A stretch of 64,000 nucleotides of DNA. Origin: Sciscionella sediminilitoris (GTDB lineage: Bacteria > Actinomycetota > Actinomycetes > Mycobacteriales > Pseudonocardiaceae). The notes beneath the pieces were generated by a model. The model saw only the letters and a program-made list of their open reading frames with translations. It made no database searches and had not been told where the DNA came from. Of the stretch, positions 1-64,000 are shown in pieces. Positions within the stretch are counted from its first letter, which is position 1; the number at the start of each line of letters is the position of its first letter. The position numbers and the translations under genes are program-made. The stretch is taken from assembly GCF_000737195.2 (NCBI RefSeq), contig NZ_JALM01000068.1:1-64000 (forward strand). Direction: 5' to 3'.

Positions 1-155
1 GTTACGAGACACCCCTTAGCAAGGTGTGGTGGTGATGCTGACAGTCGATCGGTTTTCTTCAGCAAATTCGCTCATCGCCGGCCGATGACAACGTGAAGCC
101 GGAGCGGCTCTGTAAGGAGGTGATTCCTCGTGCTGGAACGAGTTGGGTGCGATAG

Positions 156-2255
156 TCAGTCAGGAAGCCAGTTCATTCCGCTAGCCAGTACGATCAATTC
201 CTGGGTCGCCCGGGTCAGTGCAACGTAGAGTCCGCGCCGTCCGGCGGCTGATTCTGCGATGAGCTCATCCGGTTCGTAGAGCACAACCGCGTCGTATTCG
301 AGCCCCTTCGCATCCAGGCTGCCCACCACGCGGATCCGGTCATCGGTGAACCTGTCCAGCCAGCCGCTAGCCTCGGTGACCCGGTCCATCGCGGTGATCA
401 CACCGACTGTGCCCGCCACCGAATCGAGCAGTTCGCTTACCGCCGCGCGCACATCCTCCGGCGCGGTGCCGGAATGGATGCGCGGCTCGACCCCGGTGGC
501 GCGCACTGCGTCCGGAAGTAGCTCGCTCTCAGTGTAGGGGGCGACCACGCGTGCGGCGAGCCCGAAGATCTCCGCCGAGTTCCGGTAGTTGGTGGCGAGT
601 GTGAAGTCACGCCATGCGCTCTGCCGTTCGAGTGCGGTCCGCATCGCGGCGACCGATTCCTCCGGCCGTGCCCAAGAGGACTGCACCGGGTCGCCGACGA
701 TCGTCCAGCTTGCGAATCGGCCGCGCCGTCCGACCATGCGCCACTGCATCGGGGACAGGTCCTGGGCCTCGTCCACGACCACGTGCGCGTATTCCTCGTA
801 GACCTGAGGCATCGACAGACCGGCGCTGCGGCCCGAGCGCTTGCGCGGATGACCGAGCAGCACCCGTAGTTCGTCGAGCAACGGGATGTCCGAGACGGTG
901 AAACCCTGTTCCTCGATCCCGGCGAACGAGGCGGCGAGTGTCCGTACCTCGGACGCGGTGAGGGTCTTGCCCGCGGCACGCGCGAGCCTGCGCTCGTCGG
1001 CGAGCCCGCGCAGCACATCGGCGGGGGAGGCGAGCACCCAGAACCGCACCACGAAGCGGTGGAAATCGAGCCGTTCCGCCATATCGTCGAGGAACTGCGC
1101 GCGATCGAAGGACAGTTCGCCGCCGGAGTTCTCGGCGAGCGTGGAAGCCTTGTCCCACAAGGCCTCCAGCAGCATCTCCGCGGCGATCACCCGGGACGCG
1201 TTCGGCAGTCCGCCGCGTGCGTGCACCTTGCGTCGCAGCCTGGCCAGCTCGCGTCCCTCGAGGCGCAGCACCTGGCCCTTGTAGGTGGTGCGCAGTTCCC
1301 CGGGAGCATCCTCCGGGGCGAGCCGCACCGCAGAGCGCAGCACCTTGCGCATCCGCTCCTCACCCTTGAGGGTGGCCAGCTCCGCACCATCCTGTCGAGT
1401 GGCGCGGACCCCGTCGAACACCTCCCCGAGCGAACGCAGCTCCGCGGAGTCCTCACCGATCGAGGGAAGCACGCGGGAGATGTAGTTGGTGAACACCGGA
1501 GAAGGGCCGACGACCAGCAGCCCCGAACCGGCCATCGCGCGGCGGTCCCGGTAGAGCAGGTAGGCCGCGCGATGCAGGGCGACCGCGGTCTTTCCGGTAC
1601 CCGGGCCGCCGGTGATCTGGGTGACCCCCTTGGCCGGGGCGCGGATCGCCTCGTCCTGTTCCTTCTGGATGGTGGCCACGATGTTGTGCATCCGCTCGCC
1701 GCGTGCCCGGGACAGCGAGGCCATCAGCGCGCCCTCGCCGACCACCCGCAGCCCCTCGCCGAGGTGGTCCGGCATGAGCAGGTCGTCGTCGATATCGGTG
1801 ACCGTCCCCCCGCTCGAGCGGATCACCCTGCGGCGGATCACGTCCATCGGCTGGTCGGCGGTGGCCTGGTAGAACGCGGCCGACGCGGGGGCGCGCCAGT
1901 CGGTGACCAGGTTGTTGTACTCCTCGTCGCGGATGCCGAGCCGTCCGACGTAGATGGTTTCCCCGTCGACGAGGTCGAGCCTGCCGAACACCAGTCCCTC
2001 ATGTTCGGCGTCGAGCGACTGCAGCACCTTGGAGGCGTGCGCGACCATGATGTCGCGCTGCAGCAGCATCTGTCCCGCCTCGAGCTCGTCCTCGTTGCGC
2101 GCGCCGTCCGCGACGGCGAAACCCTTGTCTCGCATGGATTCCGCGTGCGTCCGCAGCTCGGTGACCCTGGCGTACACCCGGTCGACGTGGCGCTGCTCGA
2201 TCGCGATCTCGGCGGCCTGAGCTGCCAGGCCCTCATCCGTCGTCGTTCTGGACAC
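156..2255 (-). CDS. helD: HelD/HelR-type RNA polymerase-recycling ATPase (UvrD-like helicase fold)
   Basis: The 699-residue protein has an N-terminal coiled-coil region (about residues 1-75), a Walker A motif GGPGTGKTAVALH near residue 217, a DEAQDLSPMQW Walker B/motif II near residue 494, and a superfamily 1 C-terminal motif with YVALTRA near residue 680. This layout fits HelD proteins, which use ATP to free stalled or drug-bound RNA polymerase from nucleic acid rather than unwinding DNA. The chosen start is GTG at 2255. An ATG at 2259-2257 is out of frame. I saw no rifampicin-associated element in the 196 bp upstream, so the rifampicin-inducible HelR subtype is not supported. It is divergent from rsmD. 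A generic UvrD/Rep helicase is the main alternative. Confidence 0.85.
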   Translation of the reverse strand: MSRTTTDEGLAAQAAEIAIEQRHVDRVYARVTELRTHAESMRDKGFAVADGARNEDELEAGQMLLQRDIMVAHASKVLQSLDAEHEGLVFGRLDLVDGETIYVGRLGIRDEEYNNLVTDWRAPASAAFYQATADQPMDVIRRRVIRSSGGTVTDIDDDLLMPDHLGEGLRVVGEGALMASLSRARGERMHNIVATIQKEQDEAIRAPAKGVTQITGGPGTGKTAVALHRAAYLLYRDRRAMAGSGLLVVGPSPVFTNYISRVLPSIGEDSAELRSLGEVFDGVRATRQDGAELATLKGEERMRKVLRSAVRLAPEDAPGELRTTYKGQVLRLEGRELARLRRKVHARGGLPNASRVIAAEMLLEALWDKASTLAENSGGELSFDRAQFLDDMAERLDFHRFVVRFWVLASPADVLRGLADERRLARAAGKTLTASEVRTLAASFAGIEEQGFTVSDIPLLDELRVLLGHPRKRSGRSAGLSMPQVYEEYAHVVVDEAQDLSPMQWRMVGRRGRFASWTIVGDPVQSSWARPEESVAAMRTALERQSAWRDFTLATNYRNSAEIFGLAARVVAPYTESELLPDAVRATGVEPRIHSGTAPEDVRAAVSELLDSVAGTVGVITAMDRVTEASGWLDRFTDDRIRVVGSLDAKGLEYDAVVLYEPDELIAESAAGRRGLYVALTRATQELIVLASGMNWLPD

Positions 2256-2451
2256 CCATCGCTCCGCTAGCTACCCGCTCCTGAACGCCTGAGATCATCC
2301 GCCGTGCCTCCCCGGCCGGTAATCTCAGACGCTCGAGCTTACGTCGCGTGCGCGCGTACGTCCGCCCCTGGTCGGTGAATGTTGCCGTCCGGGGGCCGCG
2401 TAAACTGGAACTCGTGACAGCGCACCCGCATCCGCGTGGCCCGGAGGCGCG

Positions 2452-3006
2452 GTGACCAGGATCGTCGCAGGCAGCGTCGGTGGCAGACGGATCAAGGTGC
2501 CGCCGAAGGGGACGCGGCCGACCGCGGAACGGGTTCGCGAGGCGCTGTTCTCCGCGCTCGAATCCGATGACCGGGTGACCGGCCGGGTGCTTGACCTCTA
2601 CGCCGGATCCGGCGCCCTCGGTATCGAGGCGCTCTCCCGTGGCGCTCACGAGGCCGTGTTCGTGGAATCCGACGGCCGTGCGGCCGGGGTGCTGCGCGCC
2701 AACCTCGTCGAGCTCGGTCTCACCGGATCGCAGGTGGTGCGAGGCAAAGTGGAGACCGTGCTCGCCACATCCCCGGCGGCCTCGTTCGATTTGGTGCTCG
2801 CCGATCCGCCGTACGCCATCGCCGAACCCCAACTGGGCACCGTGCTGCAAGAACTGACCGAAGGCTGGCTGGCCGAGGACGCCATGCTCGTACTCGAGAC
2901 ATCCGCGCGCGCCACTGAACCGAACTGGCCGCACGGCCTCGAACCGGTGCGGGCACGCCGCTACGGAGAGACCACCGTGCACCAGGCGGTGTTCACGGGC
3001 GGTTAG
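2452..3006 (+). CDS. rsmD: 16S rRNA (guanine966-N2)-methyltransferase RsmD
   Basis: The 184-residue protein begins TRIVAGSVGGRRI and contains the SAM-binding loop LDLYAGSGALGIEAL (about residues 46-60) and the catalytic N6/N2-methyltransferase motif DPPY near residue 123. Both are diagnostic of RsmD, which methylates G966 of 16S rRNA during 30S assembly. The length is typical. GTG at 2452 is the only suitable start before the N-terminal family motif. The gene sits 11 nt upstream of coaD, the same pairing as in mycobacteria, so the two are probably cotranscribed. Confidence 0.95.
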   Translation: MTRIVAGSVGGRRIKVPPKGTRPTAERVREALFSALESDDRVTGRVLDLYAGSGALGIEALSRGAHEAVFVESDGRAAGVLRANLVELGLTGSQVVRGKVETVLATSPAASFDLVLADPPYAIAEPQLGTVLQELTEGWLAEDAMLVLETSARATEPNWPHGLEPVRARRYGETTVHQAVFTGG

Positions 3007-3017
3007 GCTGCACAGCC

Positions 3018-3497
3018 ATGCGCAGAGCGGTCTGTCCCGGTTCCTATGATCCGATCACCAACGGGCACCTCGACGTGATCGAGCGGGCCAGCGGCCTGTT
3101 CGACGAGGTCATCGTCGCGGTGGGGATCAACAAGAACAAGCGCACCCTGTTCACCGTGGAGCAGCGGCTGGCGATGATCGCGCAGGTCACCGAGGAGTTC
3201 GGCAATGTGCGCGCCGACTCCTACGAGGGCCTGCTGGTCGACTACTGCCGGGCCGAGCAGGCCCCCGCGATCGTGAAGGGGATCCGCGCGGCTGGTGATT
3301 TCGACTACGAGTTGCAGATGGCGCAGATGAACCATGGCCTCACCGGAGTCGAGACGCTGTTCCTGCCCACCAGTCCGCGCTACTCCTTCCTGTCCTCCTC
3401 GCTGGTCAAGGAGGTCGCCGCGCACGGCGGAACGGTGGACGGGCTGCTCCCGGCCACCGTGCACGAGCGGCTGCTTGAGCGGCTCGCGCAGGACTGA
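3018..3497 (+). CDS. coaD: Phosphopantetheine adenylyltransferase
   Basis: The 159-residue protein carries PGSYDPITNGHLDVIERA at its N-terminus with the TNGH nucleotidyltransferase signature, and the C-terminal SPRYSFLSSSLVKEVA motif of CoaD. The enzyme transfers AMP from ATP to 4'-phosphopantetheine in the fourth step of coenzyme A synthesis and is a cytoplasmic hexamer in characterised species. The length matches the family exactly. It follows rsmD with an 11 nt gap, indicating one transcript, and faces a convergent GNAT gene 23 nt beyond its stop. Confidence 0.97.
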   Translation: MRRAVCPGSYDPITNGHLDVIERASGLFDEVIVAVGINKNKRTLFTVEQRLAMIAQVTEEFGNVRADSYEGLLVDYCRAEQAPAIVKGIRAAGDFDYELQMAQMNHGLTGVETLFLPTSPRYSFLSSSLVKEVAAHGGTVDGLLPATVHERLLERLAQD

Positions 3498-3520
3498 GCC
3501 GGCGCCGAGTCAGTCCTCGC

Positions 3521-3985
3521 TCAGCTGAGGGCGAGCTTCATCCCGATGTGGGTGTGCTCGAAACCGAGCCGCTCGTAGAACCGGTGCGCATCGGTCCGTT
3601 TCAGGTCCGAGGTGAGCTGAACGAGGACCGCACCCTCGTCGCGGGCGTGGTCCACCGCCCAGCGCACCAGGCGTTCGCCGAGCCGGTTCCCACGCTGATC
3701 GGAGCGCACCCGGACACCCTCGATCTGCGCCCGCAGCGCTCCGCCCCTGGACAGTCCGGGCAGCCAGCTCAGCTGGAGAGTGCCGACCGGTTCGCCACCC
3801 GACTCGGCTACGACCAGCAGTTCGCTCGGGTCGGTGTCGATCCGGTCGAATGCCTCGAGATAGCGCGGATCGTCGGCGGGGTACTCACGCTTCGCGCCGA
3901 GGAAATCGTCGGAGAGCATCGCGACGATCGCGGATACGTCGGCGCGCTGTGCCTTGCGGATGATGGTTCCTTCGTCGTCACTCAC
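3521..3985 (-). CDS. GNAT family N-acetyltransferase
   Basis: This is a 154-residue single-domain GNAT protein. The acetyl-CoA pyrophosphate-binding motif A reads VRSDQRGNRLGERLVRWAVDHA (Q/R-x-x-G-x-G/A type, about residues 94-115), followed by motif B with HRFYERLGFEHTHIGMKL at the C-terminus. Substrate cannot be deduced. GTG at 3985 starts the first family motif. It is convergent with coaD and divergent from the secreted RNase gene 62 bp away. Function in resistance, metabolite or protein acetylation is open. Confidence 0.85.
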   Translation of the reverse strand: MSDDEGTIIRKAQRADVSAIVAMLSDDFLGAKREYPADDPRYLEAFDRIDTDPSELLVVAESGGEPVGTLQLSWLPGLSRGGALRAQIEGVRVRSDQRGNRLGERLVRWAVDHARDEGAVLVQLTSDLKRTDAHRFYERLGFEHTHIGMKLALS

Positions 3986-4047
3986 GCGGAGAATCTTTCA
4001 CCGCGAAGAAAGCCCGAGGACACCTGGGGCGGTTAGGGTCACCGGTC

Positions 4048-4506
4048 ATGCGCACACCGAACACAGGCCACATTCGCAACCGCTTCCTCGCCCCGGTGCT
4101 CGCCGGTGTCTTCGCGCTTGCCGCGCTGCTCGGCTGCGCCGGGCCCGCTGTCGGCGATCCGGGCCTGGCCACGCACACCGCTCACGCCGTCGCCGCGCAA
4201 CCGAACTGCGGGGACACCTCGAGCTACAAGAAGGTCGACCTCTCCACGCTGCCGAAGGAGGCGACCGACACGGTGAACCTGATCAAGAAGGGCGGTCCGT
4301 ACCCGTATCCGCAGGACGGCACGGTGTTCAGCAATCGTGAGGGAATTCTGCCGAAATGTGATTCCGGGTACTACCACGAATTCACCGTGAAGACTCCGGG
4401 TAGTGATGACCGGGGTGCGCGGCGGTTCGTCACCGGAAAAGGTTCCGAGTACTTCTACACAGACGATCACTACAAGTCGTTCTCGCTCGTCAACGTGGGC
4501 GCCTGA
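4048..4506 (+). CDS. Secreted guanyl-specific ribonuclease, RNase Sa/T1 family
   Basis: The 152-residue precursor has a signal sequence (residues 1-30) ending in LLGC, which could be a lipobox, then a mature domain that aligns well with Streptomyces RNase Sa: LPKEATDTVNLI, GGPYPYPQDGTVFSNRE, YYHEFTV, DRGARRFVTG and DDHYKSFSLV. The catalytic set is intact: Glu111, Arg122, Arg126 and His141 correspond to RNase Sa Glu54, Arg65, Arg69 and His85. The family cleaves RNA 3' of guanosine outside the cell. Oddities: the C-terminal cysteine that forms the family disulfide is missing, while Cys104 appears in an internal loop beside Cys54. No barstar-like inhibitor gene lies next to it. Confidence 0.92.
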   Translation: MRTPNTGHIRNRFLAPVLAGVFALAALLGCAGPAVGDPGLATHTAHAVAAQPNCGDTSSYKKVDLSTLPKEATDTVNLIKKGGPYPYPQDGTVFSNREGILPKCDSGYYHEFTVKTPGSDDRGARRFVTGKGSEYFYTDDHYKSFSLVNVGA

Positions 4507-4615
4507 GCACGTAGGGGACACGCCAGGGCGCCCGGCATCCGGGAAATGACCGCACCCGCGAGTCACACTGTCGGGGAAACAACGACGCGGTGACGTTGGG
4601 TCAGGAGTGTGGATC

Positions 4616-5389
4616 GTGTACCGGGTGTTCGAAGCCCTCGATGAGGTCGTAACCATCCTCGAGGAATCGCGCGGCGTCCCGATGACGGCGAACTGTGTCG
4701 TGCCGAGAGGCGATGTGCTCGAGCTGCTCGACGATGTGCGGGACGCATTGCCGAGCGAGCTCGACGACGCCCAGGACGTGCTCGATCGCCGGGACGAGAT
4801 CGTGGCCACCGCCGAGCACGAGTCCGAGCAGACCATCTCCAAGGCCAATCTCGAGGCCGAGGAGACGACCGGGAACGCGCGGGAAGAAGCCGAGCGGATG
4901 CTCGCCGAAGCCCAGCGCAAGGTCGAGGAGATGCTCGAGGCCGCGCAGGCGGAGGCGAATCAGACCATCGAGGCGGGCCGGGCCGAGTACGAGCGGCTCA
5001 GCGACGCCGGCCAGGCCAACTATGAGCAGGCCGTCGCCGCCGGGCAGGCCGAACAGGACCGGCTCGTCTCCCAGTCCGAGGTGGTGCGCGCCTCGCAGGC
5101 CGAGGGCACGCGCATCGTCGAGGCGGCGCACGCCGAGACCGATCGGGTGCGCGCGGACTGTGATGTGTACGTGGATACCAAACTCGCCGAGTTCGAGGAC
5201 CTGCTGCACCACACGATGCGCACCATCGACAACGGCCGGGCACATCTGCGCCCGCAGGGAATGCCCCCGCAGCCTTCACCCCAGTACCAGCAGCAGTATC
5301 AGCAGCAGCAATACCAGGAGCAGCAGTACCAGGAACCGCAGCGTCAGCAGCACAACGACTTGGACGTGCCCTTCGACTACACGGCCTAG
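4616..5389 (+). CDS. sepIVA: SepIVA-like DivIVA-domain cell-division/envelope protein
   Basis: The 257-residue protein starts YRVFEALDEVVTILEESRGVPMT and VVPRGDVLELLDDVRDALP, the hallmark of actinobacterial SepIVA. It continues as a long Ala/Glu-rich coiled coil (about residues 45-215) and ends in a low-complexity Gln/Tyr/Pro tail (about 222-250). In mycobacteria SepIVA is essential for division and intracellular membrane-domain organisation. GTG 4616 is preferred over GTG 4607 because AGGAG at 4601-4605 gives 10 nt spacing to 4616 but only 1 nt to 4607. Neighbour DUF177 is the same as in Mycobacterium. The Gln tail is encoded by near-repeating CAG codons and probably varies between strains. 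Confidence 0.88.
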   Translation: MYRVFEALDEVVTILEESRGVPMTANCVVPRGDVLELLDDVRDALPSELDDAQDVLDRRDEIVATAEHESEQTISKANLEAEETTGNAREEAERMLAEAQRKVEEMLEAAQAEANQTIEAGRAEYERLSDAGQANYEQAVAAGQAEQDRLVSQSEVVRASQAEGTRIVEAAHAETDRVRADCDVYVDTKLAEFEDLLHHTMRTIDNGRAHLRPQGMPPQPSPQYQQQYQQQQYQEQQYQEPQRQQHNDLDVPFDYTA

Positions 5390-5466
5390 GAACTCTCTTC
5401 GCGTTCCACGATTACCTCGCGTAACCTGTACGGCGGGGGTCGACAAGCAGCCGTGCCGATCGAGGG

Positions 5467-6048
5467 ATGACAGTGTCGCAGCAGCAAACACGCCGTGGTT
5501 CGGTGAATCCGTGGGTGCTCGACACCCGCATGCTCGGCAGGCGCCCCGGTACATCCAGGACCTACGAGTACGAGGCTCCGATCGGGATGGAGCTCGGTGT
5601 GCCCGATGTGGTGACCATCGCCGAGGACGCTCCGGTCCGGCTGGACCTGCTCGCCGAGGCGGTCGTGGAGGGCGTGCTGGTGAGCGGGACGGCGAGCGTG
5701 GACTACACGGGCGCCTGTATGCGCTGCCTGGATCCGGTGCACGGCGAGACGGGCGCCGAGGTCATGGAGCTGTTCGCGTACCCGGAGAGCACCACCGAGG
5801 AGACCACCGAGTCCGACGAGGTGTTCCGGCTGGTCGACGACCTCGCCGACCTGGAGCCGATCGTGCGGGACGCCCTGGTGCTCGCGCTGCCCCAGGCGCC
5901 GCTGTGCTCCCCGGACTGCCCCGGTCTGTGCGTGGATTGCGGCAGGAAGTGGGCCGATCTCGAGCCCGGACACACGCATGAGAGAATTGATCCTCGGTGG
6001 GCCGCGCTGCGCGAGCGTTTCGGTGGCCCCGAGCAGAACCAAGACTAG
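5467..6048 (+). CDS. YceD/DUF177 family protein (probable 23S rRNA accumulation factor)
   Basis: The 193-residue protein matches the YceD/DUF177 family: N-terminal NPWVLDTRMLGRRPGT, central CMRCLDPVHGE with a CxxC pair, and a C-terminal cysteine cluster CSPDCPGLCVDCGRKWADLE that probably binds metal. YceD-type proteins are linked to 23S rRNA processing or stability, and the gene precedes rpmF in many bacteria, as here (37 nt gap). The downstream order rpmF-rnc-mutM suggests one ribosome/RNA-processing operon. ATG at 5467 is the natural start. Confidence 0.88.
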   Translation: MTVSQQQTRRGSVNPWVLDTRMLGRRPGTSRTYEYEAPIGMELGVPDVVTIAEDAPVRLDLLAEAVVEGVLVSGTASVDYTGACMRCLDPVHGETGAEVMELFAYPESTTEETTESDEVFRLVDDLADLEPIVRDALVLALPQAPLCSPDCPGLCVDCGRKWADLEPGHTHERIDPRWAALRERFGGPEQNQD

Positions 6049-6085
6049 TTCCCAAGGCTAGTTCTCAGACTCAAGGAGAAACCTC

Positions 6086-6271
6086 GTGGCCGTCCCGAAG
6101 CGGAAGATGTCGCGCTCGAACACGCGTACGCGCCGTTCGCAGTGGAAGACGACTGCGCCGAACCTCGTGGCTTGCTCGAACCGCGCCTGCCGCCAGCCGA
6201 AGCTCCAGCACGTCGCCTGCCCGTCGTGCGGCCAGTACGACGGTCGGCGGGTCGTCGAACCCGCCAACTGA
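6086..6271 (+). CDS. rpmF: 50S ribosomal protein L32 (zinc-binding form)
   Basis: The 61-residue protein starts [19 protein letters not shown], diagnostic of L32. It retains four cysteines in a C-x4-C ... C-x2-C arrangement (CSNRAC and CPSC), so it is the zinc-ribbon (C+) form. The start is GTG at 6086 with AAGGAG about 8 nt upstream. The first pair is spaced by four residues rather than the more common two. Protein and order (DUF177-rpmF-rnc) fit a conserved operon. Confidence 0.96.
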
Positions 6272-6285
6272 CCAGGGCGTCGCTC

Positions 6286-7029
6286 GTGCCGGATCGCCAG
6301 CAGGGCAATGCGTCCCCGGACCGGGGGCCACTGCTCGAAGCGCTCGGCGTGGCGATTGACGACGACCTGCTCACGCTCGCGCTCACGCATCGGTCCTACG
6401 CGTACGAGCACGGTGGTCTTCCGCCGAACGAGCGGTTGGAGTTCCTCGGAGACTCCGTACTCGGTCTCGTCGTCACCGACCACCTGTACCGCACTCATCC
6501 GGATCTGCCGGAGGGCCAGCTCGCGAAACTGCGGGCGAGCGTGGTTAACATGCACGCGCTCGCCTCGGTGGCGCGCGAGCTCGGGCCCGGTGGGCTCGGT
6601 GCGCACCTGTTGCTCGGCAAGGGCGAGGAACTCACCGGAGGCCGGGACAAGGCGAGCATTCTCGCCGACGGCCTCGAAGCCATGATCGGCGCGGTGTACC
6701 TGCAGAACGGGATCGAGATCGCAACCGGATGCGTGCACCGGCTGTTCGATCCGCTGCTCGCCGAGGCCCCGAATCTGGGGGCGGGCCTCGACTGGAAGAC
6801 CAGCCTGCAGGAACTCACCGCAGCCAACGGGCTCGGTGTGCCCGAGTATCAGATCGCCGAGGACGGGCCCGACCACCGCAAGGAGTTCACCGCGACCGTG
6901 TTCGTGCGCTCCACCGCGCACGGCAACGGGATCGGCAAGACGAAGAAGGAAGCCGAGCAGAAGGCGGCGGAGGCGGCTTGGCGCACGCTGTCCGCCGAGT
7001 TCGGAACCGGCGACGGCGAAGAAGGCTGA
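6286..7029 (+). CDS. rnc: Ribonuclease III
   Basis: The 247-residue protein has the RNase III signature [16 protein letters not shown] (about residues 47-62) with the metal-binding acidic residues, [10 protein letters not shown] upstream of it, and a C-terminal double-stranded RNA-binding domain from [12 protein letters not shown] to the end. It processes rRNA precursors and other duplex RNAs. The reading frame is open further upstream through rpmF, but the conserved protein begins with PDRQQGN, so GTG 6286, 14 nt after the rpmF stop, is chosen; translation is probably coupled. mutM follows after 45 nt. Confidence 0.95.
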
Positions 7030-7074
7030 GCGGGAGAAACCCCAGCCGGACAAGACTCAGCGGAAGAAGATCGA

Positions 7075-7932
7075 GTGCCCGAACTTCCCGAGGTCGAGGT
7101 CGTCCGAACCGGCCTCGAGGCACACGTACTCGGCAGGGAGATCGCCGCCGTCGAGGTACTGCATCCGCGTGCCGTGCGCAGGCACGTCCCCGGCGCCGAT
7201 GATTTCGGCGCACGGCTGCGCGGCACCCGATTCCTCGCGGCCCGGCGCAGGGGCAAATACCTGTGGCTGCCGACCAGCGCCGGTGAGGCGGTGCTCGGTC
7301 ATCTCGGAATGAGCGGGCAGCTGCTCATCCAGCCGCCGGACGCGCCGGCAGAGACGCACCTGCGGGTACGGGTCCGGTTCGCCGACGAAGGACCCGAGCT
7401 GCGATTCGTCGACCAGCGCACCTTCGGTGGGCTCTCGGTCGAAGACCTTCTCGACGGGGTTCCCGAGCCGATCGCGCACATCGCGGCCGATCCGCTCGAA
7501 CCCGGGTTCGTACCGGATGCCGTGATCACCGCGATGCGCCGCAAACGCACCGAGCTCAAACGCGCGCTGCTCGACCAGTCTTTGGTGTCCGGGATCGGCA
7601 ACATCTACGCCGACGAGGCGCTCTGGCGGGCCCGCTTGCACTGGTCGCGGCCGACGGAACGATTGCGGTCCGCCCAGGTCGGCGCCGTGCTCGAGGCGGC
7701 GACCGCGGTGATGCGCGAGGCACTGGGCGCCGGCGGCACCTCCTTCGACGCGCTCTATGTGAACGTCAACGGCCAGTCCGGCTACTTCGACCGATCGCTC
7801 TCGGTCTACGGCCGCGATGGTGAACACTGTTCTCGTTGTGGAACGGTGATCCGCAGGGAGCCGTTCATGAACCGCTCGTCCTACTTCTGCCCGCGCTGCC
7901 AGACCCGGCCCCGTGCTCGGGTGAAGGCATGA
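7075..7932 (+). CDS. mutM: Formamidopyrimidine-DNA glycosylase
   Basis: The 285-residue protein starts [10 protein letters not shown], giving the catalytic N-terminal proline (after Met removal) and Glu2 of Fpg. It has RRRGKYLWL with the conserved lysine near residue 60, [10 protein letters not shown], and a C-terminal zinc finger C-x2-C-x16-C-x2-C from CSRCG to CPRCQ including the conserved arginine. The enzyme removes 8-oxoguanine and opened purines and nicks the abasic site. It lies downstream of rnc, as in mycobacteria. The start is GTG at 7075. A small GC hairpin (7945-7959) follows the stop without a T-run. Confidence 0.96.
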
Positions 7933-8083
7933 CTGAGCGGTTTCGCCCGGTTTCCGGGCTGATCGCGCTCGCCCGGTGACCGATCGTGCTGTTCCGGGTT
8001 TCGGCGCGGGATGACCGCGTGACGAGGTACTGTGTCCTGCGGAATCCGGTTATCGGGCGGGATCGTGAAGGGCTGGAGTCGGC

Positions 8084-9601
8084 GTGGTGTCACCACCGCG
8101 AGCGCGCGCGGGAGAGCGCCAACGGGGACGGCACGCGGCGCCGGACCCGGCCGAAACGGCACCCATCGAGGCGGTGCCCGAGCGGGGCCACGCCGAACCC
8201 GACAGTGCCGAGACCGCGGTGATCGAGCGCATCACCGAACCCGAGCCGGCCGAGGAACAGGCCGCAGAAGATCAAGCGGGCGAAGAACAAGCCGTCGAGG
8301 AACCGGTCAGACCGGAATCCACGAGCTCCGAAGCTGCGAGCATCGGAGCCGTCAGCGCAGAACCCGCCAGTGCAGAACCTGCCAGCCCAGAACTCGCCAG
8401 CCCAGAACCGGCCAGTGCGGAACCCGAGAGTGCGGAATCGGCGCGGCGCTATCGGATGCCCGGCTGGCTGCGCCGACGTGTCACACCCGTCGCGGACAAG
8501 AAACGGGTCGCGTTCATCGACATCATGCGCGCGATCGCGGCGATCCTGATCGTGTACTCCCACCTGGAGTGGGTTTTCCTGCACGGCAGGGGACTGCACC
8601 TCGGCCTGCTCGATTGGCTGGATCACTGGCTGTTCATCCCGCTCGGTTTCGGCGATCAGGGACCCGGCGGGATCTCGGTTCCCGCCTTCTTCCTGACCAG
8701 CGGGCTCGTGGTCACCCCGATCGCGATCCGGATGGGCGGGGCACGGTTCGCGGTGAATCGGTTCTTCCGGATCTACCCGTTGTTCATCGCCGCGTTCGTG
8801 CTCGCGCTCGTGGCCGTGTTCCTCGGTTTCTCGCCGCTGGTCACCGGGAACCCGGAACCGGTGACGCCGTCGAAGGTGTTCGCCAACCTGTTCTTCTACA
8901 ACTTCACCCTGAAACCGCTCGACTCGTACGTGGCCGTGGCGTGGACGCTGTTCATCGAGGTGTTGTTCTACATCCTGCTCGTGCTGCTGACCCCGCTGTT
9001 CCGGCGGTCCCCGCTGCTCGCGCTGCTCGTGGAGTTCAACCTGGTGGTCGCGGTCTTCCTCACCCACGATCTGTTCGGCAGGCAGTACGCGGCCTTCGCC
9101 TCGCTGTTCGCGTACCTGCTCGTGCCGATCATGGGCCAGGTGATCTGGGCGGCGTGGCAGCGCAAGATCCCGATGGCCGCCGCGGGCGTGTTCCTGCTGT
9201 TCGGCTGGCTGCTGTTCCTGTGGGCGGCGCGCGCTCACTTCGACGAGGCCTACATCCTGCGTCCGTTCCCGATCGCGGTGGCCGTCGTGCTGTTCGTACT
9301 CGGTCTGCTCGCCGAGAAACACCTGCGCGAGCGGCCGATCTGGACGGCGCTCTCCGAACGCACCTACGCGATCTACCTGTTGCACGGGGTGGTGCTCTTC
9401 CCGGTGCTGACCGCGCTGTACACGCAGCTGCCGCTCGGGCTCGCCGTGGTGCTCGCGCTGCTGGCCACCGCGCTGGTCGTGGAGTTGACCTATCGCTTCG
9501 TGGAGCGGCCGCTGCACCAGTTCGGGCGCAGGCTGGCCAAACGGGACTGGTCCGGGCTCACGCGCCGACGCGCAGGTGCCAGCGCCCGATCCGGCCGGTG
9601 A
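8084..9601 (+). CDS. Membrane acyltransferase 3 family protein with repetitive N-terminal tail
   Basis: The protein has 505 residues. Residues 1-125 are a charged, low-complexity cytosolic tail rich in Ala, Glu, Pro and Ser with five-residue repeats. From residue about 142 (RVAFIDIMRAIAAILIVYSHL) onward is a multi-span acyltransferase 3 (OafA/YrhL-type) domain with some ten hydrophobic segments and the FxxRFxRIYP-like segment VNRFFRIYPLFIAAF. Such enzymes O-acylate surface or secreted glycans or antibiotics; the substrate here is unknown. The GTG pair at 8084 has a GGAG 8 nt upstream. Its 3' end overlaps the convergent phosphatase gene by 44 nt. Confidence 0.85.
   Translation: MVSPPRARAGERQRGRHAAPDPAETAPIEAVPERGHAEPDSAETAVIERITEPEPAEEQAAEDQAGEEQAVEEPVRPESTSSEAASIGAVSAEPASAEPASPELASPEPASAEPESAESARRYRMPGWLRRRVTPVADKKRVAFIDIMRAIAAILIVYSHLEWVFLHGRGLHLGLLDWLDHWLFIPLGFGDQGPGGISVPAFFLTSGLVVTPIAIRMGGARFAVNRFFRIYPLFIAAFVLALVAVFLGFSPLVTGNPEPVTPSKVFANLFFYNFTLKPLDSYVAVAWTLFIEVLFYILLVLLTPLFRRSPLLALLVEFNLVVAVFLTHDLFGRQYAAFASLFAYLLVPIMGQVIWAAWQRKIPMAAAGVFLLFGWLLFLWAARAHFDEAYILRPFPIAVAVVLFVLGLLAEKHLRERPIWTALSERTYAIYLLHGVVLFPVLTALYTQLPLGLAVVLALLATALVVELTYRFVERPLHQFGRRLAKRDWSGLTRRRAGASARSGR
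8352..8440 (+). repeat. Imperfect 15-bp tandem repeats in the acyltransferase N-terminal tail
   Basis: About six consecutive copies of a 15-bp unit resembling GCCAGTGCAGAACCC encode repeated A-E-P-A-S-like pentapeptides. Period 15 keeps the frame, so copy-number change would only lengthen or shorten the cytosolic tail. Confidence 0.7.
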
Positions 9602-10100
9602 GCACCACCCGCTCGAGTGGGGCGATGTCGATCCGCCAGTAGCAGCTGGGCTTGGCGTCGATGGCGTGCACCAGCGCCGCCCGGATGAAGGACTGTTCGG
9701 CGATCGCCAGCACCGAGTTGACCCGGTCGAGCCCGTCCAGCCAGGCACCGGCCCGCTTGATCAGCCCGGTGACCGGTTCTCCGCCGTGCGGCGCCGCGCT
9801 CGGGTCGGTCAGCCAGCGGGTGAGTGCCTCGTGTTCGGTGGAGAGCACGTCGTCGATGGCGCGTCCGCGCCAGATGCCGTGATCGCAGCCGTTCAGCGCC
9901 GGCTCGGCCCGCGCATCGAGCCCGAGCGCCTCGGCGGTCTCGCGGCACTGCGTGCTCGGGGCGTGCAGGAGGAGTTCGGCGCGCGGGGCGGTCAGCTCGG
10001 CGGCCCGGGCGCGCCCCCGCGCGGTGAGTGGTTCGTCGCCCGGGAAGGTCGTACTCGCGGTCGCCTTCGTCTCGGCATGGCACAGCAGGATCACTCGCAC
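9558..10100 (-). CDS. Histidine phosphatase-fold protein associated with cobalt transport
   Basis: The protein is about 180 residues. It begins RVILLCHAETKATAS, followed by FPGDEPLTARGRARAAEL, the layout of the histidine phosphatase superfamily. The usual RHG/RHA catalytic start is LCHAE here, so the arginine before the catalytic histidine is cysteine. The frame is open upstream to 10415, but that part would read through the cobalamin riboswitch in antisense, so a start near GTG 10100 (or GTG 10135) is preferred. It is divergent from cbtBA, and related phosphatase-fold genes are known beside B12 or cobalt genes. A role in cobamide phosphate metabolism is inference. Confidence 0.7.
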   Translation of the reverse strand: MRVILLCHAETKATASTTFPGDEPLTARGRARAAELTAPRAELLLHAPSTQCRETAEALGLDARAEPALNGCDHGIWRGRAIDDVLSTEHEALTRWLTDPSAAPHGGEPVTGLIKRAGAWLDGLDRVNSVLAIAEQSFIRAALVHAIDAKPSCYWRIDIAPLERVVLTGRIGRWHLRVGA

Positions 10101-10144
10101 GCCGACATCCTGGCTGATCCGGTTGATTTCCGACACATTGACGC

Positions 10145-10254
10145 GGTCAGTGTCGCTGCCGTAACTTCGAGCAGCGCCTCGACGACGGGAAGCCGGTGGA
10201 AATCCGGTGCGGTCGCGCCACTGTGACCGGGAGAAATCCCGGGAGCCAGACCCC
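10145..10254 (+). promoter_or_regulatory. Cobalamin riboswitch upstream of cbtBA
   Basis: The segment contains the strongly conserved cobalamin aptamer core: GGGAAGCCGGTGGAAATCCG (10188-10207), then GCGGTCGCGCCACTGT ending in the B12-box GCCACTGT, and GGGAGCCAGACCCC near the 3' end. GGTC at 10145-10148 can pair with GACC at 10249-10252 to close P1. The cbtB start lies 55 nt downstream, with its ribosome site AGGAGG at 10294-10299. B12 binding would reduce expression of the cobalt transporter, most likely by hiding the ribosome site because no T-run terminator is visible. Confidence 0.93.
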
Positions 10255-10308
10255 GAATCGAGGAGTGAGTACCGAGCGGGACGCGTTATCCCTAGGAGGC
10301 AACTGCAA

Positions 10309-10521
10309 ATGGCGACACATTCGGTTCCGGCGACCCCCGCGGCACTGCCCGCGATCCCGATTCGCCAGGTCGCGCCATGGCTCATCTTCGCGGGCGTCAT
10401 TCTGCTGCTCGCCATCTACTTCATTTCCTCCGAGCAGGGTGCGCTGGCGATGTTCCCCGGCATGAGCGTGCACGAGTTCGTGCACGACGGCAGGCACCTG
10501 CTCGGGTTCCCTTGTCACTGA
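10309..10521 (+). CDS. cbtB: Cobalt transporter subunit CbtB
   Basis: This 70-residue protein has one membrane segment (about residues 25-42, APWLIFAGVILLLAIYF) and a C-terminal histidine-containing motif HEFVHDGRHLLGFPCH, which is the CbtB signature and probably contacts the metal. ATG 10309 follows AGGAGG with 9 nt spacing; the longer open frame upstream belongs to the riboswitch leader. It is cotranscribed with cbtA (31 nt gap). The family is a predicted B12-regulated cobalt importer. Confidence 0.93.
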   Translation: MATHSVPATPAALPAIPIRQVAPWLIFAGVILLLAIYFISSEQGALAMFPGMSVHEFVHDGRHLLGFPCH

Positions 10522-10552
10522 GTCCCTGCCACTGAGCGGGAGAAATACTTCG

Positions 10553-11287
10553 ATGGTCGGAAAACTTCTGGTCCGCGGCATGCTCGCGGGCCTGGTGGCC
10601 GGGGCGCTCGCGTTCGTGTTCGGGAAGCTGTTCGGCGAACCCTCGATCGGGAACGCGATCGGTTTCGAGGAGGCGCACGCGAGCGAACCCGAGGGACCGG
10701 AACTGGTGAGCAGGGCGGTGCAGGGCGGGCTCGGGCTCGCCGTGGCCGTCATCGTGTTCGGTATCGCGATCGGGGGCATCTACGCGCTGGTGTTCGCCCT
10801 CGCGCACGGCCGGATCGGCACCACGACAGCGGGAGCGAGCGCGGCGAGTCTCGGTGTGCTCGGGTTCTGCGTGGTGTACCTCGTGCCGTTCCTGAAGTAC
10901 CCGGCGAACCCGCCCGCGGTCGGGGAGCCGGACACGATCGGACAGCGCACCGGCGAGTACTTCGGCATGATGCTGGCCTCGGTCGTGCTCGCCGTCCTCG
11001 CGGTGTTCACCTATCGTGCGCTGCGGCAACGGTTCGGCGGTTACCCCGCGGGCCTGCTCGCCGCCCTCGGCTACGTGGTGCTCGTCGCGGTCTGTGCGGC
11101 GCTGATGCCGGGAGTCGACGAGGTACCCAAGGCCTTCCCCGCGGACACCCTGTGGAACTTCCGGGTCGCCGCGATCGGCACCCAGGCGGTGCTGTGGCTG
11201 GTGCTCGCACTCGTGTTCGCCCCGCTGGCCAAACGGGTGCTGCAGCCCGCCCCGGATCGCGCGCTCGCCGCGGTCCGACAAGCGTGA
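10553..11287 (+). CDS. cbtA: Cobalt transporter subunit CbtA
   Basis: The 244-residue integral membrane protein begins KLLVRGMLAGLVAGALAFVFGKLFGEP, the conserved CbtA start, and has about five or six hydrophobic segments. With CbtB it forms a predicted cobalt uptake system that supplies the corrin ring metal. The gene is second in the riboswitch-controlled operon. ATG 10553 is preceded by GGGAGAA. Confidence 0.93.
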   Translation: MVGKLLVRGMLAGLVAGALAFVFGKLFGEPSIGNAIGFEEAHASEPEGPELVSRAVQGGLGLAVAVIVFGIAIGGIYALVFALAHGRIGTTTAGASAASLGVLGFCVVYLVPFLKYPANPPAVGEPDTIGQRTGEYFGMMLASVVLAVLAVFTYRALRQRFGGYPAGLLAALGYVVLVAVCAALMPGVDEVPKAFPADTLWNFRVAAIGTQAVLWLVLALVFAPLAKRVLQPAPDRALAAVRQA

Positions 11288-11400
11288 CCGGCGCGCCTGC
11301 CCGGCCTCCAGCGGGCAGGCGCCCCGGTCCGGGAGATGTCCCGGATCCCGATCCCCGTTCGTCGGTGGGGTGACCCTGGAGAACGAGGAGAGGATCCGCC

Positions 11401-11787
11401 ATGACCACGATCACCATTGCCCTGCCGACCACGGACCGGATGCGCACCGCCGCCTTCTACCGGGCGCTCGGCTTCGAAACCTCGGGCGAACCGGCCGAGG
11501 ACGGCTTGCCCGAGCCGCTGCGGTTCGCGCTGAACGAGCACACCGAGCTGATGTTCGCCCCGACCGGTGGATTCGGCTGGGTGATCGGGAACGAACCGGT
11601 CAGCACCGGGGAAGCCAAGGAATGCGTGCTCGGGCTCGCGCTCGGGTCGCCCGCGGAGGTGGACGAGTTCGTCGAGCGGGCGCGGCAGGCGGGGGCCGGG
11701 GTACTGATCGAACCAGGCACGCAGCCGTGGGGATACGCGGCCACGATCACCGATCCGGACGGGCACGCCCTGATGGCGACCGGCTAA
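11401..11787 (+). CDS. VOC (glyoxalase/bleomycin resistance) superfamily protein
   Basis: The 128-residue protein has the two beta-alpha-beta-beta-beta modules of the VOC fold: TITIALPTTDRMRTAAFYRALGF at the start and a C-terminal ITDPDGHALMATG motif with the usual aspartate/histidine region. It resembles actinobacterial VOC regulator- or dioxygenase-like proteins of unknown substrate. ATG 11401 follows GAGGAGAGGA. Its stop overlaps the convergent marR stop by 4 nt. Confidence 0.8.
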   Translation: MTTITIALPTTDRMRTAAFYRALGFETSGEPAEDGLPEPLRFALNEHTELMFAPTGGFGWVIGNEPVSTGEAKECVLGLALGSPAEVDEFVERARQAGAGVLIEPGTQPWGYAATITDPDGHALMATG

Positions 11788-12209
11788 CTCGGCTCCGCCA
11801 GTTTGCGCAGCGCCTCGTCCAGGGCGAGCACCGAGTCCCGCTGTGCGGCGGGAAGGGTGTCGAGCCGTTCGGCGAGCACCTTGGCCTGGCTGTTGCCGAA
11901 GGTGCGCAGTTCTTCCCTGCCCTGTTCGGTGAGCACCGCCTGGGTGGCGCGGCCGTCGTCGGGATCGGGCCGCCGGTCCACGAGTCCTTCGGCCTCGAGC
12001 CCGGCGACGACCATGGTGGCGGTCGGCTGCGAGCAGGGCACCCGCTCGGCGATGGTGCCGATGCGCAGTGGCCCGTGCTGGTGCAGTTGGGTCAGCACGA
12101 TGAGGGCGGTGGGCGAGGCGCGCCCACCGCCTGCCGCGTGCCGCAGGCTGCGTTGGAGCCGGTGCAGCGCGACAACGAGGGACAGTGCCCGTTCCTCGCT
12201 CACCGTCAT
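11784..12209 (-). CDS. MarR family transcriptional regulator
   Basis: The 141-residue protein has a winged helix (about residues 35-100) with recognition helix CSQPTATMVVAGLEAEGLVDRRPDPDDGRA, typical of MarR regulators, and N- and C-terminal dimerisation helices. It lies 16 nt downstream of asnB on the same strand, so the two form an operon. It may control that operon through the AT-rich dyad upstream of asnB at 14088-14118. The ligand is unknown. Confidence 0.88.
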   Translation of the reverse strand: MTVSEERALSLVVALHRLQRSLRHAAGGGRASPTALIVLTQLHQHGPLRIGTIAERVPCSQPTATMVVAGLEAEGLVDRRPDPDDGRATQAVLTEQGREELRTFGNSQAKVLAERLDTLPAAQRDSVLALDEALRKLAEPS

Positions 12210-12225
12210 GTGCTCATCTCTGTTC

Positions 12226-14064
12226 TCAGGCCGTCTTGATGGTCGGAGAGTACATGTCCATCCAGAGGGAGAGGTCGAGTGCGCGCTCGAGGACCTTCCG
12301 CGAGGCCTGATCGATCTGCGGCTCCTTGTTCTCCACGGCCTTGCGGAGGGTGTCCGGGTCGATCAGGTCGAACACCTGGTGCGAGGGCTTGGCGAGCAGG
12401 TCCCCGCAGTGTTCCTTGAGCTTGACCGCGTACTTCGGGTCCTGGGTCGAGGGGTAGGGCGATTTCACCCGGTCCACCACCGACTGCGGGAGCACATCCG
12501 CCGCGGCGCCGCGCAGCAGCGACTTCTCCCTGCCGTCGTAGGTCTTGAGCGCCCACGGAGCGTTGTAGACGTACTCGACGAGGCGGTGGTCGCAGAACGG
12601 CACCCGGACCTCGAGCCCGACAGCCATGGAGGCGCGGTCCTTGCGGTCGAGCAGGATGCGCACGAACCGGGTCAGGTGCAGGTAGCTGATCTTGCGCATC
12701 TGCCATTCGAGCTCGCTCTCCCCGTCCAGGCGGGTGACCTCGCCGACCGCGGTGGAGTAGCTGTCCCGGATGTAGCCGGGCAGATCGAGCACGTCGAGCA
12801 GGGAGCGGCGCAGCAGCGGGGCGTCGTCGCCGAGGTGTTTGAGCTGGGAGAGCCACGGGAAGGTGGTGCCCTTGCGCACCTCGGGGTCGAAGAACTGCTT
12901 GTAGCCGCCGAACACCTCATCGGCCGACTCGCCGGAGAGCGCGACGGTCGAGTGCTGCCGGATCGCCTTGAACAGCAGGTACAGCGAGGTGTCCATATCG
13001 CCGAGGCCGGTGGGGATGTCGCGGGCCTGGATCACCTTCGACCGGGCATCGGGATCGGCAAGCTGGTCGGAGTCGAGCACGATGTCCTGGTGCTCGGTCT
13101 TGGACTTCGCGGCCACGTCGTGCACGTACGGAGTGTCCGGGGTGGCCCGGAGCTCGTCGGCAACGAAGTTCTCGGTCTGGCCGACGAAATCGACCGCGAA
13201 GCTGCGCACCGACTTGCCCTCCTCGGCGAGCTGGTTGGCCGCGATCGCGGTCATCGCCGAGGAGTCGAGTCCGCCGGAGAGCAGGGTGCAGCGCGGAACA
13301 TCGGAGATCAGCTGGCGGCGCACGATGTCGTGCAGCAGCTCGCGCACGTGCTCGACCGAGGCGGCCTGGTCATCGGGGTGCTCGCGGGTCTGCAGGCTCC
13401 AGTACACGTGCTCGCGGATCCCGCCCTTGGCGACGGTGACCACGGTGCCCGGTTCTACTTCGCGCATGCCGTCCCAGATCGCGTGGCCCGGGGTCTTGAT
13501 GAAGGCGAACATCTCGCGGATGCCGTCGAGGGTGACGGTGTGCTCGGCGAGCGGGTTGGCGAGGATGGCCTTGGGTTCGGACCCGAACAGCACTCCGTCG
13601 GCGGTGGGGTAGTAGTAGAACGGCTTGATGCCCATCCGGTCGCGGATCATGACCAGCTTGTCCTCGCGGCCGTCCCAGATGGCGAAGGCGTACATGCCGT
13701 TGAGCCGCTCCGCCATCGCCGGTCCCCATTCCAGGTAGGCGTGCAGCACGACCTCGGTGTCCGAATCGGTGCGCAGCGTGTGCCCGCGGGAGACGAGCTC
13801 GTTGCGCAGTTCGGTGAAGTTGTAGGTCTCCCCGGAGTAGACCATGGCGACGCTGCCGTTCGGGGTGTCCACGCTCATCGGCTGACGGCCGCCGGGCAGG
13901 TCGATGATCGCCAGCCTGCGGTGACCGAGCGCGCCGTGCTTGTCGATCCAGGTTCCCCGGTCGTCGGGTCCGCGGCAGGCCATGGTTTCGGTCATCGCGT
14001 CTACGGTCGCCTGTTCCGCGCGTAGGTCGCGATCGAACGCCACCCAGCCCGCGATTCCGCACAT
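12226..14064 (-). CDS. asnB: Asparagine synthase (glutamine-hydrolysing)
   Basis: The 612-residue protein starts CGIAGWVAF, with Cys2 as the glutaminase nucleophile. It has RGPDDRGTW and LGHRRLAIIDL in the class II amidotransferase domain and the synthase PP-loop SGGLDSSAM near residue 260. It converts aspartate, glutamine and ATP to asparagine. A longer frame begins six codons upstream, but Cys2 must follow the initiator Met, so ATG 14064 is the start; AAGGAGGA precedes it. Cotranscription with marR makes it either a regulated housekeeping enzyme or part of a stress response. Asn-tRNA amidation genes are not in view. Confidence 0.94.
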   Translation of the reverse strand: MCGIAGWVAFDRDLRAEQATVDAMTETMACRGPDDRGTWIDKHGALGHRRLAIIDLPGGRQPMSVDTPNGSVAMVYSGETYNFTELRNELVSRGHTLRTDSDTEVVLHAYLEWGPAMAERLNGMYAFAIWDGREDKLVMIRDRMGIKPFYYYPTADGVLFGSEPKAILANPLAEHTVTLDGIREMFAFIKTPGHAIWDGMREVEPGTVVTVAKGGIREHVYWSLQTREHPDDQAASVEHVRELLHDIVRRQLISDVPRCTLLSGGLDSSAMTAIAANQLAEEGKSVRSFAVDFVGQTENFVADELRATPDTPYVHDVAAKSKTEHQDIVLDSDQLADPDARSKVIQARDIPTGLGDMDTSLYLLFKAIRQHSTVALSGESADEVFGGYKQFFDPEVRKGTTFPWLSQLKHLGDDAPLLRRSLLDVLDLPGYIRDSYSTAVGEVTRLDGESELEWQMRKISYLHLTRFVRILLDRKDRASMAVGLEVRVPFCDHRLVEYVYNAPWALKTYDGREKSLLRGAAADVLPQSVVDRVKSPYPSTQDPKYAVKLKEHCGDLLAKPSHQVFDLIDPDTLRKAVENKEPQIDQASRKVLERALDLSLWMDMYSPTIKTA

Positions 14065-14087
14065 AGGGTCCTCCTTGACCATTAATT

Positions 14088-14118
14088 GTATTAGCTAACT
14101 ATGTAACAGCTATGATAC
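14088..14118 (-). promoter_or_regulatory. Candidate MarR-type operator upstream of asnB-marR
   Basis: Arms GTATTAGCT (14088-14096) and AGCTATGATAC (14108-14118) form an inverted repeat, and TTAGCTAA (14091-14098) is itself a perfect palindrome. The site is 24-54 bp upstream of the asnB start, where a repressor would block transcription. The AT content stands out from the surrounding sequence. Confidence 0.45.
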
Positions 14119-14281
14119 GACCATGTGACAAGAGTGATAAGTGCCGTTTGTCGTCTTTGGCTGCACACGGAATGTGGTCACCGCTGGTCATCCGACCATT
14201 ACACCCAATCGTGTGAAACGGGCCACGAGTTTCGTCGCCCTGTGTGGCCGTTTTCCGGGGCCCGGCGAAACCGGCATCAAG

Positions 14282-14312
14282 ATCGCGTCAATGGGGTGCG
14301 GTATCGCGTCAA
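14282..14312 (+). promoter_or_regulatory. Direct repeat ATCGCGTCAA x2, candidate KdpE operator
   Basis: ATCGCGTCAA occurs at 14282-14291 and 14303-14312, 21 bp start to start (two helical turns). This is the geometry expected for two monomers of an OmpR/PhoB-type regulator such as KdpE. It lies about 100 bp before the first kdp ORF. Binding is inferred only from geometry and position. Confidence 0.4.
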
Positions 14313-14409
14313 GAGCCCGTCATGCCCGCTGTCCCAGGGCTACGGATAGCGCACGCTTGCATGGCGTCGTCCCCAATCCAGGGGATGCCAATGGGAAAGG
14401 TGAGAAGTC

Positions 14410-14493
14410 ATGGCCGACCTCGCGTACGCGGTGCTGCTGATCGCCGCGTTCGCCGTCCTGACACTGAGTCTGCGCGGGCTGGAGAAGCTATGA
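14410..14493 (+). CDS. 27-residue single-span membrane peptide ahead of kdpF
   Basis: ATG 14410 follows GGTGAGAAG at a workable distance and encodes MADLAYAVLLIAAFAVLT followed by LSLRGLEKL. It is one hydrophobic helix with a short positive C-terminal end, which predicts a cytosolic C-terminus. Its TGA overlaps the kdpF ATG (ATGA), so translation is coupled, and its last codons carry the GGAG ribosome site for kdpF. It is not KdpF, which follows. It may be a second small Kdp subunit or a leader peptide. I am unsure how widely it is annotated. Confidence 0.65.
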   Translation: MADLAYAVLLIAAFAVLTLSLRGLEKL

Positions 14494-14591
14494 GTGGCGT
14501 CGGTGTCGTCGCGAACATTATCGGCGGGATTCTGGGGCTCGCCTTGATTGGTTACCTGGCTTTCGCACTTCTTCGACCGGAGAAATTCTAG
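14490..14591 (+). CDS. kdpF: K+-transporting ATPase small subunit KdpF
   Basis: The 33-residue peptide (GVVANIIGGILGLALIGYLAF ending ALLRPEKF when read through) has the KdpF pattern of one membrane helix followed by L-x-x-PEKF just before kdpA. KdpF stabilises the KdpABC complex in the membrane. It overlaps the upstream mini-ORF by 4 nt and is 3 nt from kdpA. Confidence 0.9.
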   Translation: MSGVGVVANIIGGILGLALIGYLAFALLRPEKF

Positions 14592-14594
14592 AAA

Positions 14595-16256
14595 ATGTCG
14601 GATCTCTGGGCCGGTCTGTTGCAGATCGGCGTCCTTTTGCTGTGCCTTGCCGCCGCGTACAAACCGCTCGGCGACTACATGGCACGCGTGTTCACCAGTG
14701 AGCGCCACTGGAAACTCGAGAGCGGTATCTACCGGGTCATCCGGGTCAATCCCGATTCCGGTCAGCGCTGGACCACCTATGCCGCCGGGGTGCTCGGGTT
14801 CTCCTTCGTCTCGATCGTGCTGCTGTACCTGTTGCAGCGGCTGCAGGCGATCCTGCCGCTGAACTTCGGCCGGCCGGCGGTGGATCCGGCGACCGCGTTC
14901 AACACCGCGGTCAGCTTCGTGACGAACACCAACTGGCAGTCCTACACGCCCGAAGAGGCCATGGGCCATGTCGTGCAGATGGTCGGGCTGACGGTGCAGA
15001 ACTTCGTGTCCGCGGGCATGGGGATCTGCGTGGCCATCGCGCTGGTGCGCGGGTTCGTGCGGGCGAACACCGACCGGATCGGCAACGTCTGGGTGGACCT
15101 GACCCGGATCTGTGTCCGGGTACTGCTGCCGATCTCGTTTGTGTTCGCCATCCTGCTCGTGGCCGGTGGTGTGGTGATGAGCCTGAGCTCGGGGTTCACC
15201 TCCACCGGTATCGACGGGATGCAGCACACCACCGCGCTCGCCCCGGCCGCGAGCCAGGAGGTCATCAAGGAGCTCGGCACCAACGGCGGCGGGATCTTCA
15301 ACGGAAACTCCGCGCATCCCTTCGAGAACCCGCAGGGCTGGACCAACCTGATCGAGATCTTCCTGATCCTGGTGATCCCGGTCAGCCTGACCCGGACCTT
15401 CGGGGTACTGGTCGGCAGCCGCAAACAGGGCTACACGCTGCTCTCGGTCATGGGCACGCTCTGGGGGCTGATGCTCGCGGTCATCTGGTGGGCCGAATCG
15501 CACCCGAACGGACCGGCCGCATTGCTGGCGGGCGGGGCCATGGAAGGAAAAGAGTCCCGGTTCGGGATCGCGGGCTCCGCGTTGTTCGCCGATTCCACGA
15601 CCGGAACCTCCACCGGGGCGGTGAACGCCGCGCACGATTCGCTGACCGGGCTCGGCGGCGGTGGCGCCCTGCTGAACATGCTGTTCGCCGAACTCACTCC
15701 GGGCGGGGTGGGGACCGGGCTGTACTCGATCCTGGTCATCGCGATCATCGCGGTGTTCCTCGCCGGGCTCATGGTCGGGCGAACCCCGGAATACCTGGGC
15801 AAGAAACTGGGGCGCAGGGAGGTCACCTGCGCGGCGATCGCGATCCTGGCGATGCCCGCGCTGGTGCTCCTCGGTTCCGGGATCGCGCTGCTGCTGCCCG
15901 GAACCGGGGCGGCGATGACCAATTCCGGGGCACACGGCCTCTCCGAAGTGCTCTATGCCTACGGATCGGCCTCGAACAACAACGGCAGCGCCTTCGCCGG
16001 GCTGACCGTCACCAATGACTGGTTCGAGGCGACACTCGGGGTGGCCATGCTGTTCGGCCGGTTCGTTCCGATCCTCGCCGTGCTGCGGCTGGCCGGGGCG
16101 CTCGCCGAACAGCGCAAGACTCCGCCCTCGGCGGGCACCCTGCCCACCCAAGGGCCGATGTTCGCCTCGCTCGTCGGCGGGACCGTGGTCCTCGTCGCCG
16201 CACTGACCTTTGTCCCCGCGCTCGCGCTCGGACCCATCGCGGAGGCATTAGCATGA
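14595..16256 (+). CDS. kdpA: K+-transporting ATPase subunit A (ion-conducting)
   Basis: This is a 553-residue polytopic protein with the KdpA selectivity-filter regions [29 protein letters not shown] and [11 protein letters not shown]. KdpA is the channel-like subunit that selects K+ and passes it to KdpB. The length is typical. Its stop overlaps the kdpB start by 4 nt (ATGA), so synthesis is coupled. Confidence 0.98.
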
Positions 16257-18346
16257 CCATCGCCAAGACCCGGGAACCCGAAGTGGAACCCAAGCAGGAC
16301 AACGAAAAACCGGCCGCGCGCGCCTTCGGTACCGCGCAGATCGCCAAGGCCGTCCCGGACGCCTTGCGCAAACTCGGCCCGCGCCACCAGATGCGCAATC
16401 CGGTGCTGTTCGTGGTGTGGATCGGCTCGGTGCTGGTCACCGTGTTCGCCATCGGGCAGCTGATCACCGGCAGCGGCCAGCCCGGTTTCTCGGTCGCGGT
16501 GGCACTGTGGCTGTGGTTCACCGTCTTCTTCGCGAACGTGGCCGAGGCGGTGGCCGAGGGCCGCGGTAAGGCGCAGGCGGAATCCTTGCGCCGCACCAAA
16601 AAAGAGACCGTGGCGCACAGGCTCGCCGAGGACGGTTCGGTCACCGAGATCTCCGGAACCGATCTGGACATCGGGGATCACGTGGTCGTCGAGGCCGGGC
16701 AGACGATCCCGGGCGACGGGGACGTCATCGAGGGGATCGCGACCGTGGACGAGTCCGCGATCACCGGTGAATCCGCGCCCGTCATCCGGGAATCCGGCGG
16801 CGACCGGTCCTCGGTGACCGGCGGGACCACGGTGCTCTCCGACCGGATCGTCGTGCGCATCACGACGAAGCCGGGCGAGTCCTTTGTGGACAAGATGATC
16901 GGGCTCGTGGAAGGCGCTTCGCGGCAGAAGACGCCGAACGAGGTGGCGCTGACCATCCTGCTCTCGGTACTGACGATCATCTTCCTGCTCGCGGTGCTCG
17001 CGCTACAGCCGATGGCCGCCTATTCGGGATCCCAGCAGTCGGTGGTCACCCTGACCGCGTTGCTGGTCTGTCTCATCCCGACCACCATCGGCGCGCTGCT
17101 GTCCGCGATCGGGATCGCGGGCATGGACCGGCTGGTGCGGCGCAATGTGCTCGCCATGTCCGGGCGCGCGGTCGAGGCCGCGGGTGATGTGGACACGCTG
17201 CTGCTGGACAAGACCGGGACGATCACCTTCGGGAACCGGCAGGCGACCGAGCTCATCGCGTTCGGCGACGAACAGGCGCTCGCCGAGGCCGCGCGCCTTT
17301 CCAGTCTCGCCGACGAAACACCCGAGGGCCGCAGCATCGTGGACCTGTGCGTGCGGCGCTACGGTCTCGCCGCCGAAGCTGGGGAGGCCGAACAGGACGG
17401 CGAGTTCGTGCCGTTCACCGCGCGCACCAGGATGAGCGGCATCGACCTCGGCGCCCGCCAGGTCCGCAAAGGGGCCACCACCGCGGTCTGCGCCTGGGTC
17501 GCCGAACACGGCGGCACCGTGCCGGACAAGACACAAACATGCGTGGACACGATCAGCGCCGAGGGGGGAACTCCCTTGGTGTGCGCGGAACTCGTGGACG
17601 GCCGCGCGGTGGTGCGCGGGGTGATCCGGCTCTCCGACGTGGTCAAACCCGGGATGCGCGAACGGTTCGCGGAACTGCGCGCCATGGGCATCCGCACCGT
17701 GATGATCACCGGGGACAACCCGTTGACCGCCGAGGCGATCGCCGAGGAGGCCGGGGTGGACGACTTCCTCGCCGAGGCCACGCCGGAGGACAAACTCGCG
17801 CTGATCAGCAAGGAACAGGAGGGCGGGCGGCTGGTCGCGATGACCGGGGACGGCACGAACGACGCCCCCGCGCTCGCGAAGGCCGATGTCGGGGTCGCGA
17901 TGAACACCGGGACCGCGGCGGCGAAAGAGGCCGGAAACATGGTCGATCTCGATTCGGATCCCACGAAGCTGATCGAGATCGTGCGGATCGGCAAACAGTT
18001 GCTGATCACCCGCGGCGCGCTGACCACCTTCAGCGTGGCCAACGACCTCGCCAAATACTTCGCGATCCTGCCCGCCATGTTCGCCGGGATCTATCCGCAG
18101 CTCGGCAGGCTGAACATCATGCACCTGGCCTCGCCGACCTCGGCGATCCTGTCCGCGGTGGTGTTCAACGCGCTGATCATCATCGGGCTGATCCCGCTCG
18201 CCCTGCGCGGGGTGAGCTATCGCGCGGTCTCCGCGACGAAACTCCTGCGCCGCAACCTGCTCGTGTACGGGCTCGGCGGGGTCGTCACCCCCTTCGTGTG
18301 CATCTGGCTGATCGACCTGGTCATCGGCCGACTGATTGGAGCATGA
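16253..18346 (+). CDS. kdpB: K+-transporting P-type ATPase subunit B
   Basis: The 697-residue P-type ATPase has the phosphorylation motif DKTGTITFG (about residue 321), the actuator motif TGES and the hinge motif [11 protein letters not shown]. KdpB hydrolyses ATP to drive high-affinity K+ uptake by the KdpFABC complex. It is coupled to kdpA, and kdpC begins 4 nt after its stop. Confidence 0.98.
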
Positions 18347-18350
18347 GCCA

Positions 18351-18974
18351 ATGCGCTGGTTCACCGCTGTACTACGGCAGGCCGGGGCGGGGCTGCGGCT
18401 GCTGATCGTGCTCACCGTGATCCTCGGGATCTGCTATCCGCTCGCGGTGTACGGGGTTTCCCGGATTCCCGGGTTGCAGTCGAACGCCGAGGGATCCCAG
18501 GTGAAACTGGACGGTCAGGTCGTCGGTTCCCGGCTGATCGGGGTCGACCCGGTGGCGAAGAACCCCGCTGCGGACCCGTACTTCCACAACCGAGCCTCGG
18601 CGAGCGCCAAGGGCGCGCTCGGCCCGGCCGATCCGAGCACATCCGGGGGCTCCAACCTGTCCGGGGACAGCACCGAGCTGCGCGGACTGGTGCTCGAACG
18701 CAAGGAGGCCATCGCCAAACGCGAGGGCGTCACCCCGGACCGGGTCCCCGCCGACGCGGTCACCGCATCGGGTTCCGGGCTCGATCCGGACATCAGCCCC
18801 GCCTACGCCGCGTTGCAGGCGCCCCGGGTCGCCCGGGTCAACCACCTCGACCCGGGCGCGGTGCGGCGGGTGATCGCCGAGCACACCGCGGGCCGCCAGC
18901 TTGGCGTGCTCGGCGCGCCGACGGTGAACGTGCTGCAGCTCAACCTCGCGATCAAGAAACTGGGTGCACACTAA
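18351..18974 (+). CDS. kdpC: K+-transporting ATPase subunit C
   Basis: The 207-residue protein has one N-terminal membrane helix (about residues 17-38), then the KdpC features VGSRLIG, PYFHNRASAS, SGSGLDPDISPAYA and VNVLQLNLAI. KdpC is the periplasm-side assembly subunit and raises ATP affinity. An upstream in-frame ATG at 18336 lies inside kdpB; ATG 18351 with GGAG about 10 nt upstream fits the conserved N-terminus better. Confidence 0.96.
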   Translation: MRWFTAVLRQAGAGLRLLIVLTVILGICYPLAVYGVSRIPGLQSNAEGSQVKLDGQVVGSRLIGVDPVAKNPAADPYFHNRASASAKGALGPADPSTSGGSNLSGDSTELRGLVLERKEAIAKREGVTPDRVPADAVTASGSGLDPDISPAYAALQAPRVARVNHLDPGAVRRVIAEHTAGRQLGVLGAPTVNVLQLNLAIKKLGAH

Positions 18975-18979
18975 GTACT

Positions 18980-21547
18980 GTGACGGATTCGAAGCGGCGG
19001 GGAGAGCTGCGCATCTACCTCGGTGCCGCGCCAGGGGTCGGGAAGACCTTCGCCATGCTCGGCGAGGCACACCGGCGCCATGAGCGCGGCACCGATGTGG
19101 TGATCGGGCTCGTCGAGACGCACGGGCGGAAGAAGACCGCCGCGCTGCTCGACGGGCTCGAAGTGCTGCCCCGCAAACAGCTGCGCCACCGCGATCGTGA
19201 GTTCGGCGAGCTCGACGTGGAGGCGGTGCTCGCCCGCGCGCCCGAGGTGGTCGTCGTGGACGAGCTCGCGCACACCAATGTGGAGGGTTCGCGCAATCCC
19301 AAACGCTGGCAGGACATCGAGGAACTGCTCGCGGCCGGGATCGACGTGCTGTCCACGGTGAACGTGCAGCACCTGGAAAGCCTCAACGACGTGGTCACCA
19401 CGATCACCGGGGCACGCCAGCAGGAGACGGTCCCGGACGAGGTGGTGCGCGCCGCCGAACAGGTCGAGCTGGTGGACATCACCCCGGAGGCGCTGCGGCG
19501 GCGGCTCGCGCACGGCAACGTCTACTCGGCCGAGCGCATCGACGCGGCGCTGGGCAACTACTTCCGGCCGGGAAACCTGATCGCGCTGCGCGAGCTGGCC
19601 CTGTTGTGGGTCGCCGACCAGGTCGACGTGGCGCTGCAGCGGTACCGCGAACAGCAGAGCATCACCGAGACCTGGGAGACCCGCGAGCGTGTCGTGGTCG
19701 CGGTGACCACCGGACCGGAATCGGAGACCCTGCTGCGGCGGGCGCGCCGGATCGCGAACCGTGCCGGCGGGGAACTGCTCGCGCTGCACATTCTGCGCGG
19801 GGACGGGCTCGCCGGAGCGGATCCCCGCGCCGTGGCCAAGGCCCGCAAGCTCGCCGACGAACTGGGCGCGAGCTGGCACACCCTGGTCGGGGACGATGTG
19901 CCGAGCGCGCTGCTCGAATTCGCCCGCGGGGTCAACGCCACCCAGCTGGTCGTGGGCACCTCCCGGCGATCCCGGCTGGCGCGGCTGCTGGACGAGGGAA
20001 TCGGCGCCACCGTGGTCCGCGAGTCCGGCACGATCGACGTGCACATGGTCACCCACGACGAGGCGGCGCGCGGGCTGCGCAATCCGTTCGCCCGCAGCCC
20101 GTTGTCCCGCACCAGGCGGATCCTCGGCTGGGTGCTCGGCGTGCTGGCCCCCGGTGTGGTCACCGGTGGCGGGATCGCGCTGGCCAGCACGTTCAACATG
20201 TCCACCAATGTCGCCGGGTTCGTGCTGGCCACGGTCGTCGTGGCGCTGGTCGGCGGGCTCGGCCCGGCGCTGCTGTCCGCGGTGCTCGGCGGGTTGCTGC
20301 TGAACTGGTTCTTCGTGCCCCCGGTGAGCACCCTGACCATCTCCACCCCGGAGAACCTGATCACCCTGATCACCATGCTCGTGGTCGCCCTGCTGGTGGC
20401 CCTGGTCGTGGACCGTGCGGCACGGCGGGCGACCCAGGCGGCCCGGGCGCGCACCGAGGCCGCGCTGCTCGCCTCCTACGCGCGGGTGATGATGCGTCCC
20501 GATCCGCTGCCGCGGCTGCTGGCCAAGATCGTGGAGAACTTCGGCCAGGATTCGGCCGCGCTGCTCGAACGCGGTGGCGGCGGCTGGACCTGTGTCGCCT
20601 CCACCGGGGACAACCCGTGCACCGCGCCGGACACCGGGGATGTGGAGGTCAAGGTCACCGACGAGGTCAGCCTTTCGTTGCGCGGCAAGGCTTTGCAGGC
20701 CCGCGACCGGGGCACCCTGGAGACCGCGGCCGGGCAGGCGCTGCTCGCCCTGCGCCAGCAGCGGATGGCCGCGGAGGCCGCCGAGTCGAAGCGCAACGCG
20801 GAGGCCACCGAACTGCGCACCGCTCTGCTCTCCGCGGTCGGGCACGACCTGCGCACCCCGCTGACCTCGATCAAGGCCTGTATCGGCAGCCTGCGCGATC
20901 CCGAACTCGCGCTGTCCGAGGCGGACACCGGGGAACTGCTCGCCGCGATCGAGGAGTCCACGGACCGGTTGACCGCGCTGGTGGGGAACCTGCTGGATTC
21001 CTCGCGGATCGCCACCGGCGCGGTGACCGTGCAGTCCAAGGCGATCGGGTTCGACGAGATCGTGGCGCGGTCCATGGCCGGGATCGACGAGCGGCGCCTC
21101 GTTTCCGCGCACGTCGCCGAATCGCTTCCGCCGGTGTGGGCCGATCCCGGCTTGCTCGAGCGGGTGGTCGCCAATGTCATCGACAACGCGCTGCGGCACG
21201 GCCGTGGCACCGCGCGCGAAGGCGAACCGGTCGTCGAGGTGCGGGCCAGCGAACACGCGGGGGAGGGGCAGCTGCGCATCATCGACCACGGTCCGGGGAT
21301 CCCCAAGCACGCCACCGAGGAACTGTTCGCGCCGTTCCAGCGGCTCGGGGACCGGGACTCCAGCAGCGGGGTCGGCCTCGGTCTCGCCGTGGCGCGCGGG
21401 TTCACCGAGGCGATGGGTGGCAGCATCCGGGCCGAGGACACCCCGGGCGGCGGGCTCACGGTCGTGATCGCGCTGCCGGTCGCCGCGGTATCGAACGAGG
21501 ACAGTGCGGCCGAACAGGTCTCGAGGGAGAGGGAGCCCAGGTCATGA
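18980..21547 (+). CDS. kdpD: Sensor histidine kinase KdpD
   Basis: The protein has 855 residues. Its N-terminal KdpD domain carries the P-loop GAAPGVGKTFAML and DELAHTNVEGSRNPKRWQDI. It is followed by a universal-stress-protein-like domain (about 230-360), four clustered membrane helices (about 385-480), then HisKA with the phospho-acceptor GHDLRTPLTS and HATPase with NVIDNALRHG, DHGPGIP and GVGLGLAVARG. It senses K+ limitation or ionic stress and phosphorylates KdpE. GTG 18980 starts 5 nt after kdpC. Confidence 0.97.
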   Translation: MTDSKRRGELRIYLGAAPGVGKTFAMLGEAHRRHERGTDVVIGLVETHGRKKTAALLDGLEVLPRKQLRHRDREFGELDVEAVLARAPEVVVVDELAHTNVEGSRNPKRWQDIEELLAAGIDVLSTVNVQHLESLNDVVTTITGARQQETVPDEVVRAAEQVELVDITPEALRRRLAHGNVYSAERIDAALGNYFRPGNLIALRELALLWVADQVDVALQRYREQQSITETWETRERVVVAVTTGPESETLLRRARRIANRAGGELLALHILRGDGLAGADPRAVAKARKLADELGASWHTLVGDDVPSALLEFARGVNATQLVVGTSRRSRLARLLDEGIGATVVRESGTIDVHMVTHDEAARGLRNPFARSPLSRTRRILGWVLGVLAPGVVTGGGIALASTFNMSTNVAGFVLATVVVALVGGLGPALLSAVLGGLLLNWFFVPPVSTLTISTPENLITLITMLVVALLVALVVDRAARRATQAARARTEAALLASYARVMMRPDPLPRLLAKIVENFGQDSAALLERGGGGWTCVASTGDNPCTAPDTGDVEVKVTDEVSLSLRGKALQARDRGTLETAAGQALLALRQQRMAAEAAESKRNAEATELRTALLSAVGHDLRTPLTSIKACIGSLRDPELALSEADTGELLAAIEESTDRLTALVGNLLDSSRIATGAVTVQSKAIGFDEIVARSMAGIDERRLVSAHVAESLPPVWADPGLLERVVANVIDNALRHGRGTAREGEPVVEVRASEHAGEGQLRIIDHGPGIPKHATEELFAPFQRLGDRDSSSGVGLGLAVARGFTEAMGGSIRAEDTPGGGLTVVIALPVAAVSNEDSAAEQVSREREPRS

Positions 21548-22230
21548 GTACGACGGTGCTGGTGGTGGACGATGAGCCGCAGATCCTGCGCGCGCTGCGG
21601 ATCAACCTCACGGCGCGCGGATACACCGTGCTCACCGCGGCGGACGGGGCCACGGCCCTGCGCGCGGCGGCGGATGGCAAACCCGATGTGGTGGTGCTCG
21701 ATCTCGGCCTGCCCGACCTGGACGGCGCGGAGGTGATCGAGGGCATCCGGGGCTGGACAAGTATCCCGATCCTGGTGCTCTCCGCGCGCACCGATTCCGG
21801 GGACAAGGTCGCCGCACTGGACGCGGGCGCCGATGACTACGTGACCAAACCCTTCGGCATGGACGAACTGCTCGCCCGGCTGCGTGCCGCGGTGCGCAGG
21901 GCGGCGACCGCGCCCGCCGAGGGGGAGCAGGCGGTGATCGAGACCGCGAGCTTCACCGTCGACCTGGTGCGCAAGACCGTGCACCGGGACGGCACCGAGG
22001 TACACCTGACTCCCACCGAATGGGGCGTGCTCGAGGTGCTGACCCGCAATCGCGGGAAGCTCGTCGCGCAGAAACAGCTGCTGCAGGACGTGTGGGGACC
22101 CGCGTACGCCACCGAATCGCACTATCTGCGCGTCTATCTCGCGCAGCTACGCCGCAAGCTCGAACCGGAACCGGCGCGCCCGCGGCACCTGCTCACCGAG
22201 CCGGGCATGGGCTACCGCTTCCAGCTCTAG
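21544..22230 (+). CDS. kdpE: Response regulator KdpE
   Basis: The 228-residue OmpR/PhoB-type regulator has the acidic pair in VVDDEP, the phosphorylation site VVLDLGLPDLDG (Asp near 51), the conserved lysine in YVTKPFGMDELLARLR and a C-terminal winged helix with LTPTEWGVLEVL and GMGYRFQL. It activates the kdp operon under K+ limitation. ATG 21544 overlaps the kdpD stop (ATGA), so kinase and regulator are made together. Its stop overlaps the convergent gene by 4 nt. Confidence 0.97.
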   Translation: MSTTVLVVDDEPQILRALRINLTARGYTVLTAADGATALRAAADGKPDVVVLDLGLPDLDGAEVIEGIRGWTSIPILVLSARTDSGDKVAALDAGADDYVTKPFGMDELLARLRAAVRRAATAPAEGEQAVIETASFTVDLVRKTVHRDGTEVHLTPTEWGVLEVLTRNRGKLVAQKQLLQDVWGPAYATESHYLRVYLAQLRRKLEPEPARPRHLLTEPGMGYRFQL

Positions 22231-22865
22231 TTCTCGGGCAGCGTGCTCGCGCTTCCGCCCGGGTCCGAGGTCGAGGTGCTGGTGTGGGTCGGCGGCGAGC
22301 TCGTTTCCGAGGTGGGCGGCGTGGTGTGCGTCGGAATCGGGCTCGCCGTCCAGGTCGGGCTGCTCGGCGGATCCGTCGTGGGGCGGCTCGTCGGCTGGGT
22401 CGGGTGACTCGTCGGCGGGGTCCACGGCGGCGGTGCGGGCCGGTTGCCTCCGGGCCTGCCGGGGTTGTCCGGGGCGCCGGGGGGATTGGTGTTGGTGGAC
22501 GTGGTCGTGGAGCCATCCGGTGCGGTGCGGGTGGTGATCGTGGTGACGGTGCCGTCCGGGTTCGGGTGCATCGCGACGACGACCATCGAACCGTCCGGGG
22601 CGCGCTTGGTCGTGGTGGCCGGCGCGGTCATCCCCTGCGTCTGGCCGTTCGGGGACTGGACCCGCTGGTGCGCGTCGTCCTGCTGGGTGCCCGGCTGGAC
22701 CGCGGCCACGTTCTTGCCCGGCTCGTCACCGTTCCCGACCAGACCGGCCACCGCGGCACACAGGGTGGCCACGGCGACCCCGGACATGGAAAGCAGTGCC
22801 CACGGCCGGGACCCGGCCGACGCGGCCGGTGGAGCCTGTTCCGCGCGAGAATGGGGATTGCTCAT
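22227..22865 (-). CDS. Hypothetical membrane-anchored Pro/Thr/Ser-rich protein
   Basis: The 212-residue protein is not recognised as a family of known function. It has a short cytosolic N-terminus, one membrane helix (about residues 23-43, WALLSMSGVAVATLCAAVAGLVG), a middle segment with two related stretches (APDGSMVVVAMHPNPDGT and APDGSTTTSTNTNP), and a long Pro/Thr/Ser-rich tail (about 130-212) that looks like an extracellular, possibly O-glycosylated stalk. It overlaps kdpE tail to tail. A cell-wall-associated role is only inferred from composition. Confidence 0.65.
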   Translation of the reverse strand: MSNPHSRAEQAPPAASAGSRPWALLSMSGVAVATLCAAVAGLVGNGDEPGKNVAAVQPGTQQDDAHQRVQSPNGQTQGMTAPATTTKRAPDGSMVVVAMHPNPDGTVTTITTRTAPDGSTTTSTNTNPPGAPDNPGRPGGNRPAPPPWTPPTSHPTQPTSRPTTDPPSSPTWTASPIPTHTTPPTSETSSPPTHTSTSTSDPGGSASTLPEN

Positions 22866-22919
22866 GAGCTGTCACTCCTGACGGGCTGATAGAGCCGGGG
22901 GAACTTTATCATTTGCAAT

Positions 22920-23219
22920 ATGGGCGACGAATCCGGCAAGCCGAAGGGGCCCGCGCGCCTGACCGCGTGGGTCCGGGGCACGGTGCAGGGGGTCGGTTTT
23001 CGCTGGTGGGTGCGTTCGCGGGCACTCGAGCTCGGGCTCGTGGGCAGTGCGGCCAACCTGCGGGACGGGCGGGTCGAGGTGATCGCCGAGGGCGCGGTTC
23101 CCGACTGCGAACGGCTGCTCGCGCTGCTGGAGGGCGGCACCTCGCCGGGCCGGGTCACCGGAGTGAGTACCCGGTGGAGTGAACCGCGCGGCGGGATCAG
23201 CGGCTTCGTCGAACGGTAG
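22920..23219 (+). CDS. acyP: Acylphosphatase
   Basis: The 99-residue protein contains the acylphosphatase signature VRGTVQGVGFRWWVR (catalytic arginine in GVGFR) and the second motif GSAANLRDGRVEVIAEG with the catalytic asparagine. It hydrolyses acyl phosphates such as carbamoyl or 1,3-bisphosphoglycerate phosphate. It lies upstream of smc, as in many actinobacteria. Start ATG 22920. Confidence 0.95.
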   Translation: MGDESGKPKGPARLTAWVRGTVQGVGFRWWVRSRALELGLVGSAANLRDGRVEVIAEGAVPDCERLLALLEGGTSPGRVTGVSTRWSEPRGGISGFVER

Positions 23220-23398
23220 GGTGCCGGACGGCAGGCTCTCCCGAACCGCTGGGCACAGCAGTCACATCGGCCCCAGCAGGCTCATATACCACGGTCTCGA
23301 CCGGGTTCATCGGCGCGACACGCGGTGCGGTGCGCGGTCCGCGCGGCGGGCGCGGGTACGCTTCCTCGAGGAGTCGAAACCGGGGAGGCCGTGCACAT

Positions 23399-26300
23399 AT
23401 GCACCTCAAGAGCTTGACGCTGAAGGGCTTCAAGTCCTTCGCCTCGGCCACGACACTGCGCTTCGAGCCGGGGATCACCTGCGTTGTCGGCCCGAACGGA
23501 TCGGGCAAGTCGAACGTCCTCGACGCGCTGCGCTGGGTGATGGGTACCCAGGGCGCCAAGGACCTGCGCGGCGGGAAGATGGAGGACGTCATCTTCGCGG
23601 GCACCGCGGGCAAGGCCCCGCTCGGGCGTGCCGAGGTCACGCTCACCATCAACAACAATGACGGCGCACTGCCCATCGACTACACCGAGGTCTCGGTGAC
23701 CAGGCGGATGTTCCGCGACGGGGCCAGTGAGTACGAGATCAACGGCAACTCCTGCCGATTGATGGACGTGCAGGAACTGCTCTCCGACTCGGGTATCGGG
23801 CGCGAGATGCACGTGATCGTCGGCCAGGGGCAGCTCTCCCAGATCCTCGAGTCCAAGCCGGAGGGGCGCAGGGCCTTCATCGAAGAGGCCGCGGGCGTGC
23901 TCAAACACCGCAAGCGCAAGGAAAAGGCGCTGCGCAAGCTCGAGGCCATGGAGGCGAACCTCAACCGGCTCAACGATCTGACCGCGGAACTGCGCCGTCA
24001 GCTCAAACCGCTGGGCAAACAGGCCGAGATCGCCCGTAAGGCGCAGACCGTGCAGTCCGAGCTCCGGGACGCGAAACTGCGGCTGTACGCCGATGATCTG
24101 GTGACCCAGCGCGAGGAACTGCGCAAGGAACAGGCCGACGAGCAGCAGGCCCGGCAGCGGCGCGGCGAGGTGGAGCAGGCGCTCGAGGTCGCCTCCTCAC
24201 AGCAGGCCGAGCTGGAGACCGCACTCGAGGCGGACGCGCCGAAACTCAACGCGGCACAGGACACCTGGTACCGGCTCTCCGCGCTCGCGGAACGGCTGCG
24301 CGGCACCGTAAGGCTCGCCGAGGAACGCCACCGGCACCTGTCCGCGGAGGTGGAAAACCCGTCCGGGCAACGGGATCCGGATGAACTCGAGGCCGAGGCC
24401 GAACAGGTCGCCGAGCAGGAGGCCGAGCTGGCCGAGGCGGTGACCGAGGCGCGGGAGGCGCTCGCGGAGGCCACCGAGCGGCGCACCGAACTCGAACGCG
24501 AGGCGCAGGCCGCGGAGAAGGCGCACATGGCCGCGGTGCGCGCGGTCGCGGACCGGCGCGAGGACATGGCCCGGCTGTCCGGGGAAGTGGAAACCTTGCG
24601 CGGCAAGGTGACCGCGACCGAGGAGGAGGGCGAGCGGCTGGCCGCGAACCTCGCCGAGGCGCGGGAACGGGCCGAGGCGGCGGCCGAGGAGCTCGCCGAG
24701 GCGGACCAGGACGGGACCGAGACCGAGGAATCCGACGACGGGCTGCGGGAACGGCGTCAGCAGGCCAAGGAAGCACTCGAGGCGGCGACCGCGCGGGTGG
24801 AGGAACTCACCGCGGCCGAACGCGCCACCGAACGGGAGATCGCCTCGGAGAAGGCGCGCGTCGACGCGCTCTCCATCGGACTGTCCACAAAGGACGGCGC
24901 AGGCGCGCTGCTCGGTGCGGGCGACCGGGTTCCTGGGCTGCTCGGCAAAGTGGCCACGCTGCTCACCGTGGAACCGGGCGCCGAGGTCGCGCTCGCCGCG
25001 GCACTGGGCAAGGTCGCCGAGGCGGTCGCCGTCGCCTCCGGACAGGATGCGATCAGCGCGCTCGAACTGCTCCGCTCCGAGGATCTGGGCCGGGCCGGAC
25101 TGCTGATCGGCGGGTCCGGGGCCACTGAGCCGCCACGGATCGCGCTTCCCGAAGGGGCCCGGTACGCCGCCGATCTGGTCACCGCTCCCGAATCGATCGC
25201 GAAAGCGGTGCGGCACGCGCTCGAGAACGTGGTCGTGGTCGCCGATCTGGGCCAGGCGCGCGGCATCGTGACGAACCATCCCGAACTCTCCGCGGTCACC
25301 GCCGAGGGCGATGTGCTCGGCGCGCAGTGGGCGATCGGTGGTGTGGAAGGAAAACAGAGCACCATCGAGGTGCAGGCCGCGGTGGACGAGGCCAAGGCAA
25401 GGCTCACCGAACACGAGGCGGCCAAACAGGAGACCGCGGCCGCGCTCGAAGGCGCACAGGCCGAACAGCGCTCCCGCCGCGAAGAGGTCAAGGCCGCCGA
25501 GGACGCGCTCGGGGAGGCGCGGGTGCACGCCGCGCGCGCCGCCGAGGTGCGCAACGGGCTGCGCCAGACCGCCTCGCGTGCCGCGGCCGAGGTGCAGCGG
25601 CTGACCGAACAACGGGACCGCATCGAGGGATCCAGGGCAACGGCACTGGAGAAACTCGCCGAGGTCGAGGAACGCTACAAGGCGGCCCAGGACGCCGAGC
25701 CGCTCGAGGCGGAGCCGGACACCGAGGAACGCGATCGCATCGCCGAAGCGCTCAACGCGGCCCGTCAGTCCGAAGTGGACAGCAGGCTGAACCAGCGCAC
25801 CGCGGAAGAGCGACACCGTGGTGTGCAAGGAAAAGCGGACCAGCTGCTGCGTGCCGCCCGGGCCGAACGGGAGGCACGGGAACGCGCCCAGCGGCTCGCA
25901 CGGGCCCGCGCGGAGGGTGCGCGGATCGCCTCCCTCGTGGTGAGCAGTGGCCAGACCGCGATCGAGCGCATCGAGGTGTCCCTGGCCCGCGCCGCCGAGG
26001 AACGCGATATCGCCAAGCAGGCGCGCGCCGAACGCGAGACGGAGCTGAACGCGGTCCGCAACAAGGTTCGCCAGCTCACCAGTGAGCTCGACAAGCTCAC
26101 CGATGCGGTGCACCGCGACGAGGTGCTGCGCGCCGAACAGCGGCTGCGCCTGGAACAGCTGGAAGCCAAGATCACCGAGGAATTCGGGATCGGGCTCGAG
26201 GATCTGGCCAACGAATACGGCCCCTCGGCCCCGGTTCCACCGAACGCCACCGAGATCGCCGAATACGAGGCGGCCAAGGAACGCGGCGAGGATGTCGTGG

Positions 26301-26989
26301 CGCCCCAGCCGGGACCCTACGACCGGGAAACCCAGCAGCGCAGGGCGAAGCGCGCGGAGAAGGACCTCGCCACCCTCGGCAAGGTCAACCCGCTCGCGCT
26401 CGAGGAATTCGCCGCCCTTGAGGAGCGGTACAAATTCCTCTCCACCCAGCTCGAAGATCTCAAGGCGACCCAGAGCGATCTGCTCACCGTGGTCAAGGAG
26501 GTCGACGAGAAAATCCTCGAAGTGTTCACGACCGCCTACGAGGACGTCGCCCGCGAATTCGAGACCGTGTTCGCCACACTGTTCCCCGGTGGCGAAGGGC
26601 GGATGATCCTCACCGAGCCCGACGACATGCTCACCACCGGGGTGGATGTGGAAGCCCGGCCACCGGGCAAGAAGATCAAGCGGCTCTCGCTCCTGTCCGG
26701 CGGGGAGAAATCGCTCGTCGCGGTCGCCATGCTGGTGGCCATCTTCCGCGCCCGGCCCTCGCCGTTCTACGTGCTCGACGAGGTGGAGGCCGCGCTGGAC
26801 GACACCAATATGCGCAGGCTCATCGGGCTGCTCGAGGAACTGCGCGGCACCTCGCAGCTGATCATCATCACCCACCAGAAGCCGACCATGGAGATCGCCG
26901 ACGCGCTCTACGGGGTCAGCATGCAGGGCGACGGGATCACCAAGGTCATCTCGCAACGCTTGCGGGACAAGGACAAACAGGCCGGCTGA
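23399..26989 (+). CDS. smc: Chromosome segregation SMC ATPase
   Basis: The 1196-residue protein has Walker A GPNGSGKSN near residue 32, two long coiled coils broken by a hinge (about residues 500-660, including GLLGKVATLLTVEPGAE), and the C-terminal ABC signature LSGGEKSLVA with Walker B FYVLDEVEAALDD. SMC loops and compacts the chromosome with ScpAB. The frame extends upstream, but HLKSLTLKGFKSFA is the universal SMC start, so ATG 23399 with GGGGAGG upstream is used. ftsY, which follows smc in mycobacteria, is not in this window. Confidence 0.97.
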   Translation: MHLKSLTLKGFKSFASATTLRFEPGITCVVGPNGSGKSNVLDALRWVMGTQGAKDLRGGKMEDVIFAGTAGKAPLGRAEVTLTINNNDGALPIDYTEVSVTRRMFRDGASEYEINGNSCRLMDVQELLSDSGIGREMHVIVGQGQLSQILESKPEGRRAFIEEAAGVLKHRKRKEKALRKLEAMEANLNRLNDLTAELRRQLKPLGKQAEIARKAQTVQSELRDAKLRLYADDLVTQREELRKEQADEQQARQRRGEVEQALEVASSQQAELETALEADAPKLNAAQDTWYRLSALAERLRGTVRLAEERHRHLSAEVENPSGQRDPDELEAEAEQVAEQEAELAEAVTEAREALAEATERRTELEREAQAAEKAHMAAVRAVADRREDMARLSGEVETLRGKVTATEEEGERLAANLAEARERAEAAAEELAEADQDGTETEESDDGLRERRQQAKEALEAATARVEELTAAERATEREIASEKARVDALSIGLSTKDGAGALLGAGDRVPGLLGKVATLLTVEPGAEVALAAALGKVAEAVAVASGQDAISALELLRSEDLGRAGLLIGGSGATEPPRIALPEGARYAADLVTAPESIAKAVRHALENVVVVADLGQARGIVTNHPELSAVTAEGDVLGAQWAIGGVEGKQSTIEVQAAVDEAKARLTEHEAAKQETAAALEGAQAEQRSRREEVKAAEDALGEARVHAARAAEVRNGLRQTASRAAAEVQRLTEQRDRIEGSRATALEKLAEVEERYKAAQDAEPLEAEPDTEERDRIAEALNAARQSEVDSRLNQRTAEERHRGVQGKADQLLRAARAEREARERAQRLARARAEGARIASLVVSSGQTAIERIEVSLARAAEERDIAKQARAERETELNAVRNKVRQLTSELDKLTDAVHRDEVLRAEQRLRLEQLEAKITEEFGIGLEDLANEYGPSAPVPPNATEIAEYEAAKERGEDVVAPQPGPYDRETQQRRAKRAEKDLATLGKVNPLALEEFAALEERYKFLSTQLEDLKATQSDLLTVVKEVDEKILEVFTTAYEDVAREFETVFATLFPGGEGRMILTEPDDMLTTGVDVEARPPGKKIKRLSLLSGGEKSLVAVAMLVAIFRARPSPFYVLDEVEAALDDTNMRRLIGLLEELRGTSQLIIITHQKPTMEIADALYGVSMQGDGITKVISQRLRDKDKQAG

Positions 26990-26993
26990 GCAC

Positions 26994-27428
26994 ATGCGGC
27001 TGACGGCTCGTGCCACCGTGGAACAGAGCCCCGCCGCCGTGTGGGCATTTCTGGCCGACCCGTCGACCGCGCCGTCCTGGGACGCGAGCATCGCCGAGGT
27101 CATTCCCCGCTCGACCGGCGCGCCCGCGGTCGGCTGGGAGGCGGAGACCCTGTCACCACGGGGTAAGCGGCAACGTTTCCGGATCTCGCGCTACGAGGAC
27201 GGCCGGTTGCTGAGCTTCGTCCTGCTGGACGACCCGATGTTCCACCACGCCGAGCTGAGCTTTCTGCTCGAACCGGCCGGTGCGGGGACCCGGATCGTGC
27301 ACATCATCGAGGGCCGGACCCGCAACCGCGCACTCGGGATCCTGCTGACCGTGATCGGCGGACGAGCGCTCGCCCGCGACCTGAGCAGGCTGCGCGCGGC
27401 GCTACGTCGGCTGCCGACCGATCCCTGA
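26994..27428 (+). CDS. SRPBCC (START-like) domain protein
   Basis: The 144-residue protein has the polyketide cyclase/START-like pattern: RLTARATVEQSPAAVWAFLADPSTAPSWD at the start, then alternating beta strands and a C-terminal amphipathic helix. The fold holds hydrophobic ligands, but the ligand is unknown. ATG 26994 is 4 nt after the smc stop, so it is probably translated from the smc transcript. Confidence 0.8.
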   Translation: MRLTARATVEQSPAAVWAFLADPSTAPSWDASIAEVIPRSTGAPAVGWEAETLSPRGKRQRFRISRYEDGRLLSFVLLDDPMFHHAELSFLLEPAGAGTRIVHIIEGRTRNRALGILLTVIGGRALARDLSRLRAALRRLPTDP

Positions 27429-27456
27429 ACCCGGCTGTCCGTGCGGGACTTCGTGT

Positions 27457-28260
27457 TCACTGCGTGAAGAAGTCCTCGTCCAGCTTCTTGAGGGTGAAGG
27501 TCTGCTCGACCTGTACCCCGACGTTGTAGAGCAGCATCAGTTCGGTGAGCCGTTCTGAATCTGCTCGTGGTGATGAATACGCCGCGGTCGGCCTGCTGGC
27601 CATGCAGCGCCCCGACGAAGGCATGGATGCTCGGCCGACCGATCGCAGCGTCCGCATAGCGTTTGGCTTGCACATATACCCGGTCGATGCCGAGCGGATC
27701 CTGAGGTATGACACCGTCGATTCCCTCATCGTGCGGTCTGCCGCGATGTTCGAAGGCGGCGCGCTGACCGCCGTATCCCATGGCGGTGAGCAACTTGAGC
27801 ACCAGGAGTTCGAGGAATTCCGGCGGCTCAGCGAGGATTCGTTTCAACAGATCGTTTCGGACCAGATCGTTCGCGAACTGCACGCTTGCGGAAATGGTCT
27901 CGATCGGAGTGGTCTGATCCTCGGCGCCCGTCTCCGCTTCGTGGTTTTCCGTTGCCTGTTGCCCGGGCTTTCGGGTCCGATTCTCGAATTCGACGTATTC
28001 GGGGTACCTGCGCAGATAATCGGGTGTGATCACCTCGGGCGGATCGGCAAGGAGCTCCCGGCCTGGTAGAGGTAGGAATTCGCCCAGGAAACCCGGTCAT
28101 CCACCCGGGACTGGCCGCTCGGCAGCTGCTCGGCGAGGTCGTCCTCGGAGAGCCGGAACGCCTCAGCGCAGCCGTCCCGCAACCGACGCCAGTGTCGCGG
28201 TTCCCCGTCGGCGAGCTGCCGGAGCACGGGCAGCATGAACTCGTAGAAACGGGGAATCAT
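27457..28260 (-). pseudogene. mrr: Decayed Mrr-type restriction endonuclease
   Basis: Three homology blocks lie in order but in different frames. (1) From ATG 28260: the Mrr N-terminal winged helix, with FYEFMLPVLRQLADGEPRHW, LPSGQSRVDDRVSWANSYLYQAG. (2) About 28060-27560: ELLADPPEVITPDYLRRYP, then the nuclease core with GYGG, DEGIDGVI and VYVQAKRYA (the D...QxK site) to GVFITTSRF. (3) About 27555-27457: RLTELMLLYNVGVQVEQTF to DEDFFTQ. At both junctions roughly 20-27 codons normally present in Mrr are absent and the frame changes, so two separate out-of-frame deletions broke the gene. Intact Mrr cleaves methylated DNA. Confidence 0.85.
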
Positions 28261-28337
28261 CGTGTCCACCCTCGCCAGACCTCGCGCACGATCGTATCGA
28301 GCCGATATTGGCACGATCGCCCGCGCGTGTCGACGCC

Positions 28338-28793
28338 TTACCGGTCGCGGGCTTCTTCCATTCCCTTCACGGCGAGCCGGTCCGCGCGTTCGTTGCCGGG
28401 ATCGCCCGCGTGCCCCTTGACCCAGTGCCATTCCACGTCGTGCTCGCCGACCGCGGCGTCCAGGCGCTGCCAGAGATCGGCGTTCTTCACCGGCTTGCGT
28501 TCGCTGGTCTGCCATCCGTTCCGGCGCCAGCCGTGGATCCAGGAGGTGATGCCGTTCCGCACGTAGCTGCTGTCGGTGTAGAGGAGCACGGTGGACCGGC
28601 GGGTCAGGCTCTCCAGCGCCATGATGGGCGCGGTGAGCTCCATCCGGTTGTTCGTGGTCGGTTCGGCCTGCCCGCCGTAGAGCTCTTTCTCGTGCTCGCC
28701 GTACCGCAGCAGGGCGCCCCAGCCGCCGGGACCCGGGTTCCCGCTGCACGCCCCGTCGGTATAGATCACCACTGCTTCGGATTCCGCTGCCAC
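28338..28793 (-). CDS. rnhA: Ribonuclease HI
   Basis: The 151-residue protein has the catalytic carboxylates in [28 protein letters not shown] and [11 protein letters not shown], and the C-terminal [15 protein letters not shown] with histidine and aspartate. It degrades RNA in RNA-DNA hybrids. The frame is open to 28970, but the family start AVVIYTDG points to GTG 28793. It is divergent from the P-loop gene, 52 bp apart. Confidence 0.95.
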
Positions 28794-28845
28794 GCGTGCA
28801 TGGTAGCCGGGTGGTTCCGCGCACCGATGCGGCACAGTGCCCGTC

Positions 28846-29367
28846 ATGGATTCCTGTGCGGTGTTATTGCTCGGCGGGCGCAGCGGGGCCGGGAAGTCCT
28901 CGGTGGCCGTGGAGGTCTCCACACGGTTGCGGGACCGGGGAGTGGCGCACTGCCTGCTCGAAGGGGGCACCCTGGATCAGGTGCATCCGGCCCCGCCAGG
29001 GGACCCGGACCGCGCGCTGATCACCGAACGCAATCTCGCCGCGATCTGGCGCAATTACGCCGAGCTCGGCCACCGGAAGCTGGTGTACTGCAACACCGCG
29101 AGCCTGCTCGATGCGCCGATGTTCCTGCGGGTGCTCGGTGAATCGGCCCGGCTGATCCCGGTGCTGCTCACCGCGAGCGATGCGACCGTGGGGGAGCGGC
29201 TGGCCGGCCGGGAGATCGGTTCCGGGCTCGAGGAACATCTGCGGCGCAGCGCGGCGGCGGCCCGGGAACTCGACCGGACGGTGCCCGCCGAGACCGTGCG
29301 GATACCGACCGGCGGGAGCACGGTTTCCTGGATCGCGGAGCGCGCGATCGCCGCCACCGGCTGGTAG
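28846..29367 (+). CDS. Small P-loop NTPase, adenylylsulfate kinase-like
   Basis: The 173-residue protein begins with [22 protein letters not shown], a clear Walker A motif, and contains [13 protein letters not shown] as a possible Walker B region and a lid-like segment [20 protein letters not shown]. This resembles small kinases of the APS kinase/zeta-toxin-like group common in actinobacteria, with unknown substrate. GTG 28837 is an alternative start three codons upstream. No antitoxin-like partner is visible, which argues against a toxin role. Confidence 0.7.
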
Positions 29368-29435
29368 CCGCCCGCGAGCTTGGTATCCTTGACCGGTTCG
29401 CATTCGCTTGGGGTGGATTTTCGTGGGGTGCCGAG

Positions 29436-30107
29436 GTGTCGTGGATCAGTGACGGGCTCGCCGCGCTCGGTGGGCTTCCGGTCCCGGTACTGTTCGCCGT
29501 GGCGTTCGTGGCCAGCTTCGCCGAGTCCGGTCTCGGCGTCGGGATGCTGCTGCCCGGCGAGACCGCGGTCCTGATCCTCGGCGCGAGCGTGCGGGACACG
29601 GTACTGCTGGCCGCGCTGTTCGTGATCGTGGCCATCGGTGCCTGCGCGGGGGACCACATCGGTTACCTGCTCGGGCGCCGTTACGGGCGCCGGATGCGCG
29701 AGACCAGGATCGTGCACAAGCTCGGGGTCGAACACTGGGACCGCGCCGTGGACACGCTGCACCGCCGCGGGGCGCTGGCGATCGTGCTGACCAGGCTGCT
29801 GCCGATCGTGCGCACCTTCACCCCGGCCGCCGCGGGTGTTGCCGGGATGCCCTATCGCCGGTTCCTGCCCGCTTCACTGCTGGCGGGCCTGCTCTGGTCG
29901 GCGGTGTACGTGTTCGCCGGGGCCGCGGCCGGTGCCTCGATCCACGCCGTGGAGCGGTTCATCGGCAATGCGGGCTGGATCGTGTTCGCGGCCCTCGCGG
30001 TGGTCCTGCTCGCGGTGCTGCTGTGGCGCAGACGCCGCAAGCGCGCGGCCGAACCGGACGCCGAGGGCGAGCGTGAGCTCGACCGGGTCGCCGACGGAGA
30101 GCGCTAA
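29436..30107 (+). CDS. DedA family membrane protein
   Basis: The 223-residue protein has about five or six hydrophobic segments and the DedA motifs FAESGLGVGMLLPGETAVLILG, GDHIGYLLGRRYGRRM and RLLPIVRTFTPAAAGVAGMPYRRF, including the membrane-embedded acidic residue and the R-x-x-P-x-x-R motif. DedA proteins are lipid flippases or proton-linked carriers needed for envelope integrity. The C-terminus is a charged cytosolic tail. GTG 29436 is the start. The stop adjoins the iron-box-like dyad. Confidence 0.92.
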   Translation: MSWISDGLAALGGLPVPVLFAVAFVASFAESGLGVGMLLPGETAVLILGASVRDTVLLAALFVIVAIGACAGDHIGYLLGRRYGRRMRETRIVHKLGVEHWDRAVDTLHRRGALAIVLTRLLPIVRTFTPAAAGVAGMPYRRFLPASLLAGLLWSAVYVFAGAAAGASIHAVERFIGNAGWIVFAALAVVLLAVLLWRRRRKRAAEPDAEGERELDRVADGER

Positions 30108-30126
30108 TTAGGTTAGCCTAACCATG
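30108..30126 (+). promoter_or_regulatory. Iron box-like dyad (candidate DtxR/IdeR operator)
   Basis: TTAGGTTAGCCTAACC (30108-30123) contains GGTTAG-C-CTAACC, a perfect dyad, and matches the DtxR/IdeR consensus TTAGGTTAGGCTAACCTAA at all but one of its first 16 positions; the last three bases (ATG for TAA) diverge. It lies directly after the dedA stop and 25 bp before the merR-type start, so it could repress that gene when iron is plentiful. Confidence 0.7.
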
Positions 30127-30150
30127 TAGAAGTCTTCGGTTCCGGGTTCG

Positions 30151-30543
30151 ATGGACGGAATGCGGGAGCTCACCGGAATCCGCCGGGTGGCCGAGCATTG
30201 CGGTCTGCCGGCCTCGACGCTGCACTACTGGGAACGCCGCGGACTGATCACGCCGTACCGGTGCGCGGCAAGGCGTTGTGACGGCACCGAACAGCTCTAC
30301 CGGATCGCGCTCATCAAGAAGTGGCCTGAGACCGGACTGCTCGGTATCGAGGAGATCGCCGCGCTGCTCACCGGCGCGAGCGGATGGAGCACCCTCATCG
30401 GGGAGCGGATGCGGGTGCTCGAGCAGCGGATCGCCGAGCTCGAACGGGCGTGCGGCTACCTCGCCGAACTGCGTGGCTGTCCCTGCGAATCGGGCCTCGA
30501 ACGCTGCCCGGCCTTCCGTGCGAACACCGAAAACCCGGCCTGA
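30151..30543 (+). CDS. MerR family regulator with C-terminal cysteine cluster
   Basis: The 130-residue protein has the MerR winged helix (LTGIRRVAEHCGLPASTLHYWERRGLI), a dimerisation coiled coil (about 85-112) and a cysteine cluster CPCESGLERCPAF at the C-terminus, plus CAARRC in the wing. The cysteines could bind metal or an iron-sulfur centre, but the pattern is not the canonical SoxR one. Starts ATG 30151 or ATG 30160 are both possible; the latter has GGACGGA close by. An iron-box-like dyad lies upstream. Confidence 0.82.
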   Translation: MDGMRELTGIRRVAEHCGLPASTLHYWERRGLITPYRCAARRCDGTEQLYRIALIKKWPETGLLGIEEIAALLTGASGWSTLIGERMRVLEQRIAELERACGYLAELRGCPCESGLERCPAFRANTENPA

Positions 30544-30588
30544 ACCCCTGATACGATCGCCGTCGCCTACGGGACGAGGGGGTCGTGC

Positions 30589-32760
30589 ATGGTCGACATG
30601 GTCGAGGTGTTCGCGAGCGAGGCGACGAAATGGGCCGTGTCCGCCGCGACGAGCGAGCTGGGCAAGGGCGCGCGCCGACTGTACGACCTGTTGCGCTCCC
30701 GCAAGGACGAACTCTCCGAAGCGCCCGACATCCACGCGGTGCTCGAACTCGCCCGCCGCGATCCGGGATTCCGGGAGGAACTGATCCAGGCGGTGGGGCT
30801 GCTGAACGCGGACTCGGTCGCTCGTGATGCCCCGCAACCGATCCCGGCATTCCGCAATCATCGCCGGTACCTGGAGAATCCGCCGCTGGACGGGCCGAAG
30901 CTGATCGCCGGGCCGCACGGCTGCGGGGCGACCGAACTGGCCCGTCAGCTCGGCGCGGCCGTCGCGGACCGGTTCCCGAACGGCCGCGTGGAGGTCGACC
31001 TCGCCCGGTTCCGGTCCGGTGATGTCCTGGATCTCGCGGGCGTCATGCAGTACGTGCTGCGCCGGTTCGGCGTGGACGCGGGAGAGCTCGCGGTGGACGA
31101 CGCCCGGCTGGCCGAACAGCTGGCCTCGGCGCTGGCCACCCGGCAGTGCGTGATCATCCTGGACAACGTCACCGCGGCGAGCGAGATCGAGGTGTTCACC
31201 CGGTTCCGGACGAGCCTGCTGCTGATCACGACCACGTACCTGAGCAGGGATCTGCGGAGCCTCGATCGGAATCCGATCCTGCTGCGCGGCCTGGATCCCG
31301 AAGGCGCGCGGGAGCTGCTCGCCGACTACTGCGGCGCGGTCCGGCCCGCCGAAGAGCCCGAGGCGAGCAGCGAACTGGTCGCGCTGTGCGAGGGACTGCC
31401 GGAGGCGCTGCGCGAAGTGGGGCTCAGCCTGGCCACGCGCGCGGGCGAACCGCAACCGGTGGCGGGGCTGCTCGCCGCCTACCGGCAGACCGGGGTCGTC
31501 GATGCCGAAGGCGTGATCCGGGAATCCGTCCGGCGCACGATCGACGCCCTGGATGCGCGCACCGCCCGCGCGGTCGCGCTGCTCGCGGAGTTCCCCGGCG
31601 GCCGGTTCACCCGCGAGACCGCGACCGCCTATCTGGGCGCGGGAACCGATTTCGAGGCGGTGCTCGCGGCGCAGCTGACCACTCCGGACGGGAACGCGCA
31701 CCGGGTACGGCGCCTGGTCGGCGAGTACCTGCCGAAACCACCCGAGGGGGAACGCGCGGCGGTCTTCGCCGCGCTGCTGCGTCATGTGCGGGACAACGCC
31801 GTCGCGGCCGACTTCCAACCGGATCGCCTGCGCGTGTACGAGGACGCCGGAGTCGAGGCATGGTCGCGGCCCGAGGACCGGTTCGACTGGCTGGACGAGC
31901 ACCTGGGGCTGATCGGTGCCCTGGCCCGCGAAGGATGCGAACGGGGCCATTACCGCGAGGTGTGCCAGCTCGGTGGCGCGGTCGAGATCCTGATCAATCA
32001 GCGCTGGCGCTGGCGCGAATACGCGGATATCGCCGATTGCGTGGTGCGCGCCGCGCTCACCGATCCCGAACAGCGCGCCGCCCAGATTGCCCGGGCGTAT
32101 TCGATGCGCGCCAAGGCGTACTACCTCGCCCGGGTTTTCGAGCCCGCGCAGGCCGATCTGGAACAGGCATCCCGTCACGCCGAGGCCGCCGCACAGCCGC
32201 GGCTGAGTGCCTCGGTCGCCGAGTTCCGGAGCCGGTACTGGGAAGAACGGTTCGATGCGGGATGGGCCCGGGACCTCGATGAGGCGATCCGCTGGATGCG
32301 CGCCGCCGTGGCCATCGACCGGCAGCTGGGCGACCGCACCGCGCTCGGCATTCATCTGCGGATGCTCGCGGTGATGCTGGTCAAAGCGGGGTACGCGACC
32401 GAGGCGCTGACCCAGGCTGGTGAGGCCGCCAGGTACGCCGAAGGGCGCAATCTGGGGCGGGCGCACATGGCCGCCACCCGCGCCTACCTGGCGCTCGGGG
32501 ACACCGTCGCGGCCCGTACCTGGCTCGGTGAGGCGGACCGGCTGCTGCGCGGTGTCGGCGCCGAACAGTACGGGTGGGAACTGCGCGAGCTGGAGGCGCG
32601 ACTGCTCGTGGCCGAGGGCGCGATCGACGCGGCGCGGCAAACCTGGGGCAGCCTGCTGGACGAGGCCAACCGGAGCACGCACCCACGGCGCGACGACTAC
32701 TTCACCGAACTCTGCTCGTTACCCGCACCGTCCGCTCGCCGATGGCTATGGCCCTGGTAG
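30589..32760 (+). CDS. STAND/NB-ARC-like ATPase with TPR repeats and degenerate P-loop
   Basis: The 723-residue protein has a helical N-terminal region (1-85) like those of actinobacterial STAND proteins, an NTPase core (about 95-330) and C-terminal TPR-like helices (about 440-700; e.g. AYSMRAKAYYLARVFEPAQADLEQA). The P-loop position reads GPHGCGATELA, so alanine (residue 114) replaces the lysine needed for phosphate binding, while Walker B VIILDNV is kept. STAND proteins act as ligand-triggered switches in regulation or anti-phage defence. Loss of the lysine suggests nucleotide binding is weak or lost. ATG 30589 follows a purine-rich GGGACGAGGGGG. It overlaps the next gene tail to tail by 59 nt. 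Confidence 0.75.
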   Translation: MVDMVEVFASEATKWAVSAATSELGKGARRLYDLLRSRKDELSEAPDIHAVLELARRDPGFREELIQAVGLLNADSVARDAPQPIPAFRNHRRYLENPPLDGPKLIAGPHGCGATELARQLGAAVADRFPNGRVEVDLARFRSGDVLDLAGVMQYVLRRFGVDAGELAVDDARLAEQLASALATRQCVIILDNVTAASEIEVFTRFRTSLLLITTTYLSRDLRSLDRNPILLRGLDPEGARELLADYCGAVRPAEEPEASSELVALCEGLPEALREVGLSLATRAGEPQPVAGLLAAYRQTGVVDAEGVIRESVRRTIDALDARTARAVALLAEFPGGRFTRETATAYLGAGTDFEAVLAAQLTTPDGNAHRVRRLVGEYLPKPPEGERAAVFAALLRHVRDNAVAADFQPDRLRVYEDAGVEAWSRPEDRFDWLDEHLGLIGALAREGCERGHYREVCQLGGAVEILINQRWRWREYADIADCVVRAALTDPEQRAAQIARAYSMRAKAYYLARVFEPAQADLEQASRHAEAAAQPRLSASVAEFRSRYWEERFDAGWARDLDEAIRWMRAAVAIDRQLGDRTALGIHLRMLAVMLVKAGYATEALTQAGEAARYAEGRNLGRAHMAATRAYLALGDTVAARTWLGEADRLLRGVGAEQYGWELRELEARLLVAEGAIDAARQTWGSLLDEANRSTHPRRDDYFTELCSLPAPSARRWLWPW

Positions 32761-34321
32761 TCGCGGCGCCGCCCAGATAGACCAGGCTCGCGGCGAGCAG
32801 CGGATCCGCCCGCAGGCTCAGTTCCCGTTCCTCGCCGGCGCGGTCCCTGGTCAGGCAGACCGTGTCCGAGATCCGGGCCGCGGCGACATGCGCGGCGGGC
32901 CAGCGGCGCAGCACCGCCTCGGCCCATTCGCTGAACGGCTCGGGCTCGCGCAGCTCGGTGAACACGATCGCCGCCCCGGACAGCTGGCGCAGGCTCGCCC
33001 GGGTGGCGTGCGCGGCGAGGTGGCGGTATTCGAGCCGGTGTTCGGTGTCCGTCGCGGGGAACCGGGTCAGCTCCACGGTGTCGCCGTGCGGGCACGCGCC
33101 GATGACGAAAGCGGAAACCGGTGCGGGCGGCGGATCCGGGACCGGAAGGGGAGCGAATTCCGCCTCGTGTCCGGGTTCGGTGAGCCGCAACCGCCGGTAG
33201 AGCAGTTCGCGCAGGGCCGTGGCGGAGCTCCCGGCGACGGCCGCCTCGACCACGTTCCGGTACCGGCCCGGACGGTGCTCGTCCATCGCGCGCCGCAGCT
33301 GCGCGAGCAGCGGGCGATCCGGCTCCAGCCGGGGTGCCCGTTCGGCGAGCGCGGCCATCGGTGATCCGGGAACGGTGCTCGCGGCGGGCCGACCGGCCAG
33401 CAGCAGCGGACGGTCGAGTGCCGCCGCGTACAGCGCGAGGGAGCCCTCGTCCGCCAGCACACACGAGGCCGCGATGAGCGCGGCCTGCCACCCCGCGGCC
33501 GGGGTGACCAGGCGCAGCCCGGCCGCTCGCGCCGTGGCCAGCCAGGCCCGCAGCTGCCAGGGACCGTGCGCCGAGGTGATGCCCGGATGCAGGGCAGCGC
33601 ACACCGCGAACTCGTCCACCGGAAGCCGCGCGAGCAGTTCGGTGAGCAGGCCGGGGTCGGTGCCGAGCAAGGAATCCGGGCCCCAGGTGGAGACCACGGT
33701 CAGCAGCGGTCGATCCGTGCTGCCGAAGGCCTCCCGGAACGCCTCGAAGCGGTGCGCGTCGGCGAGCAGCCGGTCCAGGCAGGGATCGCCGACGACCTCC
33801 GCGCGCCGCGCCACATCCGGGCCGATCCGGCGCAGTTCCTCGAGCTGATCGTGATGGGACAGCGCGATCGTGTGGTCCCAGCCGCGCAGCCGTTCCGGGT
33901 GGAGACCGGCGACGACCGTGGTTCCCGGGTAGTACTTCTGGAACCCGATCCCATGCGGGAACAGGATTCCCGGGCCGTCGAGCAGTTGCAGCCGGTCGTT
34001 CTCGCTCGCGGCGAGCACCAGATCGAACCGGGTGCCGACGGCCTGCTCCCAGGGCAGCACCACCACCCCGAGTTCGTGCAGGAAATCGCGCACCCCGGAG
34101 CCGAACACCGCCGAGTTGTCCTCATCGCGGGTGAACACCACCTGGATCCGGTGATCGTCCTCGAACAGCGAGAGCACATCGAGCAGCCGGGTGCCCGCGG
34201 TGACCGTGCGGACCACGACCAGCACCGTGCGCGTGAACCCCACGGTCAGCCAGCGATCGAATTCCCCGCCGACAGGCAATTTCGGCCGAAAACGGTCGGG
34301 GGGGGGTAACCCTTCGGTCAT
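32702..34321 (-). CDS. Conserved hypothetical protein, GT-B glycosyltransferase-like
   Basis: The 539-residue protein has two Rossmann-like halves. The first has TRTVLVVVRTVTAGTRLLDVLSLFEDD, LFPHGIGFQKYYPGT and LSHHDQLEELRRIGPDVA; the second has LLTVVSTWGPDSLLGTDPGLL, ALHPGITSAHGPWQLR and a segment ADEGSLALYAAALDRPLLLAG. This resembles CDP-glycerol glycerophosphotransferase or GT-B proteins, and actinobacterial relatives have been mislabelled as initiation factors. Function is unknown. The first codons contain nine consecutive C (three prolines); family members may start later, at about GTG in TVGFTRTVL. The 3' end overlaps the STAND gene by 59 nt. Confidence 0.7.
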   Translation of the reverse strand: MTEGLPPPDRFRPKLPVGGEFDRWLTVGFTRTVLVVVRTVTAGTRLLDVLSLFEDDHRIQVVFTRDEDNSAVFGSGVRDFLHELGVVVLPWEQAVGTRFDLVLAASENDRLQLLDGPGILFPHGIGFQKYYPGTTVVAGLHPERLRGWDHTIALSHHDQLEELRRIGPDVARRAEVVGDPCLDRLLADAHRFEAFREAFGSTDRPLLTVVSTWGPDSLLGTDPGLLTELLARLPVDEFAVCAALHPGITSAHGPWQLRAWLATARAAGLRLVTPAAGWQAALIAASCVLADEGSLALYAAALDRPLLLAGRPAASTVPGSPMAALAERAPRLEPDRPLLAQLRRAMDEHRPGRYRNVVEAAVAGSSATALRELLYRRLRLTEPGHEAEFAPLPVPDPPPAPVSAFVIGACPHGDTVELTRFPATDTEHRLEYRHLAAHATRASLRQLSGAAIVFTELREPEPFSEWAEAVLRRWPAAHVAAARISDTVCLTRDRAGEERELSLRADPLLAASLVYLGGAATTRAIAIGERTVRVTSRVR

Positions 34322-34471
34322 CGCACCCCTCGCCGTTTCAGCGGCACCACGTGCGCCGAGACGACACCCATGAGGGTGAGGGTACGGTCACCGGCTCAAT
34401 CGGGCCGCACCCTGGTCGGTTTCGCGATCATCGATTACCGGTGCGGCGGCGTAGCGCTCACGGGCGCTGAT

Positions 34472-35161
34472 TCACCAGCCGCGTTCGCGCCACTGCGCCA
34501 GGTTCGGCCGCTCCGCCCCGAGGGTCGAGTCGTCGCCGTGTCCCGGGTAGAACCAGGTGTCATCGGGCAGCTCGCCGAACACCCGCGCCTCGAGGTCGTC
34601 CATCAGGCTGGCGAAGTCCTCGGGGTTCGTGGTCTTCCCCGGCCCGCCCGGGAACAGCGAATCCCCGGTGAACAGGTGCCCGTGGCCCTGCGGATCCCGG
34701 TACAGCAGCGCGATCGAGCCCGGGGTGTGCCCGCGCAGGTGGATGACCGACAGGCTCGACTCGCCGAACCGGACGGAGTCGCCGTGCTCGACGAGGAAGT
34801 CCGGCGGAACCGGCAGCGGCTCGGAGTCGGCGGGGTGTGCCACGGTGTTCGTGCCGTACGCCCCCGCGGTCGCGCCGAGCGCCTGCCAATGATCGGGGTG
34901 CTGGTGCGTGGTGACGATGGTGCGCAGATCGGGGCGGGAGTCCCCGGAACCGATCAGATCGGAAAGCCGCTGCGGGTCGTTCGCCGCGTCGATGAGTAGC
35001 GCCTCATCGCTGGCCTTGTCGATGAGCAGGTAGGCGTTGTTGTCCATGGGCCCGACGGAGAGCTTGGTGATGCTGATCTCGGCGAGCTCGCGCTTCGCGG
35101 GGGCACCGCCCGGCTCCACATGCCCGGTGTAGCTGTTCACAGGCGCGACTTTACCGGTCAC
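34472..35161 (-). CDS. MBL-fold metallo-hydrolase
   Basis: The 229-residue protein has the metal-binding motif THQHPDHW (HxHxDH), RGHTPGSI, FTGDSLFPGG and YPGHGDDS, so both metal sites are present. It is of the glyoxalase II-like subgroup, and the related mycobacterial gene also lies beside uvrA. The start overlaps the upstream mycothiol enzyme stop by 4 nt if GTG/ATG 35161 is used; a later GTG before NSYTGHVEP is possible. The substrate may be a mycothiol or bacillithiol-type thioester (inference). Confidence 0.85.
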   Translation of the reverse strand: MTGKVAPVNSYTGHVEPGGAPAKRELAEISITKLSVGPMDNNAYLLIDKASDEALLIDAANDPQRLSDLIGSGDSRPDLRTIVTTHQHPDHWQALGATAGAYGTNTVAHPADSEPLPVPPDFLVEHGDSVRFGESSLSVIHLRGHTPGSIALLYRDPQGHGHLFTGDSLFPGGPGKTTNPEDFASLMDDLEARVFGELPDDTWFYPGHGDDSTLGAERPNLAQWRERGW

Positions 35162-35964
35162 TTCAGCCAGCCGGACAGGGCCGGAATCTCCCCGGAGAGC
35201 GCGGATCCGTCCGTGCGGCCGGTGAGCCAGGCGATCAGTTCGGCCGGTGTCCCGGTGATCTCGTACTCGGCGGGCGCGGTGCCGATGGCGTGCTCACGGG
35301 TACCGCTGTCCGCGGTGGCGTGCAGCAGCATCGACGGGGTCTCGGGAAGGCTCTTGTAGGTCAGCGTGACATAGCTCAACACCAGGTCGAGTGTTTCCTC
35401 GCCGAGGTCGGCGTAGTCCGCGAAGCGGTGCCCGAGATCGAGGTCCACCAGGTGCACGAACAGTTCGGTGACCCGCATCCACGGGACGAGGTGCCCGCCG
35501 AGTTCCACACCCTGGCGGCTGGTGGCCGAACCCGACCACGCGGAGTCGGGCATCGCGGCGGCCGCGGTACGGAACCGGCCCGAAGCGGCGAGGTGGTCCT
35601 CCTTGATCACCTGCGCCAGCCGCTGCGCGCCCTCGTCGATGTCGGCGTCCCGGTCCTCGTCGGAGGCGTAGGCGGGCCGTTCGATCCCGGTACGCGCCCA
35701 GGTGAGCAGGTTGACCAGGGCATCGGCATTGCGGGCGAGGTGGCTGACCAGGTGCGCCCTGGTCCAGCCGGGCAGCGCGCTCGGCCGGGTCATACTCGCC
35801 TCGGTGATCGCGGCGACCGCCGCGTCGACCCGGGGCGTGAGTTCGTCGATGGCCCGCAGACCGGCGTGCGCGAGCCGGGCCGGGCTCGCGGTCTCGTTCT
35901 CGTCGCGGGGCATCGGCACCACCGTGCTCTCGGCCAGTACGTTCGCGGGTCGGGAGGACTGCAC
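35158..35964 (-). CDS. Maleylpyruvate isomerase-family mycothiol-dependent protein
   Basis: The 268-residue protein has an N-terminal DinB/MDMPI four-helix bundle, with LPGWTRAHLVSHLARNADALVNLL including the metal-binding histidine, and a C-terminal domain with GTPAELIAWLTGR. The family uses mycothiol. The frame extends upstream to 36102, but GTG 35964 has GAGAAGG 9 nt before it and begins the recognisable protein. It is coupled to the MBL hydrolase downstream and divergent from uvrA. Confidence 0.82.
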   Translation of the reverse strand: MQSSRPANVLAESTVVPMPRDENETASPARLAHAGLRAIDELTPRVDAAVAAITEASMTRPSALPGWTRAHLVSHLARNADALVNLLTWARTGIERPAYASDEDRDADIDEGAQRLAQVIKEDHLAASGRFRTAAAAMPDSAWSGSATSRQGVELGGHLVPWMRVTELFVHLVDLDLGHRFADYADLGEETLDLVLSYVTLTYKSLPETPSMLLHATADSGTREHAIGTAPAEYEITGTPAELIAWLTGRTDGSALSGEIPALSGWLK

Positions 35965-36176
35965 AGGGACACCCTTCTCGTTGTTCGCGGTCTCTTCGTT
36001 TCCTGCTGTCAGGATGGGTGTGCTCAAGAACCAATTCAGTGATTTGTCCACGCCGGATGGCACTCGACGGCGCCGTATGCGCGAGGGGTACCTCTCCACC
36101 ATATGCCGCCGGAGCGTTTCGCGGTAGTCGCTGGTCAGCCGGTTACACAGAGTTGTGAGTACCCGCGCGGCGAAAA

Positions 36177-36199
36177 TTGTCGGTGGGGCTGCCTAGCAT
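36177..36199 (+). promoter_or_regulatory. RecA-independent DNA-damage (RecA-NDp, PafBC-type) promoter of uvrA
   Basis: TTGTCGGTG (36177-36185), eight bases, then TAGCAT (36194-36199) is a perfect match to the mycobacterial damage promoter TTGTCRGTG-N8-TAnnnT. Transcription would start near 36206 and give a leader of about 26 nt with CGGAGG before GTG 36232. No LexA-type box was seen nearby. Confidence 0.85.
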
Positions 36200-36231
36200 G
36201 GACTCGTTCCCTGTTTCGTCCGGAGGTTTTC

Positions 36232-39087
36232 GTGGCTGATCGACTTGTGGTGCATGGTGCGCGGGAGCACAACCTGCGTGGAGTCAATCTCGACCTGCCC
36301 CGCGACTCGCTGATCGTGTTCACCGGTCTTTCCGGCTCGGGCAAGTCCTCGATGGCCTTCGACACGATTTTCGCCGAGGGGCAGCGGCGGTACGTGGAAT
36401 CGCTCTCGGCGTACGCGCGGCAGTTTCTCGGGCAGATGGACAAACCCGATGTGGACTTCATTGAGGGGCTTTCCCCCGCGGTGTCGATCGACCAGAAGTC
36501 CACCAACCGCAACCCGCGCTCCACGGTCGGCACGATCACCGAGGTGCACGACTACCTGCGGCTGCTCTACGCGCGCGCCGGCGTCCCGCACTGCCCGGCC
36601 TGCGGGGAACGAATCGCGAAGCAGACTCCACAGCAGATCGTGGACCAGGTGCTCGATCTCGAGGAGCGCACCCGGTTCCAGGTGCTCGCCCCGGTGGTGC
36701 GCGGGCGCAAGGGTGAGTACGTCGACCTGTTCGCCCAGCTGCAGTCCGACGGTTATTCGCGGGTGCGCGTGGACGGGCAGATCCACCAGCTGACCGAGCC
36801 GCCGAAGCTGAAGAAGCAGGACAAGCACTCGATCGCGGTGGTCATCGACCGGCTCACGGTGAAGGCGAGCGCGAAGCAGCGGCTGACCGATTCGGTGGAG
36901 ACGGCGCTGCGCCTCGCGGACGGCCTGGTCACCCTGGAATTCGTGGACCTGGAGGCGGAGGACCCGGATCGGGAGCGCACCTTCTCGGAGAACCTCGCCT
37001 GCCCGAACGGGCACGCGCTGCAGGTCGAGGATTTCGAACCGCGTTCCTTCTCGTTCAACTCCCCGTACGGCGCCTGCCCGGAGTGCACCGGTCTGGGGAC
37101 CCGCAAGGAGGTCGACCCGGAACTGGTGGTGCCCGATCCGGACCTCTCGCTGGAGGACGGGGCGATCGCACCCTGGCAGGGCGGCCAGTCCGCCGACTAC
37201 TTCCAGCGCCTGCTGACCTCGCTGTCCACGACCATCGGGTTCCGCATGGACACCCCGTGGCGCAAGCTCGGCGCGAAGATCCAGAAGGCGGTGCTGCACG
37301 GGGTCCCGGACCAGGTGCACGTGCGCTACCGCAACCGGTACGGGCGCCAGCGCTCCTACTACGCCTCCTTCGAGGGAGTCATTCCCTTCCTGGAGCGGCG
37401 GCTCGAGCAGACCGAGTCCGAATACATGCGCGAGCGCTACGAGGGCTACATGCGCGAGGTTCCGTGCCAGGCCTGCCAGGGAACCAGGCTGCGCCCGGAG
37501 ATCCTCGCGGTCACCCTGGAGCACTCGCAGCACGGTGAGCGCTCGATCGCGGATGTCTCGGCCATGTCCGTCGCCGAGTGCTCCACGTTCCTGGACGGGA
37601 TGACGCTGGACAAGCGCCAGGAGATGATCGCGGGCCGGGTGCTCAGGGAAATCCAGGCGCGGCTTCGCTTCCTGCTCGACGTGGGACTCGACTATCTGTC
37701 CCTGGACCGGGCCGCGGGCACCCTCTCCGGGGGAGAGGCACAGCGCATCCGGCTCGCCACGCAGATCGGCTCGGGCCTGGTCGGGGTGCTCTACGTGCTC
37801 GACGAACCCTCGATCGGGCTGCACCAGCGGGACAACCACCGGCTGATCGAGACCCTGACCAGGCTGCGCGATCTCGGCAACACGCTCATCGTGGTGGAAC
37901 ACGACGAGGACACCATCCGCTCGGCGGACTGGGTCGTGGACATCGGCCCTGGCGCGGGGGAGCACGGTGGCGAGATCGTGCACAGCGGCACCTACAAGAA
38001 GCTGCTCGCCAACAAGCGCTCCGCGACCGGGGACTACCTGTCCCGCCGCAAGGAGATCCCGGTCCCGGAAGAACGCCGGGTGGCCGATCCGAAGCGCAAG
38101 CTCACCGTGGTCGGCGCGCGGGAACACAATCTGCGCGGGATCGACGTGGCCTTCCCGCTCGGCACCCTCACCTCGGTCACCGGGGTCTCGGGTTCCGGGA
38201 AATCCACCCTGGTCAACGACATCCTGGCCACGGTGCTCGCGAACCGGCTCAACGGCGCGCGCCAGGTTCCCGGGCGGCACACCAGGATCAACGGCATCGG
38301 CGAGGTGGACAAGCTGGTGTGCGTGGACCAGTCGCCGATCGGCCGGACCCCCCGGTCCAATCCGGCGACCTACACCGGCGTGTGGGACCACATGCGCAAG
38401 CTGTTCGCCGCGACCACCGAGGCGAAGGTGCGCGGTTACCAGCCGGGCCGGTTCTCCTTCAACGTCAAGGGCGGGCGCTGCGAGGCCTGCGCGGGCGACG
38501 GCACCATCAAGATCGAGATGAACTTCCTGCCCGATGTGTACGTGCCGTGCGAGGTCTGCAAGGGCGCCCGGTACAACCGCGAGACCCTCGAGGTGCACTA
38601 CAAGGGCAAGACGGTCGCCGAAGTACTGGACATGCCGATCGAGGAGGCAGCCGAGTTCTTCAAGCCGATCACCGCGATCCACCGGCACCTCAAGACCCTG
38701 GTGGATGTGGGGCTGGGCTACGTGCGGCTCGGTCAGCCCGCCCCGACCCTGTCCGGCGGTGAGGCGCAGCGTGTGAAGCTCGCCTCCGAACTGCAGAAGC
38801 GCTCCACCGGAAAGACCGTCTACATTCTCGACGAGCCCACCACCGGACTGCACTTCGAGGACATCTCGAAACTGCTCGGGGTGATCAACGGCTTGGTGGA
38901 CAAGGGAAACACGGTGATCGTGATCGAGCACAACCTCGACGTGATCAAGACATCCGACTGGATCATCGATATGGGACCCGAGGGCGGATCCGGCGGCGGA
39001 ACCGTGGTCGCGGAAGGTACCCCGGAAGAGGTGGCGGACACCGAGGAGAGCTACACCGGCCAGTTCCTCGCCCCGATGCTCGGGTGA
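36232..39087 (+). CDS. uvrA: Excinuclease ABC subunit A
   Basis: The 951-residue protein has two ABC ATPase halves: Walker [10 protein letters not shown] near residue 36 and [10 protein letters not shown] near 651; signatures [11 protein letters not shown] and [11 protein letters not shown]; zinc modules [10 protein letters not shown] and [13 protein letters not shown]...CEVCKG. UvrA finds bulky DNA lesions and loads UvrB. GTG 36232 with CGGAGG at 36221-36226 starts the conserved [15 protein letters not shown] damage-inducible promoter lies upstream. Confidence 0.98.
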
Positions 39088-39893
39088 TCCCGGCCGACCG
39101 GGTCGCTCCGGTACTGCGGGCGCTGGGCATCCGGGGCGAGCGGATCACCGAATGCGGACGGGGCTGGGATTCCCGCGCCCTCGAGGTGGACGAGACCTGG
39201 ATGGTGCTCGTGCCCCGGGAGCCCGGGATCGCGCGTAACCACCTCAAGCAGGCGCGGTTGCTGCCCTGGCTGGCCCCGCGGCTGCCGTTCGCGGTGCCGC
39301 GCCCGCTGTTGTGCGGTGGGCTTCTGGTGTACCGCAAGCTCGACGGTGAACCGAACACCGACTGGACCGGCCTGCCCTCGGCCCTGCGGGCGCTGCACGG
39401 GGCGGACCTCGGGCACGCTGCGCGCTGCTGTGACACCGCACCGAACCTGGATTCCTGGCTGCGCTACTACCGGGACCGCAGGGAGGACGCGCGCCGGATC
39501 GCGGACACCCTCGGCGCGCTCGCCGGTCCCCTGGAGGAGGCCTTCACCGCGTTCTTCGCCGGCGACTGGTCGAGCCCGGCCGCGCTGGTGCACGGGGACC
39601 TCGGTAGGGAACACGTGCTCGCCGGGAACGGCGGGATCCGCGCGCTGATCGATTTCGGGGACGCGACCATCGGCGATCCGGTCCAGGACTTCATCGGGCC
39701 CTATCTGGAGCTCGGCGCGGACCGCACGGCGGACCTCATCGCCGAATACGGCCGCCCGCTGCCGCTCGAACGGCTGGCCCACTACGCCTGGCTGGGTGCC
39801 CTGGAGGCGGTGCTCTACGGGCTGCGCACCGGCGATCGGCACGAGCTCGCCGACGGGCTGAACGGGCTCGCCGAACGCCTGGCGCGGCTGTGA
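39084..39893 (+). CDS. Aminoglycoside/macrolide phosphotransferase-fold kinase
   Basis: The 269-residue APH-fold protein has [11 protein letters not shown] in the nucleotide loop, the catalytic loop [13 protein letters not shown] and the metal-binding [14 protein letters not shown] 39084 overlaps the uvrA stop by 4 nt, so it is translationally coupled to uvrA. The catalytic aspartate is present; the asparagine usual in HGDxxxxN is histidine, as I recall for some actinobacterial members. The substrate may be an antibiotic or a metabolite such as a sugar or thiol; resistance cannot be claimed from sequence. Confidence 0.82.
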
Positions 39894-39930
39894 ATCCCAG
39901 CCGTGAACCCGAAGCCGTGCAACCCCGCCG

Positions 39931-40899
39931 CTACGGCAGGATCATCGAGACGCCGGGGAATTCCAGCACCGGTCGCGGACCGGAAAGCTCCCCGCTGGCC
40001 GGATCACGATCGAACCGGACCACCTGGCCGCCGCGCTCGTTGCCGACGTAGAGCGCGGATTCGGCGAGCGCGAACTGGCGCGGCCAGTCCCCGGTGGTGG
40101 GCACCGTGTCGAGCAGCCGCAGCCCGGAGCCCTCGACGGCGAGCCGGGCGATCGTGTTGTCGCCCCGGTTGCTCGCGTACACGAACCGCCCGTCCTCGCT
40201 GACCGCGATCTCCCCGGGGAAGTTGTCCCCGCCGGTTTCCTGCCGGGTGCTCACGTTCGCCCCGATGGTCAGGGTGCCCGCATCGGCGTCCCAGCCGAGC
40301 ACGGTCACCGTGGACTCGTATTCGTGCACCAGATAGGCGCGCTCGCCGTCCGGGTGGAAGTCCAGGTGCCGGGGTCCGCTTCCCTTCGGCAGCACCGCGC
40401 GCGAATGCTCACGCAGCTTGCCGTCCTCGATGCGGTACACGAACACGGTGTCCACCCCGATGTCCACGCACAGCAGCCAGTTCCCGGAGGGATCGCCGAG
40501 CGCCTGGTGCGCGTGCGCGCCCTCGCCGTGCTGCACGAGATCGCTGAGCGCACCCAGCGAACCACCGGCCTCGATCGGGTGCACGGCCACCGATCCGGAG
40601 CCGTAGTTCGAACTCACCAGCCAGTCCCGGTGCACCGTGCAGTGCGTGGGTTCGGCGCCCTCGGTCAGCTGTGCGCCCAGCACCTCCGGCGCGTACGGAT
40701 CGGCGATGCTCAGCGCCCGCACCGCGCCCGCCGTGGATTCCTGCACCGCGTACAGCACCGAACCGCTCCGGGTCAGCCAGGACGGGTTCTCCAGCGGAAT
40801 CCGGGCCCGCTCGGTGAGCGTGCCGCCCTCCCGCTCGGTCACGACGAGCCCCGGCCCGCCTTCGGATGTGAAACCACCGATGTAACACGGAGTACCCAC
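39931..40899 (-). CDS. Lactonase family (6-phosphogluconolactonase-like, beta-propeller) protein
   Basis: The 322-residue protein fits the seven-bladed propeller lactonase (YbhE/Pgl-like) family: ENPSWL, HPDGERAYLVHEYESTVTVL, GPRHLDFHPDGE, NFPGEIAVSEDGRFVYASNRGDNTIA and PRQFAL. It probably opens a sugar lactone. It lies just downstream of the GntP-family permease gene on the same strand (48 bp), which would suit gluconate or lactone use, although the rest of the cluster points to D-amino acids. Confidence 0.85.
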   Translation of the reverse strand: MGTPCYIGGFTSEGGPGLVVTEREGGTLTERARIPLENPSWLTRSGSVLYAVQESTAGAVRALSIADPYAPEVLGAQLTEGAEPTHCTVHRDWLVSSNYGSGSVAVHPIEAGGSLGALSDLVQHGEGAHAHQALGDPSGNWLLCVDIGVDTVFVYRIEDGKLREHSRAVLPKGSGPRHLDFHPDGERAYLVHEYESTVTVLGWDADAGTLTIGANVSTRQETGGDNFPGEIAVSEDGRFVYASNRGDNTIARLAVEGSGLRLLDTVPTTGDWPRQFALAESALYVGNERGGQVVRFDRDPASGELSGPRPVLEFPGVSMILP

Positions 40900-40947
40900 G
40901 CCGTTCCCTTCCTTCCAGGCAGCCGCTCAACTATACGACTGTGCTCA

Positions 40948-42333
40948 CTACACGAACAGACTCAACAACGCCGCCATACCGAAACCTACTAGGGACAGCA
41001 CGGTTTCCAGGACAGTCCAGCTGCGCAGGGTGTCCTTGACGGTGAGCCCGAAATAACGCGAGACGATCCAGAACCCGCCGTCGTTGACGTGCGAGGCGAT
41101 GATCGAACCCGAGGAGATCGCCATCACCAGTAGGGCCAGCTGTGGCTGTGAATAGTGCAGCTCGGTCACCGTCGGCGCGAGGATCCCGGTCGTCGTGGTG
41201 ATCGCGACGGTCGCCGAGCCCTGGGCGATGCGCAGCCCGCAGCTGATCACGTACGCGGCCAGCAGCACGGGCAGCCCCGCGGCGTCCAGCGAACCGGCCA
41301 CCGCCTTGCCGATCCCGGTCGCGGCGAGCACCGCGCCGAAGAACGCGCCCGCGCCCACCACGAGCAGGATCATCGCCACCGGGCGCAGCGCGGCCGCGGT
41401 GAGCGTGCTCAGCTCCTTGCTGCCCATCCCGCGGCGGAAGCCGAGCAGCCACATCGCCAGCAGCACCGAGATGGTCAGCGCCACCGCGGGCGTGCCGAGG
41501 AAAGTCGCCACCTCGCCGACCGTGGATCCCTTGGGCAGCAACAGATTCCCGAAGGTGCCGAACAGGATCAGCACCAGCGGAACGAGGATCAGCAGCAGTA
41601 CCGTGCCCAGGGCCGGTTCGTCCTCGCCGTCCTCCTCGGCGAGTTCGGCCTCGGCGGGAACCGACCGGTGCATCCGGTTGCCCAGCCAGGTGGAGAACAG
41701 GATGCTCGCCGCGAACCAGGCCGGGATCCCACAGGCCAGCCCCATCACGATGATCCAGCCGAGACTTACCCCGAGCAGCCCGGCCGCGGTGACCGGACCC
41801 GGGTGCGGGGGAAGGAAGGCATGCGTCATGGACAGCCCGCCGATCAGCGGGAGCACGAACAGCAGCACCGAGCGCTTGTCCTGGCGGGCCGCGGCGAACA
41901 CCAGCGGGGCGAGCACGAACACGCCGATGTCGAAGAACACCGGGATGCCGAAGATCAGCCCGGCGAGCCCCATCGCGAGCGGGGCACGGCGCTGCCCGAA
42001 CAGCCGCAGCAGCGCCCTGGTCAGCACCCGGGCCCCGCCGGATTTCTCCAGGATCGCGCCGAGCAGGGTACCGAGCCCGATGATCACCGCGATGTGCCCG
42101 AGTATCGAGCCGAATCCCTTCTCCAGTAAGGAATTCGAGGACTTCTGCGCGGTACCCACCAGATCCTGCACCGAGATCCCGGCGGCCAGCGCCACGAGCA
42201 GCCCGACCACGAGCAGCGCGATGAACGGCTCCATGCCGAACTTCATGATCAGTAACAGCAGCACCGCGATGGCCACCAGGGCGAGCAGGAGCAGACCCGG
42301 TGTGGAGTGCTGGAGCCAGTCGACCGCCGCCAT
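40948..42333 (-). CDS. GntP family permease (gluconate/D-serine type)
   Basis: The 461-residue polytopic transporter has the GntP-family stretches GIPVFFDIGVFVLAPLVFA and HAFLPPHPGPVTAAGLLG. GntP permeases carry gluconate, and the DsdX subgroup carries D-serine. Its location 17 nt downstream of an N-acyl-D-amino-acid deacylase and next to a PLP deaminase favours the D-amino-acid type; this is context-based. About twelve hydrophobic segments are present. Confidence 0.92.
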   Translation of the reverse strand: MAAVDWLQHSTPGLLLLALVAIAVLLLLIMKFGMEPFIALLVVGLLVALAAGISVQDLVGTAQKSSNSLLEKGFGSILGHIAVIIGLGTLLGAILEKSGGARVLTRALLRLFGQRRAPLAMGLAGLIFGIPVFFDIGVFVLAPLVFAAARQDKRSVLLFVLPLIGGLSMTHAFLPPHPGPVTAAGLLGVSLGWIIVMGLACGIPAWFAASILFSTWLGNRMHRSVPAEAELAEEDGEDEPALGTVLLLILVPLVLILFGTFGNLLLPKGSTVGEVATFLGTPAVALTISVLLAMWLLGFRRGMGSKELSTLTAAALRPVAMILLVVGAGAFFGAVLAATGIGKAVAGSLDAAGLPVLLAAYVISCGLRIAQGSATVAITTTTGILAPTVTELHYSQPQLALLVMAISSGSIIASHVNDGGFWIVSRYFGLTVKDTLRSWTVLETVLSLVGFGMAALLSLFV

Positions 42334-42350
42334 GGAGGCCTCCCCGTGTG

Positions 42351-43928
42351 TTATCCGTTGTGCCGCAAGGCCTTCCCAGGAAACGCTCCGGTGTGCGCAC
42401 CCTCGGCGTACACCGTGACCCCGCCGACGAGTACCCGCTCGATGCCCGCGGCGAGCCGGCGGGGCTCGTTGAACTCCGCCCGGTCGGCGACCGTCTCCGG
42501 ATCGAAGAGCACCAGATCGGCTACCGCGCCCTCGGTGAGCACGCCCCGGTCGCGCAGCCCGAGCCGGGCCGCGGGCCGCCCGGTCATGTGGTGCACGCAG
42601 TCCTCGAGGCCGAGCACGCCCAGTTCGCGGCAGTAGTGGCCGAGATAGCGCGGGAAGGTGCCCCAGGCGCGCGGGTGCGGCCGCGGGCCGTGCAGCAGCC
42701 CGTCGCTGCCCGCGGTGTGCGCCGGATGCCGCATGATCGCGCGGACGTTGTCCTCATGGCCGATGTGCATCAGGCAGGACGGGGCGAGCCGTTCGGCCAC
42801 GAGCACGTCGAAATACAGTTCGCTCGGCGTTTTCCCGCGGCGCGCGGCCGATTCCGCGACGCTCGCACCGACAAGCGCGGTGTCCTCGGCACCGTTGATC
42901 TCGATGGCCGACCAGTCCACGGGCACGCCGTGGCAGCCGTCCGAACCGAGTTCCTCCATCTCGTACCGGATCCGTTCCCGGGTGTCCGCATCGGCGAGCC
43001 GTTCCAGGGTGTCCTCGACCCCGCCGGAGAACACCCAGCTCGGCAACAGCGCGGACAGCGTTGTCGCCCCGGGCAGATACGGATAGCTGTCCAGGGTGAT
43101 GTCCGTGCCCTCGGCGATCGCCGCGTCCAGCAGCGCGAGCAGTTCGCCCGCCCGCCCGGCATTGCAGTCGAAGTTCATCGTGGCGTGCGCGAGATGCAGC
43201 GGGCAGCCCGAACGCGTGGAGACGTCCACCATCTCCGCGTACGCCTCCAGCGCATGCGCCCCGTACCCGCGATGGTGCGGGCTGTAGTACCCGCCGTGTT
43301 CCGCGACCACCGCGCACAGCGCGACCAGTTCCGCGGTGGAGGCATACATCCCCGGGGTGTAGGTGAGCCCGGAGGACAGCCCGAACGCGCCCTGGTCCAT
43401 GCCCTGTGCGACGAGCTCGCGCATCCGGTCCAGCTCGTCCTCGCTCGCCGCGCGGTCGTCGAACCCGACGCCCAGCATGCGCACCGTTCCCTGCGGCACC
43501 AGGTACGCCGCGTTGATGGTGATCCCCGTGTCGAGCCGGTCCAGGTACTCGCCGACGCTGCGCCAGGAGAAATCGAAATCCGGCGGGTTACCGTTCCATC
43601 CGGCGATCTGGGCACGCAGCGCGGCCAGGGTCCGGTCGTCGCAGGGCGCGTAGGAGAGGCCGTCCTGGCCGATCACATCGCAGGTAACCCCCTGGGAAAC
43701 CTTCGCGAGGTGCTCGGGTTCGGTGAGCAGCGCCAGATCCGAGTGCGCGTGCATATCGATGAAACCCGGGCACAGCACCAGTCCCGTGGCGTCGATCAGG
43801 TTCGCGCCCCGCCGGGTTCCGGGTGCGGTGATCTCCGCGATCCGGCCGTTCCGCAGCACCACATCCGCGTGATAGCGGTCCGCGCCCGTTCCGTCGATCA
43901 CCGTGGCCGAGCCGAGGATCAGGTCCAT
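42351..43928 (-). CDS. N-acyl-D-amino-acid deacylase
   Basis: The 525-residue amidohydrolase begins DLILGSATVIDGTGADRYHADV, with metal ligands in GFIDMHAHSDLA and HHRGYGAHALEAYAEMVDVS, and a C-terminal DLVLFDPETVADRA. It matches D-aminoacylase/dihydroorotase-like enzymes that release D-amino acids from N-acyl forms. The frame is open upstream, but ATG 43928 starts the family motif and lies 2 nt after the deaminase stop. The cluster context supports D-amino-acid catabolism. Confidence 0.9.
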   Translation of the reverse strand: MDLILGSATVIDGTGADRYHADVVLRNGRIAEITAPGTRRGANLIDATGLVLCPGFIDMHAHSDLALLTEPEHLAKVSQGVTCDVIGQDGLSYAPCDDRTLAALRAQIAGWNGNPPDFDFSWRSVGEYLDRLDTGITINAAYLVPQGTVRMLGVGFDDRAASEDELDRMRELVAQGMDQGAFGLSSGLTYTPGMYASTAELVALCAVVAEHGGYYSPHHRGYGAHALEAYAEMVDVSTRSGCPLHLAHATMNFDCNAGRAGELLALLDAAIAEGTDITLDSYPYLPGATTLSALLPSWVFSGGVEDTLERLADADTRERIRYEMEELGSDGCHGVPVDWSAIEINGAEDTALVGASVAESAARRGKTPSELYFDVLVAERLAPSCLMHIGHEDNVRAIMRHPAHTAGSDGLLHGPRPHPRAWGTFPRYLGHYCRELGVLGLEDCVHHMTGRPAARLGLRDRGVLTEGAVADLVLFDPETVADRAEFNEPRRLAAGIERVLVGGVTVYAEGAHTGAFPGKALRHNG

Positions 43929-43930
43929 GA

Positions 43931-45244
43931 TCAGAAGTAGGTCCGGACGAACTCGAGCACGGTCTCCCCGTCGGTATCGAGTACCGGGATCAGTTGCCAC
44001 TTGTCGAACACGGTGCACGGATGCGAGGCGCCGAGCCCGATCCAGTCACCGACCCGGATGTCGGCTCCCGGACCGAGTGCGCAGTAGGCGTGCTGATCGT
44101 TGAGCTTGGTGACGGTGACCCCGGAAAGCGCAACGGTCTTACCCTCCCTGCGGATCACCTCGGCGCTCGGCATGCCCTGGTCGAAGGAGACATCCCGGCG
44201 CCCGAGGGTGAGCAGGGCCAGGTCCGCGTCGGGTTTCGAGCTGACCCGGGCCCACAACCGCATCGCGGGCCGTAGCCGTTCGTATCCGGCCAGTCGCTGA
44301 TGCGCGCCGAGCGGGGAAAGTCCTTCGTAGAAGCCGGAATCGTGGGTCAGATACGCCCCGCTGCGCAGTACCGGGAGCACGTCCAGCCCCGCGGGCCATG
44401 GTTCGGTGAGTACCTCGGTGACCTGATCGAAGTAGGCGCTCCCGCCCGCGGTGACCAGCACCTGCCCCGGAAACAGCGGAGCGCAGCGGTCGACCAGCTC
44501 CCGCAGCGCGCGCAGGTAACCGTCCACAGTGGACAACGCGTCGGACTCGGCACCGTGCGCGAGTGCGGCCTCGTAGCCGCCGACCCCGGCCAGCCGCAGC
44601 GCGGGTGAGGCGGCCACTGCCTGTGCGAGCTCGACCGCCGCCGCCACATCCCGGACGCCGGTCCGCCCGCCCGCACCACCGAGCTCGATCAGCACCGGCA
44701 GCTGGAAATCCGTGCCCGCGAGCGCGTTCTCGGCGATCTCGATCCCGGCGGAGGAGTCGAGGAAACAGCTGAACTCGAAACCGGGATCGCGCGCGGACTC
44801 GGCCGCGATCCAGGCGATGGCCACCGGATCCACGAGCTGGTTGGCCAGCAATACCCGGGAAACCCCGAACGCGCGGTACACCCGGACCTGGCTGAACGTG
44901 GCCGCGGTGATGCCCCAGGCGCCCGCCCGCAGCTGACGTTCGAACAGCCGCGGTGCCATGGTCGTCTTGCCGTGCGGAGCGAGCGCGATCCCGCGTGCGT
45001 CCGCGAGCCGGGCGAGCACATCCACGTTGTGCCGCATGGCCGCGTCGTCCAGCACCAACAGCGGGGAGTGGAATCCGTCAGTGAAAATATTGGGCCGTTC
45101 GGCGGCGAATGCTGCGATACTCGTACCGGACGCGGCGGGTGGCATTCCCTTGTGCCGCCAGTCGACGGGGATCTCGTCGGCTTCGGCAAGGGCGTTCGGG
45201 TCGATTGTCCCGGGTGTGATCGTCACGCTGTCCGTCTTTACCAT
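43931..45244 (-). CDS. PLP-dependent amino acid deaminase (D-serine/D-threonine type, alanine racemase fold)
   Basis: The 437-residue protein has the fold III PLP-lysine site APHGKTTMAPRLF near residue 83 and the C-terminal D-threonine-aldolase-like domain with DQHAYCALGPG and IGLGASHPCTVFDKW. Such enzymes deaminate D-serine, D-threonine or related D-amino acids to keto acids through imine intermediates. ATG 45244 is chosen; the frame continues upstream antisense to the Rid gene. Operon order deaminase-deacylase-permease-lactonase is on the minus strand. Confidence 0.85.
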   Translation of the reverse strand: MVKTDSVTITPGTIDPNALAEADEIPVDWRHKGMPPAASGTSIAAFAAERPNIFTDGFHSPLLVLDDAAMRHNVDVLARLADARGIALAPHGKTTMAPRLFERQLRAGAWGITAATFSQVRVYRAFGVSRVLLANQLVDPVAIAWIAAESARDPGFEFSCFLDSSAGIEIAENALAGTDFQLPVLIELGGAGGRTGVRDVAAAVELAQAVAASPALRLAGVGGYEAALAHGAESDALSTVDGYLRALRELVDRCAPLFPGQVLVTAGGSAYFDQVTEVLTEPWPAGLDVLPVLRSGAYLTHDSGFYEGLSPLGAHQRLAGYERLRPAMRLWARVSSKPDADLALLTLGRRDVSFDQGMPSAEVIRREGKTVALSGVTVTKLNDQHAYCALGPGADIRVGDWIGLGASHPCTVFDKWQLIPVLDTDGETVLEFVRTYF

Positions 45245-45283
45245 CACTGTGCAATGATCGGCAATAGCGGAGGTATCCACCCG

Positions 45284-45661
45284 ATGGCCAAGCAGGCATT
45301 CTCCAGCCCGAACGCACCGTCCCCCGCGGCGAAGTACTCCCCGGCCGTGCGCAAGGGGAACATGCTGCAGATCTCCGGGCAGGTCGGCTTCGATCCCTCG
45401 GGCACCCTCGTCGGGGACTCCGTGGACGCGCAGACCCGGCAGGCCTTCGCCAATGTCAACACGCTGCTCGCCGAGGCCGGGGCCAGCATCGACGACGTGA
45501 TCATGCTGCGCGTCTACCTCACCGATCCCGGGCACTTCGCGGAGATGAACGCCGCCTTCGCGGAGTACGTCACCGAGCCCTTCCCGGCGCGCACCACCGT
45601 GTACACCGGGCTGAACCCGGGGATCCTGGTGGAGATCGACGCGCTCGCGGTGCTCGACTGA
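45284..45661 (+). CDS. Rid family protein (RidA-like, non-canonical)
   Basis: The 125-residue protein has the YjgF/Rid fold (VRKGNMLQISGQVGFDP, QTRQAFANVNTLLAEAGASIDDVIMLRVYLTD). RidA-type members hydrolyse reactive imines such as 2-aminoacrylate produced by PLP enzymes. Aligned with E. coli RidA, the substrate-binding arginine (VARLPKD region) is glycine here (YTGLNPG), so it is not an archetypal RidA. ATG 45284 has GGAGG 10 nt upstream; the longer open frame upstream is antisense to the deaminase. It is divergent from the deaminase by only 39 bp, which suggests joint regulation. Confidence 0.85.
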   Translation: MAKQAFSSPNAPSPAAKYSPAVRKGNMLQISGQVGFDPSGTLVGDSVDAQTRQAFANVNTLLAEAGASIDDVIMLRVYLTDPGHFAEMNAAFAEYVTEPFPARTTVYTGLNPGILVEIDALAVLD

Positions 45662-45765
45662 GCGGATTATTCGGAATTTGTCTTCGTGGTGGTTAAGTGT
45701 CGAGGACCGTCGCGGGGGCGGCGTACCTGACGACGTGGCCACGAACTTTCGAATACGCTCTGAGC

Positions 45766-46737
45766 ATGTCCGCCATCCCGGTGCCCACGCTGCTGGACAG
45801 CGTGCGTATCGAGCCCGATGTGGTGCGCATCCTGGACCGTCGCCGGTTCCCGATGCGCACCACCTGGGTCGAGTGCCGGGATGTCGAACAGGTCGCGGTG
45901 GCCATCGAGGACATGGTCACGCAGAGCTGCGGCCCGTTCTTCGCCGCGGCGGGCGCGATGGTGCTCGCCGCGGGACAGGGCCGTTCCCTGGACACCGCGG
46001 CGCGGCGGCTGCTCGCCACCCGGCCGACCAACAACGGCATCCGGGAGGCGGTGACCGCACTGCGCGGGGTGGAGCCGGAGCGGATGTTCACCGAGGCGAA
46101 CCGGATCTCCGACGAGTTCCACGAGCGCGGGCGGCGACTCGGTGCGCACGCGGCCGCGCGGTTCGCGGACGGGGATGTGATCCTGACCCACTGCTGGGGC
46201 GATGTGTACGTGATCGGCGTGCTGCGCGCGATCCTCGAACGCGGCGACTCGGTCCGGGTGATCTGCACCGAGACCCGGCCCTATCTGCAGGGCGCCCGGC
46301 TGACCGCGCACAGCGTCGCCGAACTCGGCATGGATGTCTCGGTGATCACCGACGGCATGCCCGCCGCGCTGATGAGCCAGGGCCGGATCGACAAACTGCT
46401 GACCGCCGCCGACCGGGTCACCATGGACGGGCACGTGGTCAACAAGGTCGGCACCCTCGGCCTCGCGATCGCCGCGCGGCATTTCGGGGTGCCCTACACG
46501 GCCACCGTGTTCGCCCCGGACGAGCAGGCCGAGACCGGCTCCCAGGTGCCGTTGGAGGACCGGGACGGTGCGGAGGTACTGCACGCGCTCGGGAACCGCA
46601 CCGCGAGTGAGCGGGCCACCGGGATCTACCCGGCCTTCGATGTCACCCCGCCGGAACTGGTCGGCGCGATCGGCACCGACCGGGGTGTGTTCGCCCCGGA
46701 GCGGGTGCGCGGCTACTACCAGACCGGGCCGGTGTAG
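45766..46737 (+). CDS. S-methyl-5-thioribose-1-phosphate isomerase/eIF2B-like protein
   Basis: The 323-residue protein has the MtnA/eIF2B-alpha pattern: LATRPTNNGIREAV, ILTHCWGDVYVIGVL with the catalytic cysteine, ETRPYLQGARLTAHSVAELG and VITDGMPAALMSQGRID with the catalytic aspartate, then DGHVVNKVGTLGLAIAARHFGVPY. MtnA isomerises methylthioribose-1-phosphate in methionine salvage, but no other salvage gene is nearby. A pentose-phosphate or ribose-1,5-bisphosphate isomerase role is possible. ATG 45766 is preferred to GTG 45697. It overlaps DUF1844 tail to tail by 22 nt. Confidence 0.85.
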   Translation: MSAIPVPTLLDSVRIEPDVVRILDRRRFPMRTTWVECRDVEQVAVAIEDMVTQSCGPFFAAAGAMVLAAGQGRSLDTAARRLLATRPTNNGIREAVTALRGVEPERMFTEANRISDEFHERGRRLGAHAAARFADGDVILTHCWGDVYVIGVLRAILERGDSVRVICTETRPYLQGARLTAHSVAELGMDVSVITDGMPAALMSQGRIDKLLTAADRVTMDGHVVNKVGTLGLAIAARHFGVPYTATVFAPDEQAETGSQVPLEDRDGAEVLHALGNRTASERATGIYPAFDVTPPELVGAIGTDRGVFAPERVRGYYQTGPV

Positions 46738-47078
46738 CGCTCGCCAGGACCCTGACCCGGTTCATCGGGCACCGCGGACTCCTCGCGGAAGGAACGCTGC
46801 AGGGACTGCAGGCCGTCGCGCAGCGGACCGGCGTGCAGTCCGAGGTACTCCGCGCTGGAGGTGACCAGTCCGGCGAGCGCGGTGATCAGCCTGCGTGCCT
46901 CGTCCAGATCGCGGCTCGGCGATTCGGCGGGCACCTCGGCGGAGAGCCCGAGCCGTTCGGCGGCCGAGGACATCAACATCACCGCGGCCCTGCTGATGAC
47001 CTCTACACTGGGGATTTCGGCGAGGTCCCGCTCGGCGATCCCGTCCGGAATATCCTGCCCACCTGGTGCGTTCGACAC
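46716..47078 (-). CDS. DUF1844 domain protein
   Basis: This 120-residue protein has SVEVISRAAVMLMSSAAERLGL, and DLDEARRLITALAGLVTSSAEYLGLHAGPLRDGLQSL, which is the DUF1844 pattern found beside infC in actinobacteria. Function is unknown. GTG 47078 gives the usual length; the open frame to 47264 would enter the infC leader. Its 3' end overlaps the isomerase gene. Confidence 0.8.
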   Translation of the reverse strand: MSNAPGGQDIPDGIAERDLAEIPSVEVISRAAVMLMSSAAERLGLSAEVPAESPSRDLDEARRLITALAGLVTSSAEYLGLHAGPLRDGLQSLQRSFREESAVPDEPGQGPGERYTGPVW

Positions 47079-47245
47079 ATCTGATAGGCTGTCATGCGCG
47101 ACCGGCCCCCGAGCGTTCGGGGGTGGCAAGTGGAGCCCCGCTCCCACCCGAGTCGCCCGCTCAGAACGGGTGTCCGGGTCCGGTCCCGCCGGATTCGTCC
47201 GGCGGTGAAGCCTGGCATGACCAGGTGACCGGTCGGAGACGTGGG

Positions 47246-47272
47246 CCCCGTATGCGCATCGCATGCGGGGCT
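47246..47272 (+). terminator. Leader hairpin upstream of infC (attenuator candidate)
   Basis: GCCCCGTATGCG (47246-47257), loop CAT and CGCATGCGGGGC (47261-47272) form a 12-bp stem with a single G-T pair, followed by TTTCGGTTT. It lies about 78 nt before the infC start. The stem-loop with a short interrupted T-run suggests transcription attenuation or a binding site for autoregulation of infC-rpmI-rplT. Confidence 0.65.
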
Positions 47273-47349
47273 TTCGGTTTGCTGGGGTTCCACGTGCAGC
47301 TCCCGGGCGCGCACGACAGCAACGAAACCAGCTTTACCGAGGAGGCCCC

Positions 47350-47919
47350 ATCAGCTCCGAGTCGCGCATCAATGAGCGCATCCGCGTTCCCGAGGTCCGT
47401 CTCGTCGGACCGAACGGTGAGCAGGTCGGCATCGTCCGCATCGAGGACGCACTCCGGCTCGCCGGCGAAGCGGACCTCGATCTCGTCGAGGTCGCCCCGC
47501 AGGCCCGCCCACCGGTCTGCAAGCTCATGGACTACGGGAAGTTCAAGTACGAGAGCGCGCAGAAGGCTCGCGAGTCACGCCGCAACCAGCAGCAGACCGT
47601 CATCAAGGAGCAGAAGCTCCGGCCGAAGATCGACCCGCACGACTACGAGACGAAGAAGGGCCACGTGGTCCGCTTCCTCGCGCAGGGGCACAAGGTCAAG
47701 GTGACGATCATGTTCCGCGGCCGCGAGCAGTCTCGTCCCGAGCTGGGGTTCCGTTTGCTCCAGCGGCTTTCCGACGACGTGCTCGAGTACGGCACCGTCG
47801 AATCGGCGCCGAAACAGGACGGCCGCAACATGATCATGGTGCTCGCGCCGACCAAGAACCCGAAGCAGCGGCCCAAGGCGCAGGCCACGACCGATCAGGC
47901 GACGACCGAGACCGAGTGA
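47350..47919 (+). CDS. infC: Translation initiation factor IF-3 (AUC start)
   Basis: The 189-residue protein begins [19 protein letters not shown] and continues with [25 protein letters not shown] and [24 protein letters not shown], the IF-3 signature. The conserved start corresponds to ATC at 47350, with GAGGAGG at 47338-47344; no ATG, GTG or TTG lies at a suitable place. An ATG 29 codons upstream (47263) would add an unrelated extension and lies inside the hairpin. AUU/AUC starts let IF-3 repress its own synthesis, because IF-3 discriminates against non-AUG starts. rpmI and rplT follow. Confidence 0.9.
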
Positions 47920-47969
47920 CTGGTCTGCCCAGCAACGGTCCAGCCGAAAAGTAGAACAAGGGAATCACC

Positions 47970-48164
47970 ATGCCGAAGATGAAGACCCACAAGGGAACGG
48001 CCAAGCGCGTCCGGGTGACCGGGAGCGGCAAGCTGCGCCGCGAGCGTGCGGGACGCCGCCACCTGCTCGAGCACAAGTCGAGCAAGCTGACCCGCAAGCT
48101 CGAGGGCACCGCCGAGGTCGCCAAGCCCGATGTGAAGCGGATGAAGAAACTGCTCGGCCGCTGA
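47970..48164 (+). CDS. rpmI: 50S ribosomal protein L35
   Basis: The 64-residue basic protein [21 protein letters not shown] with [14 protein letters not shown] is L35. It lies between infC (50 nt) and rplT (60 nt), the universal order. Length is typical. Confidence 0.98.
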
Positions 48165-48224
48165 CGCGGTCGCCGGGCACCAAGCACTGACCATTTCCCC
48201 CGATCAGATCGACAGGACTTTCAC

Positions 48225-48605
48225 GTGGCACGCGTCAAGAGGGCGGTCAACGCCAAGAAGAAGCGCAGGACGACGCTCGAGCAGGCGAGCGGCTACCGCG
48301 GCCAGCGCTCCCGGCTCTACCGCAAGGCGAAGGAGCAGAGCCTCCACTCGCTGAACTACGCCTACCGGGACCGCCGCGCCCGCAAGGGTGACTTCCGCAA
48401 GCTGTGGATCACCCGGATCAACGCGGCCGCGCGGCAGAACGGCATCACCTACAACCGCCTGATCCAGGGCCTCAAGGCCGCGGGCGTCGAGGTGGACCGC
48501 AAGAACCTCGCCGAGCTGGCCGTGCACGACGCCGGTGCGTTCACCGCGCTGGTCGAGGTGGCCCGCGCGAACGCGGACGCGCAGCCGGTTCCTGGCAAGG
48601 ACTGA
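48225..48605 (+). CDS. rplT: 50S ribosomal protein L20
   Basis: The 126-residue basic protein [28 protein letters not shown] with [19 protein letters not shown] is L20, an early assembly protein. The start is GTG 48225. Its stop TGA (48603-48605) is in the same frame as the tsnR coding region downstream, with no canonical start between them. Confidence 0.98.
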
Positions 48606-48632
48606 GGGATCAGCGACACAGGCGACACACAG

Positions 48633-48681
48633 CGACCCGGGGCAGGTTCTTCGGTATTCACCGAGCGAACGCCCCGGGTCG
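48633..48681 (+). promoter_or_regulatory. Large stem-loop at the rplT-tsnR junction
   Basis: CGACCCGGGGC (48633-48643) and GCCCCGGGTCG (48671-48681) are perfect 11-bp complements. Within the loop TCGGT (48651-48655) and ACCGA (48660-48664) form a second stem. The structure spans the position where tsnR should start and its first conserved codons. It could limit readthrough or translation of tsnR. No T-run follows. Confidence 0.7.
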
Positions 48682-49454
48682 TTGCCGCGCGGAGGCTGAT
48701 CCGCCGGGCGGAACGCACCAAGACCGGGCGCTTCCTCGCCGAGGGGGCGAACGCGGTCGGTGCCGCTTTGGAGAACGCCCCGGTGGTGCACGAGTTGTTC
48801 GTCACCGAGCAGGCGGGGAGCCGCCACCGGGGGCTCACCGAGCGCGCCCGCGACCGCGGGGTCCCGGTGTCCACGATCACCGATAAGGCCGCGGCCGGGC
48901 TGTCCGAGACGGTCACTCCGCAGGGGATCCTCGCGGTGTGCGGGCTCATGGATGTGCCCGTGGAAACCGCGCTGGCCGGGAGTCCGCGCCTGGTCGCGGT
49001 GCTGGCCGGGATCACCGATCCGGGCAATGCGGGCACCGTGCTGCGCACCGCCGATGCCGCGGGCGCGGACGCGGTGCTGTTCGCCGGGCAGACCGTGGAC
49101 CCGCACAACGGCAAGTGCGTGCGCGCCTCGGCGGGCAGCCTGTTCCACGTGCCGGTGGCCAGGGAACCCGAGCTGAGCTCCGCACTGCGGGCCTGCCGCG
49201 ATGCCGGGCTGCGGGTGTTCGGCACCAGCGGAACCGCGCGGCGGCTCGCCTATCCGGGAGCCGAGTGGCTCGCCGGGCCGACCGCGTGGGTGTTCGGCAG
49301 CGAGGCACACGGGCTGAGCGAGGCAACCGGGGTTGACGAGTTCCTCGCGCTGCCCATCCACGGTCGCGCGGAGAGCCTGAACCTGGCCGCGGCGGCCTCG
49401 GTTTGCCTGTATACATCGGCATTCACCGATCGACCCGAGAACCGCCATGCGTAG
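48654..49454 (+). CDS. tsnR: TrmH/SpoU family rRNA 2'-O-methyltransferase
   Basis: About 266 residues. Family N-terminal sequence FTERTPRVVAARRLIRRAERTKTGRFLAEGANAV is readable from 48657, followed by the SPOUT domain with AVLAGITDPGNAGTVLRTADAAGADAV, VFGSEAHGLSEATG and RAESLNLAAAASVCLY. It methylates a 23S rRNA ribose. The expected start codon position holds GTA (48654-48656), and no ATG, GTG or TTG occurs in frame until TTG 48768, which would remove about 38 conserved residues. The start is therefore uncertain. It follows rplT as in mycobacteria. Confidence 0.88.
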   Translation, partial: VFTERTPRVVAARRLIRRAERTKTGRFLAEGANAVGAALENAPVVHELFVTEQAGSRHRGLTERARDRGVPVSTITDKAAAGLSETVTPQGILAVCGLMDVPVETALAGSPRLVAVLAGITDPGNAGTVLRTADAAGADAVLFAGQTVDPHNGKCVRASAGSLFHVPVAREPELSSALRACRDAGLRVFGTSGTARRLAYPGAEWLAGPTAWVFGSEAHGLSEATGVDEFLALPIHGRAESLNLAAAASVCLYTSAFTDRPENRHA

Positions 49455-49490
49455 GGTCAACCGCGGTGGATACGATCACTGTGCCGGTAA

Positions 49491-50636
<1,146 letters not shown>

Positions 50637-50638
50637 GC

Positions 50639-53116
50639 ATGCGGGTCCCCGTTTCCTGGCTTGCCGAACACCTGGAACTCAACGAACACGTCAGCACCGA
50701 TCAGTTCCCGGACGCGCTGGTGCGCATCGGCCACGAGGTCGAGGCCATCGACCGGGTCGGCGAGGTCACCGGGCCGCTGCTGGTCGGCCGGGTCGCCGAG
50801 ATCGAGGAACTGACCGAGTTCAAGAAGCCCATCCGGTACTGCACCGTGGATGTCTCCGACGATGGGGCGCAGAACCACATCATCTGCGGGGCGAGCAACT
50901 TCGCCGAGGGCGACCTCGTCGTGGTGGCGCTGCCCGGCGCGGTGCTGCCCGGCGGTTTCGAGATCGGCGCGCGCAAGACCTACGGGCGGGTCTCCGAGGG
51001 GATGATCTGCTCCGCGCTCGAACTCGGGATCGGAGAGGACCACGACGGGATCCTGGTGCTGCCGACCGGTTTCGCCGAGGCGGGCACCGATGCGCGCACC
51101 GCGCTGGGCATCCCGGACACGGTGGTGGACCTGGAGATCACCCCGGACCGCGGCTACGCGCTCTCGGTGCGCGGGCTCGCCAGGGAACTGGCCTGCGCGC
51201 TCGATCTGCCCTTCGGCGATCCCGCCGGTCTGGAGATCGAGGAACCCGAGGAACAGCCCTGGGAGGTCGAGGTCGAGGACCCGGTCGGCTGCCCGCGCTT
51301 CGTGCTGCGCCGGGTCACCGGGATCGACCCGACCGCGCCGACCCCGTGGTGGATGCAGCAGCGGCTGATGGCCGCGGGCATCCGCTCGATCTCGCTCGCC
51401 GTGGACGTCACCAACTACGTGATGCTCGAACTCGGCCAGCCGCTGCACGCCTACGACGCCACCCGGATGGACGGGCCGATCGTGGTGCGCCGCGCCAAGC
51501 AGGGGGAGCGGCTGACCACGCTCGACGAGGCCGAGCGGGAACTCGACCCGGACGATGTCGTGGTCACCGACAACAGCGGGCCGATCGGGCTCGCCGGGGT
51601 CATGGGCGGGGGAACCACCGAGATCTCCGCGGGCACCACCGACATCCTGCTCGAGGCGGCGAACTGGGAACCGGCTTCGATCTCGCGCACCGCGCGCAGG
51701 CACAAGCTGCCCAGTGAAGCGGCGAAGCGGTTCGAGCGCGGGGTCGACCCGTTGCTTCCGCCCGCCGCCCTGGAGCTGGCCGTGCGCCTGCTCCAGCGGC
51801 TCGGGGACGCCGAGGCCGCGCACGGGCGTACCGATGTGGGCGATCCGCTGCTGCCGAATCCGGTCACCATGGCGATGGATCTGCCCGACCGGGTCGCCGG
51901 GGTGCGGTACCCGCGCGGTGTCACGGTCACCCGGCTCACCAAGATCGGTTGCCGTATCGAGGTGTTCACCGCCGAGGACGGCACGCCCATGGTGCAGGCC
52001 ACCCCGCCGAGCTGGCGCCCGGACCTGACCGAGCCCGCCGACCTCGTCGAGGAGGTGCTGCGGCTCGAGGGATACGACACGATCCCCTCGGTGCTCCCGC
52101 CCGCGCCCGCGGGCCGTGGGCTCACCGGGGAACAGCGCAGACTGCGGTCGATCGGGCGAGCCCTTGCCGATGACGGATACGTCGAGGCGCGGCCGTTCCC
52201 GTTCGTGTCCCAGGAGAAGCTGGACGCGCTCGGGCTGGCCACCGACGATGCGCGCACCCGTACCGTGCGGCTGCTCAACGCGCTCGACAGCGAGGCGGAC
52301 CTGCTGGCCACCACGCTGCTCCCGGTGCTCGCGGACACGATGTCCCGCAACCTTTCCCGCGGTCTGCGCGATGTCGGCCTGTTCACCATCGCTCCAGTGT
52401 TCATCGCCAAGACCGAACAGCCGCCGGTGCCGAGCGTCGGCGTCGCACAGCGCCCGAGCGAGGACCAGCTGCGGGCGCTCGACGCGGCCCTTCCCGAGCA
52501 GCCCGAGCACGTCGCGGTGCTGCTGACCGGAAACCGGCAGCGCGCGGGCTGGTGGGGCAAGGGCGAACCGGCGAGCTGGGCGGACGCGATCGCTTCGGCG
52601 CACGTCGTCGCGGACGCGATCGGGATCTCGCTGACCGTGCGGGCCGCCGAGCACGCGCCCTGGCATCCCGGCCGGTGCGCGCAGCTGCGGCACGGCGAGA
52701 CGGTCGTCGGCTACGCGGGTGAGCTGCACCCGAAGGTGCTCGAACGGCTCGGCCTGCCCAAGCGCACCTGCGCCATGGAGCTCGATCTGTCCGCGATCCC
52801 GGTGGCGGACAACAAGATCAATCCGGTGATCTCGGCCTACCCGCCGGTGCTGCTCGATGTCGCCGTGGTGCTGGACGAGACCGTCCCGGCCGCCGAGCTC
52901 GCCGCGACCCTGCGCGAGGGCGCGGGGGAACTGCTCGAGGATCTCGCCCTGTTCGATGTGTACACCGGCGAGCAGCTCGGGGAAGGCAAGCGCTCGCTGG
53001 CCTTCTCCCTGCGGTTCCGGGCCGCCGACCGAACCCTGGCCAGTGAGGAGGCGACCGCGGCCCGCGATGCCGCGGTGCAGCTGGCAGGGCAACGCCACGG
53101 CGCCACCCTGCGCTGA
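50639..53116 (+). CDS. pheT: Phenylalanyl-tRNA synthetase beta subunit
   Basis: The 825-residue protein begins RVPVSWLAEHLEL and contains the tRNA-binding domain CGASNFAEGDLVVVALPGA, B3/B4 editing region, B5 domain with DLTEPADLVEEVLRLEGYD and the C-terminal anticodon-binding domain DVAVVLDETVPAAEL. ATG 50639 is favoured over ATG 50633 because GGAGG at 50627-50631 gives 7 nt spacing. It forms the alpha2-beta2 synthetase with PheS. Confidence 0.97.
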   Translation: MRVPVSWLAEHLELNEHVSTDQFPDALVRIGHEVEAIDRVGEVTGPLLVGRVAEIEELTEFKKPIRYCTVDVSDDGAQNHIICGASNFAEGDLVVVALPGAVLPGGFEIGARKTYGRVSEGMICSALELGIGEDHDGILVLPTGFAEAGTDARTALGIPDTVVDLEITPDRGYALSVRGLARELACALDLPFGDPAGLEIEEPEEQPWEVEVEDPVGCPRFVLRRVTGIDPTAPTPWWMQQRLMAAGIRSISLAVDVTNYVMLELGQPLHAYDATRMDGPIVVRRAKQGERLTTLDEAERELDPDDVVVTDNSGPIGLAGVMGGGTTEISAGTTDILLEAANWEPASISRTARRHKLPSEAAKRFERGVDPLLPPAALELAVRLLQRLGDAEAAHGRTDVGDPLLPNPVTMAMDLPDRVAGVRYPRGVTVTRLTKIGCRIEVFTAEDGTPMVQATPPSWRPDLTEPADLVEEVLRLEGYDTIPSVLPPAPAGRGLTGEQRRLRSIGRALADDGYVEARPFPFVSQEKLDALGLATDDARTRTVRLLNALDSEADLLATTLLPVLADTMSRNLSRGLRDVGLFTIAPVFIAKTEQPPVPSVGVAQRPSEDQLRALDAALPEQPEHVAVLLTGNRQRAGWWGKGEPASWADAIASAHVVADAIGISLTVRAAEHAPWHPGRCAQLRHGETVVGYAGELHPKVLERLGLPKRTCAMELDLSAIPVADNKINPVISAYPPVLLDVAVVLDETVPAAELAATLREGAGELLEDLALFDVYTGEQLGEGKRSLAFSLRFRAADRTLASEEATAARDAAVQLAGQRHGATLR

Positions 53117-53145
53117 GTACTCCCGCACGAAACTGCGCTGGTCAC

Positions 53146-53192
53146 AAAACCGGCCCGCCCACCGAGGATTCGGTGGGCGGGCCGGTTTTTTT
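53146..53192 (+). terminator. Rho-independent terminator after pheT
   Basis: A 20-bp perfect stem: 53146-53165 (AAAACCGGCCCGCCCACCGA) pairs with 53170-53189, loop GGAT, followed by T-run 53186-53192. It ends the infC-pheT transcripts 30 nt after pheT. The A-run on the other side may also serve the convergent acyltransferase transcript. Confidence 0.95.
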
Positions 53193-53196
53193 GGGT

Positions 53197-54399
53197 CTAT
53201 GCCGTGGGTTTGAGCCCGCCGAGGCTGCGCAGGGTGCTCTTGGCCTTCGCGCTGAGCAGCGGGGCCGAGGGGCGCCCGATGAGCTTCGTCGAGAAGGGCG
53301 TGCGCCGCAACAGTTCCACGAGCAGCACCGAACCCGCCACCCCGAGCAGGTACACGATGACCGTGGCACCCATGAACCCGAAGCTGCCGATGAGCTGGCC
53401 GAGGAGGTTGTCGTAGATCAGCGAGAGTACGAGCGGGTGGGCGAGGAAGATGCCGAACGCGCGCAGCGTTCCGCCCTGCAGCACCTTGTCCGCCACACTG
53501 CCGGGCTGCCTGCGGTCGGCCCACCGGACCCCGATCGCGTACACCGCGAGTACCGCGGGCACGCACCAGATCATCAGGCTCGGCTGCAGCGGATTGCTCG
53601 CCGTGAACGGGTGCATGCCCTCGCCGATGTTGGCGTAGTAGTTGATCTGCACGGCGATGAGACCGGCACCGGCGAAACCGAGCATCGCCCAGAAATGCTT
53701 GCGCATCCACTCGGTGACCACCTCGAGGTGCATCGCGACCACGCCGCCGATCACGAAGTAGATCAGGTAGCTGGGCAGCACCGAGGTGATGACCTGCCAG
53801 TGTTCGCCGAGGAATCCGTCGACCGGCGCGGGCTGGATGGAGAAGAACGAGTCGTAGGCGAACTGGAACGCGATCGCGAGGCTCAGCGTCAGGACCGGCC
53901 AGCGGCGCATCGCCCGGAGCACGGCGAGGAAAAGCGGGAAAACGAGGTAGAACTGGATGGTCACCACGAGGAAGTACAGCTGGTACATCGCGCCGCCGGT
54001 GATCAGGTTCTGCAGCAGCGCGCGGGCGAAGTCACCGAGCGTCGCATCCGGGGCGTTGATTGCGGTGTAGATCGCCGACCAGACGATGTAGGGCACCGCC
54101 ACCACGCCGATTCGCTTGCGCCAGAACGAGAACACGCCGGAAGGGCGATCCCGGTAGCCGTACACGAGCACCAGCGCGGTGAGGAAGAAGAACGCGCTGC
54201 GGGTGAAGTGCATCGACATGGACACCGCTGCGACATCCGGATCGGCCATGTCGTTCACGCCGTTGACCACGTGCGCGAGGATCACGAACGAGAACGCGAG
54301 TACGCGCACCATGTCGATCTGGTGCAGATGGCCGGACCGGGGACGTGATGGAACCTCGCGTGCGCCCGTCGGCGCGAGTGCTGTGGTCGGTGCGCTCAC
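53197..54399 (-). CDS. Membrane acyltransferase 3 family protein
   Basis: The 400-residue protein has about ten membrane segments and the acyltransferase 3 pattern: HLHQIDMVRVLAFSFVILAHVVNG with the catalytic-type histidine, FFFLTALVLVYGYRDRPSGVFSFWRKRIGVVAVPYIVW and YFLVVTIQFYLVFPLFLAVL. Such proteins acylate cell-surface sugars; the substrate is unknown. It is unrelated in detail to the earlier acyltransferase at 8.1-9.6 kb and lacks its repeat tail. It faces the pheT terminator. Confidence 0.88.
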   Translation of the reverse strand: MSAPTTALAPTGAREVPSRPRSGHLHQIDMVRVLAFSFVILAHVVNGVNDMADPDVAAVSMSMHFTRSAFFFLTALVLVYGYRDRPSGVFSFWRKRIGVVAVPYIVWSAIYTAINAPDATLGDFARALLQNLITGGAMYQLYFLVVTIQFYLVFPLFLAVLRAMRRWPVLTLSLAIAFQFAYDSFFSIQPAPVDGFLGEHWQVITSVLPSYLIYFVIGGVVAMHLEVVTEWMRKHFWAMLGFAGAGLIAVQINYYANIGEGMHPFTASNPLQPSLMIWCVPAVLAVYAIGVRWADRRQPGSVADKVLQGGTLRAFGIFLAHPLVLSLIYDNLLGQLIGSFGFMGATVIVYLLGVAGSVLLVELLRRTPFSTKLIGRPSAPLLSAKAKSTLRSLGGLKPTA

Positions 54400-54491
54400 A
54401 CCGGCAATCCTCGCCCACGAACCTTGGTGGAAATTAGGAAACGGCCCTCAGGCGGGCGGGCTCTTAACGAACTCTTGGGTCTGAGCGCGGT

Positions 54492-54983
54492 TTAGGCCCG
54501 CCCCGGGCGGAAAGCGACGACGGGGCACTCGGCGAGCAGTCGGTGTCGTGCCGCTTCGCTTCCGTCGTAGCGCCAGCCGATCACCCAGCTCAGTCCGCGC
54601 CGCACGATGGGCGCGAGCATTCGGTTGCGGTACTCGTAGCGGTTCAGAATCCCGGCCGCTCGCACCGGATCGACCGGGTGCGCCCGCACCTCGAGCCGGG
54701 CGGCGCCGAGATCGATCCGCGCGGGTGCGGCGAGCACATTGCGGTACCAGTCGGTTTTCGGTCCCAGCCCGGCGAGCACGTAGATCTCCCCGGCCTCCCG
54801 GTCGATGCCGATCACCTCGAGCATGACCCGGTAGCAGCGCCCGGACCGGCGGCCGGTGTGGCTCAGCCGCAGGAACCGTTGCCCGAGCAGCCAGCCGAAC
54901 TCGTGGTCGTAGAGCGAGCCGAGCACCTGGAGCAGGCGCATCAGCCGGGGTGGCCGGGTTTTGCTCATCCGGGTCGTGGCCAT
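54492..54983 (-). CDS. Nitroreductase/deazaflavin-dependent oxidoreductase (DUF385, Ddn-like)
   Basis: The 163-residue protein has the Ddn/DUF385 pattern: LLGQRFLRLSHTGRRSGRCYRVMLEVIG, GLGPKTDWYRNVLAAP and IDLGAARLEVRAHPV. The family binds F420 and reduces quinones or nitro compounds. It lies 10 nt downstream of a tetR gene on the same strand, so it is likely the regulator's target. Confidence 0.85.
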   Translation of the reverse strand: MATTRMSKTRPPRLMRLLQVLGSLYDHEFGWLLGQRFLRLSHTGRRSGRCYRVMLEVIGIDREAGEIYVLAGLGPKTDWYRNVLAAPARIDLGAARLEVRAHPVDPVRAAGILNRYEYRNRMLAPIVRRGLSWVIGWRYDGSEAARHRLLAECPVVAFRPGRA

Positions 54984-54993
54984 CGGATCCTCC

Positions 54994-55563
54994 TCAGTCG
55001 TCCTGCGGAACCAGTCGCGCGAGCACCTCGTCGATCGCCGTGCTGTCCAGGTTCGGGTCCAGTCCCCGGTGCAGGACGAGCCCGTCGAGCGCGGCGGCCA
55101 GGACCGCCGCGGTCGGTTCCGGTGCGGGGACCGTGTGCTCGCCGAGCCAGCGCCCGAGCCGGGTCCGGAACTCGGCGAGGGCTTCGGCGATTCCGGCGTG
55201 CAGCTGCTCGTCCCTGCTCGCCGCGAGGTAGGTCTCGATCGCGAGCAGCGAGGCCGGGTCGGTCCCGGAGTAGGCGCGGATCGCGGCGAGCAGTTCCCTG
55301 ACCGCCCCGGCGGCGGTGTCCGCGCGGGCGAGTACCGCGTCCAGTTCCCCGACGAGCCGGGTGACCAGGCCGAGCGCGGCTTCCCGCAACACGGACTGGA
55401 TCGAGGGGTAGTGGTAGTGCACCACGCTGCTGCTCACCCCGGCCCGCTCGGCGAGTACCCGGGTGCTCACCGCCGACCAGCCGCGCTCGGGAATGAGTTC
55501 GGCCGCGGCGGCCAGCAGCCGCACACGGACTTCCTGGCCACGGGCCGCTGCCGGTGAGCTCAC
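54994..55563 (-). CDS. TetR family transcriptional regulator
   Basis: The 189-residue protein has the TetR helix-turn-helix RVRLLAAAAELIPERGWSAVSTRVLAERAGVSSSVVHYHYPS and a ligand-binding C-terminal domain. GTG 55563 starts the conserved region; the open frame to 55890 is antisense to rlmA. It probably controls its own operon with the DUF385 reductase. The effector is unknown. Confidence 0.87.
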   Translation of the reverse strand: MSSPAAARGQEVRVRLLAAAAELIPERGWSAVSTRVLAERAGVSSSVVHYHYPSIQSVLREAALGLVTRLVGELDAVLARADTAAGAVRELLAAIRAYSGTDPASLLAIETYLAASRDEQLHAGIAEALAEFRTRLGRWLGEHTVPAPEPTAAVLAAALDGLVLHRGLDPNLDSTAIDEVLARLVPQDD

Positions 55564-55664
55564 TCTACTGTCCAATCGACCTGAACGAGTGTCCTGTACG
55601 AATGACCCGAGACTAGGTCGCGCGGTGGCCGGACGCAAGCCTGTCGCGGGATAAGGTGGTCGCG

Positions 55665-58702
<3,038 letters not shown>

Positions 58703-58706
<4 letters not shown>

Positions 58707-59615
58707 GCGGTGTGGATCCACGGATCGAGACGGCGGCGGCGAAGGCGGAGATCCTGATCGAGGCGTTGCCCTGGCTGCAGCGTTTCCACGGCACCACGGT
58801 GGTGCTCAAGTACGGCGGCAACGCCATGACCGACGAGTCGCTCAAGCAGGCCTTCGCCGATGACATGGTGTTCCTGCGGCTGGCCGGTCTGCACCCGGTC
58901 GTGGTGCACGGCGGCGGGCCGCAGATCTCGGCGATGCTCGAACGGCTCGGCGTCGAGGGCGAGTTCCGCGGCGGGCTGCGGGTGACCACCCCGGAGACCA
59001 TGGACATCGTGCGCATGGTGCTCGTCGGACAGGTCGGGCGGGAACTGGTCGGCCTGATCAACGCGCACGGGCCCTACGCGGTCGGCATGTCCGGGGAGGA
59101 CGCCCGGCTGTTCACCGCGGCCCGCCGTCCGGCCATTGTGGACGGTGAGCAGGTGGATATCGGGCTGGTCGGGGACATCGACGAGGTCAACGCCGAGGCG
59201 ATGCGCGACATCATCGACAGCGGCCGGATCCCGGTGGTGTCCACGGTCGCCCCGGACGCGGACGGCGTGGTGCACAACATCAACGCGGACACCGCGGCCG
59301 GTGCGCTGGCGATCGCGCTCGGTGCGGAGAAACTCGTGGTGCTCACCGATGTCGAGGGGCTCTACGCGGACTGGCCGAATCCGGCCTCGCTTTACAGCCA
59401 GCTCGACGCGGACGAGCTCGAGCGGCTGCTCCCCGGGCTGGCCAGCGGAATGGTGCCGAAGATGGAGGCGTGCCTGCGCGCCGTGCAGTCGGGTGTTCCG
59501 CGCGCGCACGTGATCGACGGCCGGATCGCGCATTCGGTACTGCTCGAAGTGTTCACCAGCAAGGGAATCGGCACGATGGTCTACCCAGGGGAGGCGGCTT
59601 CCGATGGAGAGCCCC

Positions 59616-59623
<8 letters not shown>
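58703..59623 (+). CDS. argB: Acetylglutamate kinase
   Basis: The 306-residue amino-acid kinase has [29 protein letters not shown] and [30 protein letters not shown]. It phosphorylates N-acetylglutamate and is usually feedback inhibited by arginine. ATG 58703 overlaps argJ by 4 nt; argD begins before its stop. Confidence 0.97.
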
Positions 59624-61719
<2,096 letters not shown>

Positions 61720-61803
61720 ACCCATCCCAGACGGTGAGCCCGGGCCGTCCGTATGCGCGACCATCCACAACGGTTCCGGCCGTCCACAGATTTTCGCGAA
61801 CGG

Positions 61804-61831
61804 TTTCTCCCAGTCCCCGCGCCGATATACT
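61804..61831 (+). promoter_or_regulatory. Possible internal promoter before argR
   Basis: TTTCTC (61804-61809), 16 nt, then TATACT (61826-61831) resembles a sigma-A promoter 67 nt upstream of argR, in the only long gap of the operon. It could give ArgR and argGH extra expression. The -35 is weak. Confidence 0.4.
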
Positions 61832-61897
61832 GGATGCGGGGTCGCCCCCCGGTGAGGGCGGGGGATGTGCGGGGGTGGCGAAAAGGCGTGGGCGGTC

Positions 61898-62400
61898 ATG
61901 ACCACCGCAACCACCCGGGTCGCGCGGCAGGCCAAGATCAGCGAACTCGTCGCCACCCACCAGCTTCGCAGCCAGAGCGAACTCGTCCGGCTCCTCGCCG
62001 AGCACGGCATCGAGGTCACCCAGGCCACGCTGTCCCGGGACCTCGACGAACTCGGCGCGGTCAAGCTGCGCGCGGCGGACTCCGGCGCGGCCGTCTACGT
62101 CATCCCCGAGGACGGTTCCCCGGTACGCGGGGTGCAGGGCGGGACCGGGCGACTGTCCCGGCTCCTCGGTGAACTGCTGACCTCGGCGGACGGGGCGGGA
62201 AATCTCGCGGTACTGCGCACTCCGCCCGGTGCGGCGCAGTTCCTGGCAAGCGCGATCGACCGGTCGACCCTCGCCGAGGTTGTCGGCACGATCGCCGGGG
62301 ATGACACGATCATCGTCATCGCGCGCGAACCACTGACCGGCATGCAGCTCGCCGGGAAGTTCATGGCATTGGTGAGCAACACAGAGCAACAGGAGGAAGA

Positions 62401-62404
<4 letters not shown>
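61898..62404 (+). CDS. argR: Arginine repressor
   Basis: The 168-residue protein has the ArgR winged-helix [33 protein letters not shown] with the SR motif and the arginine-binding [13 protein letters not shown] near the C-terminus. With arginine it forms a hexamer and represses arg genes at ARG boxes, such as the one over argC. ATG 61898 is chosen over upstream in-frame codons. argG overlaps by 4 nt. Confidence 0.96.

Positions 62405-64000
<1,596 letters not shown>

Follow-up and report, generated by a model that had tools for sequence, protein, structure and literature searches.

The window analysed here, 64,000 nucleotides of Sciscionella sediminilitoris DNA in which every feature discussed below lies on the forward (+) strand, carries an operon with the gene order infC-rpmI-rplT-tsnR-pheS. 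The infC gene (47350-47919), which encodes IF3, begins with an ATC codon that follows GAGGAGG, and rplT (48225-48605), which encodes ribosomal protein L20, runs from a GTG start to a TGA stop at 48603-48605. The conserved part of tsnR, a gene for an RNA methyltransferase of the SpoU/TrmH family, extends from 48657 to 49454, or from 48609 if an ATC codon at that position is its start. As an initial annotation of this DNA had stated, tsnR lies in the rplT frame across the TGA. This frame is open from 48606 to 49454. A Pfam substrate-binding domain matches residues 7-94 of TsnR. Against the NCBIfam model for NshR/TsnR thiostrepton-resistance methyltransferases the protein scores 34.2 bits, far under the cut-off of 425; the product is placed in the SpoU family, and the name tsnR is used here by gene position and habit alone. 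In the genus of L062 (genome G027), tsnR has a long insertion rich in Ala and Pro at mid-gene.

No ATG, GTG or TTG occurs in the tsnR frame between the rplT stop and a TTG at 48768, and at the family start position this frame reads GTA (48654-48656), both as first described. The 51-nt gap between rplT and tsnR, GTA included, is identical in the independent assembly of Sciscionella marina (DSM 45152, G001/L066), which makes a sequencing error unlikely. The proposal that the start codon was recently lost by mutation fares no better, given the same bases in S. marina and the fact that relatives generally have neither ATG nor GTG at the position of 48654. The identity of the gap says little about constraint because the two Sciscionella species are close: the other gaps of the operon are also near-unchanged between them, and rplT, tsnR and pheS differ at about 7% of their fourfold sites, so that gap invariance was rejected as too weak a signal of constraint.

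Besides the GTA codon pointed out in the initial annotation, the gap holds ATC at 48609-48611, 3 nt past the rplT stop; no other near-cognate codon lies in the tsnR frame of the gap. A Shine-Dalgarno-like AAGGA (48597-48601; duplex -4.9 kcal/mol) lies 7 nt before this ATC and may contribute to its use; Shine-Dalgarno strength does not discriminate among ATC, GTA and TTG in the window. The junction reads GGACTGAGGGATCAGCGACAC in Sciscionella, and its CTG at 48602-48604, which overlaps the rplT stop (CTGA), stands where relatives have a putative start in frame, but is out of the tsnR frame here.

To place this arrangement among its relatives, the rplT-tsnR junctions of 60 relatives were pooled with those of 80 named genome loci and of another 80 genomes of the family, giving 209 distinct junctions. 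The gap lacks a canonical start in 107 of the 209, so the missing start is a clade-wide trait and not a local oddity. At 178 of the 209 junctions the tsnR frame passes through the triplet that overlaps the rplT stop, with CTGA as the overlap in 174/178; the gap is devoid of canonical starts in 103 of these 178 CTGA-frame junctions, and every one of the 103 keeps CTG in position and frame. The other two frames account for 31 loci, 27 of which have a canonical start in the gap, and the four exceptions are the two Sciscionella species, whose only near-cognate codon is ATC 48609, and L043 and L047, which carry CTGCCTGA with CTG again in the tsnR frame. CTGA is found at 103/103 no-start loci of the CTGA frame vs 21/31 other-frame loci (p = 1e-7, without correction for kinship). 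Because GC-rich genes often have C before TGA, the CTG itself is weak evidence, and it is the conserved frame that counts.

Frame and start type are associated over all loci (Fisher p = 3e-6), a value inflated by kinship since it becomes p = 0.18 with one locus per genus. A sturdier test is the count of changes on the tree, in which the set without a canonical start shows at least 43 gap-length changes and 3 frame changes, compared with 59 gap-length changes and 20 frame changes in the set with one; a tree test of independent pairs had too few pairs. Stops in the gap are likewise uneven, with 3 in the tsnR frame vs 16 and 30 in the other frames. At 28 loci no canonical start exists all the way back to the in-frame stop, and 24 of these have the overlapping CTG; the remaining four are the two Sciscionella species, L043, whose CTG lies 4 nt upstream, and L061, which is N-rich. 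A further 78 CTGA-frame loci have a same-frame canonical codon about 190-200 nt upstream inside rplT, which makes a long overlapping ORF possible there. Pairing with the anti-Shine-Dalgarno sequence averages -5.2 kcal/mol before the CTG vs -4.0 kcal/mol 30 nt and -2.5 kcal/mol 60 nt upstream, a signal to which the Lys-rich 3' end of rplT may contribute. Two loci, L048 and L054, have rplT-tsnR gaps of 470 and 383 nt that are open in the CTGA frame (~128-157 codons) and could encode a long N-terminal extension; both also have a GTG directly before the conserved start.

The frame kept through changes in gap length, the lack of an X XXY YYZ slippery heptamer from the final 60 nt of rplT (0/103 loci) and the CTG of the no-start loci together make CUG reinitiation the most economical reading, in which the ancestral tsnR start would have been a CUG overlapping the rplT stop (CUGA) and reached by termination-coupled reinitiation. 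Thirty-two relatives have ATC or ATT as the second codon after the CTG, for example CTG ATC AGC GAC in L030, and Sciscionella reads CTG, then AGGG, then ATC AGC GAC. To judge from these two species, the CTG of the genus seems to have been displaced from the tsnR frame, as a 4-nt insertion would do, and the start would have shifted to ATC 48609, most likely the tsnR start in Sciscionella with AAGGA upstream of it; for this codon the evidence comes from a single lineage with two species. The relatives keep a candidate start that overlaps or adjoins the upstream stop in a conserved frame, and the overlap is lost in the window. Overall, we think it probable that ribosomes just finishing rplT begin tsnR at a near-cognate codon across this actinobacterial clade, CUG in most relatives and AUC in Sciscionella. 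A non-AUG start with reinitiation, one of several options listed in the initial annotation, is accordingly the best supported of them.

Downstream of the rplT stop the junction is predicted to fold into a nested hairpin. Its left arm (48630-48643, core CGACCCGGGGC at 48633-48643) and its right arm (48671-48684, inside the tsnR codons for P-R-V-V) form a main stem of 14 pairs with one G-U in the predicted fold, and the 11-bp stem first reported within it (48633-48643 with 48671-48681) is exact. The inner stem-loop (48646-48670), which contains GTA 48654, is nested as described, but the 5 bp assigned to its stem become 10 predicted pairs with one bulged base (48646-48655 with 48660-48665 and 48667-48670). 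The predicted fold has an energy of -65.1 kcal/mol (z -5.5) and none of 200 shuffles was equally stable; the genome holds a single instance of the hairpin pattern, and a search of Rfam gave no match to the junction region. In Sciscionella only, an additional outer stem of 8 bp is predicted between GGATCAGC (48607-48614) and GCTGATCC (48695-48702). This outer stem (48607-48702) includes tsnR codon 15, which is ATC (Ile) here and a Thr codon in most aligned relatives.

The hairpin is also found across the surveyed junctions. When the left arm was located by its similarity to CGACCCGGGG, with the right arm ignored in the search, it was present in 183/209 loci, and all ten core pairs form in 147/209. 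Pair 8 takes all six standard forms (GC, AT, TA, CG, TG and GT); it tracks the wobble base of a conserved Pro codon, and on the left arm the encoded residue varies (Gly, Glu, Ala, Val). Core pairs are formed in 94.0% of cases vs 88.5% when right arms are permuted among loci, with a maximum of 89.6% in 2000 permutations. These two-sided changes and the permutation result support selection on RNA pairing. The hairpin, which covaries strongly in most junctions, is a distinct RNA element, conserved and apparently undescribed. In a search largely confined to the open literature we found no report of such a tsnR start or hairpin.

The hairpin begins about 16 to 25 nt into tsnR, and in Sciscionella the core of its left arm (48633) lies at +25 from ATC 48609, one of the two commonest CTG-to-core spacings in the relatives. 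Such a position would put it near the leading edge of a ribosome on the start codon, where it could hold the ribosome on a weak start. At least nine of the ten pairs form in 64/102 loci with a canonical start vs 91/107 without, and because the hairpin is kept at canonical-start loci its role must go beyond enabling a weak start; ribosome dwelling on the start, transcription attenuation and mRNA processing are all possible. Less likely than not, though a serious contender that bears on the hairpin part of the reading only, is an attenuator or mRNA-processing site that ends the ribosomal-protein part of the operon and is unrelated to start selection. Its location directly behind rplT and its retention in lineages with canonical starts would fit such a site, but there is no T run after the hairpin stem, as a T-run intrinsic terminator would have, and the position near the ribosome edge suits a translational role as well. 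Actinobacterial terminators that lack a T run have, however, been proposed. In the Rhodococcus-type loci L109, L110 and L120, the left arm contains a GTG and still pairs with the right arm, so that here the stem itself may harbour a canonical start.

Three other ways of starting tsnR deserve consideration. Initiation at GTA 48654 in Sciscionella, as a GTN start like the GTC of Streptomyces sigR (PMC5472188) that descends from the GTG of relatives, draws on the GTG found at exactly this position in L010, L020 and L038 and on the same GTA in S. marina. We regard it as unlikely, since GTA is two positions away from ATG and lies in the predicted inner stem, and since the corresponding codon is CCG, CTC or another codon in most no-start relatives, which must therefore start upstream. 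Production of TsnR as an L20-TsnR fusion, by -1 slippage in the relatives or UGA readthrough in Sciscionella, seems less likely again. The junction frame is open, rplT and tsnR share one frame in the window, and a minor fusion product is known from the AUGA overlap of a Mycobacterium tuberculosis gene pair (PMC11260477), but besides the missing slippery heptamer, the relative frame varies by lineage in a way that no single recoding event can cover, and a canonical start usually appears where the frame moves. Readthrough of the TGA, raised in the initial annotation, would in any case be limited to the few lineages in which the two genes share a frame, and it is disfavoured. The same holds, more strongly, for translation from the internal TTG 48768 with the upstream part untranslated: this TTG is the first in-frame canonical codon and has G-rich sequence upstream, but starting there would remove about 37 residues, many of them invariant in 12 relatives, and most of the Pfam substrate-binding domain match. 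Codons 1-37, moreover, differ between the two Sciscionella species by 4 synonymous changes and 1 nonsynonymous change (a small count), and we consider initiation at this TTG very improbable.

The reinitiation reading at a near-cognate start has parallels in known systems. IF3 represses non-canonical starts, and infC itself starts with ATT in Escherichia coli and ATC in Streptomyces (PMC5472188). Like sigR of Streptomyces, tsnR would be an actinobacterial gene in a translationally coupled operon with a non-canonical start that annotation programs miss; IF3 is the natural repressor of the sigR GTC start (PMC5472188), whereas for tsnR such repression is hypothetical, and tsnR differs in its codon (CUG, or AUC in Sciscionella), in the overlap or contact with the upstream stop and in the covarying hairpin behind it. 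The AUU/AUC start of infC, with its IF3 autoregulation, belongs to the same operon and codon class as tsnR, but infC has a strong Shine-Dalgarno sequence and starts on its own, in contrast to the weak one of tsnR, which lies inside rplT, with the start at the rplT stop. Because tsnR sits in the infC operon with a start of the same class, IF3 control is a natural hypothesis, and we infer that IF3 may repress the tsnR start as it does that of infC. In the uPPE2-PPE2 pair of M. tuberculosis, termination-reinitiation accounts for most translation across the AUGA overlap and a fusion product is minor; three bases belong to both start and stop, and the downstream gene is in the -1 frame (PMC11260477), as for tsnR of the relatives. 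The tsnR overlap is CUGA instead of AUGA, is conserved across many genera, has a hairpin a short way downstream and is lost in Sciscionella. CUG starts have been called rare in mycobacteria (PMC11260477). The L20-binding leader RNAs of Firmicutes and Gammaproteobacteria are likewise structured RNAs of an infC-rpmI-rplT operon, but they precede the operon genes, whereas the tsnR hairpin comes after rplT and, as noted, has no Rfam match. More tentatively, the junction could act as a translational switch throughout the clade, with the CUG/AUC start at the L20 stop and the covarying hairpin behind it making the dose of methyltransferase follow L20 translation and the level of IF3; this seems to us doubtful as a whole.

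To our knowledge, few non-AUG starts in bacteria are well characterised, those of infC and sigR being two of them. The tsnR gene appears to have retained a start of this kind over many actinobacterial genera, throughout a family and beyond, and gene callers restricted to ATG, GTG and TTG would cut or misplace the N-terminus of TsnR. The finding is real and larger than what was first seen in the window, comprising an apparently clade-wide non-AUG start, a covarying hairpin and a genus with even its CUG out of frame; as all of the evidence is comparative, we hold this with moderate confidence. Since IF3, which penalises such starts, is encoded in the same operon, a link between initiation fidelity and RNA modification is directly testable. 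The start of infC itself is ATC in 130 of the 160 loci with a readable codon (repeated genomes included). In several genera (L012, L015, L084, L099 and L168), GCC, GCG, TCC or GTC takes the place of ATC at the infC family start.
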